From: Phycisphaerales bacterium
GTDB taxonomy: Bacteria; Planctomycetota; Phycisphaerae; Phycisphaerales; UBA1924
Length of the DNA: 64,000 nucleotides
Direction of reading: 5' to 3'
Assembly: GCA_029260435.1 (NCBI GenBank)
Contig: JAJDDG010000142.1
Span: 1-64,000, forward strand
The position numbers and the translations under genes are program-made. Shown here piece by piece: positions 1 through 64,000 of the stretch (position 1 is the stretch's first letter; every line of letters begins with the position of its first letter). The notes below the pieces were generated by a model. That model had not been told where the DNA came from. It was given only the letters and a program-made list of their open reading frames with translations, and searched no databases.

Positions 1-288
1 GAGAACGGCGATGGTCAGGTTCGTCTCGGGGACTGGGACTACGACGTCTGGTGGCAGGTCCATCCGGCTGACATCGTTTATGTTTCGATTCAGGCCCTGC
101 AAGACGATTCTGAGTGTGCTGACGCCGAGCGCCGACATCCAATGGGGAGGAATGTCGTGGTCAATCTCGTGTGGGATCAACGCCGTTCTGCAGTCGTTGC
201 GATCTACGGGACGACCCGTGATTTCCGACCGTTCATCGAGGCGTTTCGAATTGCGTACGGCCTCAAAGAACAGGAGAGCAAAAAATGA
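1..288 (+). CDS. C-terminal end of an unidentified protein (partial)
   Basis: An open frame enters from the left edge and runs for 95 codons to a TGA at 286-288. That stop overlaps the narG start codon (ATG at 285-287) in an ATGA arrangement, so the gene is probably translationally coupled to narG and belongs to the same operon. The visible part is acidic and aromatic-rich near its beginning (GDWDYDVWWQV) and ends in lysines. I do not recognise a family. A small accessory protein of the nitrate reductase cluster is possible from position alone. The start lies outside the window. Confidence 0.6.
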   Translation, partial: ENGDGQVRLGDWDYDVWWQVHPADIVYVSIQALQDDSECADAERRHPMGRNVVVNLVWDQRRSAVVAIYGTTRDFRPFIEAFRIAYGLKEQESKK

Positions 289-3200
289 CGACCACCGCCG
301 AGAACCGCTCTCGCTGGTTTCGCATCGCCGATGAGCCGCGGGACTGGGAGGATTTCTACCGGGAACGCTGGTCGTTCGACAAGTCTGTCCGAACGAGCCA
401 CAGCGTCAACTGTTCCGGGTCGTGCTCATGGGAAGTGTTCGTCAAGAACGGACTGATCTGCTGGGAACTCCAGAAGGTCGATTGGCCCCAGATCAGATCG
501 GACACCCCCAACTACGAACCACGTGGTTGCCAGCGTGGGATTTCCTCATCCTGGTATCCGTATAGCCCGGTCCGCCCGAAGTACCCGTACGTTCGTGGCG
601 TTCTGCTCGACTTCTATGAGTCGGAGCTCGCCAGCGGGAAAAACCCGATCGAGGCGTACGCCGCCATCGTCGAGGATCCTGTGCGGAAACAGAAGTACCG
701 CAATGCACGAGGCAAAGCGGGATGGCGGCGTTCGAGTTGGGAGGTCGCCACTGAGATCTGGGCCGCGTCGATCATCTACACGACCAAGAAGTACGGGGCG
801 GATCACCTCGCGTCGTTCTCGCCCATCCCCGCGATGAGCATGGTCAGCTTCCTGTCGGGGCATCGCCTGTGCAATCTGCTCGGTGGCACGATGCTCAGTT
901 TCTACGAGTGGTACCACGATCTGCCGCACATCATGCCGATGATGTGGGGTGACCAGACCGACGTCGGAGAATCCGCCGACTGGTACCAGAGCACGTATTG
1001 GATGGTCATCGGCTCGAACCTGCCGATGACGCGGACTCCGGACGCCCACTTCGCGTCCGAGCACAAGTACAACGGCGGCAAGATCGTCAACCTTGCGCCG
1101 AACTATTCGGATATGACCAAGTTTGCGGATCTGTGGGTTCCGATCCGCCCCGGGACCGACGCGGCGTTCCTGCTCGCGTGCATCCACGTGATCCTGACCG
1201 AGTGTCACGTTGATAATCCGGTGGCGTACTTCCGCGATTACGTGAAGAAGTACACGAACCTGCCGTTCCTGGTCATGCTCGATGAGCATGATGACGGGAA
1301 GTATCTCTCGGGACGTTTCCTCCGCGCCAGCGACTTCAGCGACCACGACGGTGAAGAAAACGCCGACTGGAAGCTGATGATGATGGACCAGGCCAGCGGT
1401 GACCTGAAGATGCCCGTGGGATCGCTGGGGTTCCGCTGGGAAGAAGAGAAGACCGGACGATGGAACCTCAAGTCCGAGGACGCCGTGACCGGCGAGGCGT
1501 TCGACCCGATGCTCAGTTGCATGAACGGGAGCGGCTCGTACGAAGAAGTTCAGGTTCTCTTCTCCGATTTCACGGACACGTTCGACACGACACTCGGGCA
1601 GACCGAGGGCAAAGGGAAGAACGCCACAGCGATGGCTCGAGGCGTGCCGGCGAAGAGAATCAAGACCAAAGACGGCAAGGAAGTGCTCATCACCACCGCG
1701 TATGACATTCTCCTGGCGCAGATGGGAGTCGGGCGTGGGATGTCGGGCGACTACCCCAAAGACTACGACGACGCATCGGTCCCCTACACGCCTGCGTGGC
1801 AGGAACAGGAGACGGGCGTCTCTCGTGACATGGTCATCCGTGTTGCCCGCGAATGGGCGGAGAACAGCGAGAAGACCGAAGGCAAGAGCATGTTCATCAC
1901 GGGCTCGGGCGTGCTCCACTGGTATCACGGTGGGCCGTTGATCTACCGCGCGATGGCGGTGATGGGCATCTTGACCGGCTGCATGGGCAAAAACGGCGGT
2001 GGGTTCAACCATTACGTCGGCACCGAGAAGATCCGTCCCTACGCCGCGATCGGCACCTTGGGCGGGGCCGCAGACTGGGGTGGCCCACCTCGGCATATGA
2101 ATAGTACATCGTATTTCTACTTCCACACGGACCAGTGGCGGTACGACGGGATGGTGCTCGATCCGATCTGGGCGCCTTGGGCTAAAAAGTTCCCTGCGAA
2201 GGGGAATCACTCTGCCGATCAGAACATGATGGCCGTGCGACTGGGGTGGCTGCCGTTCTACCCGCAGATCGACAAGAAAAACCCGGTCGAGTTTCTCAAG
2301 GAAGCCCGGGCGGCCGGTGCCGAGACGGAGAAGCAGGTCGGCGAGTTTGTCGCCAAGCAGTTCAAGGAAGGAAAAGATCGGTTTGCGCTCGAGGATGTTG
2401 ACGCCGAAGCCAACCACCCGAAGGTGATCTGGATCTGGCGAGGAAACCTGATCGGCACGAGCATGCGCGGGCATGAATATGGGCTGAAGCATCTCCTGGG
2501 CACGCACAACAACGTGCTCGGTGAGGATCGTTCCAAGGAACTCGTCAACGATGTCGAGTGGCATGAAGAAGCCCCGATCGGCAAGCTTGATCTGGTTGTC
2601 AATGTTAATCTCCGGATGGACTCGTCGGCCAACTATGCAGACATCGTGCTCCCCACGGCGCACTGGTATGAGAAGTACGATCTGACCTGTTCGGATCTGC
2701 ATTCGTTCTTCCATCCGTTTACGCCTGCGCATGATCCACCGTGGGAGTGCAAGCACGACTGGGATGTGTTCAAGGCGTGCGCCGCCAAAGTCAGCGAGAT
2801 GGCGAAGGAATACATGCCCGAGCCGTTCGAAGACATGGTGATGACTCCCATGATCACAGATTGCCCCGACGAGATGGCCCAGCCGATGGGTGAGCTCCGA
2901 GACTGGAAGACCGGCGACGTCGAACCTATCCCGGGCAAGACATTCCCCCATGTCAAGATCGTCGAGCGCGATTACACCAAGATCCATGACAAGTACACGA
3001 CGTTCGGACCCAATGTTTGCAAGCCAGAAGGCTACGGGTGCAAGGGCATCAATGGCGATCTATCCAAGGTGTATGAAGAGCTCAAGGAGAGCTATCTCGT
3101 CGGTGAGAAGGATGGGCGGCCATCTCTGGAGCGCGCCGAGCAGGTGTGCGAAGTCATCTTGCGTATCTCACCCGAGAGCGATGGCGAGGTCTCGCACATG

Positions 3201-4061
3201 ATTTTCCAAAACCTGGAAAAGCGTGTCGGCCTGCCACTGGCTCACTTGGTCGAAGGTGATCGCGAGATCCATCATCACTATCCCGAATTGCAATCCCAGC
3301 CACGGCGGAGCCTGACATCTCCGCACTGGTCGGCGATCGAATCGCCGGGACGGACCTACTGCCCCTGGACGATGAACATCGAGATGCTCAAGCCGTGGCA
3401 TACGCTGACCGGGCGTCAGGAGATCTATTTCGACCACCGTGGGTACCGCGAACTCGGCGAATCAATGCCCACGTACAAGCCGCCGGTTGACATGGTGAAA
3501 ATCGGCGATTGCCGGCCGGATCTGGCCGAAGCGAAATCGAAGGTCTTCCGGTACCTGACACCGCACGGCAAGTGGTCGATCCACAGCATGTTCTGGGACA
3601 CGTGGCACATGCTCAACATGTTCCGCGGTGGCCAGGTGGTCTGGATCAACGACGAGGACGCCGCCGAGATCGATGTCAAAGACAACGACTGGGTCGAGAT
3701 CTACAACGAAAACGGGATCGCAAATGTGCGTGCGGTGGTGACCGGCACGATGCCTCGAAGCAGCGTGATCATGTACCACTCGTCCGAGCGCCACATCGCC
3801 GTGCCGTTCTCCCCGTTGGCTCGCAAGCGGAAGATGAGTGATCTGCGTGGCGGCAACAACAACGCACCAACGCGGATCATGATGAACCCGACGACGATGA
3901 TCGGTGGGTACGCGAACTGGACGTATTTCCTCAACTACTGGGGCACGAGTCCGTCGGAGCGTGATTGCGCCGTGCTGATTCGCAAGATGCCTCTGGAGAA
4001 GGGTAAGAAGAAAGTCATCTACCAGGAATCCGAACTTTTGACATTGTATCCCAACGCGTAA
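285..4061 (+). CDS. narG: Respiratory nitrate reductase (or nitrite oxidoreductase) alpha subunit
   Basis: This is the molybdopterin catalytic subunit of a NarGHI-type complex, which reduces nitrate to nitrite or can run in reverse. At 1258 residues it matches the usual NarG length (E. coli has 1247). The N-terminal His39, Cys43, Cys47 and Cys82 set (HSVNCSGSC, then RGCQRG) fits the FS0 [4Fe-4S] site of NarG. The segment WGDQTDVGESADW near residue 225 contains the aspartate that ligates molybdenum in NarG. No twin-arginine signal is present (it begins MTTTAENRSRWF), so the enzyme is expected on the cytoplasmic face. It starts at the ATG overlapping the upstream stop and is followed after 34 bases by narH. 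Sequence inspection alone cannot separate a reductase from a Nitrobacter-type nitrite oxidoreductase. Confidence 0.95.
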   Translation: MTTTAENRSRWFRIADEPRDWEDFYRERWSFDKSVRTSHSVNCSGSCSWEVFVKNGLICWELQKVDWPQIRSDTPNYEPRGCQRGISSSWYPYSPVRPKYPYVRGVLLDFYESELASGKNPIEAYAAIVEDPVRKQKYRNARGKAGWRRSSWEVATEIWAASIIYTTKKYGADHLASFSPIPAMSMVSFLSGHRLCNLLGGTMLSFYEWYHDLPHIMPMMWGDQTDVGESADWYQSTYWMVIGSNLPMTRTPDAHFASEHKYNGGKIVNLAPNYSDMTKFADLWVPIRPGTDAAFLLACIHVILTECHVDNPVAYFRDYVKKYTNLPFLVMLDEHDDGKYLSGRFLRASDFSDHDGEENADWKLMMMDQASGDLKMPVGSLGFRWEEEKTGRWNLKSEDAVTGEAFDPMLSCMNGSGSYEEVQVLFSDFTDTFDTTLGQTEGKGKNATAMARGVPAKRIKTKDGKEVLITTAYDILLAQMGVGRGMSGDYPKDYDDASVPYTPAWQEQETGVSRDMVIRVAREWAENSEKTEGKSMFITGSGVLHWYHGGPLIYRAMAVMGILTGCMGKNGGGFNHYVGTEKIRPYAAIGTLGGAADWGGPPRHMNSTSYFYFHTDQWRYDGMVLDPIWAPWAKKFPAKGNHSADQNMMAVRLGWLPFYPQIDKKNPVEFLKEARAAGAETEKQVGEFVAKQFKEGKDRFALEDVDAEANHPKVIWIWRGNLIGTSMRGHEYGLKHLLGTHNNVLGEDRSKELVNDVEWHEEAPIGKLDLVVNVNLRMDSSANYADIVLPTAHWYEKYDLTCSDLHSFFHPFTPAHDPPWECKHDWDVFKACAAKVSEMAKEYMPEPFEDMVMTPMITDCPDEMAQPMGELRDWKTGDVEPIPGKTFPHVKIVERDYTKIHDKYTTFGPNVCKPEGYGCKGINGDLSKVYEELKESYLVGEKDGRPSLERAEQVCEVILRISPESDGEVSHMIFQNLEKRVGLPLAHLVEGDREIHHHYPELQSQPRRSLTSPHWSAIESPGRTYCPWTMNIEMLKPWHTLTGRQEIYFDHRGYRELGESMPTYKPPVDMVKIGDCRPDLAEAKSKVFRYLTPHGKWSIHSMFWDTWHMLNMFRGGQVVWINDEDAAEIDVKDNDWVEIYNENGIANVRAVVTGTMPRSSVIMYHSSERHIAVPFSPLARKRKMSDLRGGNNNAPTRIMMNPTTMIGGYANWTYFLNYWGTSPSERDCAVLIRKMPLEKGKKKVIYQESELLTLYPNA

Positions 4062-4095
4062 ACGGCGTCGCCAGACATCGCAGGAGGTCGGTTTA

Positions 4096-5640
4096 GTGCA
4101 AATCAAACAACAGATCAGCATGGTCTTCAACATGGACAAGTGTCTCGGTTGCAACACCTGCACACTTGCGTGCAAGAACGTGTGGACTAATCGCGAGGGC
4201 GCGGAGTACATGTTCTGGAACAACGTCGAGACCAAACCCGGGATCGGCTACCCCAAGCAGTGGGAGAACCAGGAGAAATACAGGGGGGGGTGGCAACGCA
4301 GCCCGACCGGCAGGGGACCCCGCCTGCGCTATGGCTCCCGCTTCCAGATGATGATGAACCTGTTCTACAACCCCGTGATGCCGCAGATGGATGATTACTA
4401 CGGCAAGGGACCCTTCACCTATACCTATGAAGATCTTCATTCCACGACGCCAACGACGAAGTCCCAGCCTGTGGCGCGACCTAAATCGATGATCACCGGC
4501 GAAGAGGACATCGATATTACGTACGCCGTCAACTGGGAAGACAACGGCGCTGGTGCCACCGCCGACGGTCTGGGTGGGATGGATCTCAACTTTGCCGGCA
4601 TGTCCGACACCGAGCGCCGGGCACTGCTGAGTTTCCGCGATTCGTTTATCATGTATCTCCCCCGTATTTGCAATCATTGTCTGAACCCCGGATGCGTCGC
4701 GTCCTGCCCGAGTGGCGCGGCGTACAAGCGTGAGGAGGACGGCATCGTTCTGATCGATCAGAACCGCTGTCGGGCATGGCGCTACTGCGTCTCGGCCTGC
4801 CCTTACAAAAAGACCTATTTCAATTGGCGCACGTCCAAGATGGAGAAGTGCGTTCTGTGCTACCCGAGGGTGGAAACAGGGCAGCCACCAGCGTGTTTCC
4901 ACGCCTGTCCCGGGCGAATCCGGTACATGGGGCCGCTGCTCTACGACCTTGACCGCGTGCCGGAAGTGGCCAATGTCCCCGAAGAGGATCTGGTCCAGGC
5001 CCAGCGCGACATCATTCTCGATCCAAATGATCCGCAAGTCCAGACCGCAGCGGGCGAGGCGGGGATCAGCGACGCGTGGATGGAGGCGTGTGCACGGTCA
5101 CCCGTCTACCGCATGTTCAAGCGGTGGGAGATCGCCCTGCCTCTGCATCCCGAGTTCCGCACACTGCCATGTCTTTTCTATGTTCCGCCCGAGAGTCCGG
5201 TGCGAACCGATAGCGCCAGCAGGGAACATTACAACATGACCAACGAGAGCAGCGTGCTCCCGGATCTTGACGAGTTTCGGATCCCAGTTCAGTTCTTGGC
5301 ATCGATGCTCTCGGCGGGAAACAAGCAGATGGTCGAGATAGCGCTCCTTCGGCAACTCGCGGTTCGGGCTTTCCGTCGCTCGGAGCGAGTAAATGGCAAG
5401 CCCGACCTGGAAATACTCAAATCTGTCGGACTGACTGAGGATGATGCGCGAGAGATGCATCGCCTCCTGGCCCTCGCGCACTTCCACGAACGTTTCGTCG
5501 TGCCGACGACCCGACGCGAACGAACGGCGAACGCGCCCTACGTTGAACGCGGCTACTCGGGATTCAGCGAACTCACACCCAGCGACAAACCGCGCCGGAG
5601 CAGTTTCTTCCACGGGCAGCGCGAAGAAGTAGGGAGCTGA
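4096..5640 (+). CDS. narH: Nitrate reductase beta subunit, four-cluster iron-sulfur protein
   Basis: NarH passes electrons between the catalytic NarG and the membrane subunit. It is 514 residues long, close to E. coli NarH. The first cysteine group is Cys16, Cys19, Cys22 and Cys26. Further groups follow in CNHCLNPGCVASCP, CRAWRYCVSACP and CVLC. In CRAWRYC a tryptophan replaces one cysteine, the same change that makes one cluster [3Fe-4S] in NarH. The start is a GTG preceded by AGGAGG at 4082-4087 with good spacing. The stop is three bases before narJ. A run of eight G near 4286 lies in frame and does no harm. Confidence 0.95.
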   Translation: MQIKQQISMVFNMDKCLGCNTCTLACKNVWTNREGAEYMFWNNVETKPGIGYPKQWENQEKYRGGWQRSPTGRGPRLRYGSRFQMMMNLFYNPVMPQMDDYYGKGPFTYTYEDLHSTTPTTKSQPVARPKSMITGEEDIDITYAVNWEDNGAGATADGLGGMDLNFAGMSDTERRALLSFRDSFIMYLPRICNHCLNPGCVASCPSGAAYKREEDGIVLIDQNRCRAWRYCVSACPYKKTYFNWRTSKMEKCVLCYPRVETGQPPACFHACPGRIRYMGPLLYDLDRVPEVANVPEEDLVQAQRDIILDPNDPQVQTAAGEAGISDAWMEACARSPVYRMFKRWEIALPLHPEFRTLPCLFYVPPESPVRTDSASREHYNMTNESSVLPDLDEFRIPVQFLASMLSAGNKQMVEIALLRQLAVRAFRRSERVNGKPDLEILKSVGLTEDDAREMHRLLALAHFHERFVVPTTRRERTANAPYVERGYSGFSELTPSDKPRRSSFFHGQREEVGS

Positions 5641-5643
5641 GTT

Positions 5644-6336
5644 ATGGCGACCGATGCTCTCAAAGCGGCATGCCAACTCATCGCCGAGCTGCTGCTCAAC
5701 CCCGAGCAGCGCGACGCCCACCGGATCGCTCTGTTCCGGAAGCGCCTTGCTCCGGAGCTTCCGCAGGTCGCAATATTCATCACCGAGTTCCTCGCTGATC
5801 CGGGATCGCAATCTCGCAACGAGTATGTGCAGACGCTCGAGTTGTCACCCTCCTGCCCTCTGTATCTGGGATCTCACCTCTTTGATGAACCCACCACATG
5901 CAGCGGGATCGGTACGTCAGGACGCAACGCCTACATGCTGGAACTGGTGGGGCTCTACGGGCACTTCGGGATCGAACTCAACGGGCACGAGCTTCCAGAC
6001 TTCCTTCCGGTCATGATCGATTTTATGTGGATCAGTCTTGAATCGTCACCCCGGGACCAGCCCGCGCTGCGACGATGGTTCCTCGAGCACCACATGCTGC
6101 CGGGCCTGGATGCACTAGGTGTGTCCTTGTCCAAGTATGAAAGCCCCTACATACACCTTGTGTCCGCATTGCGGGCCGCGGTCGCCGAAGACCTCCGCCT
6201 CATCGGTGATGTCCCTGCCTGGCGGGCACCAGATGCGCCATCCCCCAAGGACGTGTCTTTGCCCGTGCTCACCGAGGCCACCAATGGTCAGGGGCAAGGC
6301 AAGGCGCTCATGGATGATATGGAGGTGCGGGCGTGA
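5644..6336 (+). CDS. narJ: Nitrate reductase assembly chaperone
   Basis: NarJ is a dedicated cytoplasmic chaperone that inserts molybdenum cofactor and iron-sulfur clusters into the NarGH apoenzyme before membrane attachment. The 230-residue, largely helical protein has the NarJ/TorD hallmark ELPDFLPVMIDF near residue 118 and sits in the expected place between narH and the NarI gene. Its TGA overlaps the GTG of the next gene by four bases, indicating translational coupling. Length is normal for the family. Confidence 0.88.
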   Translation: MATDALKAACQLIAELLLNPEQRDAHRIALFRKRLAPELPQVAIFITEFLADPGSQSRNEYVQTLELSPSCPLYLGSHLFDEPTTCSGIGTSGRNAYMLELVGLYGHFGIELNGHELPDFLPVMIDFMWISLESSPRDQPALRRWFLEHHMLPGLDALGVSLSKYESPYIHLVSALRAAVAEDLRLIGDVPAWRAPDAPSPKDVSLPVLTEATNGQGQGKALMDDMEVRA

Positions 6337-8150
6337 GTCCACGCGTATCCGAAACATGGGCGGTCTGTTCAACGCTGGCTCTGGTATCACTGGTGGTGTG
6401 GCTCGTCGTTCGCAGTATCGCCGGTGGCCCCACTACGCCAGCATCAGATGGACAACTGTCGCAGGCACCACCACCTGGACCCCCGCCGGTGGTCCAGGTC
6501 GCATCCGATCCCGAATCAGAATCGCACCAGGCACCCGACTCGGTCGTAACCGATGACCCGAGCCAAGTGCCGGAATCTCAAACATATTCCGTAGTGCAGA
6601 GTTTGCGCGCCCACAGCGGGCTACGGAGCTACGCCAACCCGAGCGAGGCAACACCCATGAATAACTTCCTGTGGGGCGTGTACCCATACCTGTGCATCCT
6701 GCTGTTCTTCCTGGTGCCGATTGCGCGGATGATATTTAGACCGTTCTCATGGAGCACTCGTGCCAGCGGCCTGTTCGGACGCAGAGTGCTGGGGGCGGCT
6801 TCGCTGCTGCTCCACTGGGGGCTTGTGCTGCTGCTCGTCGGTCACGTCGTCGCGCTGATCGGCGGCTTGCTCGGCTCCGGTGCTTCCATCGCATTCTTCT
6901 ACTGGATCGGGTTGCTCGGTGGCCTGATGGTGCTCCTGGGTTCGATCATCGCGCTGTACCGGCGCATTGTCTCGCCCCAAGTGCGGGCGATCAGCCAAAG
7001 CGAAGACTACATCATCCATGTGATCCTCATCACCTTGGTGTGCCTCGCCCTGTATCAGGTTCTTTTTCATCGGATCTTTGGTGTTGCCTACACCGCCGGA
7101 TCATGGGCAGCGAGTCTGTGGACGTTGTCCCCCCAGCCCGAACTGATGGGGTCGGCGAGTCTCCTGACCAAGCTCCATGTGCTGCTGGCTCTCACGTTCT
7201 TTGCCTACTTCCCGTTCACCAAGCTTGTGCACTTCTGGACCTTCCCGGTGAACTATTTCGTCCGCCCGAAGCTCTCGATGCGAACCGTCCGCTACCGCTT
7301 CCAACGCCGCTGGGAGTTCGCGTTGCGCAGCGACAAGTCCTGGCTGGTCTACGGCTTGGGCGCCGTGGCGGGGGTATTCCTGATCTCTGCCGTTTCTCTC
7401 GGGCTGGCAAAGCCACCCGAAGGATCCGGTGTTGACTCTACAACCGAGTTGGTAAAGACCAGGACAGGAACATGGCTGACCGGGTACCCCCTGTATGTGA
7501 GCCAGTGCGCAAGGTGTCACGGGCTCTCCGGGCAAGGCGATGGCCCCGGCGCACACTCCCCAACTTTCGCGGCACTTCCCCGGGATTTCGTGTATCGCGG
7601 CGATCACTTCGGAGCACGCTATCACTTCGTTTCCACGGAAAACGGTATCGCTTCTGATGACGATCTCTACCGCACGATCGCCGAAGGGCTGGGTGATTTC
7701 TCGGGAATGCCAGCTTTCCCCGACCTGACCAACGACCAGATCCTCTCCCTGATCGATGTGCTCAACGGGTTCCGCGCCGATGCGCCAAATCCGGGGCGAC
7801 TGATCCACGTCGGCACCCCACCCCCATCAACCCCGCAGAGCATCACACGGGGGGCGCAGTTGTACCTTGATAACTGCGTAAGCTGTCATGGCGCGGACGG
7901 CACCGGCGGAACGCAGCAGGTCTTCAGTTGGCGTGAACTCGCTCCCGAGGTGCCCCAGGAAATCATCCCGGCGAATCTCGCACTGGGGCGCATCAAGCAG
8001 ATTACCACACCCGAAGACATTTTCAGAAGAATCACTGTTGGCATACCCGGCGCATACGGCGAAGCGAACCTCATGCTGAAGTTCGACCAACTCTCCGTAG
8101 CCGATCGCTGGGCCCTGGTGCATTACGTGACGGAGAACATCTTGCCCTGA
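6333..8150 (+). CDS. narI: NarI-type cytochrome b fused to a diheme cytochrome c
   Basis: This is a 605-residue membrane subunit, against about 225 in ordinary NarI. Residues 10-28 form a membrane segment followed by a proline- and acid-rich linker. Residues 109-330 are NarI-like and keep all four haem b histidines in the usual places (LLHWGLVLLLVGH, and KLHVLL with LVHFW). Another membrane segment near 345-365 leads to two cytochrome c domains with haem motifs CARCH (Cys392-His396) and CVSCH (Cys515-His519). The topology would put both c haems in the periplasm. In known NarI, electrons come from quinol through haem b; the added c haems could pass electrons to or from soluble cytochromes. An internal ATG at 6657 could start a protein without the N-terminal extension. 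The fusion is the unusual feature. Confidence 0.88.
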   Translation: MSPRVSETWAVCSTLALVSLVVWLVVRSIAGGPTTPASDGQLSQAPPPGPPPVVQVASDPESESHQAPDSVVTDDPSQVPESQTYSVVQSLRAHSGLRSYANPSEATPMNNFLWGVYPYLCILLFFLVPIARMIFRPFSWSTRASGLFGRRVLGAASLLLHWGLVLLLVGHVVALIGGLLGSGASIAFFYWIGLLGGLMVLLGSIIALYRRIVSPQVRAISQSEDYIIHVILITLVCLALYQVLFHRIFGVAYTAGSWAASLWTLSPQPELMGSASLLTKLHVLLALTFFAYFPFTKLVHFWTFPVNYFVRPKLSMRTVRYRFQRRWEFALRSDKSWLVYGLGAVAGVFLISAVSLGLAKPPEGSGVDSTTELVKTRTGTWLTGYPLYVSQCARCHGLSGQGDGPGAHSPTFAALPRDFVYRGDHFGARYHFVSTENGIASDDDLYRTIAEGLGDFSGMPAFPDLTNDQILSLIDVLNGFRADAPNPGRLIHVGTPPPSTPQSITRGAQLYLDNCVSCHGADGTGGTQQVFSWRELAPEVPQEIIPANLALGRIKQITTPEDIFRRITVGIPGAYGEANLMLKFDQLSVADRWALVHYVTENILP

Positions 8151-8237
8151 CTCCGCGTCCTGCCCCGCCGCGATCCCGCCATTCGACCACGCTGTATCGA
8201 TCATTCCAGAATGCTTGCTAGATAAGGAACCAAGCCC

Positions 8238-10019
8238 GTGGAGGTCCGTAACAAGGCGACGAGCATCCAGCTCTTCAACATCAAGACGCGCCAGATGCGA
8301 GCGTTCCATATGTCTTGGTTCGCCTTCTTTCTGTGCTTCTTTGCGTGGTTCGGTATCGCGCCGCTCATGGCGGTGGTCCGTGAAGAGTTGGATCTTACAA
8401 AGGTGCAGATCGGCAATACGATCATCGCATCTGTCGCCATCACGATCGTGGCACGCCTGGTTATCGGGTGGTTGTGCGACCGGATCGGCCCGCGCCTGAC
8501 TTACACGTTCTTGCTCATACTGGGCTCCCTCCCGGTGATGGGCATCGGGCTCGCGCAAGACTACACAACATTTCTCCTGTTTCGTCTCGGGATCGGGGTG
8601 ATCGGCGCTTCCTTCGTCATCACGCAATACCACACCTCTGTCATGTTCGCTCCCAACTGCGTTGGAACCGCCAACGCCACATCGGCCGGGTGGGGCAATC
8701 TCGGCGGCGGGGTGACCCAGATGATCATGCCGCTGATCTTCGCCGCGTTCCTCGCCTTCGGGTTGAGCGACGCGGCGAGCTGGCGCCTGGCGATGGTCGC
8801 CGCTGGCGCAGTCTGCTTCTGCACCGGCCTCGCCTACTTCTTCTTCACCACCGACCTGCCAGACGGGAATTTCAAGGAGCTGCGCGCCTCGGGCGAGATG
8901 CCGTCATCCGAGAAACGTGGCTCCTTCAAGTCCGCCGCGAAGGACCACAGAGTCTGGGCGCTGTTCCTGGTCTACGCCGCGTGCTTCGGTATCGAACTAA
9001 CGATCAACAACATCGCCGCGCTGTACTACATCGACTACTTCGGTCTCGGGATCCGGACCGCCGGACTCGTCGCGGGGCTGTTCGGGCTCATGAACATCTT
9101 TGCGCGCACACTGGGCGGCTATATCAGCGACCGGTTCGTGCGGCGAAGCGGGCTGCACGGGCGCGTTCGGTGGCTGTTCATCGCGCTGCTCATCGAGGGC
9201 GTGGCTCTGGTCTTCTTCTCGCAGATGCGGGTGATCGCGCTGGCGATCCCCGTGATGATCATCTTCTCCCTCTTCGTGCAGATGTCCGAAGGCGCAACCT
9301 ACTCGATTGTGCCCTTCATCAACAAGAAGGCCCTCGGCGCCGTCGCCGGCATCGTCGGCGCTGGCGGCAACATGGGCGCGGTCGCGGCGGGCTTCCTGAT
9401 CCGCTCCGAGCACATTACCTACCCCCAGGCTCTGCTGATCCTCGGTGGGCTCGTTTCGATCTGCGCGTTCGCAACATTTCTAGTGCGGTTCAAGCCCGCC
9501 GAGGAGGAGGCCGCCGCCAGAGAGTTCAACGAGGCGATGGCGAGGCGACGCGCCGAGATCGGCGACCGCAAGCCGGTGTTCGAGCTCATCCCCGGCATCC
9601 GCCACATCCACCCGATGGACGCGCTACGGATATACCTCGGTGTCGCACTGGTGATCAAGGGCATCTACTTCATCGTGAACATGTCCGAGCTGGAGCAGTC
9701 GCTCCCGCAAGGGCTTGGCGAGGGGCAGAACATGATCGCGTGGTCGGTCGTCTTTGCGCACTGCATCGCGGGCGCGGGGCTCGCACTTGGATTCGTGACG
9801 CGCGTCGCGGCCGGAGCCAATGCGATCATTCTTCTCGGCGCTGTCATCGTGCATCTCACCGGCGCGACCGGGGGGAGTCTGTTGGGATCCAATCTCAGTT
9901 TCCAGTTCACCCTGTTCGTGTTCTTCTCACTGATGCTGCTGGTGTGGCGCGGTTCAGGCCCGTTCTCGCTTGACCACCTGCTCCGGATCGACATCGAGGA
10001 AGAGCCTCAGATCTTCTAA
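8238..10019 (+). CDS. narK: NarK1-type nitrate transporter fused to a DoxX-like domain
   Basis: Residues about 20-425 form a major facilitator transporter of the NarK type, with the nitrate signature SAGWGNLGGG typical of the NarK1 branch (nitrate uptake, probably with protons) and a second glycine-rich repeat (GIVGAGGNMGAVAAGF) in the other half. Residues about 460-585 add four more membrane segments (LRIYLGVALVIKGIYF, then a glycine-rich GLALGFVTRVAAGANAIILL) that look like a DoxX/quinol-oxidase-type domain. The total of 593 residues is about 150 more than a plain NarK. It starts at a GTG 87 bases after the NarI fusion, with AAGGA upstream. The role of the DoxX part is unknown. Confidence 0.85.
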   Translation: MEVRNKATSIQLFNIKTRQMRAFHMSWFAFFLCFFAWFGIAPLMAVVREELDLTKVQIGNTIIASVAITIVARLVIGWLCDRIGPRLTYTFLLILGSLPVMGIGLAQDYTTFLLFRLGIGVIGASFVITQYHTSVMFAPNCVGTANATSAGWGNLGGGVTQMIMPLIFAAFLAFGLSDAASWRLAMVAAGAVCFCTGLAYFFFTTDLPDGNFKELRASGEMPSSEKRGSFKSAAKDHRVWALFLVYAACFGIELTINNIAALYYIDYFGLGIRTAGLVAGLFGLMNIFARTLGGYISDRFVRRSGLHGRVRWLFIALLIEGVALVFFSQMRVIALAIPVMIIFSLFVQMSEGATYSIVPFINKKALGAVAGIVGAGGNMGAVAAGFLIRSEHITYPQALLILGGLVSICAFATFLVRFKPAEEEAAAREFNEAMARRRAEIGDRKPVFELIPGIRHIHPMDALRIYLGVALVIKGIYFIVNMSELEQSLPQGLGEGQNMIAWSVVFAHCIAGAGLALGFVTRVAAGANAIILLGAVIVHLTGATGGSLLGSNLSFQFTLFVFFSLMLLVWRGSGPFSLDHLLRIDIEEEPQIF

Positions 10020-10055
10020 CCCTGTCGCGGAACCGCGAACAAGGAGCTCGGACGT

Positions 10056-11663
10056 ATGCCCATCAACATCGACAAATGGGATGTCGAAGACAACGAATTC
10101 TGGGAGAGCACCGGCAAGCGGGTGGCGCGCAGAAACCTGTGGATCTCTATCCCCAGCCTGCTGTGTGGATTCGCGGTCTGGCTCTACTGGGGCATCATCA
10201 CCGTCCAGATGCTCAACCTCGGGTTCTCCTTCGAGAAAGCGGAGTTATTCACGCTCATGTCGATCGCCGGATTGGCAGGCGCCACCCTGCGCATCCCCAG
10301 CACGTTCTTCATCCGTATCGCAGGCGGTCGCAACACCATCTTCTTTACAACCGCATTGCTCATGATCCCGGCGATCGGCACCGGCATCGCATTGCAGGAC
10401 CGATCTACGCCGCTGTGGGTCTTTCAGTTGCTCGCGCTGCTGAGCGGTTTCGGCGGGGGCAACTTCGCCTCCTCAATGTCCAACATCAGCTTCTTCTTCC
10501 CCAAACGTGTCCAGGGAGCCTCGCTCGGGCTCAACGCCGGGTTGGGCAACTTCGGCGTCACGACCATGCAGATCCTCGTCCCGCTGGTGATGACATTCGG
10601 CATCTTTGGGGGCGAGTCGATGACGCTTGTGAACTCGAGCGGCACGCTCATCGGAAAAATCGATGCGGGAACCGAGACCTACATCCACAACGCGGGCTGG
10701 GTGTGGCTGGTGTTCCTCATCCCGCTCGCGTTCGCCGGATGGTTCGGGATGAACAATCTCAAAACCGAGTCTGTATCACCGGATGTCGGCGGCCCGCTGG
10801 GGGCGTTCGCAAAAATATCGTTCCTGCTGCTCATCGGATTCGTGACCGCCACAATCGGGCTCTACATCTTGTTACCCCAACCGACCGGTCTGGCCCTGCT
10901 CAGCAAGTGGATCGTCCTGCCGCTCGTGATCGTCGGGACGGTCCTGCTCATGCGCTATCTGAGTTGGGGTGATCTCAAACAGAACCTCAAACGTCAGTAC
11001 CAGATCTTCAAGAACAAGCACACGTGGGCAATGACAGTCATCTACACGATGACGTTCGGATCGTTCATCGGATACTCCGCGGCCTTCCCGCTGTCGATCA
11101 AGGTGATCTTTGGCTTCCAGCATATCACCAACGCCGATGGCGTCCTCACGCACGATATCGTCAACCCAAACGGCCCCAGCGCGCTGATGTTCGCATGGAT
11201 GGGACCGTTCATCGGGGCTCTGATCCGCCCCGTCGGTGGCTGGATCTCAGACAAGGTCGGCGGGGCAAAGGTAACCCAGATTGTCTCCATCGTGATGATC
11301 GCTTCGGCGCTCGGCGTCGCCTACTTTATGAGCAAGGCGTACGTCTCCGAGACACCAGAACAGTTCTTCTGGCCCTTCTTCATCCTCTTCATCGTCCTCT
11401 TCACCGCTACCGGAGTCGGCAACGGCTCGACCTTCCGCACCATCGCCGTTGTATTCGACAAGGAACAGGCGGGCCCCGTCCTCGGCTGGACCTCTGCCGT
11501 CGCCGCATACGGTGCCTTTATCATCCCGAAGGTCTTCGGTGAACAGATCAATGCCGTCACCCCTGAGTACGCGTTGTACGGCTTCGCAATGTTCTACTTC
11601 GTCTGCCTCGTCCTCAACTGGTGGTTCTATCTCCGACCCAATGCGTATGTGAAGAACCCCTGA
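10056..11663 (+). CDS. narK2: NarK2-type nitrate/nitrite antiporter
   Basis: This is a 535-residue major facilitator transporter, expected to exchange nitrate for nitrite across the inner membrane. It carries both nitrate signature motifs: NAGLGNFGVT in the first half and GVGNGSTFRTIAVVF in the second. The N-terminus (DNEFWESTGKRVARRNLW) is typical of NarK2 proteins. It follows the NarK1-DoxX gene after 36 bases and precedes the COX3-like gene by 25 bases, so it is very likely co-transcribed. A NarK1 plus NarK2 pair is a known arrangement in nitrate respirers and would import nitrate and then swap it for nitrite. Confidence 0.92.
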   Translation: MPINIDKWDVEDNEFWESTGKRVARRNLWISIPSLLCGFAVWLYWGIITVQMLNLGFSFEKAELFTLMSIAGLAGATLRIPSTFFIRIAGGRNTIFFTTALLMIPAIGTGIALQDRSTPLWVFQLLALLSGFGGGNFASSMSNISFFFPKRVQGASLGLNAGLGNFGVTTMQILVPLVMTFGIFGGESMTLVNSSGTLIGKIDAGTETYIHNAGWVWLVFLIPLAFAGWFGMNNLKTESVSPDVGGPLGAFAKISFLLLIGFVTATIGLYILLPQPTGLALLSKWIVLPLVIVGTVLLMRYLSWGDLKQNLKRQYQIFKNKHTWAMTVIYTMTFGSFIGYSAAFPLSIKVIFGFQHITNADGVLTHDIVNPNGPSALMFAWMGPFIGALIRPVGGWISDKVGGAKVTQIVSIVMIASALGVAYFMSKAYVSETPEQFFWPFFILFIVLFTATGVGNGSTFRTIAVVFDKEQAGPVLGWTSAVAAYGAFIIPKVFGEQINAVTPEYALYGFAMFYFVCLVLNWWFYLRPNAYVKNP

Positions 11664-11688
11664 CCGAGCAGTACCCCCGGACCCTCTT

Positions 11689-12840
11689 ATGTACGAGCAA
11701 CACGAGATAATTCACGACACCAACCCCCGCAAGACCATTCGCATGGTGATGTATCTGTTTCCTGCGGCGGTTCTCCTGCTCTATGTCGTGATAGGGCTGG
11801 CCCAGTTTGCTGTTCGATTCGTCTCTCCGAGCCTCTTTGCCTGGGGGGGCGAGTTCCTGACCGCGCAGCACGGCTTGGCAAACACACTCACTCTGATCCT
11901 GAGTTGTGTCCCGATCGCCGTAGCGCGGCGCATCACACCCCAGACCAACCGATGGGCGATGATCACGGCCCTGAGTGCGACATTCCTTGGCGGTGTGGTG
12001 TTCCTCGCGGTCCAGTCGGTCGAGTACGAAAACACCTTCCGTCAGGGGCTCGGATGGCCCACACCGATCACCGGAGCACCAGCGACCGCGTCCGCCGATG
12101 GCGCGACGGGCGAACTGGGTTCGGGCAACGTCCGGGCAGGGCAGGATCGCTGGCAGGCGACATGCCAATCCTGCCACGGTTCCGCTGGCGAGGGCGTCGA
12201 GGGCCAGGGCAAGGATCTTCGTCAGAGCCAGTTCGTGCAGGGTCTGGATGATCCCAGCCTGCTCGCGTTCATAAAAGTTGGGCGCCCTGTTGCCGATCCG
12301 CTCAATACAACCGGAAAGCCCATGCCCCCCAAAGGCGGAAACCCACTGCTCAAAGACCCGCAGTTGATGGATATCGTCGCCTACGTCCGCAGCATCCAGA
12401 TCTCGAACACCATCGCACCTTCCGAGGATGCAGAGTCTGATGCCAATGCGGACGTGCCCCCCGCCGATGGTGATGAAGACCTAGGCGCACAGATCGAGAC
12501 AGGCCCGCCTGTGCAGGTCGAATCCGCCGACGAGTTCTGGATTCCCCGCTCGAGCGTGCCGCTGGCGGCTCTTGGGCCCACGGGGCTGAGCCCGCAGGCG
12601 CTTCAGTCCGCGCCCCGTCCCGCCCGCGCCAATCTCTTCTTCGCCTTCTTCTTCCTCATAACCGGATTGCACACTGTGCAAGTGCTCCTCGGGCTTGTGA
12701 TCCTCGCGTGGTTCATCTTCCACGCTGTGCAGATCCCGTATCAATCCTCCCGTGATCTCCCGGTGGACCTTGTGGCTCGCTACTGGTATTTCGCCGTCGC
12801 CATCTGGATCATTCTCTTTCCAATGTTTTACTTCATTTGA
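11689..12840 (+). CDS. COX3-like membrane protein with an inserted cytochrome c domain
   Basis: This 383-residue protein combines two folds. Residues 17-110 contain three membrane segments that read like the start of haem-copper oxidase subunit III, including the QSVEYENTFRQGL segment after the third helix. Residues about 120-245 are a cytochrome c domain with one haem motif, CQSCH (Cys159-His163). Residues 305-383 return to the COX3 pattern (FFFLITGLHTVQVLLGLVI, then YWYFAVAIWIILFP at the very end). COX3-like proteins of the NorE type occur with nitric oxide reductases, so a role in nitrogen-oxide respiration is plausible but inferred. No subunit I gene lies in the window. It is the last intact gene of the nar cluster. 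Confidence 0.8.
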   Translation: MYEQHEIIHDTNPRKTIRMVMYLFPAAVLLLYVVIGLAQFAVRFVSPSLFAWGGEFLTAQHGLANTLTLILSCVPIAVARRITPQTNRWAMITALSATFLGGVVFLAVQSVEYENTFRQGLGWPTPITGAPATASADGATGELGSGNVRAGQDRWQATCQSCHGSAGEGVEGQGKDLRQSQFVQGLDDPSLLAFIKVGRPVADPLNTTGKPMPPKGGNPLLKDPQLMDIVAYVRSIQISNTIAPSEDAESDANADVPPADGDEDLGAQIETGPPVQVESADEFWIPRSSVPLAALGPTGLSPQALQSAPRPARANLFFAFFFLITGLHTVQVLLGLVILAWFIFHAVQIPYQSSRDLPVDLVARYWYFAVAIWIILFPMFYFI

Positions 12841-12849
12841 GGAGTACTC

Positions 12850-13047
12850 TTGCCCTCACGCCCAGTCTTCTCAACCACTAACCTCCCCCGGAGCCGAGGG
12901 CATATGCGCCCACTCGACCTACTAAGTTTTTGGATCACCAACCTGCGCTTGTACCTGTTTTTTCGTCCATCCGTGGGGTGTGAGTTTTGGGAGTATTCAG
13001 TCTCTGTGGAGAGATCGGAAAGATGGAGAACTCGCGACTTGCTTTAG
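12850..13047 (+). pseudogene. Truncated reading frame behind the nar cluster
   Basis: A TTG start preceded by GGAG at 12841-12844 opens a 65-codon frame right after the COX3-like gene. The first 40 residues, with a hydrophobic stretch around LLSFWITNLRLYLFF, could be the beginning of a real membrane protein. The remainder looks random, and the DNA beyond 13,050 is AT-rich and without genes up to the repeat element at 13,132. I read it as the 5' end of a gene whose rest was lost at the junction. It could also be chance. Confidence 0.3.
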
Positions 13048-13131
13048 CACCAGATAACTCTGAGGCATTTGATGATAGCAGTAAAATTATTTTTTCGGTA
13101 GGCGAGGATATCCGCGTGTGCGGATGGACAT

Positions 13132-13308
13132 TAGAGCATCCTCACCCATTCTGTAGCATCTACTGATTTCTGCCCCTTCTCCCCTCCGGGGGAGAAGTCG
13201 AAGATCCGCCGTAGGCGGGGTGGTCGAGCGCAGCGAGATCGGATGAGGGGGTCTTCATCTTCTACAATGCCTTCACACTATCGCTACAAAGAAACGAAAA
13301 CCGCTCTA
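13132..13308 (+). mobile_element. MITE-like element, copy 1 (177 bp)
   Basis: This is one of three nearly identical non-coding elements in the window. The ends are inverted: both read TAGAGC, then 14 variable bases, then TGTAGC. The element is bounded by TA on both sides, which suggests TA target duplication as in IS630/Tc1-type transposition. A 9-bp hairpin (CTTCTCCCC pairing with GGGGAGAAG) lies inside, and the central part resembles common intergenic repeats of GC-rich bacteria. It has no open frame of its own. The right end abuts the serine recombinase remnant exactly, and the left flank is unrelated AT-rich DNA. Confidence 0.8.
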
Positions 13309-13641
13309 GATCAGCAGATCGCGAAACTGAGCGAGCATTTGTTGGCTTTGGATTATAAAACTGCGGAGTCGCTTGGCTTCTATCAGCAGGCCGATGATTT
13401 GGTCGCCGAACGCGCTGCAGTAGAGTCCGAGCTGTCTTCCAAATCAGCAGGGCCGTCGATGCCGAAATTGGGCGACCTCCGACGTCGTATTGGTGCTGAA
13501 TTCGATCTGCTCGGAGAGGTCATGTCGTCCGGAACACTCGAAGAGCGCCGCGAGCTTATCTCCTGCTATATCCATAAGATAAAAGCCGATCCAGACCAGC
13601 AAGTGGTCCACATCGGCTTGTATCCAACTCTACTGAGTTAA
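13309..13641 (+). pseudogene. C-terminal remnant of a large serine recombinase
   Basis: The frame DQQIAKLSEHLL to HIGLYPTLLS (about 110 residues) matches the C-terminal part of large serine recombinases: a coiled-coil-like segment followed by LEERRELISCYIHKIKADP, the usual end of the family. The catalytic resolvase domain, the recombinase domain and the zinc ribbon are missing. The open frame continues upstream into the MITE (an ATG at 13,243), but those residues come from the repeat. The fragment begins at the element's terminal TA and stops five bases before an initiator tRNA gene. It is probably inactive. Confidence 0.65.
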
Positions 13642-13645
13642 AGAA

Positions 13646-13719
<74 letters not shown>

Positions 13720-14091
13720 ATCAGGTCGAGCACTGTACGAATGTCATTCGCCCCCTGTCAAACCCCCAGAGAGTCAAAATAGGGTGGTTAGGAGAGTTGA
13801 GTCATTCTGCCTTTCTCGGGATCCGTCCGGAATCGGGCAGCGTATCATAGAAGAGACCTTTTCAAGTTAGTCTTTCCTCTTACCTCAGTTTCGTGAGCCT
13901 CTGGGAACCAAAAGCCTCTTCGACCCGTCTAACGTTTAACACTACGCCCACAACCCGTTGTTATCGGAGCAGATACGAGAATTTGAGCCTGATACTCATC
14001 AGAAATTTCCCGGCACACCACCATTTGCCGAGGTACATTACAGGAGCAGATCAAGGAGTCGGTCTGCGCCAGTCATAAGGAATCAGAAGCG
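13720..14091. other. Non-coding gap before the subtilase gene
   Basis: This stretch of 372 bases holds no convincing gene; the two short plus-strand frames in it lack family features. It should contain the promoter of the tRNA gene (reading left) and of the protease gene (reading right). An AAGGAA at 14,077-14,082 is a plausible ribosome binding site for the ATG at 14,092. I see no clear promoter hexamers. Confidence 0.5.
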
Positions 14092-17000
14092 ATGCAGCAG
14101 CGCACATTCGGGGTCGGAAATTTCGGGCAGCCTATCGCCGCACTCGTAGCTATCGGAACGCTCACCGCGAGCACCAACGCAGGCACCTACGTGCCCGGCA
14201 CATCCGAAGCAACAGTCGAAGCAATCGAAGCCCAACTGGAGCAGTTCCAGAACCCACGCGGGACGCTCCGATTTACACCCGGCAACCGCTGGCCCGGTAC
14301 CGCCGGCACGCCGAAGATATTCACATACAGCCTCGCACCCGATGGCACGCAGATCAACGGGGAATTCGTCGGCATAGTGAGCAATAGTACATTGTTCGCC
14401 AGGATGAACGCACTGTTCGCCGACGACACCGCGCAGTGGCAAGCCGCGATCAGTGACGCATTCTCACAGTGGGAAGATGTCAGCGGTCTGGAATTTATAT
14501 TCGTTTCCGATACCGGCAATACCGACGGGGCCGACGACGGGGCGATGTTCTCCACAGGGAATGCCGGCTCCGGCGTCCGCGGGGATATCCGAATCGGCAT
14601 GCAAACGTTCCCCGGCGGGGAGGGAGGACTCTGTGCGCAGGGCTTACGAACCGGCCCGGGCTCGGTTGTAAATGAATCTCAGAGGATTTCGCTCTTTGGC
14701 GCACCTACCGGTGGCACATTCACTTTAGATTGGTCAGGTGGTGGACCAACCGCAGCGATTGCATTTAATGCATCATCAGCAACCGTCCAGTCAAGCTTGG
14801 ATGGAGGAATCGCTGGAATTGCGCCGGGGGACATTAATGTTACCGGTAACGATGGTGGGCCTTGGACGATTCAATTTATTGGTAATTTGGGTGGACTAAA
14901 TGTGCTATCAGTTAGCGGCGATGGCGCGAGTTTGACGGGTGGTGTCGCTCCAAGTGTTGATGTACAGGTATTGCAGGAGGGTGGGTCATCAGGTGACTAC
15001 GGCGAAATCGTGCTCGATTCGTCAGAGGATTGGTCGCAGCTCTCGAGCGGCAGCCTCAGATTCCTGACGAACTGCATCGCACGCGAAATCGGTACCGCCG
15101 TCGGTCTCGGTCCCGCCTGTCCAATCACAAGTTCAAAGCTCATGGAGCCGGTCCTCCCTCCAACCACCGGATTCGTCGGGCCGCAGCTCGATGATGTTCG
15201 TGCCGCGCACCGTCTGTACGGCGACACCTCGTCGATCAATACCGGCGGCACGTTGGATGAAAATGGAACACGGGGAACCGCGTTCCCTTTCGATGAAACT
15301 CAACTACAGACTCAGGTGTTCCTGCAGCGGCTCTCGCTGGATACCAACTCCGAAAACGATTACTACGCATTCACCCTCCCCGAAGGCGGCGGCGAAGTCT
15401 CATTCACGGCGAGCCCGATATTGTTTCCCCCGTTCGACAACGGCAGCTACCTCGACGGCAACTTTGTTGGCGGTGTCTGCGACGCCGGGGTAGTCATCGA
15501 CACGTTCTCACTCCAGGATCTCCAGATCGAAATCCAGGATGCAGCCGGAATCCCCATCCCGCTCGCCTCTATCAATGACAACGGCTTGGGTGCCGCCGAA
15601 TCAATCGTGGGCTTTGATATCCCCGGTGCCGGAACCTACTTCCTGGTTGTTTCTCAAGCAGGTGGAGGCGACGCGGTCCAGATGTACTCCCTGTTAGCGG
15701 AAGTCCGCACGGGCCTCTCGCCGTCCAACCGCATCATCCATATGGACCAAATCCTCCCCGAAATCAACTTCCAGGCGCTCGCCGTGCGTGGCGATGTCGA
15801 TGCCACGGGTGACGGAATCGTGATCGGGAATATCGAGGGCGGCTTGCCGTGGCTCGACCACGCCGCATTCATAGGCGGGAATATGCAAAACGTCGTGTGG
15901 GGCGGCACCGATCCAGCATCAACCTTCGTCACGGATCACGCCACCGCCGTGGTCGGAACCGCCGTAGGCCAGCCCGATTCGGATCCCGGCGACGAGTTCA
16001 CCGGCATCGCGCCAAACGCAAACATCGTCTCTTCTACAATCGCCACCTCCTTCGATCAATTCAGCGGGTTCGCGGTGAGCAACAGAGCACTGCTGTTCTC
16101 ACTTTTCGCACTGACCGACGAAGATTACATGACAGGGGAACTCGGGCTGCCACGCGCCGCATCTGTCCTCAACCTCAGCTGGGGTGCGTCCGGCGGAGAC
16201 CTCACAGGCGAGAGCTTCCATTCCAGATTTATCGATGCGGTTGTTGCGAAAAGAGGCGTCCTCGCAGTGATCGCCGCAGGCAACCGCGGCACAATCGACG
16301 ACGGCAACTTCTGCGGCGATGGCGACCCCGAAGCAGTTGGCGGGCGATTCATCGGCTCCCGTACCGTCACCCCACCCGCAACCGCTTTCAACGCATTCTC
16401 CGTCGGCGCGGTCGGCACATACTGGAAAGGGACTGGCGGCGCAGGTGGACCCAATGACGGGAACGTCCTCGCCTCCGACAAAGTCGCGTACTTCTCATCT
16501 AGAGGCCCAATCGATTCGTTCGACATGACACCCGATGCGCTCGAAAATATCTTCAATACACGCCCCGGGATCCACATCGTGGCACAGGGCACAGGACTCG
16601 TGATCCCGAGCACGCAGGGTGACCCCAGAACCGAGGACGCATGTCCTTACTTGGGCGACTGGTTCAGATCACAGAGCATCGATCTCCCTTGGATTGATCC
16701 CGATGACATCAGCCCCATCGATCAGGCTCTCCTCCCAAACCCCGACCAGCAGTTCTTCTCCGTTGATCTCGCCGAACTGCCTACAGGACTGCCCGGCCCC
16801 CCGCCCGACCCGGGCGGCGTGCAGGGAACCAGCTTTGCCGCTCCACTTGTCGCAGGTGTTGCCGCACTCCTCCAGGATGCGGCCCTCAAAAAGGGCATGT
16901 CCATCAACTCACTCGTTCTTCGCTCCATCATGATGACCGGCGCTCGCAAAGCACCCGGCTGGTCAAACAACGGCCTGCCTTCATCAGTCCAGATGACACG

Positions 17001-18318
17001 CGACGGGCAGGAAGTCGAAACCGATCAGGTCATCGGGACTCAAATCGCCACGACCAGCACGCTGCAACCCCTCGATTTCCTCCAGGGAGCCGGCGTGCTC
17101 AACGTCCTTCGCTCAATGCAGATCTACTTCGGACAACTCAACATCCCAGAGGGGCTGACTCAGGATGAAGTAGACGCGATTCAGGCCAACCCACAGCCGC
17201 ACAATTTCTTCCCGTTCCTGCACGATTCGCCCCTCACAAACCCAACCAAACCAACCGTAACCAGGATCGATACGTTTATCATCCCCGATCCCTTCCCAGG
17301 AACACCGGGAGATGTGACTCCCCAAGACATCACTCCAGACCCGAGCAACGATCAGGACAACGTACGACCCACTCCCCTCCAGATCGCCAAAGCGTTGCAC
17401 GAAGCAAGCAAAACCGTCAATGTCGGCCCCAGGATGAGAAACTGGGCAGATGTTGATCCGGTCATCGGTATCCCCGATCCAGGCGGAAGCGGCGGCGATA
17501 TCGGCGGCGCGCCGATCGAGGGTGTTCCCTTCGACCCGGATCCATTCGGTGGTGAACTACCGCCTCCCTTCCCGCCAAGAGGTGAAGAGCCGCGCATCCT
17601 GGATGATGTCATCCAAGGTGGTCGGAGCGGTTGGGATATCGCGAACGTCGGTATGCGAGTCGTTCCTGGTGCCCCTCCCATCGGTGGTCAGCACGGCTTC
17701 ATCGACTACCGTATCGGCCCGTTCAACATCCCCCAGAACGAGTTCGGAACCGTCGAGGTAATCACCGCGACACTTGTCTGGGACCGAAATGTCAAACTGA
17801 AACGCGTGAACTGGCAGAACTCAAACTTCAATCCCGAGCCCGCCATCACAGCGCTCGAACTCGAAAACCTTGACCTCGAACTCCACCAGGAAACGGGCGA
17901 TCAAACCACGCCCATCTTTATCTCGAACTCGACGTTCAACAACGTCGAGCACATCTATGTGCCGCTACCCGTCACCGAAACACCGCTCTACTTCATCCTT
18001 CGGGTCCGCTGGATCGAGCAGGAATACGACCTTACCCGTGAAAACCCTCCCGCGAGCGTGAAATTCGCACTCTCTTGGCGTTCACAAGTATTCAATGACT
18101 TGACCGCGTTCGAGGATTCACTCTCCGTAGATGAATCGGCACCAACATCCCCAGTAATCCCACCCATGTCACCCGCGACAATCTCCCACCTTGTCTTCAA
18201 CCTCGGCGCGACCGACTCCGACCCCAACTATGACGCCGCTTATGACATGGACAGCAACGGAGTCTTCGATGTGCTGGACATCTCTTACGTGCTCTTCCGA
18301 CTTCGTAGCGACAACTGA
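14092..18318 (+). CDS. Giant secreted subtilase with degenerate metzincin domain and dockerin-like end
   Basis: A 1408-residue exported protein with an N-terminal signal peptide (1-31). Residues about 60-385 resemble a matrixin-type metzincin, but the zinc site is ruined: the expected HExxHxxGxxH reads REIGTAVGLGP (331-341), with all three histidines replaced. A foreign domain interrupts it at 194-297. Residues about 400-540 look like a PPC domain. A subtilisin (S8) domain follows, with His616 (DHATAVVG), oxyanion Asn731 (AAGNRG) and Ser914 (GTSFAAP). The position of the catalytic Asp is Glu582 (NIEGG). The C-terminus is a single dockerin-like EF-hand motif (DMDSNGVFDVLDISYVLF) shared with two other proteins here. 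It probably acts outside the cell. Activity with Glu in the triad is uncertain. Confidence 0.82.
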   Translation: MQQRTFGVGNFGQPIAALVAIGTLTASTNAGTYVPGTSEATVEAIEAQLEQFQNPRGTLRFTPGNRWPGTAGTPKIFTYSLAPDGTQINGEFVGIVSNSTLFARMNALFADDTAQWQAAISDAFSQWEDVSGLEFIFVSDTGNTDGADDGAMFSTGNAGSGVRGDIRIGMQTFPGGEGGLCAQGLRTGPGSVVNESQRISLFGAPTGGTFTLDWSGGGPTAAIAFNASSATVQSSLDGGIAGIAPGDINVTGNDGGPWTIQFIGNLGGLNVLSVSGDGASLTGGVAPSVDVQVLQEGGSSGDYGEIVLDSSEDWSQLSSGSLRFLTNCIAREIGTAVGLGPACPITSSKLMEPVLPPTTGFVGPQLDDVRAAHRLYGDTSSINTGGTLDENGTRGTAFPFDETQLQTQVFLQRLSLDTNSENDYYAFTLPEGGGEVSFTASPILFPPFDNGSYLDGNFVGGVCDAGVVIDTFSLQDLQIEIQDAAGIPIPLASINDNGLGAAESIVGFDIPGAGTYFLVVSQAGGGDAVQMYSLLAEVRTGLSPSNRIIHMDQILPEINFQALAVRGDVDATGDGIVIGNIEGGLPWLDHAAFIGGNMQNVVWGGTDPASTFVTDHATAVVGTAVGQPDSDPGDEFTGIAPNANIVSSTIATSFDQFSGFAVSNRALLFSLFALTDEDYMTGELGLPRAASVLNLSWGASGGDLTGESFHSRFIDAVVAKRGVLAVIAAGNRGTIDDGNFCGDGDPEAVGGRFIGSRTVTPPATAFNAFSVGAVGTYWKGTGGAGGPNDGNVLASDKVAYFSSRGPIDSFDMTPDALENIFNTRPGIHIVAQGTGLVIPSTQGDPRTEDACPYLGDWFRSQSIDLPWIDPDDISPIDQALLPNPDQQFFSVDLAELPTGLPGPPPDPGGVQGTSFAAPLVAGVAALLQDAALKKGMSINSLVLRSIMMTGARKAPGWSNNGLPSSVQMTRDGQEVETDQVIGTQIATTSTLQPLDFLQGAGVLNVLRSMQIYFGQLNIPEGLTQDEVDAIQANPQPHNFFPFLHDSPLTNPTKPTVTRIDTFIIPDPFPGTPGDVTPQDITPDPSNDQDNVRPTPLQIAKALHEASKTVNVGPRMRNWADVDPVIGIPDPGGSGGDIGGAPIEGVPFDPDPFGGELPPPFPPRGEEPRILDDVIQGGRSGWDIANVGMRVVPGAPPIGGQHGFIDYRIGPFNIPQNEFGTVEVITATLVWDRNVKLKRVNWQNSNFNPEPAITALELENLDLELHQETGDQTTPIFISNSTFNNVEHIYVPLPVTETPLYFILRVRWIEQEYDLTRENPPASVKFALSWRSQVFNDLTAFEDSLSVDESAPTSPVIPPMSPATISHLVFNLGATDSDPNYDAAYDMDSNGVFDVLDISYVLFRLRSDN
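14671..14982 (+). repeat. Mobile protein domain inserted in the subtilase gene
   Basis: These 312 bases encode about 104 residues (194-297) that interrupt the metzincin-like domain. The pattern of NESQRISL, PTGGTFTLDW, NASSATVQSSL, GGPWTIQFIG, SLTGG and a closing QEGG is, from memory, that of a repeat domain found in tandem in large planctomycete surface proteins. Base use differs from the flanks: it is richer in A and T (many ATT, TTG and GGT codons), while the surrounding gene prefers C-ending codons. Removing it joins GTGS to GDYGEI in frame. Confidence 0.6.
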
Positions 18319-18345
18319 GCAAGCGTAAGTAATCAGACACCCTCA

Positions 18346-18376
18346 CAGCCCGGGCTAGCCCCGGGCTGTTTTTTTT
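18346..18376 (+). terminator. Rho-independent terminator of the subtilase gene
   Basis: The inverted repeat AGCCCGGG and CCCGGGCT with a short CTAGC loop is followed by eight T. It lies 28 bases after the subtilase stop codon and reads on the plus strand. Confidence 0.9.
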
Positions 18377-18394
18377 ACGCCTTCCTCGAAGGAC

Positions 18395-18568
18395 TAGAGC
18401 ATCCTCACCCATTCTGTAGCATCTACTGATTTCTGCCCCTTCTCCCCTCCGGGGGAGAAGTCGAAGATCCGCCGTAGGCGGGGTGGTCGAGCGCAGCGAG
18501 ATCGGATGAGGGGGTCTTCATCTTCTACGCCTTCACACTATCGCTACAAAGAAACGAAAACCGCTCTA
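18395..18568 (+). mobile_element. MITE-like element, copy 2 (174 bp)
   Basis: This copy has the same sequence as copy 1 except for a 3-bp deletion near the right end. The terminal TAGAGC and inner TGTAGC blocks are intact at both ends. Its right-hand TA is part of the serS stop codon: reading leftwards, serS ends GCA TAG, where the final G comes from the element. Joining the flanks without the element gives GCA TAG TCC, so the stop codon was the target. Confidence 0.85.
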
Positions 18569-19972
18569 TGCGCCCGCTTCGATCCGCTCAATCCCACCCA
18601 TGTGCCCCCTGAGCACCTCCGGCACCGTCACGCTCCCGTCCTCATTCTGATGCATCTCCAGAATAGGTATCAGTACACGCGGGCTCGCAGCAACCGTGTT
18701 ATTCAGCGAATGGCAGAACACCGTCTCACCCTTCCCACCGCGGTACCGCAGGTTGAGCCGCCTGCATTGGTAGTCATAAAGCCGTGACGCACTATGCGTC
18801 TCGCCCCACGCGCCCATCGGACGACCATCTTCACCGAGCTCACCCCGCCCCGGCATCCAGCATTCAATGTCAATCATGTCCGCGTTCTTCGCGCCAAGAT
18901 CCGCCGTGCAGCACTGCAGCAAGCGGTAGGGGAGTTGCAGACTCTGTAGCAAAGATTCAACCACCCCGATCATCTCCGTATGCCACCGCCGACTCTCCGA
19001 TTCATCTGCCTCGCAGATCACCACCTGCTCAACCTTGTCGAACTGATGGATCCGATACAAACCCGCCGTATCGCGACCGGCCGCCCCCGCTTCGCGCCGG
19101 AAACACGTGCTCACCGTCACATACTTAATCGGCAGCGCCTCAATATCAAGAATCTCGTCCCCGTGCAGCCCCATCAGCCCAACCTCACCAGTCCCAGTCA
19201 GATGCAGATCATGCCCCCCGCCGCGCTTCGTCTCCTCGATCAGATAGGTCTGGTCCCGCCCGCTCGGGAAAAACCCCGTCCCCACCATGCACTCCTCCCG
19301 CACGATCACCGGCACCGACATCGCGCGGAACCCGTGCTCGTTCACCATCCGATCAAACGCATACCGCAACACCGCCTGGTGCAGCATCATCCCCGCGCCA
19401 GTTAGCACATAACTCCGCGCCCCGCTCAGCTTCACACCCCGCGAAAAATCCGTCAGCCCAAGCGACTCCACCAGTTCGATATGCGTCTTGGGAGCGAACC
19501 CCCTGTTCTCTTCGAATGATTGCTCCGCCTCGTACCCCTCCGGGTACCACCGCCGGAGCTCCACATTGTCGGCCGCGCTCTCGCCCACAGGCACATCCGC
19601 ATCCGCGGGCTGCGGCACACAGAGCAGCAGCGTTTCGAGTTCGGGCGCAATCCCCGCCAGTGCCTTATCCAATGCCTGAATCGTGTCCTTCAGCGCAGCC
19701 GGTTTGGCGCGCATCGTCTCAACCTCACCCTCAAGACGCGTCTTCTCATCACCGCTCGCCCCCTTGAGCTGTCCCATCAGCTTCCCGATCAACGGGCCCG
19801 ATTCCTTCGCAAGCTTCTTCTGCTCCGACCGCAGCCCCTCCGCCTCACCCATGATCCGCCGCCGCTCCGCATCAAGCGCAACCAACCGATCGATATCCAT
19901 ATCGATCTTCTTCTGTGCTGCACCTCGCCGAAATCGTTCCGGATCCTCCCTCAACTGCTTCAGATCAATCAT
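18566..19972 (-). CDS. serS: Seryl-tRNA synthetase
   Basis: This is the class II aminoacyl-tRNA synthetase that charges tRNA-Ser. It begins MIDLKQLREDPERFR, the usual SerRS start, followed by a long antiparallel coiled coil (about 25-110) that grips the tRNA variable arm. The catalytic domain shows TGAGMMLHQAV, FRREAGAAGRDTAGLYRIHQF and, near the end, YRGGKGETVFCHSLNNTVAASPR, the class II motifs. At 468 residues it is somewhat longer than the usual 420-430. Its TAG stop overlaps the end of a MITE-like insertion. Upstream on the same strand lies a terminator, so it probably has its own promoter. Confidence 0.95.
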   Translation of the reverse strand: MIDLKQLREDPERFRRGAAQKKIDMDIDRLVALDAERRRIMGEAEGLRSEQKKLAKESGPLIGKLMGQLKGASGDEKTRLEGEVETMRAKPAALKDTIQALDKALAGIAPELETLLLCVPQPADADVPVGESAADNVELRRWYPEGYEAEQSFEENRGFAPKTHIELVESLGLTDFSRGVKLSGARSYVLTGAGMMLHQAVLRYAFDRMVNEHGFRAMSVPVIVREECMVGTGFFPSGRDQTYLIEETKRGGGHDLHLTGTGEVGLMGLHGDEILDIEALPIKYVTVSTCFRREAGAAGRDTAGLYRIHQFDKVEQVVICEADESESRRWHTEMIGVVESLLQSLQLPYRLLQCCTADLGAKNADMIDIECWMPGRGELGEDGRPMGAWGETHSASRLYDYQCRRLNLRYRGGKGETVFCHSLNNTVAASPRVLIPILEMHQNEDGSVTVPEVLRGHMGGIERIEAGA

Positions 19973-20018
19973 GCGGCGGATGGTACATCAACCCCCGAGA
20001 CCCTTCGCGTTTGCGCAT

Positions 20019-20057
20019 AAAAAAAGCCGACGCCACCCGCGAAGGTGACACCGGCTT
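20019..20057 (-). terminator. Strong terminator on the minus strand
   Basis: On the minus strand AAGCCGGTGTCACC pairs with GGTGGCGTCGGCTT (with wobble pairs) around a short TTCGC loop and is followed by seven T. It ends whatever is transcribed leftwards from 20,440 and isolates serS from it. Confidence 0.85.
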
Positions 20058-20440
20058 CTGCCACACAACGGCATGCACCGTGTGCGTCCCAGCGGCGGCC
20101 TCTCCGCTGGATCCCCCTTGTGTGGCTCAAGAGCTCCCTCAAGCCCTCTCGCCGTGACGTGTCTGCCCGAACAGGCCAACGCCCGAGCAGCTTCCCGCCA
20201 GGCCTCAACAGCCCAGCAGATCCGCGGGTAAACCCGCGGGGACGTGCGCCCCGGCAAACCGAGGCTTCCCTCCGTGGAGAGCCGCGCAAAAGCGCGGTGC
20301 TTCCGCTCCTACTTCCTCAAGGTTAACCTTCCCACCCCTCAACTACCACCTTCGAGGGGCCATATTCGCGCAAAAAGTGCTACACCAACGCGATACATCC
20401 CTACCACACCCTCCCAGACCACCCAGCTAGTCCTATAAAG
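20058..20440 (-). ncRNA. Structured non-coding stretch, candidate RNA of unknown class
   Basis: No gene fits these 383 bases between nadK and the terminator at 20,019. The stretch is packed with perfect short hairpins: 20,282-20,297 (6-bp stem, four-base loop), 20,222-20,239 (7-bp stem), 20,238-20,264 (two alternative stems) and a domain closed by 20,061-20,068 with 20,118-20,125 that contains a 7-bp hairpin at 20,089-20,110. A terminator follows directly. This suggests a structured RNA on the minus strand, or a stack of REP-like palindromes behind nadK. I compared it by eye with RNase P RNA, tmRNA, SRP RNA and T-box cores and found no match. Confidence 0.4.
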
Positions 20441-21334
20441 TTACCCCCGCCAGCTCGGCGGCTTCGCCCAATGCAGCTTGTCGATCAACACCCGCCAATA
20501 CGTCGCATCCGGGTTTGTCACAAGATCGATGCACGCCTCGTGCTTCCGTACCCGGATGCGCTCACCACCACCCAGCGCATACATCTGCTGCCCGTCCAGC
20601 ACCAGCGTCGTCCCACCCGCACCCGCCTCACCGCTCGTACCGCGACCGTCATGGGTGTTCGCCCGACGAATTTCTAAATCAATCTCCGCATCACCCGGAA
20701 CAACAATCGGGCGGAACGCCAGCGAATGTGCCGCGATCGCCGTGATCGTCATCGCATCAATACCCGGAGACACAATCGGCCCCCCCGCAGACACCCCGTA
20801 CGCGGTCGATCCCGCCGGGGTCGAAATGATGACCCCATCACCATTCAGCGTCGGCCCCTCCTGATCGTTGATCCGAATTCCCAGTTCGATCATCCGGAAC
20901 GGCGGCCCCGCAGTAACCACGCATTCATTCATCGCAAGCCCGGAAAACCCCAGAGCCCCCGATGCACCCTCTAGCACCTCAACCCGCAACAGCGGATGAT
21001 GAACGAACTCCAACCCGCCCCCGCCGATCACTCGCGCCGCATGGCGCTCCAGCGCATCAACGTCGTACTCCGCAAGAAAACCCAGCCGCCCAAGATTCAC
21101 ACCAACGATCGGCAAACCAAGATGCACGCACCGCCTCGCCTGCGAAAGCAGCGTCCCATCCCCGCCCATCACCAGGATCAGTTCGGCACCGCCCGCATCG
21201 TTGATCGGTACCCCATCCGTATCCATCTCCCCCGCGAGCGACCCATGCTTGTTCACGAGCCCGCGCACACGCCCCAACGCATCACGCACATCCTGCTTCC
21301 CACGATTCGCCAGCAGCAGTACACGCCGTCCCAT
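20441..21334 (-). CDS. nadK: NAD kinase
   Basis: Phosphorylates NAD to NADP in the cytoplasm. The 297-residue protein carries the family's GGDG motif (57-60, in LVMGGDGTLL), GVNLGRLGFLAEY, the catalytic NEC segment, and NGDGVIISTPAGSTAYGVSAGGPI, the NAD-binding core. Length and start are normal. It lies 20 bases downstream of dxs on the same strand, so the two are likely co-transcribed. Confidence 0.95.
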   Translation of the reverse strand: MGRRVLLLANRGKQDVRDALGRVRGLVNKHGSLAGEMDTDGVPINDAGGAELILVMGGDGTLLSQARRCVHLGLPIVGVNLGRLGFLAEYDVDALERHAARVIGGGGLEFVHHPLLRVEVLEGASGALGFSGLAMNECVVTAGPPFRMIELGIRINDQEGPTLNGDGVIISTPAGSTAYGVSAGGPIVSPGIDAMTITAIAAHSLAFRPIVVPGDAEIDLEIRRANTHDGRGTSGEAGAGGTTLVLDGQQMYALGGGERIRVRKHEACIDLVTNPDATYWRVLIDKLHWAKPPSWRG

Positions 21335-21353
21335 GCGCCGCCCTTCGCTCTAT

Positions 21354-23339
21354 CTAGGAAATGCTCGTCCGCTCGGATGCCCCCGCATACACACTCCGCG
21401 TCCGCACCTCAACAGCGCCGCGCCGCGTATCGACCGATTCTCGGATCGCCTTCGCGATCGACGGCGCATCCAGCCCGACCTCCTCAAGTTGCTTCGATCG
21501 GCTGTCCTGATAAATCCATCGATCGGGCAGCCCCAGGCGATTGACCCGCCCAGCGTCAAGCCCCATATCAGATGCCGCCTCGACAACCGCCGCGCCAAAC
21601 CCGCCCGTCAGACCGTGGTCCTCGAGCGTCACGATCGGGATCCCCCGCTCCAGCAACGACCGGATCAGTTCACTGTCCACCGGCTTGGCGAACCGAGCGT
21701 CGTACACATTCACCCGTGCGCCGTCCCCAACCAGATCAACCGAGTCCAGCGCGTTGATCACCATCACGCCGAATGCCAGCACCGCCACATCGGGCTCATC
21801 ATGCTCGACCAGCGCCCGCGCCTTGCCAAGCTCAAACGCCGGGCACGCGCCGAACCCCGCAAGCCGATCGCTCACATTATCCCGGGGGTACCGCACCGCA
21901 CTCAGCCCACGCTCGTACGTCCGCATGAACTCCAGCGCCGCGCGGAGCGAATCCTCGTCCGCAACCGCAAGAAGCGCCGCATCGGGCAGCGTCCGCAGGA
22001 GCGATACATCGCAGAACCCGTGATGCACCGCGCCGTCTCCGCCAACCAGCCCCGCCCGATCCAGACAGAGCCGTACAGGCAACCCCTGCAGCGCAGACTC
22101 CTGGAACGCCTGATCAAACGCACGCTGCAGGAACGTCGAGTACACCGTAAAGAACGGCTTGAACCCCGTCTTCGCCATGCCCGCGAGCATGTCCAGCGCG
22201 TGCGACTCACAGATCCCGGTATCAAAGGTCCGCTCCGGGAACTCCTCGCCCACCACATCGAGCCCCGTCCCGCTCGGCATCGCCGCCGTGCAGCTCACCA
22301 CCTTCTCATCATCCGACATCACATCGCACATCGCATCGGCAAACGCGCTCGTGAACGAACGCCCGCTCTTCTTCATCTCCACCCGGCAGTTATCCGGGTT
22401 GTAATCAAAAGCAGCAGGGGAGTGGAACGTCGTCGCGTCCCCCTCCGCAAACTCATACCCCTTGCCCTTCGTCGTCTTGACATGCAACACCATCGGGCGA
22501 TCAAAGTCACGAGCCTCGCTCAGAAACTCGACCAGCTCCCGGATGTTGTGCCCATCGATCGGCCCGACAGTCACCAGACCGAAATGCTCGAACCATGTAT
22601 TCTCGGTAACCGCGGCTTTCGCGATCTCGCCTAGCCGGTGATACGCCTCCTCGACCATCGTCCCGCCGGGCAGGTGATCCAGCATCCGCCGTGCACGCTT
22701 CTTCATGTCCCCATAGATCGGGTTGATCCGTACCCGATCGAAGTACTGCGCCATCGCGCCCTGCGGCTTACTGATCGACATCCCGTTGTCGTTCAGCACA
22801 ACAAGGAACTGCCGCTTGAGCGTCCCCGCGTTGTTCAGCCCCTCCATCGACACACCATTCACGATCGACGCATCGCCGATCAGTGTCACCACCCGACGCC
22901 CATCCGGATTCTCGCCCGCATCAAACGCCTCGCCGTTGAGCGTGTCACCCCGCGCCATCCCCACCGCCGTCGAGATCCCCGTCCCCGCATGCCCCACGCT
23001 GAACTGATCAAAGTGCGACTCACGCGGCTCAGGAAACCCGGACATCCCTTCCCGAGTGCGAAGCTTCCCCAGCATCCCCTGCCGCCCCGTCAGCAGCTTG
23101 TGCGGGTAGCATTGGTGCCCAACATCAAACAGCAGACGGTCATGCCCGAAGTCAAAGACGTAGTGCATCGCGATCGTCAGATCTACCACGCCCAGATTCG
23201 GTGCGAGGTGACCGCCCGTCTGAGAGACCTGCGCAAAGATCGCCTCTCGGATCTCTTGCGCCACCTCGTCCAACTGAGCGAGGCTCAGCTTCTTCAGATC
23301 ACTCGGCCCACCAATTGTCTCGAGCAAGGGCATCAACAT
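21354..23339 (-). CDS. dxs: 1-deoxy-D-xylulose-5-phosphate synthase
   Basis: A thiamine-diphosphate enzyme that joins pyruvate and glyceraldehyde 3-phosphate in the first step of the MEP isoprenoid pathway. The 661 residues show the family order: GGHLAPNLGVVDLT near the start, DVGHQCYPHKLLTGR, the cofactor motif beginning GDASIVNGVSMEGLNNAG, and the transketolase pyrimidine domain with DRAGLVGGDGAVHHG. A second ATG two codons in (23,333) could also be used. Neighbours are nadK downstream and the prenyl synthase upstream, in line with an isoprenoid operon. Confidence 0.95.
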   Translation of the reverse strand: MLMPLLETIGGPSDLKKLSLAQLDEVAQEIREAIFAQVSQTGGHLAPNLGVVDLTIAMHYVFDFGHDRLLFDVGHQCYPHKLLTGRQGMLGKLRTREGMSGFPEPRESHFDQFSVGHAGTGISTAVGMARGDTLNGEAFDAGENPDGRRVVTLIGDASIVNGVSMEGLNNAGTLKRQFLVVLNDNGMSISKPQGAMAQYFDRVRINPIYGDMKKRARRMLDHLPGGTMVEEAYHRLGEIAKAAVTENTWFEHFGLVTVGPIDGHNIRELVEFLSEARDFDRPMVLHVKTTKGKGYEFAEGDATTFHSPAAFDYNPDNCRVEMKKSGRSFTSAFADAMCDVMSDDEKVVSCTAAMPSGTGLDVVGEEFPERTFDTGICESHALDMLAGMAKTGFKPFFTVYSTFLQRAFDQAFQESALQGLPVRLCLDRAGLVGGDGAVHHGFCDVSLLRTLPDAALLAVADEDSLRAALEFMRTYERGLSAVRYPRDNVSDRLAGFGACPAFELGKARALVEHDEPDVAVLAFGVMVINALDSVDLVGDGARVNVYDARFAKPVDSELIRSLLERGIPIVTLEDHGLTGGFGAAVVEAASDMGLDAGRVNRLGLPDRWIYQDSRSKQLEEVGLDAPSIAKAIRESVDTRRGAVEVRTRSVYAGASERTSIS

Positions 23340-23444
23340 GACTCCGTTCAGATTTCAGTCCGTCCTGAAAACATCCTACGCTACTCACCCGTACGGCGTT
23401 CTCCAGTGTCGCAGATATCCACCAGACCCGCACCGCAAGGCAAG

Positions 23445-24374
23445 CTATCTGGTCCTCTGTTCCAGATAACCAATCAACCCCCGCAACCCTTCCCCTTCTT
23501 CATCGAAAACGCCAAGAGCCGATTTCGCCACCCCGCCAAGCCGCGCGATCTCCGCGCGAGCCCCCTCCACGCCCATCGCGTTCGGATACGTCAGCTTGCC
23601 AGCCTCATCATCTTTCCCCGCACGCTTGCCCAGGTGCTCGGATGACTGCTCCACATCCAGCAGATCGTCCACCACCTGAAACATCAGCCCAACCGCCTCG
23701 CCATACCGCGTCAGCGCCCCAACCCGGATATCGCTCTCGTCGCCGCCCTTCGCCACCAGCGCCCCCATCCGGCACGCCGCCCGGATCAACGCCCCCGTCT
23801 TGTTCTCGTGCACCCGCACCACACGCTCCTCAAGCCCCAGCCCCTCCTCAAACCCGCCCAGCGTGTCCAGCACCTGACCGCCGATCATCGCGTTTGTCGC
23901 TCTGGCAAGCTCACCAAGGCACGCCCCGCTCGCGCCCCCACCGCCCATCGAGAGCGTCTGAAAAGCCAGATTTAAAAGCGAATCACCAACCAGCACACCC
24001 ATCGCCTCACCGTACCGTACATGCACCGTCGCCCGCCCCCGCCGCATCTCGTCGTCATCCAGCGCAGGCAAGTCGTCATGTACCAAGCTGAAGCAGTGCA
24101 CCATCTCCAGCGCACACGCCGCATCCAGACTCACATCAACATCTCCGCCGCACGCCACGCAGGCCTCGCACACCAGCACCGGCCGCAGCCGCTTGCCCCC
24201 ACCCAGTAGCGCGTACTCCACCGCCTCGCGCAGATTGTCCGGCATCCACACACGCCGCACCCGATCTGCCAGCGCCGCCTCGATCACCCCCACACGCCGC
24301 CCCATCCACTCCGGCGCACCATCTCCGATCTTCACTTCGATCGCCCCCTTCTCGTTCTCTCCAACCGCTCGCAT
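23445..24374 (-). CDS. ispA: Polyprenyl (farnesyl) diphosphate synthase
   Basis: Condenses isopentenyl and allylic diphosphates. The 309-residue protein has both aspartate-rich motifs: HDDLPALDDDEMRRG (first) and FQVVDDLLDVE (second), and the GGGKRLRP segment that binds diphosphate. The length fits short-chain farnesyl or geranylgeranyl synthases; the product length cannot be read safely. A 105-base gap separates it from dxs. It would supply farnesyl diphosphate to HpnC, which is encoded in the same region. Confidence 0.88.
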   Translation of the reverse strand: MRAVGENEKGAIEVKIGDGAPEWMGRRVGVIEAALADRVRRVWMPDNLREAVEYALLGGGKRLRPVLVCEACVACGGDVDVSLDAACALEMVHCFSLVHDDLPALDDDEMRRGRATVHVRYGEAMGVLVGDSLLNLAFQTLSMGGGGASGACLGELARATNAMIGGQVLDTLGGFEEGLGLEERVVRVHENKTGALIRAACRMGALVAKGGDESDIRVGALTRYGEAVGLMFQVVDDLLDVEQSSEHLGKRAGKDDEAGKLTYPNAMGVEGARAEIARLGGVAKSALGVFDEEGEGLRGLIGYLEQRTR

Positions 24375-24449
24375 CTCGCCAATCTCCTACCACCCCATCC
24401 GGAATCCGAAGCGACGAGTATACCCCCCCACGCCCCCGCCCCGTCTATC

Positions 24450-25145
24450 ATGCCCCCCATGTCAGGAGCAATCGAAACCATCACAACCCTCACCGCCCGC
24501 GGCGGCCCCATCATGATCCCGCTCTTCGGGCTCTCGTTCGTCGCCATCACCCTCGCTACCGAGCGGGCTCTGTTCTGGCTCTCCCTCTCGCGTGTCTTCT
24601 CAAACCGGGATGTAGACACCGCTGCGCAGGCTCTGCGACACGCCGATCCCGCAGCCCTCGCCAAAGCGACCCCGCCTCAAGACTCCCTGCCCCAGCGCAT
24701 CATCTCCTCGATCCACTCCGCCGAGCCGCACGAAGCCCTCGCCGTCGAAACCGCCGAACGCTTCCGCCCCCGCATCGAGCGCTTCTCCACAACCCTCTCC
24801 ACCATCATCACCGCAGCGCCCCTCCTCGGCATCCTCGGCACCGTCCTCGGCATCATCGATGCATTCGATCTGGTCGGCAGCGCCCAGGGCGCTGCATCCG
24901 TCACAGATGTCGCCTCGGGCATCGCCCAGGCGCTGATCACGACAGCATTCGGGCTCATCGTCGCCCTCGTCACACTCTTCCCATACATGGTCTTCCGTTC
25001 ACTCGCCGACCGTATGCTCGGCTCCATCGAGCTGCTTGTCGCCGCACACACCGCCGGTGCCGCAAGCAGAGCGCGCAACGCCTCATCAGATTCTCCCGCC
25101 GCCCGCGCGCTCGAACGTTCTCTTGGTGCCCCCGCCAATCCCTAA
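24450..25145 (+). CDS. MotA/TolQ/ExbB proton channel family protein
   Basis: A 231-residue inner-membrane protein with three membrane segments (about 22-42, 118-140 and 165-188). The block LLGILGTVLGIIDAFDLVG followed by GIAQALITTAFGLIVAL is typical of ExbB/TolQ proton channels that energise outer-membrane processes. A second ATG at 24,459 (MSGAIE) may be the true start. No ExbD/TolR partner follows: the next gene is on the other strand and the two ends overlap by four bases. The partner must lie elsewhere. Confidence 0.85.
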   Translation: MPPMSGAIETITTLTARGGPIMIPLFGLSFVAITLATERALFWLSLSRVFSNRDVDTAAQALRHADPAALAKATPPQDSLPQRIISSIHSAEPHEALAVETAERFRPRIERFSTTLSTIITAAPLLGILGTVLGIIDAFDLVGSAQGAASVTDVASGIAQALITTAFGLIVALVTLFPYMVFRSLADRMLGSIELLVAAHTAGAASRARNASSDSPAARALERSLGAPANP

Positions 25146-25621
25146 GAGACCGACGCCTCCGCCAGCGCCTTCTCCTGCGCCGCGAGCAAGTCGTAGATCT
25201 CTTTCGCCGTCTCAGCAGCGTAGATCTTCTCGCGAAACGCTTCCTGCGTCATCAACCGACTGATCCGCGCCAGCGCCTGGATGTGATCGCTCGTCCGATC
25301 CACCGGGCTCGCCAGCAAGACAATCAGTTTCACAGGTTTCTTGTCGATCGATTTGAAATCGATGGGCTCGCTCGGCTTGCCAATCGCCATCGCGAGATCG
25401 CTCACACCGGAGCATTTCCCGTGCGGGATCGCAAGCGAATACCCGATCCCCGTCGTGCGCGTCTCTTCCCGTGCCCACACCGCGTCCTTCAACGACTGCG
25501 GGTCCGTTGCCTTCCCCGCATCCGCAAGCAAATCGACCAACTCATCGATCACGCCGCGCTTATCGCTCGCGTCGAGAGGAGCCTTCACGCATTCAGGGGT
25601 CAGGATGTCAAGCAGATCCAT
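25142..25621 (-). CDS. PTS EIIA (fructose/nitrogen type) domain protein
   Basis: A single-domain PTS EIIA of the Fru/Ntr class. It begins MDLLDILTPECV, and the phosphorylatable histidine is His67 in AIPHGKCSGV. HIQALARISRLM near the end is also typical. In-frame sequence extends a further 16 codons upstream to 25,669, but the family normally starts at MDLL, so I use 25,621 (159 residues). No other PTS component is nearby; a regulatory role like PtsN is more likely than sugar transport. It ends four bases inside the convergent ExbB-like gene. Confidence 0.88.
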   Translation of the reverse strand: MDLLDILTPECVKAPLDASDKRGVIDELVDLLADAGKATDPQSLKDAVWAREETRTTGIGYSLAIPHGKCSGVSDLAMAIGKPSEPIDFKSIDKKPVKLIVLLASPVDRTSDHIQALARISRLMTQEAFREKIYAAETAKEIYDLLAAQEKALAEASVS

Positions 25622-25718
25622 CGGCTCACTCACCGTCAGGCAGGCAGACACACTCGCCCGGGCGTACACATCACCCGACCGATCCCGATTCTACCCCGCT
25701 CCACCCCCCCGTGCGCAA

Positions 25719-27329
25719 CTATCCCAGCAGTGCCGCAAAGGAGCCATCCGAATAACTCGTCCCCGTCCGCCCGGGCTCGCCACCCGCGATCCGCCGCCGC
25801 TCCCAGATCACCTCCAGATCGTGCCACCGCGCCGCCCACTTCACCTGCGCCTCGTTCTCCTGCTCATCAAGGCTGCAAGTGCTGTACAGGATCTTCGAAC
25901 CGCTCCCCACCCCGCCCTTCAGGAGCCGCACCGAGTCTGCGAGGATCTGCCGCTGCATATTCGTCAGCTGCTCCGTCCGCTCCCGCGAGAACCGATAACG
26001 CGCCTCCACCCGCCGCGCCAGCACCCCGGTATTCGAACAAGGCACATCTAAAAATACTAGATCGGCCTTCTCGTTCCACTCCGAGAGCCTGTCGAAAGGC
26101 ACCACCCGGACCCGAGGGTGCCCCCGAAATACCCGCTCCAATTCCTTGTACCGCTCCACATCAATGTCTGTCGCAATGATCTCCGCTTCGCCAAACGCGA
26201 AAGCCATCTGCCGCGTCTTTGTCCCCTTGCCCGCACACACATCCACCACCAACCCAGGTGCCAACTCCCGAACAGACTCCACCGCAAGCGAACTCGCCGG
26301 ATCCTGCACCCACAAATCCCGCCGACGCTTCAACCCCTCGTCCAGCATCTCGTAGTCACCGACAAACACATGATGCCCCGGCAATTCATGCGGGATCAAC
26401 CCCTCGGGCATCTCGCCCTCCACATGCGCCGTATTCAGAATAATCGGCGGCCGCGCGATCCCGTGCGCAGCCATTGTGCGCACCTCATCCGCGCTCATCG
26501 ATCTCGACCACACCTGCAACAGATCCACCGGATGACTCGTCGCGATCGACAGCCGCTCCAACCGATCCTTGGGCAGCGTGTACGCCTCAAGCACCAGCGC
26601 ACCGCCCCGCTCAAGAGGCAACTCATCCCGCTCACCAATCCAGATATCCCGCCGCTGCGCTCGCGGCTCGCCCGCCAGCGGCTCGCCCTCCTCGTCCACC
26701 TCCCACGCAATCATGTCGCACACCCGACGCAGCACCGCATTCACCAACCCGCCCGCGCCCAGCCCCTTCTGCGCCCGCACCCAACCAACACTCTCGCCCA
26801 CCGCCGCCCGGATCGGCACCTTCTCCATAAACAAAATCTGCGCCGCGCCGCAAAGCAACCCCGAAGCAACCGCAGGCTCAAGCTCGAAAAATTCTTTCCT
26901 CTCGAGCCGCATCGAAATCAGCCCTCGCAGTGTCAGCCACCGCGTGATGATCTGGTCGTACAACGCAACCGCGAACCCCGCGTCCCGCGGCTCAAGCCAC
27001 GACACATCAAGCCCGTCAAGCCGCAGGTCGGGCCACCGCCTCGCCTGTCGCGCAACCGCCCGCATCACCGCATCCCGCGCCGGGTCCGTCCCCGCCCCAT
27101 CCGCGCGATCCCGCGGCCGTGAATCGGGCCGCCCGCCACCACGACTGTCGCGCCGATCTCCGCCACGACCGCCCTGATAACCGCCCGATGCCCGCGCCCC
27201 ATCCCCGGAAGGCCCAGCAGAACGATGGCGCGGAGGTGGACCGGAAGGAGGCCCCGATGATGACGAGGGGGGTATTGGTGGCCGTGGCGGTGGGGGCGGT
27301 GGGGAAGGTGGGGGGGGTGGGGGGGGCAT
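25719..27329 (-). CDS. rsmB: 16S rRNA m5C967 methyltransferase with proline-rich leader
   Basis: RsmB (Sun/Fmu) methylates C967 of 16S rRNA. From about residue 83 the protein has the NusB-like RNA-binding domain. From about 320 it has the methyltransferase: VDVCAGKGTKTRQMA binds S-adenosylmethionine, DVPCSNTGVL and YSTCSLDEQENE hold the two cysteines of the m5C family. The first 80 residues are a run of prolines followed by a glycine/arginine-rich stretch, unusual for RsmB and encoded by a G-tract on the opposite strand. The true start could be internal, for example near Met89, so the leader is uncertain. Confidence 0.88.
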   Translation of the reverse strand: MPPPPPPPSPPPPPPRPPIPPSSSSGPPSGPPPRHRSAGPSGDGARASGGYQGGRGGDRRDSRGGGRPDSRPRDRADGAGTDPARDAVMRAVARQARRWPDLRLDGLDVSWLEPRDAGFAVALYDQIITRWLTLRGLISMRLERKEFFELEPAVASGLLCGAAQILFMEKVPIRAAVGESVGWVRAQKGLGAGGLVNAVLRRVCDMIAWEVDEEGEPLAGEPRAQRRDIWIGERDELPLERGGALVLEAYTLPKDRLERLSIATSHPVDLLQVWSRSMSADEVRTMAAHGIARPPIILNTAHVEGEMPEGLIPHELPGHHVFVGDYEMLDEGLKRRRDLWVQDPASSLAVESVRELAPGLVVDVCAGKGTKTRQMAFAFGEAEIIATDIDVERYKELERVFRGHPRVRVVPFDRLSEWNEKADLVFLDVPCSNTGVLARRVEARYRFSRERTEQLTNMQRQILADSVRLLKGGVGSGSKILYSTCSLDEQENEAQVKWAARWHDLEVIWERRRIAGGEPGRTGTSYSDGSFAALLG

Positions 27330-27345
27330 CGGGGGGAGTGTATGA
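27266..27345. repeat. G-rich low-complexity tract
   Basis: The plus strand here is almost only G with scattered T, A and C, including runs of seven or eight G. It could form G-quadruplexes. It encodes the polyproline start of the rsmB frame on the minus strand and lies just downstream of the permease gene start region of that strand. It may also be a spot where the assembly is less reliable. Confidence 0.6.
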
Positions 27346-27364
27346 ATCTCTCGATCACCCTGCT

Positions 27365-28666
27365 CTAATCATGCCGCAAAGCAACAACCGGATCTTTTCG
27401 GGCCGCAACCCGCGCCGGATAGATACCGAAAACCAGCCCCGTCAGTGTCGCCACCGTAAACGACAGCAGGATCGACCAGAGCGTGATCTGCGTGGACAGA
27501 TTCTCGCCGTAGTCCAGCACCGCAGCACCCCACCCAAGCCCGAGGCTGACCACAATCCCGAACACCACACCCACAATCCCCCCGATCGCGCTGAGCACGC
27601 TCGTCTCCACCAGGAACTGATTCGTGATCGCTTTCTTCGTCGCCCCCAGCGCCCGCCGGACTCCGATCTCCCGAGTCCGCTCGGTCACAGAGGCAAGCAT
27701 GATGTTCATGATCCCGATCCCGCCGACCAGCAGCGAAATCCCCGCGACAAAGCCCAGCACGATCTGCCATGTGAGCGCCACGCGCTTCGCTTCTTCAAGC
27801 AGTTCAAAGGGCACGATGATCTCAATATCTTCCATCTTCTTGTGCTGATCCTGGATCACCCGCCGCATCACCGCAGCATCAGAAAGCACCTCATCCCGCG
27901 ACGCAGACCGGTAGTACACCTCGTGAACCTGCACCTCCTCGGCGCTGAAGCTCCCGCTACCCTGCCGCATCACCACATCACCGAACCGCGCCCGCGCTGT
28001 GGACATCGGGATATGCACATCCTGATTCAGATCCCGACCGATCAGCGCCGCCCCCGCCCCGCCAGCAAGCCCCACCTGTTGCAGGATGCCCACAACCTCG
28101 AACGACTGCTGATCAATCTGGATCGTCTGCCCAAGCGCATCCTCCGCCGGGTAGAGCGTCCGCGCGATCTCGTACCCGATCACCGCCACCGCCGCCCGCT
28201 GTTCCATATCCCCCGCCGTCAGGTACCGCCCCCGCGCAACACGCAGCTTTGCCACTTCGAGCAACTCGGGCACCGTCCCAAACGCCTGGCTCGTCTTCTT
28301 GTTCACTCCCTTCAGAACCTGCATCCCAACAGCCTTCACCGGCACGATCACATCCGCGTGCGGAAAAAAGCGATGAATCCGCGCAAGATCAACCCGTGTC
28401 AATCCGTATTTCGTCTGCCATCCCTGCTGCTGACCCTGCTGAGCCTGCACACTCTCGGGAGGCTTCACAGAGCGGATAATGATATTCCGTGCCCCAAGCC
28501 GCTCGATCTGCTCCAGCGCAGCCCGCTTGGACCCCTCGCCGATGCTCACCATGATAATCACCGCCGCAACACCAAGAATAATCCCGAGCGCCGTCAAAAA
28601 CGACCGCAGGCGGTGCAGCCACAGATTCTTCAGCCCCAGCTTGATCGTCTCGAGAAGATATGTCAT
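27365..28666 (-). CDS. MacB/FtsX-type ABC transporter permease
   Basis: A 433-residue inner-membrane protein of the MacB permease class. One membrane segment follows the start (LRSFLTALGIILGVAAVIIM), then a long periplasmic domain (about 45-300), then three membrane segments, with ERTREIGVRRALGATK in between, the hallmark of FtsX-like permeases. The end, ARKDPVVALRHD, also fits. The ATPase partner is not adjacent. It may export a macrolide-like compound or lipoprotein, or work in envelope signalling; the substrate cannot be told. Confidence 0.88.
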   Translation of the reverse strand: MTYLLETIKLGLKNLWLHRLRSFLTALGIILGVAAVIIMVSIGEGSKRAALEQIERLGARNIIIRSVKPPESVQAQQGQQQGWQTKYGLTRVDLARIHRFFPHADVIVPVKAVGMQVLKGVNKKTSQAFGTVPELLEVAKLRVARGRYLTAGDMEQRAAVAVIGYEIARTLYPAEDALGQTIQIDQQSFEVVGILQQVGLAGGAGAALIGRDLNQDVHIPMSTARARFGDVVMRQGSGSFSAEEVQVHEVYYRSASRDEVLSDAAVMRRVIQDQHKKMEDIEIIVPFELLEEAKRVALTWQIVLGFVAGISLLVGGIGIMNIMLASVTERTREIGVRRALGATKKAITNQFLVETSVLSAIGGIVGVVFGIVVSLGLGWGAAVLDYGENLSTQITLWSILLSFTVATLTGLVFGIYPARVAARKDPVVALRHD

Positions 28667-28746
28667 CCGATATCCCTGATCCTTCCAGACCCACCCCGCT
28701 CAAAGCCGATCCAGTACCACAGTTCCTACCCACGGAGGACCAACAG

Positions 28747-29040
28747 GTGGCAAGCATCCAGATCGGAACCGAAACCGAACGCCCCGGCGCTTGGCTGTTC
28801 GATGTCGCGCTCACCCCGGAGGGTGAACCCACGCGCCAAATCACCGCCCGCCTCGCGTGGCCCGACTACGACCACTGGACCTCCGGCTCCGTCTCCCCCG
28901 CCAGACTCATCGAACACATCACCCGATTCCTTGTCGAGCACACCCCGCCCGACGAAATCCCCGATGCGTTCGACGCCGCAGCCGTCCGCCGCAAGCATCC
29001 AGCCCTCACCGAGTACCTGAGCAACCACCTTGATGACTGA
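28747..29040 (+). CDS. Small protein of unknown function
   Basis: A GTG at 28,747 with GGAGGA at 28,734-28,739 gives a 97-residue acidic protein beginning with ASIQIGTETERP after the start. The frame is also open back to an ATG at 28,660, but that would overlap the divergent permease start and lacks a binding site. It looks soluble: mixed strands then a helix (SPARLIEHITRFLVEHT). Its end is four bases from the convergent PpiD-like gene. I do not recognise a family. Confidence 0.6.
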   Translation: MASIQIGTETERPGAWLFDVALTPEGEPTRQITARLAWPDYDHWTSGSVSPARLIEHITRFLVEHTPPDEIPDAFDAAAVRRKHPALTEYLSNHLDD

Positions 29041-29043
29041 CCC

Positions 29044-31050
29044 TCACCCCGCCGAGTCGTCTTCCGCAGCCGCAACCTCTTCGTCAACCGCACCCTCTTC
29101 CGCCGATTCGCTCTCGTCATCGTCCCCGCCGATGACAACGTAATCCAGCCGTTCCTGCAGCCGCTCAAACGTAAACGGCGAATCCTGGCGCTCCCGCACA
29201 AACAGATTTCCCGCGATCTGCTGCACCGTGTTCCCACTCTCTCGATACTGCTCAAGCGTCATCGGACGCCGCGTGCGGATCTGCGCAACCACCAGCCCAC
29301 GCGCCTCGTTCATCACCAGCCCGATCGTCCGCTCCGCCGGGTGGTACAAAATCTCCGGACGCGCTTTCGTGTCCCATCTCTCGATAACACGGTGGATCGC
29401 ATCCCTGAAATCCTCGGTATTGAGACGTGCCTCAAGCTGCCGCGCACCGAACTGAGAACGCACTACCTGATCCCGTGTCACCTCAACACCAACCCACTCC
29501 ACACCTTTCGTGATCGGCTGCAACAACTGCTGAGTATGCTCAACACCCATCACCTCAACGATCTCCGCCTGGTGCTCGTCGTAATACGCCATCGACCGCA
29601 CAAGCCTGATGTCCTCAAGCACACGCTCGCGCACCTCCAGCATCGATCCGGGAGGGCTCTCCTTGCGCGTCTCAAGAATCCGCACATACACCCGATTGCC
29701 GTTCGGCCCACCCAGATACCCCGGGCCGTACAGCAGCCCCTCCTGGATACCAAGCCGCTCGTCCCCGCCCAACTCCCGCGCGTTCATCAGGATGCTGATA
29801 AACGGCTGCTCATTCGTCCCGCCCAGCAGATACTGGGCCGAGCCCACGCCGCCAAGCTGCTGCAGCTCCGGATAAGAACGGAACACCCCGTCACTCTGTG
29901 TCACCTCGGGCATCGCGCCGCCAACCCCGAACCGGCTCGCCAATTCGGTGTCCACAACCGTCGCGATGTCAAACAAATCCGCTCGCCGCTCCGCCCAGTC
30001 CTCGCCCAACACCTTAAATATCCCGTCGCTCGCCAGACCCCGCCGTGCATCCTGCACCTCGCGACGGACCACCTGATCCACCGCGTCCATCGCTTCCTGC
30101 GCCTTCTGCCGCCGCAGCGCAACCTCCACCCGCTCCCGCGCCGCCGCGAAGTCCGCCGGATACAAATCCGGATTCTCCGCTCGCGCCTGACGCCAATACT
30201 TGTTCACCTCGATCGGATCGAGCGTAAGCCCGGCCTCAACAGCACTCCGCGAGACAGTCATCCATTCCAACCGCAGCGCCATAGGACGCATGTACCCGAT
30301 CCCCAGCAGATCTTCCGCCGCCCGAGTCTCCTTGTACGCCTCGAAGTGCTCGACCATCTCCTCCTCGGTCGGCTTCGTGATGAACTCCTCCGCCGACTCC
30401 ACCCCGAAGATCCCCGCCTGCACGATCACCACATCGTGCACGCGCGACGCCAGATCAATCGCCTCCGGCTTCGAAACCATCCCCGAGATGTCGTACCGCT
30501 CAAGCAGCCGCTTGATCCCCGCTGCCTTCGCCATCGCGTTGCCAATGCTCTGCTCTGTCTGCCCGGAAGCCCGCAGGCTCGCACGCCGATTCGCAACGCG
30601 ATCCCCGGCGAGCCCGAGTTCGTTACTCAACAGCTGCGGCATCAGAGTCTGGTCGTTGACGTACCCCGGATACTTCCGTTGCACCTCCCACAGCGCTTCA
30701 TACTGCTTGCCCCACTCCTCGACCACCGTCGAATCCGACGGCCCGCCAACCAGACCCGCACGCTCCGCTTCCTTGGTGAGCAGATACCAGTGATGGTCAT
30801 CCCCAGGCAGCACCTGCAGCTGTTCGTCGAACAGCGCCGGCACGATCGCCTTCACAATCCCTCGCTCACGGTTCGATGCATAGAGCATCCCCCCGGTCAC
30901 CTTCTTCCCGCCGTACCGCGCAACCGTCTGCGTTGTCGGGTCGAACTGCCCGAACTGCGACGCCGCCTGCGGCAGCAGGAACACGACCATCAGCAGCGAG
31001 CCGCCGACGACCATAATGATTGCCTTGTACTTCCTCAGAAACTTGAGCAT
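29044..31050 (-). CDS. PpiD/SurA-like membrane-anchored chaperone
   Basis: Starting at the ATG at 31,050 the protein has 668 residues. It begins MLKFLRKYKAIIMVVGG, one membrane anchor near 10-30, then a large extracytoplasmic domain. The order is like PpiD: a SurA-N-like helical region (about 45-240) and a C-terminal half with weak similarity to a parvulin. I see no clear parvulin active-site motif, so isomerase activity is doubtful. It ends in an acidic tail (DDDESESAEEGAVDEEVAAAEDD). An upstream in-frame start at 31,122 exists but lacks a signal-like beginning. It probably helps fold exported proteins. Confidence 0.65.
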   Translation of the reverse strand: MLKFLRKYKAIIMVVGGSLLMVVFLLPQAASQFGQFDPTTQTVARYGGKKVTGGMLYASNRERGIVKAIVPALFDEQLQVLPGDDHHWYLLTKEAERAGLVGGPSDSTVVEEWGKQYEALWEVQRKYPGYVNDQTLMPQLLSNELGLAGDRVANRRASLRASGQTEQSIGNAMAKAAGIKRLLERYDISGMVSKPEAIDLASRVHDVVIVQAGIFGVESAEEFITKPTEEEMVEHFEAYKETRAAEDLLGIGYMRPMALRLEWMTVSRSAVEAGLTLDPIEVNKYWRQARAENPDLYPADFAAARERVEVALRRQKAQEAMDAVDQVVRREVQDARRGLASDGIFKVLGEDWAERRADLFDIATVVDTELASRFGVGGAMPEVTQSDGVFRSYPELQQLGGVGSAQYLLGGTNEQPFISILMNARELGGDERLGIQEGLLYGPGYLGGPNGNRVYVRILETRKESPPGSMLEVRERVLEDIRLVRSMAYYDEHQAEIVEVMGVEHTQQLLQPITKGVEWVGVEVTRDQVVRSQFGARQLEARLNTEDFRDAIHRVIERWDTKARPEILYHPAERTIGLVMNEARGLVVAQIRTRRPMTLEQYRESGNTVQQIAGNLFVRERQDSPFTFERLQERLDYVVIGGDDDESESAEEGAVDEEVAAAEDDSAG

Positions 31051-31157
31051 GTCAGTCCCGTCCTTGTACAAACCGCTCGGCGCAGAATGCCCCGACCACC
31101 CACAAGCAAACAGGCCCGACACGCAGCGCCTCGCGCACGTGCCAGAACCCCGCTAAT

Positions 31158-31757
31158 TCAACGATAGAATTCGACGATCAGGTTCGTGTTCACGTCAAAC
31201 GGAACCTCTTCCGCAACCGGAATCGAAACAACCCGGACGCTCAGCTCAGCAGGAGTGAAATCGAGCCACTCGGGCACGATGTGCCCAACGATCGATTCCA
31301 TGTTGTCGCGGATCACCTTGTGGATCTTGTCCTTGAACGACACCACATCACCGACCTTCACACTGAAGCTCGGGCGGTCCACCTTCTTTCCGTTCACCTT
31401 CACGTGACCGTGCACAACCATCTGCCGCGACGCCCACACCGTCCGAACCACGCCCGAGCGACGCAGCACATTGTCCAGTCGCTGCTCAAGCAACTGCAGC
31501 AGCACCTGACCGGTGTTGCCCTTGCGCCGCTTCGCCTCGTCGATGTACCGCCGGAACTGCTTCTCCATCACGTTGTAATGGAAACGCAGCTTCTGCTTCT
31601 CGTTCAGGCGGATGCCGTAATCACGTAGACGCCGTCCCCGGTATCCATGAATACCCGGCGGGTTCAACTGACGCTTGGCGGTGTGCTTGGGGATGTCCGC
31701 GATCGGTGCGCCGACGCGCCGCGAAAGCTTGACCTTCGGTCCGAGGTAACGAGCCAT
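31158..31757 (-). CDS. rpsD: 30S ribosomal protein S4
   Basis: S4 nucleates assembly of the 30S body. The 199 residues start MARYLGPKVKLSRR and contain the S4 RNA-binding domain RLDNVLRRSGVVRTVWASRQ with GHVKVNGKKVDRPS. The zinc-binding cysteines of some S4 proteins are absent, so this is the cysteine-free type. It stands alone, 107 bases upstream of the PpiD-like gene on the same strand, and diverges from purF. It is not in the usual alpha operon with rpoA. Confidence 0.97.
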   Translation of the reverse strand: MARYLGPKVKLSRRVGAPIADIPKHTAKRQLNPPGIHGYRGRRLRDYGIRLNEKQKLRFHYNVMEKQFRRYIDEAKRRKGNTGQVLLQLLEQRLDNVLRRSGVVRTVWASRQMVVHGHVKVNGKKVDRPSFSVKVGDVVSFKDKIHKVIRDNMESIVGHIVPEWLDFTPAELSVRVVSIPVAEEVPFDVNTNLIVEFYR

Positions 31758-32030
31758 GTCCTAATTTCTCCGTCTGCCTCCCCATCGCTATCAGTGGGGG
31801 GGGGTGCTGTGTGAAAAGCGACCCAATGCGGAGTCAGAATCGGGGGCCGCGGCTGCGGTCGCTCCAGACTCCCCACGCCCGCACTGCGGGCAGGGTCCGG
31901 TCCAAATGTGAGCCGAATATTCAACCAGATCCCTCCCCTCCCGTCAAACATCCCCGACCAGATCCCCCAGATCCAAATCCATCGGGCCCAACATCACTAT
32001 CCTGCCATCTCACCACCGAGTGCCAATGAG

Positions 32031-33518
32031 ATGACGCACCCCGCAGATCTCACAATCGAGCGAGCCGCCCGCGAGAAATGCGGCGTATTCGCCGCGTGGG
32101 GTGCCCCGGAGCCCGCCCGCCTCGCCTACTTCGCCCTCACCGCCCTCCAGCACCGCGGGCAGGAATCCGCTGGCATCGCCACAACGGACGGCGCATCCAT
32201 CGAACTCCATGTCGATATGGGCCTCGTCGCCAACGTCTTCGCCCCACAGGATCTCGCCAAACTCGACACCCACGCGTGTAACCGCTGTCCTTCACCATCT
32301 AAGGGGTGGGGCGGGGCGATCGCGCACAACCGCTATTCCACTACCGGAGACTCCGCCAAACGCAACGCCCAGCCATTCGTCTCCCATCTCAAGGGCGGGC
32401 AGGTCGCCGTCGCCCACAACGGCAACATCGCCAACGCCTCCGCCCTCCGCGCCGTGCTCGAAAACGACGGGCACGCCTTCCATACAACTTCCGATACCGA
32501 GATCGTCCTCCAGATGATCGCCGCCGCCCCCCAGTCCGGCACCGAGAGCGACCCCCTCGCCCACGCCCTCGCCCTCCTCAAGGGGGCCTTCTCAATGGCA
32601 TTCCTTTCAAAGGACAAGGTCGAGTGCGCCCGCGACCCCTGGGGATGGCGCCCCCTCGCGTTGGGCGAACTGCCCGACGGCTCGCCCGTCGTCGCCTCCG
32701 AAACCGTCGCGTTGGATGTCATCGGCGCAACGTTCATCCGCGAAATCGAGCCGGGTGAGATCGTCACCCTCTCAGACGAGGGCGTCTCCTCCCGTTTCTT
32801 CGCCGACCCTGCACCCCGCCGAGCCCACTGCATCTTCGAGCACGTCTATTTCGCCTCCCCCGCGTCAACCATCTACGGGCAGAACGTCCAGATCGTCCGC
32901 GAAAAACTCGGCGAAATCCTCTGCGCCGAAGCCCCGGCAGACGCCGATATCGTCGTCCCCATGCCCGACTCCGGGCGCTCCGCCGCATCCGGCTACGCCC
33001 GCGCCTCCGCAATCCCATACCGCGAAGCCATCATCCCCAACCGCTACGTCGGACGCACATTCATCAAACCAACCGCCGAGCAGCGCACCGCCGCCGTCCG
33101 CATGAAGCTCAACATCATCGCCGACATCGTCCGCGGCCAGCGCGTTATTGTCGTAGACGACTCCATCGTCCGAGGCACGACTACCCGAACCAAGATGGAC
33201 CAGCTCCGCGCCGCAGGTGCCAAAGAGATCCACCTCCGCATCGCCTCACCACCCATCCGCCACGCCTGCTTTTTCGGCGTCGATTTCCCAGACCCATCCC
33301 ATCTCATCGCCAATAGGCGCGAGATCGACCAGGTCCGCGAGATGCTCGCCGTGGATTCGCTGCACTACATCTCCCTCGACGGCTTGCTCGACGCTTGCGC
33401 CTCCGATCACACCCCCCGCGAGCATTTCTGTACCGCCTGCTACTCGGGCGACTACCGCATCGATATCGATCCAGCCACAAACAAAGAAGTCTTCCAGAGC
33501 TACCACCACCAGAGCTAG
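32031..33518 (+). CDS. purF: Amidophosphoribosyltransferase
   Basis: Catalyses the first step of purine synthesis, moving ammonia from glutamine to PRPP. From the ATG at 32,031 the protein has 495 residues. The catalytic nucleophile is Cys17 (EKCGVFAAWG), so a 16-residue propeptide would be cleaved as in Bacillus PurF. The glutaminase signature LQHRGQESAGIAT follows, and the PRPP loop VIVVDDSIVRGTTTR lies in the C-terminal half. The cysteine-rich end (FCTACYSGDY) is typical of the iron-sulfur type. In-frame sequence upstream to 31,908 has no family features. Confidence 0.95.
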   Translation: MTHPADLTIERAAREKCGVFAAWGAPEPARLAYFALTALQHRGQESAGIATTDGASIELHVDMGLVANVFAPQDLAKLDTHACNRCPSPSKGWGGAIAHNRYSTTGDSAKRNAQPFVSHLKGGQVAVAHNGNIANASALRAVLENDGHAFHTTSDTEIVLQMIAAAPQSGTESDPLAHALALLKGAFSMAFLSKDKVECARDPWGWRPLALGELPDGSPVVASETVALDVIGATFIREIEPGEIVTLSDEGVSSRFFADPAPRRAHCIFEHVYFASPASTIYGQNVQIVREKLGEILCAEAPADADIVVPMPDSGRSAASGYARASAIPYREAIIPNRYVGRTFIKPTAEQRTAAVRMKLNIIADIVRGQRVIVVDDSIVRGTTTRTKMDQLRAAGAKEIHLRIASPPIRHACFFGVDFPDPSHLIANRREIDQVREMLAVDSLHYISLDGLLDACASDHTPREHFCTACYSGDYRIDIDPATNKEVFQSYHHQS

Positions 33519-34495
33519 CGCATCAGGCTCGCCCGCGTCACCAGCATTACCTTCGCCGCCTTCCCAAGCCTCGGACGCCGCCACAGCGTCGCGCACCCGA
33601 TCCGCTCCACCCGTCCCAGCACACCCGTCCCACCCGCGCCGAACAACCACACCACCCGCCGCAAACGCTCCGCGGGCGTCCCCCGCATCGCCTCGGGCAA
33701 GCCGCGTCCCTTTTCAAACAGCGCCCATGTCTTCTCGACCAGCCCCCGCACCGCGCGGATATACGCCACCCGCACCTCCGGATCATCACCCCGATCCATC
33801 CATACCCGCAGCATTTCTCCATCGATCCCCGCCTCTTCGCTGGGCACATACACCCGATCCCGCTCCACAAGATCCCTGCGCACATCCTGCCAAAAATTCG
33901 TTAGCTGCAGCGCCGTGCATGTCGCGTCGCTCATCGCAACCAGTGCCGCCCATTTCTCATCGCGCACATCAATCCCTCCCAATCCCAGCACCAACCGCCC
34001 CACCGGGTCCGCGCTCTTCGTGCAGTAATCGAGCACCTGCCCCCACGTCTCATACCGCGTCAACCGCTGATCCTGCTCGAACGCATCAATCAAATCATGA
34101 AACGCCCGCTCGTCCACTGGGTGCCGCCGCACCGTCTCCGCCAGCGCCCGCATCACCGGGTGCCCCGGCTCATCCCCCTCGCCGCGTGCAAACGCGATGC
34201 ACTCTTCGAGTTCCCCCCGCCACCAACCCAGCAATTCCAGCGATCTCGCCCGCTCCGCTTCGCCCCCCCCGATCTCGTCCCCCAGATCGTCCGACCACCT
34301 GCAGAACGCGTACACGCTCGCGAAATCCTCTCGCAGCTCAACCGGGACAAGCCAGCTCAGCACGCTGAAATTCTCGTAATGCCCAAGCGTCAGCCGGCGC
34401 ACATACGCCCGTGATTCCTCCAGGCTCGCGCGCTCGCCACCCCCCGGTCCATACCGCTCAAGAACCGCCATCGGATCATCATCATGCTGCGCCAT
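33515..34495 (-). CDS. hpnC: Squalene/phytoene synthase family, HpnC type
   Basis: The motif GHYENFSVLSWLVP followed by YAFCRWSDDLGDEIG is characteristic of HpnC, which hydrolyses presqualene diphosphate to hydroxysqualene in the HpnCDE route. The second aspartate-rich motif is LQLTNFWQDVRRDLVERDRVYVP. I take the ATG at 34,495 (326 residues); an alternative at 34,528 adds 11. Its stop overlaps the convergent purF end by four bases. HpnE is encoded 4 kb away and HpnH at 50 kb; no HpnD is in the window. CrtB-type phytoene synthase is a less likely reading. Confidence 0.78.
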   Translation of the reverse strand: MAQHDDDPMAVLERYGPGGGERASLEESRAYVRRLTLGHYENFSVLSWLVPVELREDFASVYAFCRWSDDLGDEIGGGEAERARSLELLGWWRGELEECIAFARGEGDEPGHPVMRALAETVRRHPVDERAFHDLIDAFEQDQRLTRYETWGQVLDYCTKSADPVGRLVLGLGGIDVRDEKWAALVAMSDATCTALQLTNFWQDVRRDLVERDRVYVPSEEAGIDGEMLRVWMDRGDDPEVRVAYIRAVRGLVEKTWALFEKGRGLPEAMRGTPAERLRRVVWLFGAGGTGVLGRVERIGCATLWRRPRLGKAAKVMLVTRASLMR

Positions 34496-34590
34496 CTCCG
34501 GAGTCTCCCCGCACACCCCGCCCCACACAACCCCCCCGCAAAAGCCCCCGGCTATACTGAACCGTCAACCCTTATAAGGAACACCGCTCC

Positions 34591-35628
34591 ATGCGCGTCA
34601 TCCTCGTCAACCCCCGCGGCTTCTGTGCCGGCGTCCACATGGCCATCGACGTCGTAGACCAGCTCCTCGACCTCTGCCCGAATGATGAGGTCTACGTCTA
34701 CCACGAGATCGTCCACAACCGCCACATCGTCGACCGCTTCGTCAACCGAGGCGTCACATTCGTCGAAGCACTCGATGATGTCCCAGAAAACTCCGTCGTC
34801 GTATTCTCCGCGCACGGCGTCTCCCCACGCGTCCGCGAGATCGCCAGCGAACGCAACCTCACCGCAATCGACGCCACCTGCCCCCTCGTCACCAAGGTCC
34901 ACATGGAAGCAATCCGCTACGCCTATCAGGGCTACCGGATCCTCCTCATCGGGCACGCATCCCACCAGGAAATCGTCGGCACCCGCGGCGAAGCACCCGA
35001 CGCGATGACCGTCGTCGAATCCCCGGAAGATGTCGCCGACCTCGATTTCACCAAGGACACCAAGCTCGCCTATCTCACACAAACAACCCTCTCCACAGAC
35101 GACGCCGCCGTCATTATCAAAGCCATCAAAGACCGCTTCCCGTGGGTGAAAGAACCGCCCCACGACGACATCTGCTACGCCACCACCAACCGCCAGGGCG
35201 CCGTCCGCATCCTCGCCAAGGACTGCGACCTCTGCCTCGTCGTCGGCTCGCGGAACTCCTCCAACTCCCTCCGCCTCACCGAGATCGCCGAGTACGCCGG
35301 TTGCACCGCCAAACTTATCGACGACGTCTCCGAACTCGACCCCGCATGGCTCGAAGGCAAGCAGCGCGTCCTCGTCACCGCCGGAGCCTCTGCACCCGAA
35401 GACCTCGTCGCGGAACTCGTCAAACGACTCGTCACCCAGCACAACGCCCAGATCGAAGTCTCGGACATCACCGACGAAGACATCGAGTTCGACATCCCCG
35501 CAACTCTCAAACGCATGATGCGCACCCATGGCGTGGACCCCACCGAACGCCGGATCCATATCACAAGACCGGACATCACCGAAGAACTCTACGGCTCCGT
35601 CCCGCTCACGATCTCCGTCGGCGCATAA
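34591..35628 (+). CDS. ispH: 4-hydroxy-3-methylbut-2-enyl diphosphate reductase
   Basis: The last MEP pathway enzyme, an iron-sulfur protein that makes isopentenyl and dimethylallyl diphosphate. The three cluster cysteines are in NPRGFCAGVHMAID, DATCPLVTKVH and VVGSRNSSNSLR/CYATTNRQ context; HEIVHNRHIV and SAHGVSP bind the diphosphate. The length (345) is somewhat above the usual 310-320. It diverges from hpnC across a 95-base gap. A TATAAGGAA stretch precedes the ATG and should hold the ribosome binding site. Confidence 0.94.
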   Translation: MRVILVNPRGFCAGVHMAIDVVDQLLDLCPNDEVYVYHEIVHNRHIVDRFVNRGVTFVEALDDVPENSVVVFSAHGVSPRVREIASERNLTAIDATCPLVTKVHMEAIRYAYQGYRILLIGHASHQEIVGTRGEAPDAMTVVESPEDVADLDFTKDTKLAYLTQTTLSTDDAAVIIKAIKDRFPWVKEPPHDDICYATTNRQGAVRILAKDCDLCLVVGSRNSSNSLRLTEIAEYAGCTAKLIDDVSELDPAWLEGKQRVLVTAGASAPEDLVAELVKRLVTQHNAQIEVSDITDEDIEFDIPATLKRMMRTHGVDPTERRIHITRPDITEELYGSVPLTISVGA

Positions 35629-35643
35629 CGCCATGAGCGCGCC

Positions 35644-36768
35644 GTGATCCACCCAGAACGCCACATCTTCGAACAGACCCCCGATTCGCTCGCCGAGTAC
35701 TGCGCCGAGCGCGGGTGGCCAGCGTTCCGCGCCAAGCAGATCCTCGAATGGGTCTACGCCAAACGCGCCGCCTCCCCGAGCGAGATGACCAATCTCCCGA
35801 AGCTCGCGCGCGAACAACTCGCCAAAGATTTCACCTTCTCCTCCGCCGATATCATCCAACACCAACTCGCGACCGACGCCACCCAGAAACTCCTCATGCA
35901 GTGGCGCGACCAACCCGCACCGAACAACGCTTCAATCAACGTCATCAACCCCGACCCCTCGCGCCAGACCGAGTGCGTCATGATCCCCTCCCGCGACACC
36001 CGCGCCGACGGGCTCCCCGCCCGGCGCACCGCGTGCATCTCCTCGCAGGTCGGGTGCCCCGTCGGGTGTACGTTCTGCGCCTCCGGGCTCGGCGGGCTCG
36101 ACGCCAACCTCACCGCGGGGCGCATCGTCGAACAGGTCTGGCAGCTCTCCCGCCTCCCGGATATCGACCGCATCACAAACGTCGTCTTCATGGGCATGGG
36201 CGAACCGCTCGCAAACCTCAAGCCGGTCATCCGCGCCGTCGAGATCATCAACGCGCCGTGGGGACCCGCAATCGGCGCAAGGCAGATCACCATCTCCACC
36301 GTCGGCCTGCCCAAAGCGATCGACACTCTCGCCGACGAACTCGATCTCCCCGTCACTCTCGCACTCTCGCTGCACGCCCCCAACGACGAACTCCGCCGCC
36401 AGCTCATCCCGTGGGCCGAGCATGCCACCATCGAACAGATCCTCGACGCCTGCCGCCGATGGTTCGAGAAAACCAAACGCGAGATCACCCTCGAATACAT
36501 CCTGCTCTCGCGCATCAACGACCGCCCCGAGCACGCACGCCAGCTCGCCGACGTCGCCAAAACCCTCCGCGCGAATGTCAATCTCATCCGCTACAACGAA
36601 GTAGACCCGCTCCCCTTCAACCGACCAATAAACGCCGACGTCATCAAGTTCCAATCCATCCTCAAAGACAGAGGTGTAAACGCACACATCCGCGCGAGCC
36701 GGGGGCGCGATATCGCCGCCGCCTGCGGCCAACTCCGCCACGAATCCGCCAGCCGGAAGGAGGCATAG
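35644..36768 (+). CDS. rlmN: 23S rRNA m2A2503 / tRNA m2A37 methyltransferase
   Basis: A radical SAM enzyme that methylates C2 of A2503 in 23S rRNA. The cluster motif is Cys148, Cys152 and Cys155 (GCPVGCTFC). The second catalytic cysteine lies in RGRDIAAACGQL near the end, as in RlmN. GMGEPLANL and TISTVGLP are further family motifs. The start is a GTG 15 bases after ispH, giving 374 residues, and the gene is probably in the ispH operon. It is followed after two bases by the PLP enzyme gene. Confidence 0.93.
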   Translation: MIHPERHIFEQTPDSLAEYCAERGWPAFRAKQILEWVYAKRAASPSEMTNLPKLAREQLAKDFTFSSADIIQHQLATDATQKLLMQWRDQPAPNNASINVINPDPSRQTECVMIPSRDTRADGLPARRTACISSQVGCPVGCTFCASGLGGLDANLTAGRIVEQVWQLSRLPDIDRITNVVFMGMGEPLANLKPVIRAVEIINAPWGPAIGARQITISTVGLPKAIDTLADELDLPVTLALSLHAPNDELRRQLIPWAEHATIEQILDACRRWFEKTKREITLEYILLSRINDRPEHARQLADVAKTLRANVNLIRYNEVDPLPFNRPINADVIKFQSILKDRGVNAHIRASRGRDIAAACGQLRHESASRKEA

Positions 36769-36770
36769 AT

Positions 36771-37997
36771 ATGACCGTCTTCGACCCCATCAAATCATTC
36801 GCGGACATGCGCCACGAGTTTGGCGAGCACGGCGGCGTCAACATGTCCATCGAAGCATCCACCACCTTCACCGTCCTCACCGCCGAAACAATGCCCGAGA
36901 TCTTTCACGGGCAGCTCGGCCCCGAAGCCGGCGGGTGCTACCTCTACGGGCGACACTTCAACCCCACCGTCTACGTCCTCGGCAGACAAATCGCCGCGAT
37001 CGAAGGCGCACAAGCCGGCTACTGCACCGCGTCGGGGCTCGCCGCCATCTCCGCAACCCTCCTCCAACTCTGCAACTCGGGCGACCACATCGTCGCCGCC
37101 GACACAATCTACGGCGGCACGCACGCCCTGCTCAATGAGTACCTCCCGGCGAAGGCGAACATCCACTCCACCCGAGTCCCGGTCGATAATCACGACGCGA
37201 TCCGCGCCGCGTTCAAACCCAACACCAAAGCGCTCTATGTTGAATCCATCGCGAACCCGACAATGGTCGTCGCGGATATCCCGAAACTCGCCGAGATCGC
37301 CCACGAACACAGCGTCAAGCTCGTCGTGGACAACACATTCACCCCGATGATCCTCTCGCCCATCCAACTCGGCGCAGACATCGTCGTCCACTCCATGACC
37401 AAGTTCATCAACGGCGCATCGGACATCATCGCCGGCGCCGTCTGCGCCTCCACCGAATTCATCCAACAGCTCATGGACCTGCACACGGGCTCGCTCATGC
37501 TCCTCGGCCCCACGATGGATCCCAAGGTCGCCGCGGAAGTCTCCCTCCGCCTCCCGCACCTCGCCATCCGCATGACCGAGCACTCCCGGCGCGCACTGGC
37601 AGTCGCCCAACGCCTCGACGAACTCGGTCTGGATGTCATCTACCCCGGCCTCGAATCACACCCGCACCACGCCCTGCTGAACAACCAACGCAACGAAGGC
37701 TTCGGATTCGGCGGGCTCCTCGCGCTGGATGCGGGCTCCGAATCAAAAGCATTCGAACTGATGGAAACCCTCCAGAACAAGTACCATTTCGGCTTCATGG
37801 CGGTCAGCCTCGGCTTCTTCGATACCCTGATGTCCTGCTCCGGCGCCTCGACCTCATCCGAGATGAGCGAGCAAGCGAGGCAGGAAGCTGGCATCGCACC
37901 CGGGCTCGTCCGCCTGTCGATGGGGCTCACAGGAACTCTCGATCAGCGCCACGAACAACTCGAATCAGCACTCCGCGACGTCAAACTCATCAAGTAA
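36771..37997 (+). CDS. Methionine gamma-lyase-like PLP enzyme
   Basis: A 408-residue member of the Cys/Met metabolism PLP family. Lys211 in HSMTKFINGASD binds pyridoxal phosphate; YGRHFNPTVYVLG and DTIYGGTHAL are active-site segments. The closest type appears to be methionine gamma-lyase (methionine to methanethiol, ammonia and 2-oxobutanoate), but cystathionine gamma-synthase or O-acetylhomoserine sulfhydrylase cannot be excluded by eye. The ATG at 36,771 is preceded by AAGGAGG. Its stop overlaps the next start by one base. The frame is open far upstream, but only as a shadow of rlmN. Confidence 0.85.
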   Translation: MTVFDPIKSFADMRHEFGEHGGVNMSIEASTTFTVLTAETMPEIFHGQLGPEAGGCYLYGRHFNPTVYVLGRQIAAIEGAQAGYCTASGLAAISATLLQLCNSGDHIVAADTIYGGTHALLNEYLPAKANIHSTRVPVDNHDAIRAAFKPNTKALYVESIANPTMVVADIPKLAEIAHEHSVKLVVDNTFTPMILSPIQLGADIVVHSMTKFINGASDIIAGAVCASTEFIQQLMDLHTGSLMLLGPTMDPKVAAEVSLRLPHLAIRMTEHSRRALAVAQRLDELGLDVIYPGLESHPHHALLNNQRNEGFGFGGLLALDAGSESKAFELMETLQNKYHFGFMAVSLGFFDTLMSCSGASTSSEMSEQARQEAGIAPGLVRLSMGLTGTLDQRHEQLESALRDVKLIK

Positions 37998-38650
37998 TGG
38001 ATCATATGGATATCAACCCAAACGACCTGCACCCCGCCGAGCGATACAAGCTCCTCATCGGAGCCGTCGTGCCGCGCCCCATCGCCTTTGTTTCAACGAT
38101 CTCCCCGAGCGGGCACCACAACATCGCGCCCTTCTCTTTCTTCGTGCCCATCGGGGCGAACCCGATGCTCCTCGCGTTCTGTCCAGCCAACAATATGGAC
38201 GGCTCACCAAAAGACACCCTCGTCAACGCATCGCCCGCGCCGATCGGCGTCGGACAGTTCGTCATCAATATCGCTGCTGCCCCGTACCAGTACCAGATGG
38301 CGGCCACCGCCGAAGCGCTCCCGCCGAAAGATTCCGAGTTCGAGTTCGCCTCGCTGACTCCGACCGATGCAAAGCTTGTCAAACCGCCGCGCCTTGCTGA
38401 ATCGCCGATCGCTTTCGAGTGCGAGACCACCGAGGTCAGGCAGTTCACCGAGGGCGAACCCGCTGGCGCAAACATGGTCATCGGGCGCGTCGTGCATATC
38501 CACACGACAGACACCGAACTCATCAACGATCGATTCCATGTGAGCGCCGAGCGCCTCGCCGCGATCGGACGCATGGGCGGCTCCGAATACTGCACCACCG
38601 CCGACCGCTTCGAGCTGCCCGTCGGCCGCGCCGCACTGGAACGATCCTGA
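37997..38650 (+). CDS. Flavin reductase-like (FMN-binding split barrel) protein
   Basis: A 217-residue protein of the flavin reductase-like family: the start LIGAVVPRPIAFVSTIS and GHHNIAPFSFFVPIGANP match the FMN-binding split barrel; GRVVHIHTTD is the conserved later strand. Such proteins reduce flavin or hold it as flavoredoxin. Its start overlaps the PLP enzyme stop (TAATG) and its end is two bases from hpnE, so it sits in the same operon. The true partner is unknown. Confidence 0.85.
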   Translation: MDHMDINPNDLHPAERYKLLIGAVVPRPIAFVSTISPSGHHNIAPFSFFVPIGANPMLLAFCPANNMDGSPKDTLVNASPAPIGVGQFVINIAAAPYQYQMAATAEALPPKDSEFEFASLTPTDAKLVKPPRLAESPIAFECETTEVRQFTEGEPAGANMVIGRVVHIHTTDTELINDRFHVSAERLAAIGRMGGSEYCTTADRFELPVGRAALERS

Positions 38651-38652
38651 CA

Positions 38653-40074
38653 ATGCCCAAAGAGCGCGTGCTCATCGTCGGCGGGGGGGTTGCCGGGATC
38701 GCGGCCGCGCTGCGCATCGCCGAAGCTGGCATCGCGCCGATCATCCTTGAAACACGCAACAAACTCGGCGGGCGAGCAACCAGTTTCGAGGACCCCCGCA
38801 CCGGGCACGTGCTCGATAACTGCCAGCACATCACGCTGGGATGCTGCACGAACTACCTGGATCTGCTCTCGCGGATGGGCGCGGGTGACCTGATCACGTG
38901 GCACGAGGAGATCCACTGGATCGAGCGGGGCGGACGCACAAGCGTGATGAAACCCTCGCCGATCGCGGGGGCGCCTGCGCACTACGGTGGTTCCTTTGCG
39001 CACATGAAGTTCCTCACTGCGCACGAGAAGGTGTCCATCGCCCGCGCGATGTTCAGGATCATGCGCGCAGACCGCAGCAGGTACACCGATATCACCTTCG
39101 AAACGTACCTCGCCGGGTCGAATAACGCGCCGAAGTGCGCGCCTGCGATCGCCAAATTCTGGGAACCGATCGTTGTCAGCGCCTGCAACATCTCGGTCAG
39201 CAAAGTCGCTGCTTCGTGCGCCATGCACGTGATCCAGGAGGGATTCCTCGCGAGCAGACAGGCGAGCCGGATGGGTGTGCCGAGCGTGCCCCTCGCGCAA
39301 CTCTACGCTGGCGCAGTCGATGCGATCCAACGCACCGGCGGCGAGGTCCGCTTGTCCACCGGCGTCGAGCGAATCGATAATGGGGTGGTCCGCATGACGA
39401 GCGGGGTCGAATTATGTAGCGATAAGATCATCTGCGCGCTCCCGTTTGAGCGCGCGCTGCAGGTCGTTGACGACGAACTCCAGATGGGAGATCCGCGCTT
39501 CGAGATGATGAAACGGATCACCCACTCGCCCATCCTCGGGGTCCACCTGCACTTCGACCGCCCCATTCTGAGCGCACCGCAAGCGACGCTCGTCGGCATG
39601 GGCACCCAGTGGATCTTCGCGAAAGACGCGCCGAGTGAAGCGGGCGGCGGGCAGTTGATTCATGCTGTAGTTTCGGGCGCTGATGAGTGGATGACGCTGG
39701 ATGAACAGCAAATTGTCAACCGAGTGATGGACGATCTGCGCATATGCCTTGATGGTGTCGATGATGCCGAGTTGATCAGCGCGCGGGGCGTAAAAGAGAA
39801 GCGCGCGACGATCGCGCCGACACCGGAGTGCGAATCCAACCGCCCGGCGGTGATCGGCGAACATGCCTCAAGCCTCGTGCTGGGCGGTGATTATGTGGAT
39901 ACGGGTTGGCCGAGCACCATGGAGGGCGCTGCGCGCAGCGGGTACATGGCTGCGGCCGCCGTGCTCGGTGAGGCGCTCGATTCGTTTGTTATCCCGCCGC
40001 TGATGCCGGAGTATGGGGTGCGGGTGCTGGGAGGCGGGTCGCTGAAAAGGCAGGCCGAGTTAGCAAAGAAGTGA
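38653..40074 (+). CDS. hpnE: Hydroxysqualene dehydroxylase-like FAD enzyme
   Basis: A 473-residue amine-oxidase/phytoene-desaturase family flavoprotein. It begins MPKERVLIVGGGVAG, the FAD-binding motif, with LETRNKLGGRATSF next. The segment HVLDNCQHITLGCCTNYLDLL and the end GDYVDTGWPSTMEGAARSG fit HpnE, which reduces hydroxysqualene to squalene. HpnC in the same region supports the call. A carotenoid desaturase is the main alternative. Plus-strand base skew changes within this gene. The frame extends upstream to 38,419 but the real start is the ATG after the flavin reductase gene. Confidence 0.75.
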   Translation: MPKERVLIVGGGVAGIAAALRIAEAGIAPIILETRNKLGGRATSFEDPRTGHVLDNCQHITLGCCTNYLDLLSRMGAGDLITWHEEIHWIERGGRTSVMKPSPIAGAPAHYGGSFAHMKFLTAHEKVSIARAMFRIMRADRSRYTDITFETYLAGSNNAPKCAPAIAKFWEPIVVSACNISVSKVAASCAMHVIQEGFLASRQASRMGVPSVPLAQLYAGAVDAIQRTGGEVRLSTGVERIDNGVVRMTSGVELCSDKIICALPFERALQVVDDELQMGDPRFEMMKRITHSPILGVHLHFDRPILSAPQATLVGMGTQWIFAKDAPSEAGGGQLIHAVVSGADEWMTLDEQQIVNRVMDDLRICLDGVDDAELISARGVKEKRATIAPTPECESNRPAVIGEHASSLVLGGDYVDTGWPSTMEGAARSGYMAAAAVLGEALDSFVIPPLMPEYGVRVLGGGSLKRQAELAKK

Positions 40075-40211
40075 TATGAGCCCAGGAATCGGGTTTTTTG
40101 TGACGCCTGGAATGGTTTCCGGCGGATCCCGAATATCTATGGTGGTTAAAGCTAGTGTTTACTTTACATTAGGATACGAAAGCCCCGGGAGATCCACGAG
40201 GAGCATTCGGC

Positions 40212-42941
40212 ATGCCCGATGAGCCTGAATCTAATCAGCTGGCGTCAGACGATGGCAAACAAAGACGGCTGGAGGCGCTGGAACGGCGGGTGGAGGCGCT
40301 TGAGCAACAGTTGAGCGCCGGTGTGGCGTCGAAGTTCTCTGCTGATACAGATGACGCTGCGCGGGCGGTTGAACATACAGATGAGAGCGCGATAGAGCGC
40401 GCGGCTGAGGCGAAGCGGCGGCAACGCGCGCGGGAACTGTTTGCGCGGCGAGAAGGAGAACGGCAACACCAACTCGATAAGCCAGAGCAGATTCCGGCGC
40501 GGCGTGTTCGGCCATCGAAACAGGATGCCCGGAAGAAGCCTGCCGAGCGGCGCGAGGCGATAAATATCGAGCGGATGATCGGCGGGCGGTGGTACGCGGT
40601 GATCGGCGCGCTGATTGTGGTTACGGGTGTGGCGCTGGCATTCAAGTTGGCGTGGGATCTCGGGTGGTTCGGGCGGATGCCCGATTGGGGCAAGTGTCTT
40701 GGCGGGTTGGGCTTTGGTGCTGCGCTGCTGGGCGCGGGCGAGGTGCTGCGGAAGAAGATCGGCGGGTGGGGGTGCGCGGGGCTCAACTCTGCGGGGATCG
40801 GCGTGCTGTACGCGACGGCGTATGCGGCGTTCGCGCGGTTCGAGTTGATGAGTCTTGGCATAGCGATGGTGTTGCTCGCGGCGGTGACACTTGTTGGTGT
40901 GTTCGTTGCGGCGCGGAGCCGACTGGTATCGGTTAGCGCTGTGGCGCTGATCGGCGGGTACGCGACGCCTGTGCTGGTGAGCCTGAATCATGTCCCGGCG
41001 GCGTGGGCGCTGCCGGCGTATTGGGTGATGCTGCTGGTGACGGGGCTTGCGCTGTCGGCGGCACTGCTCGGGAAGTTCCATCGGTTGCGCTCGCTTGCTT
41101 GGTGGGCGACGGGGTTGGTGGCAACGCCTTGGATGATCGCGGAGGGCGTTGATCACCTTGCTGTGGCGATGGTGTTTGCCGGTGTGTGCTGGGCAGCGGT
41201 GCATGCGGAGTTGGTGATCTCGGCGCTGCGTGAGAAGAATGATCCGGGGTATGTGGGTGATCGGGCGTGGTGGAGCGGGCGGGTGTTTATTGCGAGTTTC
41301 TCGACGACGACGTGGTGCGCGGCGATGGGGGCGTATGTGGTTTCGCAGGCGGCGGCTGGGCAGGAGTGGCTCGCTACGGGGGTTGGTGTCTTGCTGGCGA
41401 TCGGTGTTGCGGGGGTGACTGCCGGTCGGCTTCGTGTGCTGCGGGATCGACCGGGCTCAGCGATCGAACGGCTCGGCGCGTCGCTTGCGATGCAGGCGGG
41501 GGCGCTGGTGATCGCGACGATCGCGCTTGGTGTATCGGTCGCGTGGGTGCAGATGGTGTGCTGGCTTGCGTTGGGTGTTGCGAGCGTTGGCGCGGGGCGG
41601 TGGCTCAGGGCGCGCGGGCTCGATGTGTACGGGCTTCTCGTCCTGGGAATCGCAACGGTCCGGGTTCTGGTGCTGGACTGGGGCGCGTATCAGGATGATT
41701 CGGTGTGGTGGAGCGCGGATGTATGGGGTTTACACCTGACGCCTTGGTCGGTGCTGTGCGCGAGCACGGCGGCGGCATGGTTTTCTGCTGGGGCGCTGGA
41801 GAAGCTGTTTGGTGGTGTAAAGTGGGGTTCGGTTGCGACGGACATAGCGATTGGGCTTGGATTCGGGATGCTGTGCGTGGCGCCGCTCCAAGCGGGGACG
41901 ACTCACGGTTCCTACTTCGCGTATCTCCCAGCGGTTGCGCTGTTGACGGGTATTTTCGGCGTGGTGGTGCGATCGGAGTGGCTTGCGGTGCAAGGGATCG
42001 TGACGTTGTTTGTTTCGATACTCGGCGCGATAGCCGCGAGTTGGTGGACGGACGCGGGGGAGGTGGTGCGCGGGCTCGTCGTTTCTGATTGGGGCAAGCG
42101 GCTTGTCTGGTTCGCGGCGGCGTGGACGGTATATGGGTGGATCGCCGGGGCATATCGGGCGGAATGGGTGCGTGATGCAAAGCGCGTGGTGTGGTTGATT
42201 GCGGTTGGTGTGTTGCTTGCAGCCTTCGTGAACAAAGGAGCGGATCGGGCATCTGTGCATGCGGCGTGGCTTGCCATCTGCGCCGTGCTCACGGCTCGTT
42301 GCTTTGTGATTGATCGGCGGCGAGCGGATATTCTCGCGGTGCCCGCGCTTGTGGCGGGTGCGGTTGCTTGGGTGATTGCGTATATCGAACCGGGGTGGTC
42401 GTCGATCGGTGGCGATGCGGGGACGCACGCGGGGCTTTGGAGCGGGTTGGGGATGGTTGTGCTTGGGCTTGTCTGCGCAAGGATGTTGACCAATGGCGGG
42501 CGGGAGATGGTGGATGACACCGAGCAATCGCTTGCGTATGGGCTGCGGATTGTGGCGTTGGTGCTTGCGTTGGCGGTGAGCTTTGCGGCGACATCATTCG
42601 AGGTTGCGCGGTCGGCGGATCTGCTCGCGTCTGACGAGGCGGCGCGGCTCGGGGCAGTTTCGATCTGGTGGGCACTGTTTGCTGGCGGATTGCTCGTGTT
42701 GGGGTTTGTGAAGCGGGCACCGGCGGTGCGGTACGTGGGGCTTGCGCTGCTGGGGATTGCGGCGGTGAAGGCGGTGCTGTTCGATTTGCGGTCGGTCGAG
42801 CAGGTATGGCGTGTGGCGAGTTTTCTGAGTGTAGGTTTACTGATGCTAAGCGTTGGGGTGGTGTACGCGCGTGTGGATCAGGTGCTGAAGGGCGCGGCGC
42901 AAGAGGACAATGAGGGTGATGAGGATGAGGAGGAGATATAA
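40212..42941 (+). CDS. DUF2339 family multi-pass membrane protein
   Basis: A 909-residue protein. An N-terminal coiled coil (about 18-40, LEALERRVEALEQQL) and a charged linker come before RMIGGRWYAVIGALIVVTGVALAF, the usual start of the DUF2339 membrane domain, followed by some twenty or more hydrophobic helices to the acidic end. Its function is unknown; family members are thought to be transporters or envelope-stress proteins, without proof. A GAGGAG precedes the ATG. It is the first gene of the G-rich part of the window. Its TAA overlaps the U-tract of a terminator that reads on the other strand. Confidence 0.8.
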   Translation: MPDEPESNQLASDDGKQRRLEALERRVEALEQQLSAGVASKFSADTDDAARAVEHTDESAIERAAEAKRRQRARELFARREGERQHQLDKPEQIPARRVRPSKQDARKKPAERREAINIERMIGGRWYAVIGALIVVTGVALAFKLAWDLGWFGRMPDWGKCLGGLGFGAALLGAGEVLRKKIGGWGCAGLNSAGIGVLYATAYAAFARFELMSLGIAMVLLAAVTLVGVFVAARSRLVSVSAVALIGGYATPVLVSLNHVPAAWALPAYWVMLLVTGLALSAALLGKFHRLRSLAWWATGLVATPWMIAEGVDHLAVAMVFAGVCWAAVHAELVISALREKNDPGYVGDRAWWSGRVFIASFSTTTWCAAMGAYVVSQAAAGQEWLATGVGVLLAIGVAGVTAGRLRVLRDRPGSAIERLGASLAMQAGALVIATIALGVSVAWVQMVCWLALGVASVGAGRWLRARGLDVYGLLVLGIATVRVLVLDWGAYQDDSVWWSADVWGLHLTPWSVLCASTAAAWFSAGALEKLFGGVKWGSVATDIAIGLGFGMLCVAPLQAGTTHGSYFAYLPAVALLTGIFGVVVRSEWLAVQGIVTLFVSILGAIAASWWTDAGEVVRGLVVSDWGKRLVWFAAAWTVYGWIAGAYRAEWVRDAKRVVWLIAVGVLLAAFVNKGADRASVHAAWLAICAVLTARCFVIDRRRADILAVPALVAGAVAWVIAYIEPGWSSIGGDAGTHAGLWSGLGMVVLGLVCARMLTNGGREMVDDTEQSLAYGLRIVALVLALAVSFAATSFEVARSADLLASDEAARLGAVSIWWALFAGGLLVLGFVKRAPAVRYVGLALLGIAAVKAVLFDLRSVEQVWRVASFLSVGLLMLSVGVVYARVDQVLKGAAQEDNEGDEDEEEI

Positions 42942-42973
42942 AAAAACCCGCGGGGCGGGGAGCCGAGCGGGTT
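42940..42973 (-). terminator. Terminator of the first PEP-CTERM gene, now displaced
   Basis: On the minus strand AACCCGC and GCGGGTT form a stem followed by seven T. It lies 39 bases beyond the MITE-like element and was probably directly behind the gene at 43,186 before the insertion. The loop side is long (15 bases). Confidence 0.7.
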
Positions 42974-43011
42974 GGGTTTGGATAATAGAATTTGTAGTCG
43001 TAAGAGGGAGT

Positions 43012-43188
43012 CAGAGCGGTTTTCGTTTCTTTGTAGCGATAGTGTGAAGGCATTGTAGAAGATGAAGACCTCCTCATCCGATCTCGCTGCGCTCGACCAC
43101 CCCGCCTACGGCGGATCTTCGACTTCTCCCCCGGAGGGGAGAAGGGGCAGAAATCAGTAGATGCTACAGAATGGGTGAGGATGCTCTA
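43012..43188 (-). mobile_element. MITE-like element, copy 3 (177 bp, inverted)
   Basis: The reverse complement matches copy 1 apart from two visible base changes, one in the terminal TA (here CA at the left). Outer TAGAGC and inner TGTAGC blocks remain. The right end lies in the stop codon of the PEP-CTERM-like gene. Joining the flanks without the element gives CGC TAA, so the native stop was probably TAA and is now TAG. Confidence 0.85.
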
Positions 43189-43872
43189 GCGGCGGCGGCG
43201 GCGGCGGGTGGCGAGGAGGGCCGAGAATCCGAGAAGGGAGATGCTTGCAGGCGTTGGGATGTCATGGTGTCGGAAGGTGATTGTCGCCATGTCATTGACG
43301 AACTTGGAGTCGGGGATTTTGAAAGCGAGCCAGAAATCTGCGACGTCACCTGGTGCCAGACCGGGAGGGCCCTCGAACCATATTTCTGTGGGCATGCTCG
43401 GTAGGTTTTGGGAGACATTCGGGAAGCGTCCGAGGAGTTCGTTTGGGGGGAAGGCGCTGGTGAGCCCCTTGAACGCCAGTCCTGGGTATTCCTGGTAGTT
43501 CGCGCCGAGTCCCATGCCTATTTCGAAGTGCATACTCGGTACATGTTGATTCGTGTTGTTCGTGACATCGATATCGGTGGCGACCATTTCCTCACCGGAT
43601 GATCCGGCACTCCGTGTGATCTTGATCTCAAACTCCATCCAGAGCCCGTCGTTATCGAAAAATGTCAATATCTGCGTCATTCCCATCCCGGCAAGTCCCT
43701 GATGGAAATTGGCGTCAAAGAATGAGTCTGTTGCGGGGTCGAAATTGGGATCACCGGTCACGCTGAGGATTTCCATATCGATGACAGCGGCATCGACGGG
43801 TAGCGCACATACAGCCACGGCCCCGAGGGCCGCGCATACGAACATGCTCGGTTTACGAAGACTTGTATTCAT
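43186..43872 (-). CDS. PEP-CTERM-like secreted protein
   Basis: From the ATG at 43,872 the protein has 228 residues. The start MNTSLRKPSMFVCAALGAV is a signal peptide ending near AVCALPVDAA. The body is a beta-rich secreted domain without recognised motif. The end, DIPTPASISLLGFSALLATR plus a run of arginines, has the three parts of a PEP-CTERM-like sorting tail: PTP, a membrane helix and a basic end. Such proteins are processed by an exosortase and probably moved to the cell surface; no exosortase is in the window. The TAG stop comes from the MITE insertion. Confidence 0.75.
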   Translation of the reverse strand: MNTSLRKPSMFVCAALGAVAVCALPVDAAVIDMEILSVTGDPNFDPATDSFFDANFHQGLAGMGMTQILTFFDNDGLWMEFEIKITRSAGSSGEEMVATDIDVTNNTNQHVPSMHFEIGMGLGANYQEYPGLAFKGLTSAFPPNELLGRFPNVSQNLPSMPTEIWFEGPPGLAPGDVADFWLAFKIPDSKFVNDMATITFRHHDIPTPASISLLGFSALLATRRRRRR

Positions 43873-44187
43873 CGTGTTTCCCTTTTTCCTATGTTTCCCG
43901 TTGTTTACTATCGGCTCCATCGCCGAACCACACATTCAACTCGGAACCACTTCAATGCCCAGTATTGTCAAGTGACGTTCCGACCTAAGACGCATGCTAG
44001 ATGAGGGGAAGTGAAGAATGCGCTTACATATCGGGGTGTCACCCGAGCGGGTGATGCAGTCGGACGGGTTTGCATTGCGCGCGTATTCGTCATTCGGTCT
44101 CGAACTATTTGCGCAGCACAGCACAAACACGGCCCGCCCCGGGAATGGGACGGGCCGACGAGTTGTTTCGGAGTTGTTTATGCGGTG
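43873..44187. other. Gap between the two PEP-CTERM-like genes
   Basis: Three hundred bases without a convincing gene. It holds an AAGGGA ribosome binding site for the left gene, an AT-rich stretch around 43,880-43,905 and, on the right, the terminator of the second gene at 44,131-44,156. No other structure was seen. Confidence 0.5.
44131..44156 (-). terminator. Probable terminator of the second PEP-CTERM gene
   Basis: GGCCCGTCCC and GGGGCGGGCC pair around a short loop on the minus strand, 32 bases after the stop. The following T-run is poor, so strength is uncertain. Confidence 0.55.
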
Positions 44188-44853
44188 TCAGCGTCGGCGA
44201 CGGGTTACGCACAGGGCACCCATCGCGAGGAGAGGGAGTGCGCCGGGAGTGGGGATCCATTCGCCGTGGAAATCGAAGATGACGGGTTCGGTGCCGTCGT
44301 TTGTGACGGTGAGCCAGAATCCCGTGATATCGATGTACTCAAAGTGGTCGTGGAAGGAAATCCACTGGTCGAAGGTGACCGGTTCCCAGAACGAGAATTG
44401 TGCCTGGAAGTCGTACCACTCCTGGGTGATGGCGGTGTGCCACCATGCCATCTCGTATGGAAGGGTCGGGTCCGCGGGGATCGCGCTGGGTGTGTTGACA
44501 TCGGTGAATACATGGATGTCGTTAATGGGATCAACCGGGTCCAGCAGCCAGATATCCGAGGTGAAGGGGACGGAGCTCTGCACGCTTGCGTGGCTCCATT
44601 CGGCTTCCAGCAGATGCATAGAGCCCATGACGTCGATGGTGGTATGGATGGTGCCGGGGGTCTGGAAGTGGAAACTCTCCCAGTCCCAGAGCGCGGTATA
44701 GGTGAGATTGATCTCGTGGAATGAATACGACTCTCCGGGTTGCAGCGTGATGCCGGTATCCCAGAATGTGACCGCGTTAGCATTGCTTGCGCTGAGCGCG
44801 AGCACGGCGGCACCTGCCGCTGCCAGTAATGCTGTTTTCGAACGCATTTTCAT
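44188..44853 (-). CDS. Second PEP-CTERM-like secreted protein
   Basis: The ATG at 44,853 (or 44,847) follows a GGAGGAGG site and starts a 221-residue protein with signal peptide MKMRSKTALLAAAGAAVLAL cleaved near SNANA. The domain is rich in tryptophan and phenylalanine and shows no known motif. The end, WIPTPGALPLLAMGALCVTR and further arginines, is the same kind of sorting tail as the gene to its left, though the two bodies do not look alike. It may be controlled by the small LuxR-type regulator 136 bases upstream. Confidence 0.75.
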   Translation of the reverse strand: MKMRSKTALLAAAGAAVLALSASNANAVTFWDTGITLQPGESYSFHEINLTYTALWDWESFHFQTPGTIHTTIDVMGSMHLLEAEWSHASVQSSVPFTSDIWLLDPVDPINDIHVFTDVNTPSAIPADPTLPYEMAWWHTAITQEWYDFQAQFSFWEPVTFDQWISFHDHFEYIDITGFWLTVTNDGTEPVIFDFHGEWIPTPGALPLLAMGALCVTRRRR

Positions 44854-44989
44854 AGCCTCCTCCTCGTTGAGATGATGCCGACTGCTGGGCACTCGGCGAT
44901 GGTGCCGGGCGCTCTTTGGCATCACGAAGGCCACCCTAGTTGTGGGGAGGGAGAAAATCGCTCACATGTCGAGGTGTCGCCTGAGCAGG

Positions 44990-45349
44990 CTAGTTCAGAG
45001 GGAGGACATCACACTTGCCGTCGCGGGCGGCCTGTGGGCAGGCGTGGCAGCAGGCTGCGAATATGTGTAGCAGCAGTTCGCAGCGGTCGTGCACCCCGAG
45101 TTTGGTGTACAGGCGGCGGAAGTGCGAGTGGACGGTGTGCACAGATATTCCCAGCGACGTGGCGATCATTGTTTCGCTTTCGGCGTTGAAAAGATGCTGC
45201 ACCATCTCAAGCTCGCGTGTGGAGAGTTTCAGATGTTCGGAAATACAGTTCCACTGCTCCTCAGATAAAAGGCAGCGTACAGGGCGGGATGGCGTTGGAG
45301 GCTCGAAAGCGCAGCCAGAACAGGTGTGAATCGAGGTGTTTGTGGACAT
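44990..45349 (-). CDS. Small LuxR-type DNA-binding protein with clustered cysteines
   Basis: A 119-residue solo regulator. Residues about 37-98 are a LuxR/GerE helix-turn-helix: LSTRELEMVQHLFNAESETM, then GISVHTVHSHFRRLYTKLGV. No receiver or ligand domain is attached. Cysteines lie at both ends: Cys10 and Cys13 (CSGC), and Cys100, Cys101, Cys104 and Cys113 behind the helix-turn-helix. These could bind a metal or sense redox state, which is an inference. It reads towards the PEP-CTERM-like gene on the same strand. Confidence 0.78.
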   Translation of the reverse strand: MSTNTSIHTCSGCAFEPPTPSRPVRCLLSEEQWNCISEHLKLSTRELEMVQHLFNAESETMIATSLGISVHTVHSHFRRLYTKLGVHDRCELLLHIFAACCHACPQAARDGKCDVLPLN

Positions 45350-45482
45350 GCTTGTCGCTTTCGTTAGAAGCGGTGGTGGAGGTAGCTGTCACAAATGGAT
45401 TGCTTGCTGATTCGTTGCATGTCAAAGCAGGAGGAGGGCGAGACTTATTCCTTTCATCTGGATGTGTTGACGAAAATACATG

Positions 45483-45507
45483 AAAAAACCCGCTGGGAAG
45501 CGGGTTT
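45483..45507 (-). terminator. Rho-independent terminator of the rpmI-rplT operon
   Basis: AACCCGC and GCGGGTT form a 7-bp stem with a six-base loop and are followed by six T on the minus strand, about 30 bases past the rplT stop. Confidence 0.85.
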
Positions 45508-45535
45508 GGAAGGTCGTTTGATTGAGTTCGTTTAC

Positions 45536-45910
45536 TCAGCCGTTCGCTTTCTGGGCGGTCGAGTTCTTGACCGCCTGCTCGACGAGCTGGTCGAATGTTT
45601 TGGGGTCGTGGATCGCGATCTCGGAGAGCATCTTGCGGTTGATCAGGATGCCCGAGAGCTTCAGGCCGTTCATGAAGAGGGAGTAGCGCGAGCCGCGCAT
45701 GCGGCAGGCGGCGGTGATGCGTGTGATCCAGAGGCGGCGCATGTCACGCTTGCGGGCGCGGCGGTCGCGCCAGGCGTATGCGCCTGCGCGGGTGAGGGCG
45801 ACCTTCGCCTGCTGGTAGTGGCGGGACTTGGTGCCGAAGTAGCCGCGGGCTTCGCGGAGGACTCTCTTGTGCTGGCGTTTTCTGGCTGCGCCTTTGCGTA
45901 CACGGGGCAT
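45536..45910 (-). CDS. rplT: 50S ribosomal protein L20
   Basis: L20 binds 23S rRNA early in 50S assembly. The 124 residues begin MPRVRKGAARKRQHKRVL and include RKRDMRRLWITRITAACR and MNGLKLSGILINRKMLSEIA, the standard L20 blocks. It follows rpmI after 104 bases on the same strand. infC, usually first in this operon, is not present. Confidence 0.97.
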   Translation of the reverse strand: MPRVRKGAARKRQHKRVLREARGYFGTKSRHYQQAKVALTRAGAYAWRDRRARKRDMRRLWITRITAACRMRGSRYSLFMNGLKLSGILINRKMLSEIAIHDPKTFDQLVEQAVKNSTAQKANG

Positions 45911-46014
45911 GGTTCAACTCCTAGGCAAGTGCCTGACGGGGAGACACTTCGTGTCTGCTTGTGGCCCGGTTCGGCGGTGTGTTGATTCGGTTCGTGGGAT
46001 CCTAGATCGTGTGA

Positions 46015-46329
46015 TCAGGAAACGGCCTGCTTGGCGGCTTCTCGCATCTGACGCTTTGCCTCGGGTGAGGGGGAGCGGCGGATGGCGGTGCGGGGCTGCT
46101 CTCTGCCCCGGAGGCGGCGGAAGAGCAGCTTGCTCATGCGGCGTGTGTCCGCGGATGACATGTAGTCGCCCTTGCGGAGACGGCGGAGGCGCGTCGCGGA
46201 CTTGCTGGAGCGCAGGTGCTTGAAGCCAGCGGAGGCGTGTGTGACCTTGCCGGTTTTGGAGATACGGATGCGCTTGAGCAGGCCCTTGTGGGGCTTGGTC
46301 TTGCGGGGTTTACCTACTTTGTTGGGCAT
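46015..46329 (-). CDS. rpmI: 50S ribosomal protein L35 with a C-terminal extension
   Basis: The first 64 residues (MPNKVGKPRKTKPHKGLL, then GFKHLRSSKSATRLRRLRKG) are an L35. The usual length is about 65, but here the frame continues for 40 more residues, basic at first and ending in EAKRQMREAAKQAVS. I start at the ATG at 46,329; an upstream TTG would add nothing family-like. The gene pairs with rplT. Confidence 0.88.
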   Translation of the reverse strand: MPNKVGKPRKTKPHKGLLKRIRISKTGKVTHASAGFKHLRSSKSATRLRRLRKGDYMSSADTRRMSKLLFRRLRGREQPRTAIRRSPSPEAKRQMREAAKQAVS

Positions 46330-46461
46330 GACCCTGGACTCCTGGCTGCCAGTTGTGTCCCTGATTGGCCGAACGACGGCGTCAGGGCGGCGGCGCGAGC
46401 CGGGCAGTGTAGCGACCCCCTCAGCGGTGATCAATATGGGCAGAGGGGGAGAGCGGCGTGC

Positions 46462-47604
46462 TCAGGCGGCGGCTTTTCGGCACATGACGGCGAGGTGGCG
46501 GAGCTGGGAGTGGGATTCGGCGACGGAGCAGGAGGCGTCGAGCTGCTGGAGAGCTGTCTGGGCGAGTTCGGAGAGCTTTTCGAAGCCGAAGCTGGTGCCG
46601 GTGCCTTTGATGCGGAGGCAGCTCGTGCGGACGGTGTCGATGTCGTCGTCGGCGATGCATTTGTCGAGTGTGATGGCGAGATCCTGGACCTCCTTGACGT
46701 AGCTTGCGAGGAGTGGGGCGAGGGAGGCGTCATGAGAGAGGGAGCTTTTGAATTCTTCGGATTTGGTGAGTCCGGAGGTGCGTTCGAATGAGGAGGCGAG
46801 CATTGTCTGCAGGGATAGTGGAGAGAACGGCTTGCGGAGAACGTCGGTGACGTTTGAGTTTGCGCCCGCGGCGGCGGCGAGGCGGTCGTCTGCGGTGAGG
46901 AAGAAGAGTTCGCCGAGGAAGTCGGCTTCGCGGATCGCGGCGGCTGAGTCGGCGGGGTTGGTATCGGGGGCGTCGGCATCGATCAGGACGACGTCGTACA
47001 TCCCCTTCTTGAATTCATCGATCGCCAGACCTGCGCGTTCGAAGGCTTTGAACTTGACATCGGTGCCTTTGACGTAGTGTTCGAAGAGTGAGATATCTGA
47101 TTGAGAGGGGGAGATGTAGAGTACCCAGCCGTTGAGCCCTTCGGGCTTCTGGTTGTCTTGTGTGAAGATCCCGTCGGTGTCCTCTTCCTGGAGGAAGAAG
47201 AGGGGGTTGATCTTTATAGCAAAGTTGACACCGACCTCGTGGATTTTTGCGCGGAGGTGGCGGCAGTGTGTGGCTCGTCCCTCGATGACTTCCTCTTCGC
47301 CGTCGTTGCGGACGAGGGTGACTTTGAGCGGGGAGTTGGGGTGTACAAAGACATTCGTGATGAGGCTGATGCCCCACGCCGAGATGTTGCGTGTGCAGCA
47401 CCTGATCGCGGAGTTGCCACCGCCGATATGCTCGATAGCGAGGGTGGCGTCGCACATACGGCGGCGGCCTCGGACATGCTTGCGGCGTTCGGCGTGTGGC
47501 GGGACGGCGGTTTCGCGCTCGCAGCTATCCAACAGCGCGGTGAGCTGTGGCTTTGAGAGGCAGGGGGCTAGCTTGCCATCGAGATGTTCGTGCGCAGCAC
47601 TCAT
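46462..47604 (-). CDS. PilZ domain-receiver-HPt-like signalling protein
   Basis: A 380-residue soluble protein with three parts. Residues 38-135 are a PilZ domain with both c-di-GMP motifs: RRKHVR (41-45) and NISAWG (73-78). Residues about 158-270 resemble a receiver, with Asp209 in VVLIDAD and Lys258-Pro259 at the end. Residues about 290-380 resemble HPt, but the histidine of the HxLKG motif is replaced by Leu330 (LRIKG), so it probably cannot carry phosphate. It may bind c-di-GMP and a partner protein. No kinase lies next to it. The next gene upstream ends 235 bases away. Confidence 0.7.
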   Translation of the reverse strand: MSAAHEHLDGKLAPCLSKPQLTALLDSCERETAVPPHAERRKHVRGRRRMCDATLAIEHIGGGNSAIRCCTRNISAWGISLITNVFVHPNSPLKVTLVRNDGEEEVIEGRATHCRHLRAKIHEVGVNFAIKINPLFFLQEEDTDGIFTQDNQKPEGLNGWVLYISPSQSDISLFEHYVKGTDVKFKAFERAGLAIDEFKKGMYDVVLIDADAPDTNPADSAAAIREADFLGELFFLTADDRLAAAAGANSNVTDVLRKPFSPLSLQTMLASSFERTSGLTKSEEFKSSLSHDASLAPLLASYVKEVQDLAITLDKCIADDDIDTVRTSCLRIKGTGTSFGFEKLSELAQTALQQLDASCSVAESHSQLRHLAVMCRKAAA

Positions 47605-47838
47605 TTCGACTTTCTCTAACGTCTTGGTCGGAGGGGCTAGACGGCGGGGTTCGGCCTTGCCCTATGTATCGTTTGAAGAGTCGGCGGTGCTTAGCGGTGT
47701 GCGTCATGTGGGCGACTTCCCTGTAATTGGCGGGGCATTTGGTGTCGGGGACGAACCGATAACACCCGAGTGCGAGCGCGTGCATGGCCCAAACAGGGCA
47801 ACCCAGAACTATGTGGTTAGGAAATCTTTGTTCGCGGC

Positions 47839-49083
47839 TCAGGGGCCTACGAAGACGTCGTCCATTGAATTGGACGGCACGGCGGCGCCGATCCCGGAGA
47901 CATTGGCGGAGGTCTTGAGGCGACGTTCGAGGGAAGCGGGGAGCCAGATGTTGTCGGTCGAGCCCGGGAGGTAGGGGGTTGTGAGCCAGAGGACCGAACC
48001 GTCATTGAGCAGGACGTGCTGTCCGCGGCCGGCGTGGTTTGGTGATGGGGCGTTGGGGGAGACGTGTTCACCGGCGAGGAGACGGCGGATGACGGGTGAT
48101 CGGTCGGCGAGGACGACGTGGGTTCGGGCGGAGTTGTAGCGGGGGTTCGGGGTGGTATAGAGCTGGAGCGAGAAGGAGACCTCGGGGTGGTTGCGCCAGT
48201 CCTTTGCCTGCTCGTCGATGATCTGGATGGGGGCGAAGGGGTTGGAGGGGCAGGAGAGATCCTGGAGGGTTGCGTAGCGGTCGCGGGCGAGGCGGTAGAG
48301 GTTTGCGGAGTGGGAGGTTTCGGGGTCGCCGACGTTCCACCATTTGTCGGAGCGGGAAGCGGTCTGGGGCATGGTGCCGTCGTGGTCTTTGGCGAAAGCG
48401 GAGAAGGCGAAGCCTGCCTGCGCCATGTTCATGCGTGTTGCGGTTTTGTTGATGTCGAAACGTGACTGGACGAGGACGGGCCAGAGGATTGCGGTGCCGA
48501 TGAGAAGCATCGCGGCGACGGCGACGAGGTCGCGGATGGAGAAGCCAGAGGATGGCGGGGCGGATGTCGCGGTGACGGGGTCCAGCCTGAAGCGGGTCGA
48601 GTTGGAATCAATGTCCGACTGGATGGTGCCGAGCGTGCGTTCGATGAGGGAGCCGCGCTGCTGTGTGGTGGCACGGGGCGCGGCGGAGAGGAGCGAGGTG
48701 AGCGCGGCGGCGCTGGATTGGTGGTGGTCGGTGTCGGTGGCGGACCAGTCTGCATCGACGATGGCATCGATCGCTGCGGCGCTCTGCTCGCAGAGGGCGG
48801 GGGCAGCGGGGTCTTGCGCTGGTTCGATGCGGGCGGCGGAGGACTCGCGGTCGCGGAGGACACGGGCCATGGTGATATTGACGAGGAGTTCGCGGCGTGC
48901 GGGGTCTTCGGCGGGCTCGGGCAGGTGGTTCAGGAGGTTGAGCAAGCTGACGACTTGAGAGGATTGGCCGGGCGGGGAACGCCTCGGATTGGGGCTGAAC
49001 CCCGCCTCGACCAATTCGTCCAGCGTCGTTGCGTCGCTGGACGAGAGAAACACTGGAGAGAGAGAGTGTGATTCGTCAATCAT
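47839..49083 (-). CDS. Membrane protein paired with the sigma factor: anti-sigma-like front, DUF1559-like back
   Basis: A 414-residue protein. Residues 1-180 are soluble and helical with many alanines; 184-205 is one membrane segment (IRDLVAVAAMLLIGTAILWP). The outer part contains MAQAGFAFSAFAKDHDGTMP and, near the end, HVLLNDGSVLWL, which resemble planctomycete DUF1559/prepilin-like proteins. It lies 56 bases downstream of an ECF sigma factor on the same strand, the usual place for an anti-sigma factor. That role is inferred; there is no zinc motif (HxxxCxxC). Confidence 0.55.
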   Translation of the reverse strand: MIDESHSLSPVFLSSSDATTLDELVEAGFSPNPRRSPPGQSSQVVSLLNLLNHLPEPAEDPARRELLVNITMARVLRDRESSAARIEPAQDPAAPALCEQSAAAIDAIVDADWSATDTDHHQSSAAALTSLLSAAPRATTQQRGSLIERTLGTIQSDIDSNSTRFRLDPVTATSAPPSSGFSIRDLVAVAAMLLIGTAILWPVLVQSRFDINKTATRMNMAQAGFAFSAFAKDHDGTMPQTASRSDKWWNVGDPETSHSANLYRLARDRYATLQDLSCPSNPFAPIQIIDEQAKDWRNHPEVSFSLQLYTTPNPRYNSARTHVVLADRSPVIRRLLAGEHVSPNAPSPNHAGRGQHVLLNDGSVLWLTTPYLPGSTDNIWLPASLERRLKTSANVSGIGAAVPSNSMDDVFVGP

Positions 49084-49139
49084 GGTTCGATGGTGGTACG
49101 GGTGGGGTGGGGGGCGTGTTCGCGCGGTTGTTGAATAAA

Positions 49140-49847
49140 TCAGTCGTTTGCTGCTTCGCGTTTATCGGCGGCAATCTGGGTTGCCTGCCAGGCCTTGGCG
49201 AAGGCGGCGACTGCGGCGTGGAGGCGTGATTTGACGGTGCCGATGGGGATCTCGAAGGCATCCGCGATCTGGGCGTAGGTCATGCGTTGGAAGTAGGCGA
49301 GGAGGAGGATCTCGCGGAGGCGCGGCGGGAGCGTGTCGATCGCGGCTTGGACCTGAACGGAGAGGTCTGCGGTGTCGAGGGGTGCGGAGACATCGGGGAT
49401 ATTGATCTGCAGGAGGTCCACCATTTCAGCGCCGGAGTCTGCGCCGAGCGGGGTATTCAGGGAGACGGCGCGGCGGCGTTTGAGCTTTCGGAGGGCGTCT
49501 CGTCCTTTGTTCGCGGCGATGGTGAAGAGCCACGGCTTGAATGTGCGGGATGTATCAAAGGATTCGATGGATTGATGGACCTGGAGGAACGTGTCCTGGA
49601 AGACATCTTCGGCGGTGTGGCGTGAGCCGGTGAGGCGGACGAGGAATCCCAAGAGCGGGTCGTGATAGCGCTCGATGAGGAGACGGAACGCAGCGGTGTC
49701 GTGCGCAAGGTAGTCCTCGACGAGTTCGGCATCGGTACGCATATACGGATCCTGGGGCACGCTCTCACTCTCTAGGGGGTTCTTGTCCACACGGCATCCT
49801 AGGGATGCTGCTGGTTGTTGTACGGGCGCGGGGTTCGGGGTGTTCAC
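49140..49847 (-). CDS. ECF-type RNA polymerase sigma factor
   Basis: Contains sigma region 2 (RTDAELVEDYLAHDTAAF, AEDVFQDTFLQVHQSI, FKPWLFTIAANKGRDALRK) and region 4 (LPPRLREILLLAYFQRMTYA, IPIGTVKSRLHAAVA), with nothing else between, as in extracytoplasmic-function sigma factors. The full frame has 235 residues; an internal ATG before RTDAEL (about 35 residues in) may be the true start since ECF factors begin there. It leads a two-gene unit with the membrane protein at 47,839. The target genes are unknown. Confidence 0.9.
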   Translation of the reverse strand: MNTPNPAPVQQPAASLGCRVDKNPLESESVPQDPYMRTDAELVEDYLAHDTAAFRLLIERYHDPLLGFLVRLTGSRHTAEDVFQDTFLQVHQSIESFDTSRTFKPWLFTIAANKGRDALRKLKRRRAVSLNTPLGADSGAEMVDLLQINIPDVSAPLDTADLSVQVQAAIDTLPPRLREILLLAYFQRMTYAQIADAFEIPIGTVKSRLHAAVAAFAKAWQATQIAADKREAAND

Positions 49848-50023
49848 TGGGGGATTGGAATGGGTCTGGGGCGGTGAGATGTGGGTGTTTATGGGGTGGT
49901 TGGGCAGGGTGCGGCATGACGGCTACGATGCCCCCCCACCAAACCCCCCCACATGGATCCCCCACCGGGATCCCCGTTGGCTCTATTTGCGCGAGGGGCA
50001 TTTTACAGGAGGTGGACGTCAGA

Positions 50024-51172
50024 ATGGGTGTGCCGATCAGTCAGATGTGGACGGTTGCTTCGTACGTGGTCGGTCAGCGGCTGCGGGGGAACAAGCGGTA
50101 TCCGCTGGTGCTCATGCTTGAGCCGCTCTTGCGGTGCAATCTTGCGTGCGCGGGGTGTGGGAAGATCCAGTATCCGGCGCACATTCTGAAACGGGATCTG
50201 ACGCCCGAGCAGTGCTTCGCGGCGACGGAGGAGTGCGGGGCGCCGATGGTAAGTCTGCCGGGTGGTGAGCCTCTGCTGCATCCGCAGATCCGGGAGATCG
50301 TTGAGGGGTTGGTTGCGCGGCGGAAGTACATCTATCTCTGTACGAATGCGCTGCTGCTCAAGGAGAAGCTGGAGGCGGGGTGGTTCACGCCCAGCAAGTA
50401 CCTGACGTTTAGCGTGCATATGGACGGGCAGCAGGAGCACCATGATTTCTCGGTGTGCCGGGATGGGACATACGAGAAGGCGGTGGAGGGGATCCGCTTG
50501 GCGGTGGAGATGGGGTTCCGCGTGACGACGAATACAACGCTGTTCGACGGCGCGGATCCGAATTCTTGCCGAGCTTTTTTCGATGAGATGATGGATCTGG
50601 GTGTGGAGGGGATGATGGTGTCGCCCGGGTACGCGTACCCGAAGGCGCCGGATCAGTCGCATTTTCTCGCGGAACGAAAGAGGACGAACCGTCTGTTTGA
50701 GATGATTCTTTCGAACAGGAAGAAGCGGTGGCGGTTTAATCAGTCGGCTTTGTTTCTTGAGTTCCTGATGGGGAAGCGGGAGTACGAGTGTCTGCCTTGG
50801 GGGAGCCCGACGTTCAACTTGTTCGGGTGGCAGAAGCCGTGCTATCTGTTGCAGGACGGGTATGTGGATACGTTCAAAGAGTTGATGCGCACGACGGAAT
50901 GGGAAGGCTACGGTCGGGCGAGCGGGAACACCGATTGCCAGCAGTGCATGGTGCACTGCGGGTACGAGCCGAGCGCGGTGGACCACACGTTCAGTTCGCT
51001 TGGTGGGTTATGGGGGACGGTTAAGGCGATGGTGTTTGATGCGAACGCGAATCCGGGGGCGGCGCGAAGACTGGAAGAGGAGGCGGAGAAGCCCCACGGT
51101 CCCGCGGCGATGCTTGGCTTGACTGTCGAGGGGAAGACGGTGGAGGCGGAAGAGACGGTGGGAGCGGCTTAG
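50024..51172 (+). CDS. hpnH: Adenosyl-hopene transferase, radical SAM
   Basis: HpnH attaches an adenosyl group to diploptene, the first step towards side-chain-extended hopanoids. The 382-residue protein begins MGVPISQMWTVASYVVGQRL and has the radical SAM cluster Cys38, Cys42 and Cys45 (CNLACAGC), followed by PGGEPLLHP. The SPASM-like end CQQCMVHCGYEPSAV is typical of HpnH. AGGAGG at 50,007-50,012 precedes the ATG. In-frame sequence upstream has no family features. It points to hopanoid synthesis, together with hpnC and hpnE here. Confidence 0.9.
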   Translation: MGVPISQMWTVASYVVGQRLRGNKRYPLVLMLEPLLRCNLACAGCGKIQYPAHILKRDLTPEQCFAATEECGAPMVSLPGGEPLLHPQIREIVEGLVARRKYIYLCTNALLLKEKLEAGWFTPSKYLTFSVHMDGQQEHHDFSVCRDGTYEKAVEGIRLAVEMGFRVTTNTTLFDGADPNSCRAFFDEMMDLGVEGMMVSPGYAYPKAPDQSHFLAERKRTNRLFEMILSNRKKRWRFNQSALFLEFLMGKREYECLPWGSPTFNLFGWQKPCYLLQDGYVDTFKELMRTTEWEGYGRASGNTDCQQCMVHCGYEPSAVDHTFSSLGGLWGTVKAMVFDANANPGAARRLEEEAEKPHGPAAMLGLTVEGKTVEAEETVGAA

Positions 51173-51193
51173 GGCTCGATTTGGAATATTTCC

Positions 51194-51225
51194 TTTTGCT
51201 TCATGGGCAATAGGGATATATTCGG
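51194..51225 (+). promoter_or_regulatory. Possible promoter of the metalloprotease gene
   Basis: TTGCTT and TATATT lie 15 bases apart in the short AT-rich gap between hpnH and the next gene, about 60 bases before its start. The spacing is shorter than ideal, so this is a tentative call. Confidence 0.25.
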
Positions 51226-51281
51226 GTCCGCTGCATCGAGTGTCCGCGGTGCTGTTTACTTAGCTGATCTTGGAGGAATAC

Positions 51282-52904
51282 ATGATGTTGATTTTACGTG
51301 GAGCCTTGGCGGGAGCGGTGTGTCTGTGCGCGGGCGCGGGTGTTGTCTTTGGTGAAGCTGCGGTGAAAGAGTCGGTTTCGAAAAAGGCGGCGGTGCATCG
51401 GCCTGCGGCGGGGCAGCTGCGGGGGGCGGCGCACGTGCATACAGATTGGTGCGTGCATCGCGCGGAGATGGATATCGATCAGCTTCTGGCGGCGAGACGA
51501 GGCGCGGGGATGCGCGGGGCACCCATCGGTGAGGTGGAGCCGAACGATGCGCCGGGTTCGGGGCAGTTCCTGAATCTTGGGACGGGTCCTGGGGAAGACG
51601 CTGCGATTGATGTGTCCGGGACGCTCTCGGCGACGGACGAGGATGAGTTCCGGTTCAACCTGCGGGCTGGGGACATCTTTGGCGTCGCGGTGAACCGGGC
51701 GAATGGGAGCCCGCTGGATCCGATCGCGTCGCTCCATGACAACACCGGTTTCAACATTCACGAGAACGATGACGGCAACGGGTTCTTCTCGATGCCGGAC
51801 GATACACCGGTGCCGCTGATTCAGACGACCACTCGTGAATCGATGCTTCAGTTTATTGCGCCGGTGGATCTTGAGTTTCGTATTCGGATCCGAGTGTGGA
51901 ACCAGGATGCGGGCAGCACGGGGGATTACCTGGCGAGCTTTGCGGTGTTCCGTCAGCCGATGGAGAGCGAGCTGCCCGCGGCGCAGCAGACGATCTTCGT
52001 TGATTTCGATGGCGAGACGATCAATGCGCAGTTCCATTTCGGCACCGGGAACAACCCGGCGAACCTATCGCCACTCTCGTCTTTTCTTGGTGCCTGGGGG
52101 TTGTCTGGCGGGGATGAGAACGCGGTGATCGACGCGATCCTCGCGGTGCTTGATGCGCGGTTCACCGAGATGGCGGTGCATAACCCGAGCTTCGGGTACG
52201 AGCTTTTGAACAGCCGGGATCACGCGGATCCGTTTGGCGGGGCAGATGTTTCGCGGCTGATTGTTGGCGGGACGATCGCGGAGTCGGGGATCAGCACGAT
52301 CGGGATCGCGGAATGGATCGATCCTGGGAACTTCTCTCGTGACGACACGGCGATCATTCTTCTGGACCTGCTGAGTACCAGCGGGAGCGGCGTCGGGATC
52401 CAGGATTTTCCGCGTGATGCGGGGTTCTCGTTGATCGAGGCGATCGGTCGTGTGGTTGGGAACATCTGCGCGCACGAGGCGGGGCACTACCTCGGTTGTT
52501 GGCACACGCAGAACGAGAATTCGACACCGAACATTATGGATCAGGGCGGGGGCAACTCGTTTATCACATCGATCCCCGGGCTCGGCAACGACGGGATCAT
52601 GGGCACGGCGGATGACAATCCGACGGAATTTGTGATCGACGAGTTTGAGACGGAGGGGATCGGTGTCGGTCTTGAGATCTGCGATCAGCGGATCGGGACT
52701 GCGCTGACCACGCTCGCGGGCGCTGGACCATGCGATGGCGATGCGAACGGCGACAACACGGTTGATGTCAACGACATTTCATATGTGTTGTTCCGGCTTG
52801 GCAATTCGGGCACACCCGGCACGGTCGATGGTGACGCGAACGGCGATGGGATCGTTGATGTGAATGACATCTCGTTTGTGCTGTTCCGGCTCGGGGGGTG
52901 TTGA
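51282..52904 (+). CDS. Secreted metzincin-like metalloprotease with dockerin-like tail
   Basis: Starting at the ATG at 51,282 (GGAGGA upstream), the protein has 540 residues. A signal peptide (1-25) is followed by a PPC-like beta domain (EVEPNDAPGSGQFLNLG onward, about 80-210). The zinc site HEAGHYLGCWH spans 398-408, with a Met-turn at Met419 (NIMDQG), so it is intact, unlike in the large subtilase. The end carries two EF-hand-like dockerin repeats (DANGDNTVDVNDISYVLFRLG and a second). It should act outside the cell, perhaps held to a surface partner. Substrate unknown. Confidence 0.82.
   Translation: MMLILRGALAGAVCLCAGAGVVFGEAAVKESVSKKAAVHRPAAGQLRGAAHVHTDWCVHRAEMDIDQLLAARRGAGMRGAPIGEVEPNDAPGSGQFLNLGTGPGEDAAIDVSGTLSATDEDEFRFNLRAGDIFGVAVNRANGSPLDPIASLHDNTGFNIHENDDGNGFFSMPDDTPVPLIQTTTRESMLQFIAPVDLEFRIRIRVWNQDAGSTGDYLASFAVFRQPMESELPAAQQTIFVDFDGETINAQFHFGTGNNPANLSPLSSFLGAWGLSGGDENAVIDAILAVLDARFTEMAVHNPSFGYELLNSRDHADPFGGADVSRLIVGGTIAESGISTIGIAEWIDPGNFSRDDTAIILLDLLSTSGSGVGIQDFPRDAGFSLIEAIGRVVGNICAHEAGHYLGCWHTQNENSTPNIMDQGGGNSFITSIPGLGNDGIMGTADDNPTEFVIDEFETEGIGVGLEICDQRIGTALTTLAGAGPCDGDANGDNTVDVNDISYVLFRLGNSGTPGTVDGDANGDGIVDVNDISFVLFRLGGC
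52734..52898 (+). repeat. Dockerin-like repeat pair, first gene
   Basis: Two tandem EF-hand-like units joined by GNSGTPGTVDG. At the DNA level the block is almost the same as that at 55,144-55,312 in the next gene, far more alike than the two catalytic domains. Confidence 0.75.
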
Positions 52905-53008
52905 GCGGGGTATTATGGGGTTGGAGGGGCATTAGAAGAAGGTATGGGAATCGGGGGGGGAGTGGTGGTAAGGTGGGGGGGGAAGAGTGTCCGATGGAGG
53001 AAAAACTT

Positions 53009-55318
53009 ATGCGTCGTTTACCCCTTGTTGGTGTCGTTGTTGCTGTTGCTGTGCTGGGTCGCTTCGGGTTTGAGGCGGGGGCCCAGAACGGAGCGGTCGA
53101 ACGCGAGCATGTGTACGAGAATATCCGGCTCGTCGTTGTTGAGCCTGCGAGCAAAGAAGAGGCGAGTGTTGTGCAGCGGCTGGGGCAGTTGCTCGCGTGT
53201 CGGGCGGCACCGGGGGCGCAGCCCTATCTGATGAGCGAGAAGTCGGTCGCCGAGTTGGAGCGGGTGGGGATCCGGCATTTCGTGGAGCACGAGAACATGC
53301 GCGAAGTCGTCGAGCAGCGGGCGCGGGAGTACGAGGCGATCCGGGCGCGGCGTGGTGTCGGGTTCTTTGATGTGTACCGCACGCTCGCGGAGATCGAGGC
53401 GCAGTTCGATGCGCTGGTTCTCGCGAAGCCGAATGTGATCTCGAAGGTGAATGTTGGGACGAGCATCCAGGGGCGGACGATCTGGGGGTATCGGATTCTT
53501 GCGCCTGACGCTGTGGCGAATCCGGTGCGGGTTGTGATCAATGGCACGCAGCATGCTCGCGAGTGGCTGAGCCCGATGACGAATACGTTCATCGCGACGG
53601 AATTGGTCAATGACCACGGCGTGAGCCAGGTGGTGACGGACATGCTGCGGCAGGTGGAGATTGTGATTATCCCGGTGGTGAACCCGGACGGGTTTGTGTA
53701 CACGCACACGACCGAGCGGTTCTGGCGGAAGAACCGGCGGAACAACGGGGGCAGCTTCGGTGTGGATCTGAATCGAAACTGGGGGTATGAGTGGGCGGGC
53801 GGGCAGGCAGGCTCATCGAGCAGCAGCCCGTCTAGTGAGGTGTATCGCGGGACAGCGCCGTTCTCCGAGCCCGAGAGTGCGGCGGTGAGCGCGTTTATCG
53901 CTTCGTTTAGCGATGTTCGTGGGCACATTGACTTCCATACATACGGGCAGTGGATATTGGGGCCGTGGGCGTACAACGATACGATTACGCCGCCGAGGGC
54001 GTCGGAGCATCGCACGGCGCAGAACGAGATGGCTGCGGCGATTCAGGCGGCGGAGGGGCTGACTTATGTGGCGGGGCTCGGCACGGACCAGTTGCTGTAC
54101 ACGGCTGACGGGGTCATGCCGGACTGGACGCTGGGTGATCAGGGGGCGCTGTCGTGGACAATCGAGCTACGCCCGACTGGTGGCGGGTTGGGGCCGTTTG
54201 ATCCGCCTGCAAGCAACATCCTTCCTGCTGGGAACGAGGGGCTTGCGGCGCTGCTGAAACTCGCGGAGATCGCACAGCGGGAATTGGATTTCAGGTTCCC
54301 GTCGGGGCGTCCGGTGGCGTATGAGGCGGGTACAGGTGAGACGTTCCCGGTCACGCTTTTCCGGTGGCATGAGTTGCAGGTGGTTCCGGGCTCGGTCCGG
54401 ATTGCCACACGGGATAGCGGCGCGGGCGCGTTTACGGAAACAGCTTTGAGCGGTAGCGGGGACAGTTACACAGCAGCGCTGCCGATCGCACCGTGCGGGA
54501 GCACGGTGGAGTACTACTTCCTCGCGGACCTTGTTGGCGGGGGCACGGTGCTTGAGCCGGCGGACGCACCGGCGAGTGTGTACACGGCGGAAGCGGTGGA
54601 GTTCATCGATGTTGTTGCCAACGATTTTGAGAGTGATCCCTCGTGGACACTTTCGGGATCACCGAGTTCGGGCGCGTGGGTGCGCGCAACGCCGGGCAAT
54701 TTCGGTCAGGCCGATCCGCCATCGGATAGCGATGGCTCGGGGCAGTGCTACGTTACCGGGAACAGTTCGGGCGAGACGCTTACGGGTACTACGGTGCTGA
54801 CCACACCTCCCTACGATCTATCCCAGCCCGGCACGCTCTCGTATGACTACTGGTTGAAGGTCTGGGGCGTTGGTAATGGCAGCACGTCCGGCGGTGATGC
54901 GCTGCGACTGGAATATGCGACGAATGCGGGCGGCACCAACTGGACACTGGTGCGAAATCACAACACGGTTTCGTCTGTGTGGAATACCGAGGTGCTCCAG
55001 ATAGGAACGGGTGGTGATATTCCCTCGTCTGCGACGTTGCGCTTTCGGTTTACGGGCCTGGAAGCCCAGTTCCCTACGCCCTTTGAGGCGGGCATCGATT
55101 CATTCCAGATCACTGCGGGTACCACGTGCGCCCCGGTCGGTTGCGACGGTGACGCCAACAGCGACAACATCGTTGATGTGAACGACATCTCGTTTGTGTT
55201 GTTCCGGCTTGGTGATTCGGGCACGCCCGGCACGGTCGATGGCGACGCGAACGGGGACGGGATCGTTGATGTCAATGACATCAGCTATGTGCTGTTCCGG
55301 CTTGGCCCCTGCGTCTGA
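53009..55318 (+). CDS. Secreted M14 zinc carboxypeptidase with dockerin-like tail
   Basis: From the ATG at 53,009, with GGAGG nine bases upstream, the protein has 769 residues. After a signal peptide (1-25) and a propeptide-like region comes the M14 domain: zinc ligands His182 and Glu185 (QHAREW), His310 (DFHTYG), catalytic Glu386 (WTIELRP), plus NPDGF and DLNRNWGYEW. The back half holds a beta domain about 560-700 and two dockerin-like repeats at the end. It should trim peptides outside the cell. It follows the metalloprotease gene after 104 bases and may work with it. Confidence 0.88.
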   Translation: MRRLPLVGVVVAVAVLGRFGFEAGAQNGAVEREHVYENIRLVVVEPASKEEASVVQRLGQLLACRAAPGAQPYLMSEKSVAELERVGIRHFVEHENMREVVEQRAREYEAIRARRGVGFFDVYRTLAEIEAQFDALVLAKPNVISKVNVGTSIQGRTIWGYRILAPDAVANPVRVVINGTQHAREWLSPMTNTFIATELVNDHGVSQVVTDMLRQVEIVIIPVVNPDGFVYTHTTERFWRKNRRNNGGSFGVDLNRNWGYEWAGGQAGSSSSSPSSEVYRGTAPFSEPESAAVSAFIASFSDVRGHIDFHTYGQWILGPWAYNDTITPPRASEHRTAQNEMAAAIQAAEGLTYVAGLGTDQLLYTADGVMPDWTLGDQGALSWTIELRPTGGGLGPFDPPASNILPAGNEGLAALLKLAEIAQRELDFRFPSGRPVAYEAGTGETFPVTLFRWHELQVVPGSVRIATRDSGAGAFTETALSGSGDSYTAALPIAPCGSTVEYYFLADLVGGGTVLEPADAPASVYTAEAVEFIDVVANDFESDPSWTLSGSPSSGAWVRATPGNFGQADPPSDSDGSGQCYVTGNSSGETLTGTTVLTTPPYDLSQPGTLSYDYWLKVWGVGNGSTSGGDALRLEYATNAGGTNWTLVRNHNTVSSVWNTEVLQIGTGGDIPSSATLRFRFTGLEAQFPTPFEAGIDSFQITAGTTCAPVGCDGDANSDNIVDVNDISFVLFRLGDSGTPGTVDGDANGDGIVDVNDISYVLFRLGPCV
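55144..55312 (+). repeat. Dockerin-like repeat pair, second gene
   Basis: Same two-unit block as at 52,734-52,898, with linker GDSGTPGTVDG and the NDISYVLFRLG end. The close DNA match points to recent copying or gene conversion. Confidence 0.75.
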
Positions 55319-55428
55319 GAAGGGGTGGCGGCTGCGTACCCTCGGCGGAGATCGGCGATGGCGGTGGGGGGCTGCGCGCGCTTGGGCGGTGATCGCGTAG
55401 ACTTGCGGGAGCCTGAAAGGAGGCTCGC

Positions 55429-56082
55429 TTGCAAGGCTGGTGGTTTGCTGATGCGTTGCACAATAATCCGGTGTGGCTGATCTCGGTCTGCTTCTGGGTG
55501 ATCGGTTCGATCTGCCTGCACGAGCTTGCGCACGGGTGGGCGGCGATCCGGGTGGGTGATCGGACGCCGATCGAGACGGGGCACATGACGTGGAATCCCG
55601 TGGTGCATATGGGATACATGGGGCTGATCGTGTTCGCGCTGGTTGGGATTACGTGGGGGGCGATGCCTGTGAATCCGAGTCGGTTCCGGGGTCGGTACGC
55701 GGAGTCATTCGTGGCGCTAGCGGGCCCGGGTGTGAATCTGGTGCTGGGGGTGATCAGCGGGATCGCAGCGGGGATTGTTCTGGGCGCGGTACCGTTCGAG
55801 GGGAACATGCAGGACAATCTGGAGGTATTTTTCACAACCGGAGCGTTGCTGAACTTCGTGCTGCTTCTGCTGAATCTGATCCCGATCCCGCCGCTGGATG
55901 GATCTCGGGTGGTAGCGGATCTGTCGGCGGCGTATCGGAGGTTGATTTCGATGCCTCAGGCGGGGATGGCGGGCTTGCTGCTGCTGGTGGTGCTGGTGAT
56001 GGGGGGCGTGGACGTGCTGTTCGTTGGTGCCGGGTGGTTGGCGGGGGTAGTTGTGGGAGTCGTGAGCGGGATGTTCGGGTAA
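55429..56082 (+). CDS. M50 site-2 protease family membrane protein
   Basis: A 217-residue zinc protease of the membrane. The zinc motif is His31-Glu32-x-x-His35 in HELAHGW, and the second site is NLIPIPPLDGSRV near residue 145-158. Five or six hydrophobic segments match small M50 (SpoIVFB/Rip-like) proteins without PDZ. The start is a TTG with AGGAGG at 55,418-55,423; no better start is near. It could cleave a membrane-bound regulator, but no partner is evident. Confidence 0.85.
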   Translation: MQGWWFADALHNNPVWLISVCFWVIGSICLHELAHGWAAIRVGDRTPIETGHMTWNPVVHMGYMGLIVFALVGITWGAMPVNPSRFRGRYAESFVALAGPGVNLVLGVISGIAAGIVLGAVPFEGNMQDNLEVFFTTGALLNFVLLLLNLIPIPPLDGSRVVADLSAAYRRLISMPQAGMAGLLLLVVLVMGGVDVLFVGAGWLAGVVVGVVSGMFG

Positions 56083-56226
56083 GTGGATCGGGCTCGGTTT
56101 GCATCTGTTGGGGGTCTGAGTACAATCCTGCCCTTCGCCGCGAGGATCCTCGGCTGATGGTTCCTGGCGGTGGTTTTGGTGGACTTTTGCTTTAGTGGAC
56201 TTGTATGTCGCGGGAGTGATATCGGT

Positions 56227-56709
56227 ATGGTCAGGTTGCGTCTGAAACGGATGGGTCGTCGTCATCGCCCGTTTTACCGGTTGAATGCTGTTGATAAGCG
56301 CACCCAGCGCGACGGCAAGGTGCTTGAGCAATTGGGTTGGTACGACCCGATGAGCAAGGACGAGAGCAAGCAGATCCACTTGAATGCGGATCGGATCAAG
56401 TTCTGGCTTGAAAAGGGCGCGCAGCCCTCGGACACCGTTGGTGATCTGCTGGCGCAGCACAACCTGATCGATGCCAGCGCTTGGCAGAGCGCTCGGATGA
56501 AGAAGATCGAGAAGCGGAAGGCGACAGTAGTCGAAGCGAAGATCGTTTCGGACGCTGCGGCGAAGCTTGAGGCGGAAGCCAAGGCCCTTGAGGAAGCGGA
56601 AGCTAAGGCGAAGGCTGAGGCGGATGCGAAAGCCAAAGAAGCGGAAGCCGCGACTGCTGCTGCGGCGGCGGCATCTGAGGGTGGGGAAGAGGAAAGCAAA
56701 GAGGGTTGA
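56227..56709 (+). CDS. rpsP: 30S ribosomal protein S16 with long acidic-basic tail
   Basis: Begins MVRLRLKRMGRRHRPFYRL, the standard S16 start; residues 1-85 are S16. After that the protein runs to 160 residues in an alanine/glutamate/lysine-rich, probably helical tail ending in EEESKEG. S16 is usually 80-90 long. First gene of an rpsP-trmD-rplS operon; rimM, often between rpsP and trmD, is missing. In-frame sequence reaches back to 56,170 without family features. Confidence 0.93.
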   Translation: MVRLRLKRMGRRHRPFYRLNAVDKRTQRDGKVLEQLGWYDPMSKDESKQIHLNADRIKFWLEKGAQPSDTVGDLLAQHNLIDASAWQSARMKKIEKRKATVVEAKIVSDAAAKLEAEAKALEEAEAKAKAEADAKAKEAEAATAAAAAASEGGEEESKEG

Positions 56710-56723
56710 GCGGGGGTGTTGGG

Positions 56724-57431
56724 ATGAGCCGCCCGATGCGGATCGACATCCTGACATTGTTCCCGGAAGTCTTTGAGCCGGTTCTTTCTGCGAGCATCCC
56801 GGGGCGGGCGCGGGAGAGCGGGTTGGTCGAGTGGTTCACGTCGGATATTCGGAGGTTCGCGGACAACAAACACAACAAGGTCGATGATCGCCCGTTTGGT
56901 GGCGGCCCTGGGATGGTGATGATGTGCCAGCCTGTGTGGGAAGCGGTGCTCGCGGCGGAGTCCGAGGACGAACGGGCGGTGCAGCGGATCGTGTTCACGC
57001 CGCAGGGCGAGCGGCTGACGCAGGCGAGGCTCGAAGATCTGGCGACGCGGGAACGACTGCTGCTGATCGCGGGGCACTACGAGGGGATCGACGAGCGTGT
57101 GATCGAGGCGTTGGAGCCGTTGGAGCTGAGTTTGGGGGACTATGTGCTGAGCGGCGGGGAGATCCCGGCGATGGCACTGATCGACGGGGTGGTGCGGCTT
57201 CTGCCAGGCGCTCTCGGACACGATTCGAGCGCGGCGGAGGATAGCTTCGCGGCGGGAGCGGACGGGGAGCGGATTTTGGATTGTCCGCACTACACGCGAC
57301 CCCGCGAATGGCAGGGGCGCGGGGTGCCGGAGATACTGCTGAGCGGCGATCACGGTAAGGTGGCGGCGTGGAGGCGGGAGCAGATGATCGCGAGGACAAG
57401 AGCCCGGCGGGCGGACCTCCTCGACAATTGA
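56724..57431 (+). CDS. trmD: tRNA (guanine-N1-)-methyltransferase
   Basis: TrmD makes m1G37 in tRNAs. The sequence MRIDILTLFPEVFEPVL, DDRPFGGGPGMVM, IAGHYEGIDERV and LSLGDYVLSGGE are the typical motifs of its knotted SAM fold. The ATG at 56,724 gives 235 residues; a TTG 18 bases upstream could add six. It begins 15 bases after rpsP and is followed by rplS after 47 bases. Confidence 0.95.
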   Translation: MSRPMRIDILTLFPEVFEPVLSASIPGRARESGLVEWFTSDIRRFADNKHNKVDDRPFGGGPGMVMMCQPVWEAVLAAESEDERAVQRIVFTPQGERLTQARLEDLATRERLLLIAGHYEGIDERVIEALEPLELSLGDYVLSGGEIPAMALIDGVVRLLPGALGHDSSAAEDSFAAGADGERILDCPHYTRPREWQGRGVPEILLSGDHGKVAAWRREQMIARTRARRADLLDN

Positions 57432-57478
57432 GCAGATGAACGGTCGCGGGAAGCGACGACGAGATAGGAATACGAGCT

Positions 57479-57871
57479 ATGTCAACGCAGCAACTGATCG
57501 AGAGCATCAACAAGTCGGAGTTGAAGACGGACATCCCGCGGATGGACGTCGGCGACACGATCAACGTGCATTGTCGGATCATCGAGGGTGAGAAAGAGCG
57601 CATCCAGGTGTTCCAAGGTGTGCTGATCAGCCGCAGGGGTCGCGGGATTGATGAGACGATCATGGTTCGCCGGATCGTTGCGGATTCGGGTGTGGAGCGG
57701 GTGTTCCCGCTTCACTCGCCTCGGATAGCGAAGTACGAGGTGGTTCGGCGTGCGGACGCGCGGCGGGCGAAGCTGTACTTCCTGCGGGAGCGGGTCGGCA
57801 AGTCCCGGCGTCTGCGGGATCGGCGTCGCGGCATGAAGCATGTCGCGGGGCAGGCGACCGTTCAGAAGTGA
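57479..57871 (+). CDS. rplS: 50S ribosomal protein L19
   Basis: L19 lies at the 30S-50S interface. The 130 residues show the family motifs DVGDTINVHCRIIEGEKERIQ (split by the usual turn), FQGVLISRRGRGI and RVFPLHSPRIAKYEV. A slightly long arginine-rich end follows. The TGA overlaps the GTG of the next frame (GTGA) and a terminator lies 24 bases downstream. Confidence 0.96.
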   Translation: MSTQQLIESINKSELKTDIPRMDVGDTINVHCRIIEGEKERIQVFQGVLISRRGRGIDETIMVRRIVADSGVERVFPLHSPRIAKYEVVRRADARRAKLYFLRERVGKSRRLRDRRRGMKHVAGQATVQK

Positions 57872-58617
57872 CCCCCCGGGAAACAAGATTAAGACAACCG
57901 CGCACGTGGCAACTCCTCGGCGCGGTTTTTTCTTGCGCGGTGCTTGGCGGGTGCGCGTGGGATAGGGCGGGGCATGATTGCGGAGGAGTCGGGCTTGTCG
58001 AGGTGTTTCCGGGTGTGCGCGTCGATCAGTTGATCGGCATTGTTGAGTTTGACGGGACCATCTCGGCGCTGGTGCATTCGGATGAGCCTGCGGAGGCGGA
58101 CGGGTTTTTCATCGAGGCGGTGGTTTGCACGCCTGACACGAAGCCGCACGAGTCGCTGGTGGTGACGGAGGTTGATGCGCGGCATGTGCATGCGGCGCTG
58201 CTGTTGATCGGGCTTGAGCCCGGGGAGCCGGGGAAGTGGGAGGCGGGAGAGGATGGTCGAATTGAACGTGTGCCGCCTCGCGGGGATGGGATGCGGGTGC
58301 AGATTATTGTGGACGGGGTTGCTCACCAGCCGGGGGAATGGATCATCGATCGGCGGACGAGGGAGGCGTGGGGCGCGATGGGTTGGGTGTTTGCGGGATC
58401 GGCGGAGAAGGAACTCGGCGGGCGGACGATCTACCTCGGGGGGAACGAGGGGAACGGGACGGTGGTGGGGTTCACGACATTCGGCACGGAGGTGATCGCG
58501 CTGCGGGATGTGATCAGCCACCGCTCGGAGGTGGACGAGGCGGTGTGGATCGCGGATGTATCGCTCGTGCCAGCGAACGGGTCGGCGGTGGTGGTGCGTA
58601 TGATCGCGGGAGATTAG
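57868..58617 (+). CDS. YdjY-domain lipoprotein
   Basis: A 249-residue protein that starts at a GTG overlapping the rplS stop. Residues 13-29 form a short signal with lipobox LGGC (Cys29 would carry lipid). Residues 60-160 contain CTPDTKPHESLVVTEVDARH and HAALLLIGLEPGEPGKW, the YdjY pattern seen in planctomycetes. Function unknown. The rplS terminator lies inside the stretch that codes for the signal peptide, so only part of the transcripts may include this gene. It ends four bases inside the convergent htrA gene. Confidence 0.68.
   Translation: MTPRETRLRQPRTWQLLGAVFSCAVLGGCAWDRAGHDCGGVGLVEVFPGVRVDQLIGIVEFDGTISALVHSDEPAEADGFFIEAVVCTPDTKPHESLVVTEVDARHVHAALLLIGLEPGEPGKWEAGEDGRIERVPPRGDGMRVQIIVDGVAHQPGEWIIDRRTREAWGAMGWVFAGSAEKELGGRTIYLGGNEGNGTVVGFTTFGTEVIALRDVISHRSEVDEAVWIADVSLVPANGSAVVVRMIAGD
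57896..57931 (+). terminator. Terminator after rplS, inside the next reading frame
   Basis: AACCGCGC and GCGCGGTT form an 8-bp stem around a 16-base loop and are followed by four more T (six in a row). It fits a Rho-independent terminator for the rpsP-trmD-rplS operon, yet it lies within codons 10-22 of the lipoprotein frame. Confidence 0.75.
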
Positions 58618-59795
58618 TTGTTGATCGTGCGGCGGATTTCGTCGAGGGTCATCTGGGATGAGCCATTGATGTAGATGAGTTCCCCTGCGCGGTTGTTGTA
58701 CGCGGCGCCGAGTTGGATCTGTGTTTCGTAGAACTCGCGATCGCGCCAGAAATTGAGTTGGTATTCGGCACCGGGTTTGAGAACTGAAACGACAGAGCGC
58801 AGCACAGAACCAGTTGGTGTCTGGCGATTGTCGATCTCAACGATAATGTCACCCACTTGGAGTCCGGCGCGGTGGGCGGGCTCACCATCGCGGACAAGGG
58901 AAATGATCACCCCACTGCCGATGAAGCCGAACTCTTTTTCGTTATTTTCCCTGTTGGGCATCTCCTGCAGCATGACGCCGATGTAACCGCGCAGGATGGT
59001 TTCTCGATCGATCAGTTGTTCGGCCACCGTCTGTACGGTTTCGATGGGGATGGCGAAGCCGATGCCAGCGGACTGCCCGCTGGTGAAATCATTGCCGGTG
59101 GACGCGTTCGCGATGGCGGTGTTCATGCCGACGACGCGGCCATTGACATCAACGAGGGGGCCGCCCGAGTTGCCGGGGTTCATGGCGGCATCGGTCTGGA
59201 TGAAGTTGGTATATCCGCCCTGTCGGCCGAGCATGCTGGCCGCTGATCGCCCGAGCCCGGAGACGATGCCCTCGCTCATGGAGAAGCTGATCTCGAAGGG
59301 GGAGCCGAAGGCGAAGACTCGGTCGCCCAGCGCGATGGGGTGGTTGGTTTCGAGGGGGAGCGGGAAGACATCGGGGTCTGGATCGACACGGATGACCGCG
59401 ATATCCGTCATGCGGTCTTTACCGACGCGCTGCGCTGTGCGGACCCGTCCGTCCGCGAACTCGACGCGGATCTTTGCGTTTCCGGCGACGACATGGGCGT
59501 TGGTGATGATGTGCCCTTCGTGGTCGTAGAACCACCCGGCGCCGGTTGAGCTGCCGCGACCGGAGCCGACCTTGATGTGCGCGACGCCCGGGAGGGTGGC
59601 TTGAGCGACGGCGCGGACCTCGCTGTTGATCTGGTCGAGGAGGTTGGAGGTATCGAGGAGGTTGGAGGCGAGGGTGACCTGCGCGCTGACGCGGGCGATC
59701 TGGACCTGGCGTACGGCTGCGGGCGCGGCGAACAGCGTGATGACCGCTGCGAGCAGGACGATGATTGCTGGACCGAATGCGATGAATCGCCTCAT
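58614..59795 (-). CDS. HtrA/DegP-type serine protease with PDZ domain
   Basis: A 393-residue envelope protease. The N-terminus is one membrane anchor or signal (FGPAIIVLLAAVITLFAA). The trypsin-like domain has the triad His101 (ITNAHVV), Asp131 (MTDIAVIRVD) and Ser210 (NPGNSGGPL). A PDZ domain covers about 285-370 (YIGVMLQEM, GEPAHRAGLQVGDIIVEID). One PDZ is the DegS-like form. GGAG lies just upstream of the ATG. It degrades or senses damaged proteins outside the cytoplasm. Confidence 0.92.
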   Translation of the reverse strand: MRRFIAFGPAIIVLLAAVITLFAAPAAVRQVQIARVSAQVTLASNLLDTSNLLDQINSEVRAVAQATLPGVAHIKVGSGRGSSTGAGWFYDHEGHIITNAHVVAGNAKIRVEFADGRVRTAQRVGKDRMTDIAVIRVDPDPDVFPLPLETNHPIALGDRVFAFGSPFEISFSMSEGIVSGLGRSAASMLGRQGGYTNFIQTDAAMNPGNSGGPLVDVNGRVVGMNTAIANASTGNDFTSGQSAGIGFAIPIETVQTVAEQLIDRETILRGYIGVMLQEMPNRENNEKEFGFIGSGVIISLVRDGEPAHRAGLQVGDIIVEIDNRQTPTGSVLRSVVSVLKPGAEYQLNFWRDREFYETQIQLGAAYNNRAGELIYINGSSQMTLDEIRRTINN

Positions 59796-59820
59796 GTGGA
59801 GCTCCGTCGGGTAGGTCTGG

Positions 59821-60669
59821 TCAGGTCTTGATCTTGTCTGCCTCGTCGGGCTTCATTGCGAATCTGTGGGCGGTGACATTCCGGTTTGCGACGCTCTGCA
59901 TCCATTGCTCGGCGGCGGACTGGATCTCTTTGCCCAGTGACTTTACCGGAGTGGCGAACCCCGGCTGCCAGAAGGTCATTCCGAGTAAATCCTGAAGAAC
60001 GAGGATTTGTCCGTGGACGGCGTGTCCGGCCCCGATGCCGATAACCGGGATCGAGGTCGCGCTGACGATCCGGGCGGCGACCTCTTCGGGGACGGCTTCG
60101 ACGAGGAGCATGACCGAGCCAGCTTTTTCCATCGCGATGGCGTCTTCGATGATCTGGTGGGCCTCGGAAGCGGTCTTGCCGCGGGAGGCGTAGCCGCCCG
60201 TGAGCGCGGCGGATTGTGGTCTGCACCCGACATGGGCGCAGACGGGGATGCCAGCGCGGGTGAGCTTGGCGACGAGCGGGGCGAAGGAGGCATCCACCTC
60301 CAGCTTGACGATGTCCGCGAGCCCTTCGGTCATGAAGCGTCCGGCGTTGCGGATGGCTTCGGTGTCGTCCGCCTGGTAGCTCATGAATGGCATGTCCGCC
60401 ATGACGACGGTGTTGGGGGCGCCACGCTTCACACCCGCGGTGAGGTGGATCGCGACATCGAGGGGCATGTGGATTGTTGAGTCGAAGCCGAGGACGATCT
60501 CGGCGGCGGTGTCGCCCACGAGGAGGACGGGGATGCCAGCGGACTCGAGCCATCTTGCGGTCGTGGCGTCGTAGCAGGTGAGGCAGGCGAAGGGCTCGGC
60601 GCGGTCTGCCATCTTGCGGAGGGTCCGGATGGTGATGGGCAGTCGATCGGTGGAGGGGGAGGGTGTCAT
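59821..60669 (-). CDS. panB: 3-methyl-2-oxobutanoate hydroxymethyltransferase
   Basis: PanB adds a hydroxymethyl group to 3-methyl-2-oxobutanoate in pantothenate synthesis. The 282 residues contain LTCYDATTARWLESAGIPVLLVGD, split here at its usual metal-binding Asp, GGYASRGKTASEA, and SIPVIGIGAGHAVHGQILVLQDLLG near the end. Normal length. panC is not in the window. It is 25 bases upstream of htrA on the same strand. Confidence 0.94.
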   Translation of the reverse strand: MTPSPSTDRLPITIRTLRKMADRAEPFACLTCYDATTARWLESAGIPVLLVGDTAAEIVLGFDSTIHMPLDVAIHLTAGVKRGAPNTVVMADMPFMSYQADDTEAIRNAGRFMTEGLADIVKLEVDASFAPLVAKLTRAGIPVCAHVGCRPQSAALTGGYASRGKTASEAHQIIEDAIAMEKAGSVMLLVEAVPEEVAARIVSATSIPVIGIGAGHAVHGQILVLQDLLGMTFWQPGFATPVKSLGKEIQSAAEQWMQSVANRNVTAHRFAMKPDEADKIKT

Positions 60670-60716
60670 GCGGGCATTCTAGCCCGGAGATGTGATGGAT
60701 CGGAGAATCGAGCCGA

Positions 60717-62834
60717 TCAGCGGCTCCTGGAGGCGGCGTAGGCGGGGAGGTAGTACTTTTCGGCGTACTCGGCGAGCATGCGGTGGGTGGAGAATCGGGC
60801 GCAGACGGAGGCCATGGATTCGCCCATCATTTTGGCCCATCGGACGGGGATTCCCGAGGCGTTGCGGTCGTAGAAGGCGGGGACGATTCCCTTTTCGAGG
60901 AGTGTGTAGAGGGACTCGGCGTCCGCGGCGTCCTGCTTGGCGCGGGAAGATTCGGGGTGGGTGTTGCCGATGGTCCAGCCGTTTTTCTTGTTGAACCCTT
61001 CGGGCCACCACCCGTCGAGGATGGAGCAGTTGAGCCCGGCGTGGAGGGGGGGCTTCATGCCGGAGGTGCCCGAGGCTTCGTTGGGGCGGAGTGGTGTGTT
61101 GAGCCAGAGGTCGGCGCCTTGGGTGAGCATGCGGCCGATCGCCATGTCGTAGTTTTCGATGAGGAAGACGCGACCCTTGAACTCTGGTCGCTCGGTGAAT
61201 TTTTTGACCTTGGCGACGAATGCGTGCCCGGCGTCGTCGGCGGGGTGTGCTTTGCCGGCGAAGATGATTTGCACCGGGCGCTTGGAGGAGTTCAGGATCT
61301 TTGCGAGACGTTTGGTGTCGTGGAAGACAAGCGGGGCACGCTTGTAGAGCGCGAAGCGGCGGGCGAAGCCGATGGTCAGCGCGTTTTCGTCGAGGGTGTC
61401 GAAGAGGGCGTTGATCTGGTTCTGCGCGGCTGCGGGGTTGTTCGCGAGGGTCTGCTCGCGGACGCGCTTGCGCATGTCTGAGATGAGTTTGCGCCGGAGC
61501 ATCTGGCGGAAGTCCCAGAGTTCGGCGGCAGGGATTTTGCGGGCGTGCTTCCACCAATCATCGGCTGGGCCTGCGCCGTTCCATTTGGGCTTGAAATGCT
61601 TGGCGTAGAAGGGACGGGCCTCGTCGGCGAGCCATGTCTCGGGGTGGACGCCGTTGGTGACGTGCCCGATGGGGACGTCGTTGTGCGATTGGGCGTTAAA
61701 GACGCGCTGCCACATCTTGCGCGCGGTTTCGCCGTGGAGTTCGGCGACGCCGTTGCAGCGCTCGGCGAGGCGGAGCGCGAGGACTGTCATGCAGAATGTT
61801 TCTTTGTTGTCCGCGGGGTCTTCGCGTCCGAGGGCAAGGAATTCCTTGCGGTTGAAGCCCGCTGCCTCGGCGGTCTTTTTCAGGTAGCGCCATGTCATGG
61901 CGGGCGCGAAGCGGTCGTTGCCCTCGGGGACCGGGGTGTGGGTGGTGAAGACGGTGGTGCGCCGGATCTTCTGGGTCGCTTTGTCGATCGGATTGCCCTG
62001 CTTCACGAGGCGGCGGATGCGCTCGAGTGCGCAGAACGCGGCGTGCCCTTCGTTGAGGTGGAAGACTGTGGGTTTGATACCGAGCTTGTCCAGCGCGAGG
62101 AGCCCGCCGATGCCGAGGAGGATCTCCTGGCGGATACGGATTTCTGAGCCGGCTTGGTAGAGATGGTGCGTGAGCCCGCGGTTCTTGGGTGTGTTTGCTG
62201 GGATGTCTGTGTCGAGGAGGACGAGGGGGATCCGCCCGACCTGCGCGGTCCAGATGCGTGCGGTGACACGGGCGGAACCGATGGGGAGGGTGATCGTCTT
62301 GCGGGTGTTTGTGATGGGGATGTCGTCGAAGGTTGTTCGCGGGTAGCGGACGCGGACCTCGCCCGACGGCATGACGCGCTGCTGGTAGTAGCCCTTTGCC
62401 CAGAGGACGCCGACGGCGACGAGGGGGATGCCGAGGTCCGATGCGGATTTGAGGTGGTCGCCCGCGAGGACGCCGAGCCCGCCAGCGTAGAGCGGGATGC
62501 TCTCGTGCAACGCGTACTCCATGCAGAAGTAGGCGGTGGTCATGCGGCGCTGCGCGGGGGTCGCGGTGCGCTGGAACCATGTCTTTGCTTTGAGATAGTC
62601 GGACAGATTTTTTTCTGCTTGAGCGGTCGCGCTGGCGAACTCGGGTGCGGAGTTGACGGCTGCGAGGCGCGATTCGGGGAGCATGCGGAGCGTCGCGAGC
62701 GGGCTCTGATTTGTCGCGTGCCAGATCTGCGGATCGAGCGATTCGAAGAGGTTTCTTGTTGTGGGATTCCAAGCCCACTGGAGGTTGTGTGCGAGAGCGG
62801 CGATCCGCTTTGAGATTGGCTTGGGGTTGGGCAT
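60717..62834 (-). CDS. glgP: Alpha-glucan phosphorylase
   Basis: Breaks down glycogen or maltodextrin with phosphate. From the ATG at 62,834 the protein has 705 residues. The N-terminal DUF3417 part (ISKRIAALAHNLQWAWNPTT) marks the short, bacterial/archaeal-type phosphorylase. The PLP lysine is in SGTSGMKPPLHAGLN, and NEGHAAFCALERI and GNDRFAP are other family motifs. In-frame sequence reaches back to 62,909 without family features. It stands alone, with panB 47 bases further left. Confidence 0.93.
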   Translation of the reverse strand: MPNPKPISKRIAALAHNLQWAWNPTTRNLFESLDPQIWHATNQSPLATLRMLPESRLAAVNSAPEFASATAQAEKNLSDYLKAKTWFQRTATPAQRRMTTAYFCMEYALHESIPLYAGGLGVLAGDHLKSASDLGIPLVAVGVLWAKGYYQQRVMPSGEVRVRYPRTTFDDIPITNTRKTITLPIGSARVTARIWTAQVGRIPLVLLDTDIPANTPKNRGLTHHLYQAGSEIRIRQEILLGIGGLLALDKLGIKPTVFHLNEGHAAFCALERIRRLVKQGNPIDKATQKIRRTTVFTTHTPVPEGNDRFAPAMTWRYLKKTAEAAGFNRKEFLALGREDPADNKETFCMTVLALRLAERCNGVAELHGETARKMWQRVFNAQSHNDVPIGHVTNGVHPETWLADEARPFYAKHFKPKWNGAGPADDWWKHARKIPAAELWDFRQMLRRKLISDMRKRVREQTLANNPAAAQNQINALFDTLDENALTIGFARRFALYKRAPLVFHDTKRLAKILNSSKRPVQIIFAGKAHPADDAGHAFVAKVKKFTERPEFKGRVFLIENYDMAIGRMLTQGADLWLNTPLRPNEASGTSGMKPPLHAGLNCSILDGWWPEGFNKKNGWTIGNTHPESSRAKQDAADAESLYTLLEKGIVPAFYDRNASGIPVRWAKMMGESMASVCARFSTHRMLAEYAEKYYLPAYAASRSR

Positions 62835-62977
62835 GCGCGGTGGTCCGTTCTCGGGTGCTTCAGAGGGTCGGCGAGTATAGAGGCAGGGTGGTGAGGGCGT
62901 GGCTAGCATGAGACTTATGGGACATAACTACGCGGGCGGTGGATTCGGCGCGGGTAGTGGATCCGGGAAGGATGCTC

Positions 62978-64000
62978 ATGACGAGTGACCAAACACGACG
63001 GAAAAAAAAGCGCAGCCCCGGCGGTGGAGTGGTGGGGGCGTTGAGCAGCATCAGGCTCGGGATCTCCCTGCTGGTGGTGCTGTTCGTGTACCTCACGGTC
63101 GGCTCGGCGGGGTTGTTCTACCCGGTGTGGGACGATGTGACGGGACTTGGGTTCACGACCTACATGGTGCGTCAGCACCGGCTATTCGAGATGACCGAGT
63201 TCGAGTGGTTCCACACATGGTTCTTCTTCGCGCTGGTCGGGCTCATCAGCCTGAACATCATCGTGGCGACGATCGGGAGGATCCCGTTCAATCTTCTGAA
63301 ACTAGGGGTTTGGATGATCCACTCCGGGATTATCATTCTGGCGGTGGGGAGTGTGATCTACTTCGGAACGAAGGTGGAGGGGGACACCGCGGTCTTCCGG
63401 AGGCGGGTGGTGATCACGAGCCCGGATGGCGGGACGGCGGATTTTCTTGCGCTGGTGGGGCATGTCGGGATGCTGGAGACCCGCGGCGGGCGGTATGTAT
63501 TTCAGGTCGCGGAGATCAATCCGAGTTGGCCGATCCTGAGCGGTGAGCACAAGGGCAAGACGGCGTACAGCGTGTCGGTGATGGTGAGCACACCTAGTGG
63601 GCAGCGGTTCGTGCGTCAGATGCTTGCGGGGTACCCGCAGTTCACGGAGGACGTGATCCCGGGTCGGGGACGGGTCGTGAAACTGGAAGAGTTCGGCGGG
63701 CAGAAGCTGGTTGACGAGTCGATCGATATTGCACTCGGCTTCGACGCGCAGGATTCGTTCTGGGTGAAAGATAGTTCGGCGCTGCATGTACGACGGGCGG
63801 GAGAGCGGAGTTGGGCGCAGCGCCCGATCCACGGGCTGCCCCGGTACAACGATTATGTGGGCGAAGGGGTGGACATCGAGACGCTCGACGGTTCAACGGT
63901 TGGGGATCATCCGCTCGAACTCGGAGTCGGGGGGAAGGGTGATGCGCTGGATGGAGTGGATGTGCGTGTGACGGGGTACCTGCGGTACGCGGAGATGAGC
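62978..64000 (+). CDS. ResB-like cytochrome c biogenesis protein (partial)
   Basis: An open frame starts at the ATG at 62,978 (or 62,972) and runs off the right edge after 341 codons. The start is basic (TRRKKKRSPGGG), followed by SSIRLGISLLVVLFVYLTVGS, the first ResB helix, then FEWFHTWFFFALVGLISLNII and WMIHSGIIILAVGSVIYF. A long periplasmic domain follows. ResB (Ccs1) with CcsA delivers haem to apocytochrome c in system II. That fits the many c-type haem motifs of the nar cluster. A fused CcsA may lie beyond the window. Confidence 0.82.
   Translation, partial: MTSDQTRRKKKRSPGGGVVGALSSIRLGISLLVVLFVYLTVGSAGLFYPVWDDVTGLGFTTYMVRQHRLFEMTEFEWFHTWFFFALVGLISLNIIVATIGRIPFNLLKLGVWMIHSGIIILAVGSVIYFGTKVEGDTAVFRRRVVITSPDGGTADFLALVGHVGMLETRGGRYVFQVAEINPSWPILSGEHKGKTAYSVSVMVSTPSGQRFVRQMLAGYPQFTEDVIPGRGRVVKLEEFGGQKLVDESIDIALGFDAQDSFWVKDSSALHVRRAGERSWAQRPIHGLPRYNDYVGEGVDIETLDGSTVGDHPLELGVGGKGDALDGVDVRVTGYLRYAEMS

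Follow-up and report, generated by a model that had tools for sequence, protein, structure and literature searches.

A NarI subunit fused to a dihaem cytochrome c in a planctomycete nitrate reductase operon

The nar operon and the layout of the fused subunit

The first operon of the window, the stretch of 64,000 nucleotides of Phycisphaerales DNA analyzed here, has the order narG-narH-narJ-narI::c2-narK1-narK2 followed by a COX3-like gene, with all genes on the + strand (Table 1). The narGHJI arrangement, together with the retention of the Fe-S and Mo ligands, identifies the encoded enzyme as a member of the NarGHI family. The source genome has a single NarI, and no NarI match was found in the other sampled genomes of its own family; the fused operon is thus patchy in distribution and may have moved laterally. 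Close relatives of the DoxX-tailed NarK encoded by narK1 occur in unfused narC-type operons, whose Nar core belongs to another lineage. The COX3-like gene is retained 3' of narK2 in those fused operons that are long enough (L029, L032, L033, L035 and L037). The cytochrome c domain of its product sits between the helices of the protein, a relative of which adjoins a dihaem cytochrome in L091.

Table 1. Genes of the first operon of the window and segments of the fused subunit (positions are nucleotides of the window; res, residues of the encoded protein).
Feature	Position	Strand	Remarks
narG	285..4061	+	cytoplasmic-type protein of 1258 aa that has the FS0 ligands and the Mo-ligand Asp (D212); YHDLPHIMP beside Mo
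narH	4096..5640	+	15/15 cluster Cys kept, also the CxxW of the 3Fe-4S site
narJ assembly chaperone	5644..6336	+	weak profile match and conserved place
narI::dihaem cytochrome c fusion	6333..8150	+	605 aa; GTG start, 4-nt overlap with narJ
N-terminal transmembrane helix (res 9-29) and periplasmic linker (res 30-108)	6357..6656	+	separate small ORF in L030, L032, L035 and L039
NarI domain, res 109-325	6657..7307	+	haem-b ligands H161 (nt 6813), H171 (6843), H282 (7176), H300 (7230)
remodelled TM2-TM3 periplasmic loop, res 172-190	6846..6902	+	shorter than in unfused NarI; lacks the capping Pro and any Lys/Arg at the E. coli K86 position
extra transmembrane helix, res 335-356	7335..7400	+	predicted to carry the chain to the periplasm
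cytochrome c domain 1	7482..7802	+	CXXCH at nt 7506-7520; candidate Met ligand M459
cytochrome c domain 2	7803..8147	+	CXXCH at nt 7875-7889; candidate Met ligand M581
narK1	8238..10019	+	NarK-type MFS transporter, C-terminal DoxX domain
narK2	10056..11663	+	NarK/NarU-type transporter
COX3-like membrane protein, inserted cytochrome c domain	11689..12840	+	

The initial annotation described the product of the fourth gene as a complete NarI, with its four haem-b histidines, that carries two CxxCH cytochrome c domains on the same chain, and both parts of this description were borne out. The reading frame is uninterrupted over its whole length. Residues 110-317 match the Pfam family Nitrate_red_gam (PF02665; E 7.7e-48, profile positions 1-215 of 217) with a score of 163 bits against a cutoff of 22.9, and the NCBIfam narI profile (TIGR00351) is matched with 109.1 bits, above its cutoff of 105.55. 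Residues H161, H171, H282 and H300 align with the haem-b ligands H56, H66, H187 and H205 of E. coli NarI, and these four histidines are invariant across all NarI tested, fused and unfused. Pfam also recognizes two cytochrome c stretches in the protein (E 8.8e-17), with CXXCH motifs at residues 392-396 and 515-519. Because a downstream Met (M459 and M581) is conserved in 13/13 fused proteins, His/Met ligation of both c haems is likely.

E. coli NarI has five helices, with the N-terminus in the periplasm and the C-terminus in the cytoplasm, so that a C-terminal cytochrome c domain can only be periplasmic if the chain crosses the membrane once more. A conserved helix at residues ~335-356 follows the NarI domain, and the cytoplasmic stretch before it is strongly basic, consistent with a positive-inside topology; the helix is predicted to place the c haems in the periplasm, as haem c attachment requires. 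An AlphaFold model of the fused protein, of moderate confidence (mean pLDDT 65.5), includes this extra helix, and its fold matches both E. coli NarI and a Kuenenia dihaem cytochrome (6h5l_B). The suggestion that the fusion gives the complex a periplasmic electron port thus agrees with the topology, and we consider it very probable that this b-haem subunit has a dihaem c port of its own. The N-terminal membrane segment, also annotated initially, is present in the ORF but lies outside the core of the design. In L030 (~8690-9060), L035 (~4145-4500), L039 (~7980-8345) and likewise L032, the helix and linker (6333-6656 in the window) form a separate small upstream ORF that stops right at the narI start, which rules out the helix as a core element. 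The segment (residues 1-108) is joined in frame in about half of the loci, namely in the window and in L029, L031, L033, L034 and L036. It probably originated as a small accessory subunit and was later joined to NarI.

Authenticity of the fusion and family of its cytochrome

A search for the same domain order recovered the fusion at 12 other loci, in records L029-L038, which come from other assemblies and show 50-83% identity, and in the genomes G421 and G704; L039 is interrupted by its contig end. Two of the records, L031 and L033, are the two copies of genome G337, and L036 is the copy of G291. Among named records, the closest is a Phycisphaerales MAG, L029. Most of the loci compared come from MAGs, and one of them, L038, is a Verrucomicrobia contig of 5.4 kb that could be misbinned. 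In the NarI tree, the construction of which had been suggested with the initial annotation, and in the NarG tree as well, the fused loci form one clade with a support of 100/100, composed of Planctomycetota and the Verrucomicrobia contig and separate from Thermus, E. coli, the actinobacteria and the unfused Planctomycetota. The full-length fusion was not found among plasmid records.

A frameshift, or an error of assembly, that joined two genes could be suspected, as the window comes from a metagenome-assembled genome that is 92% complete, with its 3.1 Mb spread over 172 contigs, and evidence of a frameshift had been named at the outset as what would overturn the fusion. The fusion, however, recurs in many independent assemblies whose copies are of 50-83% identity and fall in one clade. 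Moreover, a comparison of the window with L029 gave dN/dS values of about 0.05-0.18 in every segment and of about 0.07 over the joint; changes across the joint are mainly at third codon positions. Selection across the joint between NarI and the cytochrome is purifying. The independent loci and the codon-position pattern refute an artefact, to which we give hardly any credence. The fusion of NarI with a dihaem cytochrome c appears undescribed in the literature searched, in which we found no description of it; many subscription papers were outside the reach of that search. A study of MAGs from an Oslofjord tunnel includes a NarG tree with nitrate reductase-like sequences from Planctomycetota, and its text names neither narI nor a fusion (PMC10732223).

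The initial annotation pointed to Thermus NarC as a separate protein with a related task. Thermus NarC is indeed the nearest functional precedent, but the fused cytochrome falls outside the NarC subfamily. Against a profile built from the fused cytochrome, planctomycete dihaem proteins, EB_dh-domain gamma subunits among them, reach 90-110 bits; Thermus NarC reaches only 15 bits, compared with 113 bits against a profile of planctomycete NarC. By sequence, the closest solved structure for residues 384-603 is that of Kuenenia kustc0458 (PDB 6h5l_B; 4e-20), the partner of a HAO-like protein. By these comparisons, the fused cytochrome belongs to a dihaem family that includes kustc0458 and is also present in gamma subunits of planctomycete type II DMSO reductases. 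Those proteins (the EB_dh gamma subunits have an N-terminal dihaem c domain) are partners of HAO-like or type II DMSO-reductase enzymes rather than of NarI. One such arrangement was seen in L091 (309-2153), where one chain combines a dihaem cytochrome c with a gamma subunit domain of the EB_dh type, as in type II DMSO reductases. The profile comparison rules out that NarC itself was fused to NarI, and the window locus has no separate narC gene upstream of narG.

Many other Planctomycetota have narC-G-H-J-I operons with true NarC orthologues (113 bits) and an unfused NarI (L080-L086, L094, L135, L138, L141-L143 and L146). These operons come from the same phylum as the fused ones, have similar narK genes and also tie a dihaem cytochrome c to Nar, but their narC lies upstream of narG, they often continue downstream into alternative complex III genes, and their NarG and NarI proteins form clades apart from the fused clade. 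Since the cytochrome of the fused lineage is not NarC, a dihaem cytochrome c has been linked to Nar by two separate routes within one phylum. The NarCGHI complex of Thermus thermophilus likewise combines Nar with a periplasmic dihaem cytochrome c beside NarI; there, however, NarC is encoded by its own gene and belongs to another cytochrome subfamily, and NarI keeps an Arg at the position of E. coli K86.

Thermus mutants without NarC have a soluble, immature NarG (PMC7694296), and by this precedent the fused cytochrome might act mainly in assembly or membrane attachment, with a minor part in turnover. We find such a role improbable: none of the 13 proteins has lost a CXXCH motif or a Met ligand, and both c domains are under purifying selection.

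The quinol-site loop and the NarG motif

E. coli NarGHI has the same subunit set as the fused complex, the same haem-b and Fe-S ligands, the Mo-ligand Asp and a cytoplasmic NarG. In contrast to the fused protein, E. coli NarI stops after the five-helix b domain, carries no c haem, has a longer TM2-TM3 loop and contains K86, a residue of the quinol site; its solved structures include a K86A mutant and a complex with a Q-site inhibitor. When counted between fixed alignment columns, the TM2-TM3 periplasmic loop, which lies next to haem bD, has 29 residues in 13/13 distinct fused forms and 32-36 residues in the 58 distinct unfused ones, a shortening of 3-7 residues. A capping Pro, present in all 58 distinct unfused loops, is absent from every one of the 13 fused loops. 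At the position of K86 the fused proteins have Ala, Ser or Trp, and none of the 13 has Lys or Arg; most unfused NarI of Planctomycetota have Arg. Thus, fused NarI has neither the basic residue nor the full loop of a canonical quinol site. The missing Lys or Arg bears on function rather than on family, and is suggestive only: actinobacterial NarI have Tyr and a small group of unfused planctomycete NarI has Phe at this position, so that residue 86 alone is no proof of a loss of quinol use. The altered loop as a whole suggests that the enzyme is connected to the cytochrome c pool, either in place of the quinone pool or in addition to it.

The fused clade also differs at the active site. The motif YHDLPHIMP beside the Mo-ligand Asp (NarG residues ~206-217) was found in 6/6 NarG proteins of the fused clade that were tested, whereas NarG of unfused Planctomycetota, Thermus and proteobacteria has YCDLPxxxP and that of actinobacteria YADLPVASP. 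The motif may bear on catalysis or on its direction.

Electron-chain partners and the direction of electron flow

Five genomes with the fusion were surveyed for partners of the complex: the window genome (G000), G337, G291, G421 and G704. All five have an aa3-type oxidase. Genes for alternative complex III adjoin it in four of them (G000, G337, G421 and, in part, at a contig end, G291), and G704 alone yielded a bc1-type cytochrome b. A survey of the class Phycisphaerae described narGH together with an alternative complex III that replaces bc1 in Phycisphaerales (PMC11266412). A Cu nitrite reductase (nirK) is absent from 5/5 of the genomes, and for NirS the window genome yielded no more than a weak, partial match. 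Only the window genome has a NorB-like gene, which is divergent; the other four have a single haem-copper oxidase, of the aa3 type, and no NorB-like gene.

These partners bear on a branch of the kind known from Thermus, where respiration of nitrite and NO in the absence of complex III depends on NarC and electrons run outward (PMC7694296). With this precedent, quinol would be oxidized at NarI, whose haem-b ligands and Gly next to H66 (E. coli numbering) are retained, and the c haems would pass electrons to periplasmic nitrite and NO reductases when nitrate is scarce. Such a branch is quite unlikely in our judgement, and as the main role of the cytochrome it is disfavored: the quinol-site loop is altered, the cytochrome lies outside the NarC subfamily, and the reductases that would accept the electrons are those largely missing from the five genomes.

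Textbook Nar receives its electrons from quinol. Because periplasmic acceptors of the Thermus type are mostly missing and a reductant of the cytochrome c pool is present, we favor nitrate reduction driven by the c pool and rank nitrite oxidation as its first rival. Our best reading, which we hold at about an even chance, is that the fused complex is a cytochrome c:nitrate oxidoreductase fed by alternative complex III. Electrons would enter the fused c haems from the periplasmic cytochrome c pool, which alternative complex III would reduce, and would pass through haem bD and haem bP to NarH, NarG and the Mo center. With its quinol site weakened or lost, the enzyme would act mainly on cytochrome c, and nitrate would replace O2 at the end of the chain that feeds a caa3 oxidase. 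Electron flow from the periplasm to the cytoplasm would be electrogenic, so that more energy would be kept than by direct oxidation of quinol. The inward direction itself we likewise regard as evenly poised. Counting against a cytochrome c:nitrate oxidoreductase are the Tyr and Phe at position 86 of some unfused NarI, the moderate quality of the model and the bc1-type cytochrome b of G704. In Streptomyces, Nar1 depends on a bcc-aa3 supercomplex, whose dihaem QcrC was proposed to pass electrons to haem bD (PMC7931247). There too a dihaem cytochrome c would deliver electrons to NarI at haem bD, but QcrC is part of complex III, whereas here the cytochrome is part of NarI.

Run in the opposite direction, the same complex could be a nitrite oxidoreductase: nitrite would be oxidized at the cytoplasmic NarG, and electrons would leave by way of haems bP and bD, and then the c haems of the fusion, to reach a soluble cytochrome c and a caa3 oxidase. 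Nitrite oxidation with a NarC-like cytochrome was proposed for Nitrobacter (reviewed in PMC7694296), and the aa3-type oxidase in 5/5 fused genomes, the altered quinol-site loop, the changed NarG loop beside the Mo-ligand Asp and the two NarK-type transporters, which could exchange nitrite and nitrate, are all consistent with it. Nevertheless, electrons that pass from nitrite into the c pool would move against the membrane potential, the survey of Phycisphaerae genomes saw no sign of chemolithoautotrophy (PMC11266412), and the octahaem cytochrome and NrfC/NrfD-type genes of the window genome suggest onward reduction of nitrite. Moreover, NarG scores only 90 bits to Kuenenia-type NXR and 1166 bits to E. 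coli NarG, which excludes an NxrA-like alpha subunit of the Kuenenia/Nitrospira type, although the family profile cannot separate the NarG-type NXR of Nitrobacter from Nar. On balance, nitrite oxidation appears unlikely, if a serious rival.

Returning to the cytochrome c:nitrate oxidoreductase, we tentatively suggest, as a bolder proposal with somewhat less than an even chance, that this is a Nar that makes no use of quinol and is driven by the periplasmic c pool. Alternative complex III and Nar would then together constitute an energy-conserving nitrate respiration, akin to that of complex III with cytochrome oxidase, and the same hardware could act as a nitrite oxidase in unsuspected planctomycetes of oxygen-poor seas. 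The possibility of a Nar driven by cytochrome c has already been considered in Streptomyces spores, and electron flow in the reverse sense in Thermus and Nitrobacter; the covalent attachment of the cytochrome to NarI, together with the altered quinol loop, makes the question of a cytochrome-driven Nar testable with one polypeptide. As several MAG names, if read literally, point to marine oxygen-poor waters, a c-linked wiring of Nar may bear on the turnover of nitrate and nitrite there.

Two further gene clusters of the source genome encode multihaem or haem-copper-like proteins. On contig C156 (L078, 6892-10675), the octahaem cytochrome is encoded together with the NrfC- and NrfD-like genes, a cluster that is possibly a quinol-linked nitrite reductase; multihaem matches of the family of this octahaem cytochrome were also found in G291 and G421. 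On contig C89 (L077, 8433-10687), the gene for a dihaem cytochrome precedes that for a divergent haem-copper-like protein, which scores 66 bits to COX1, has no PDB match and is possibly an unusual NO reductase.
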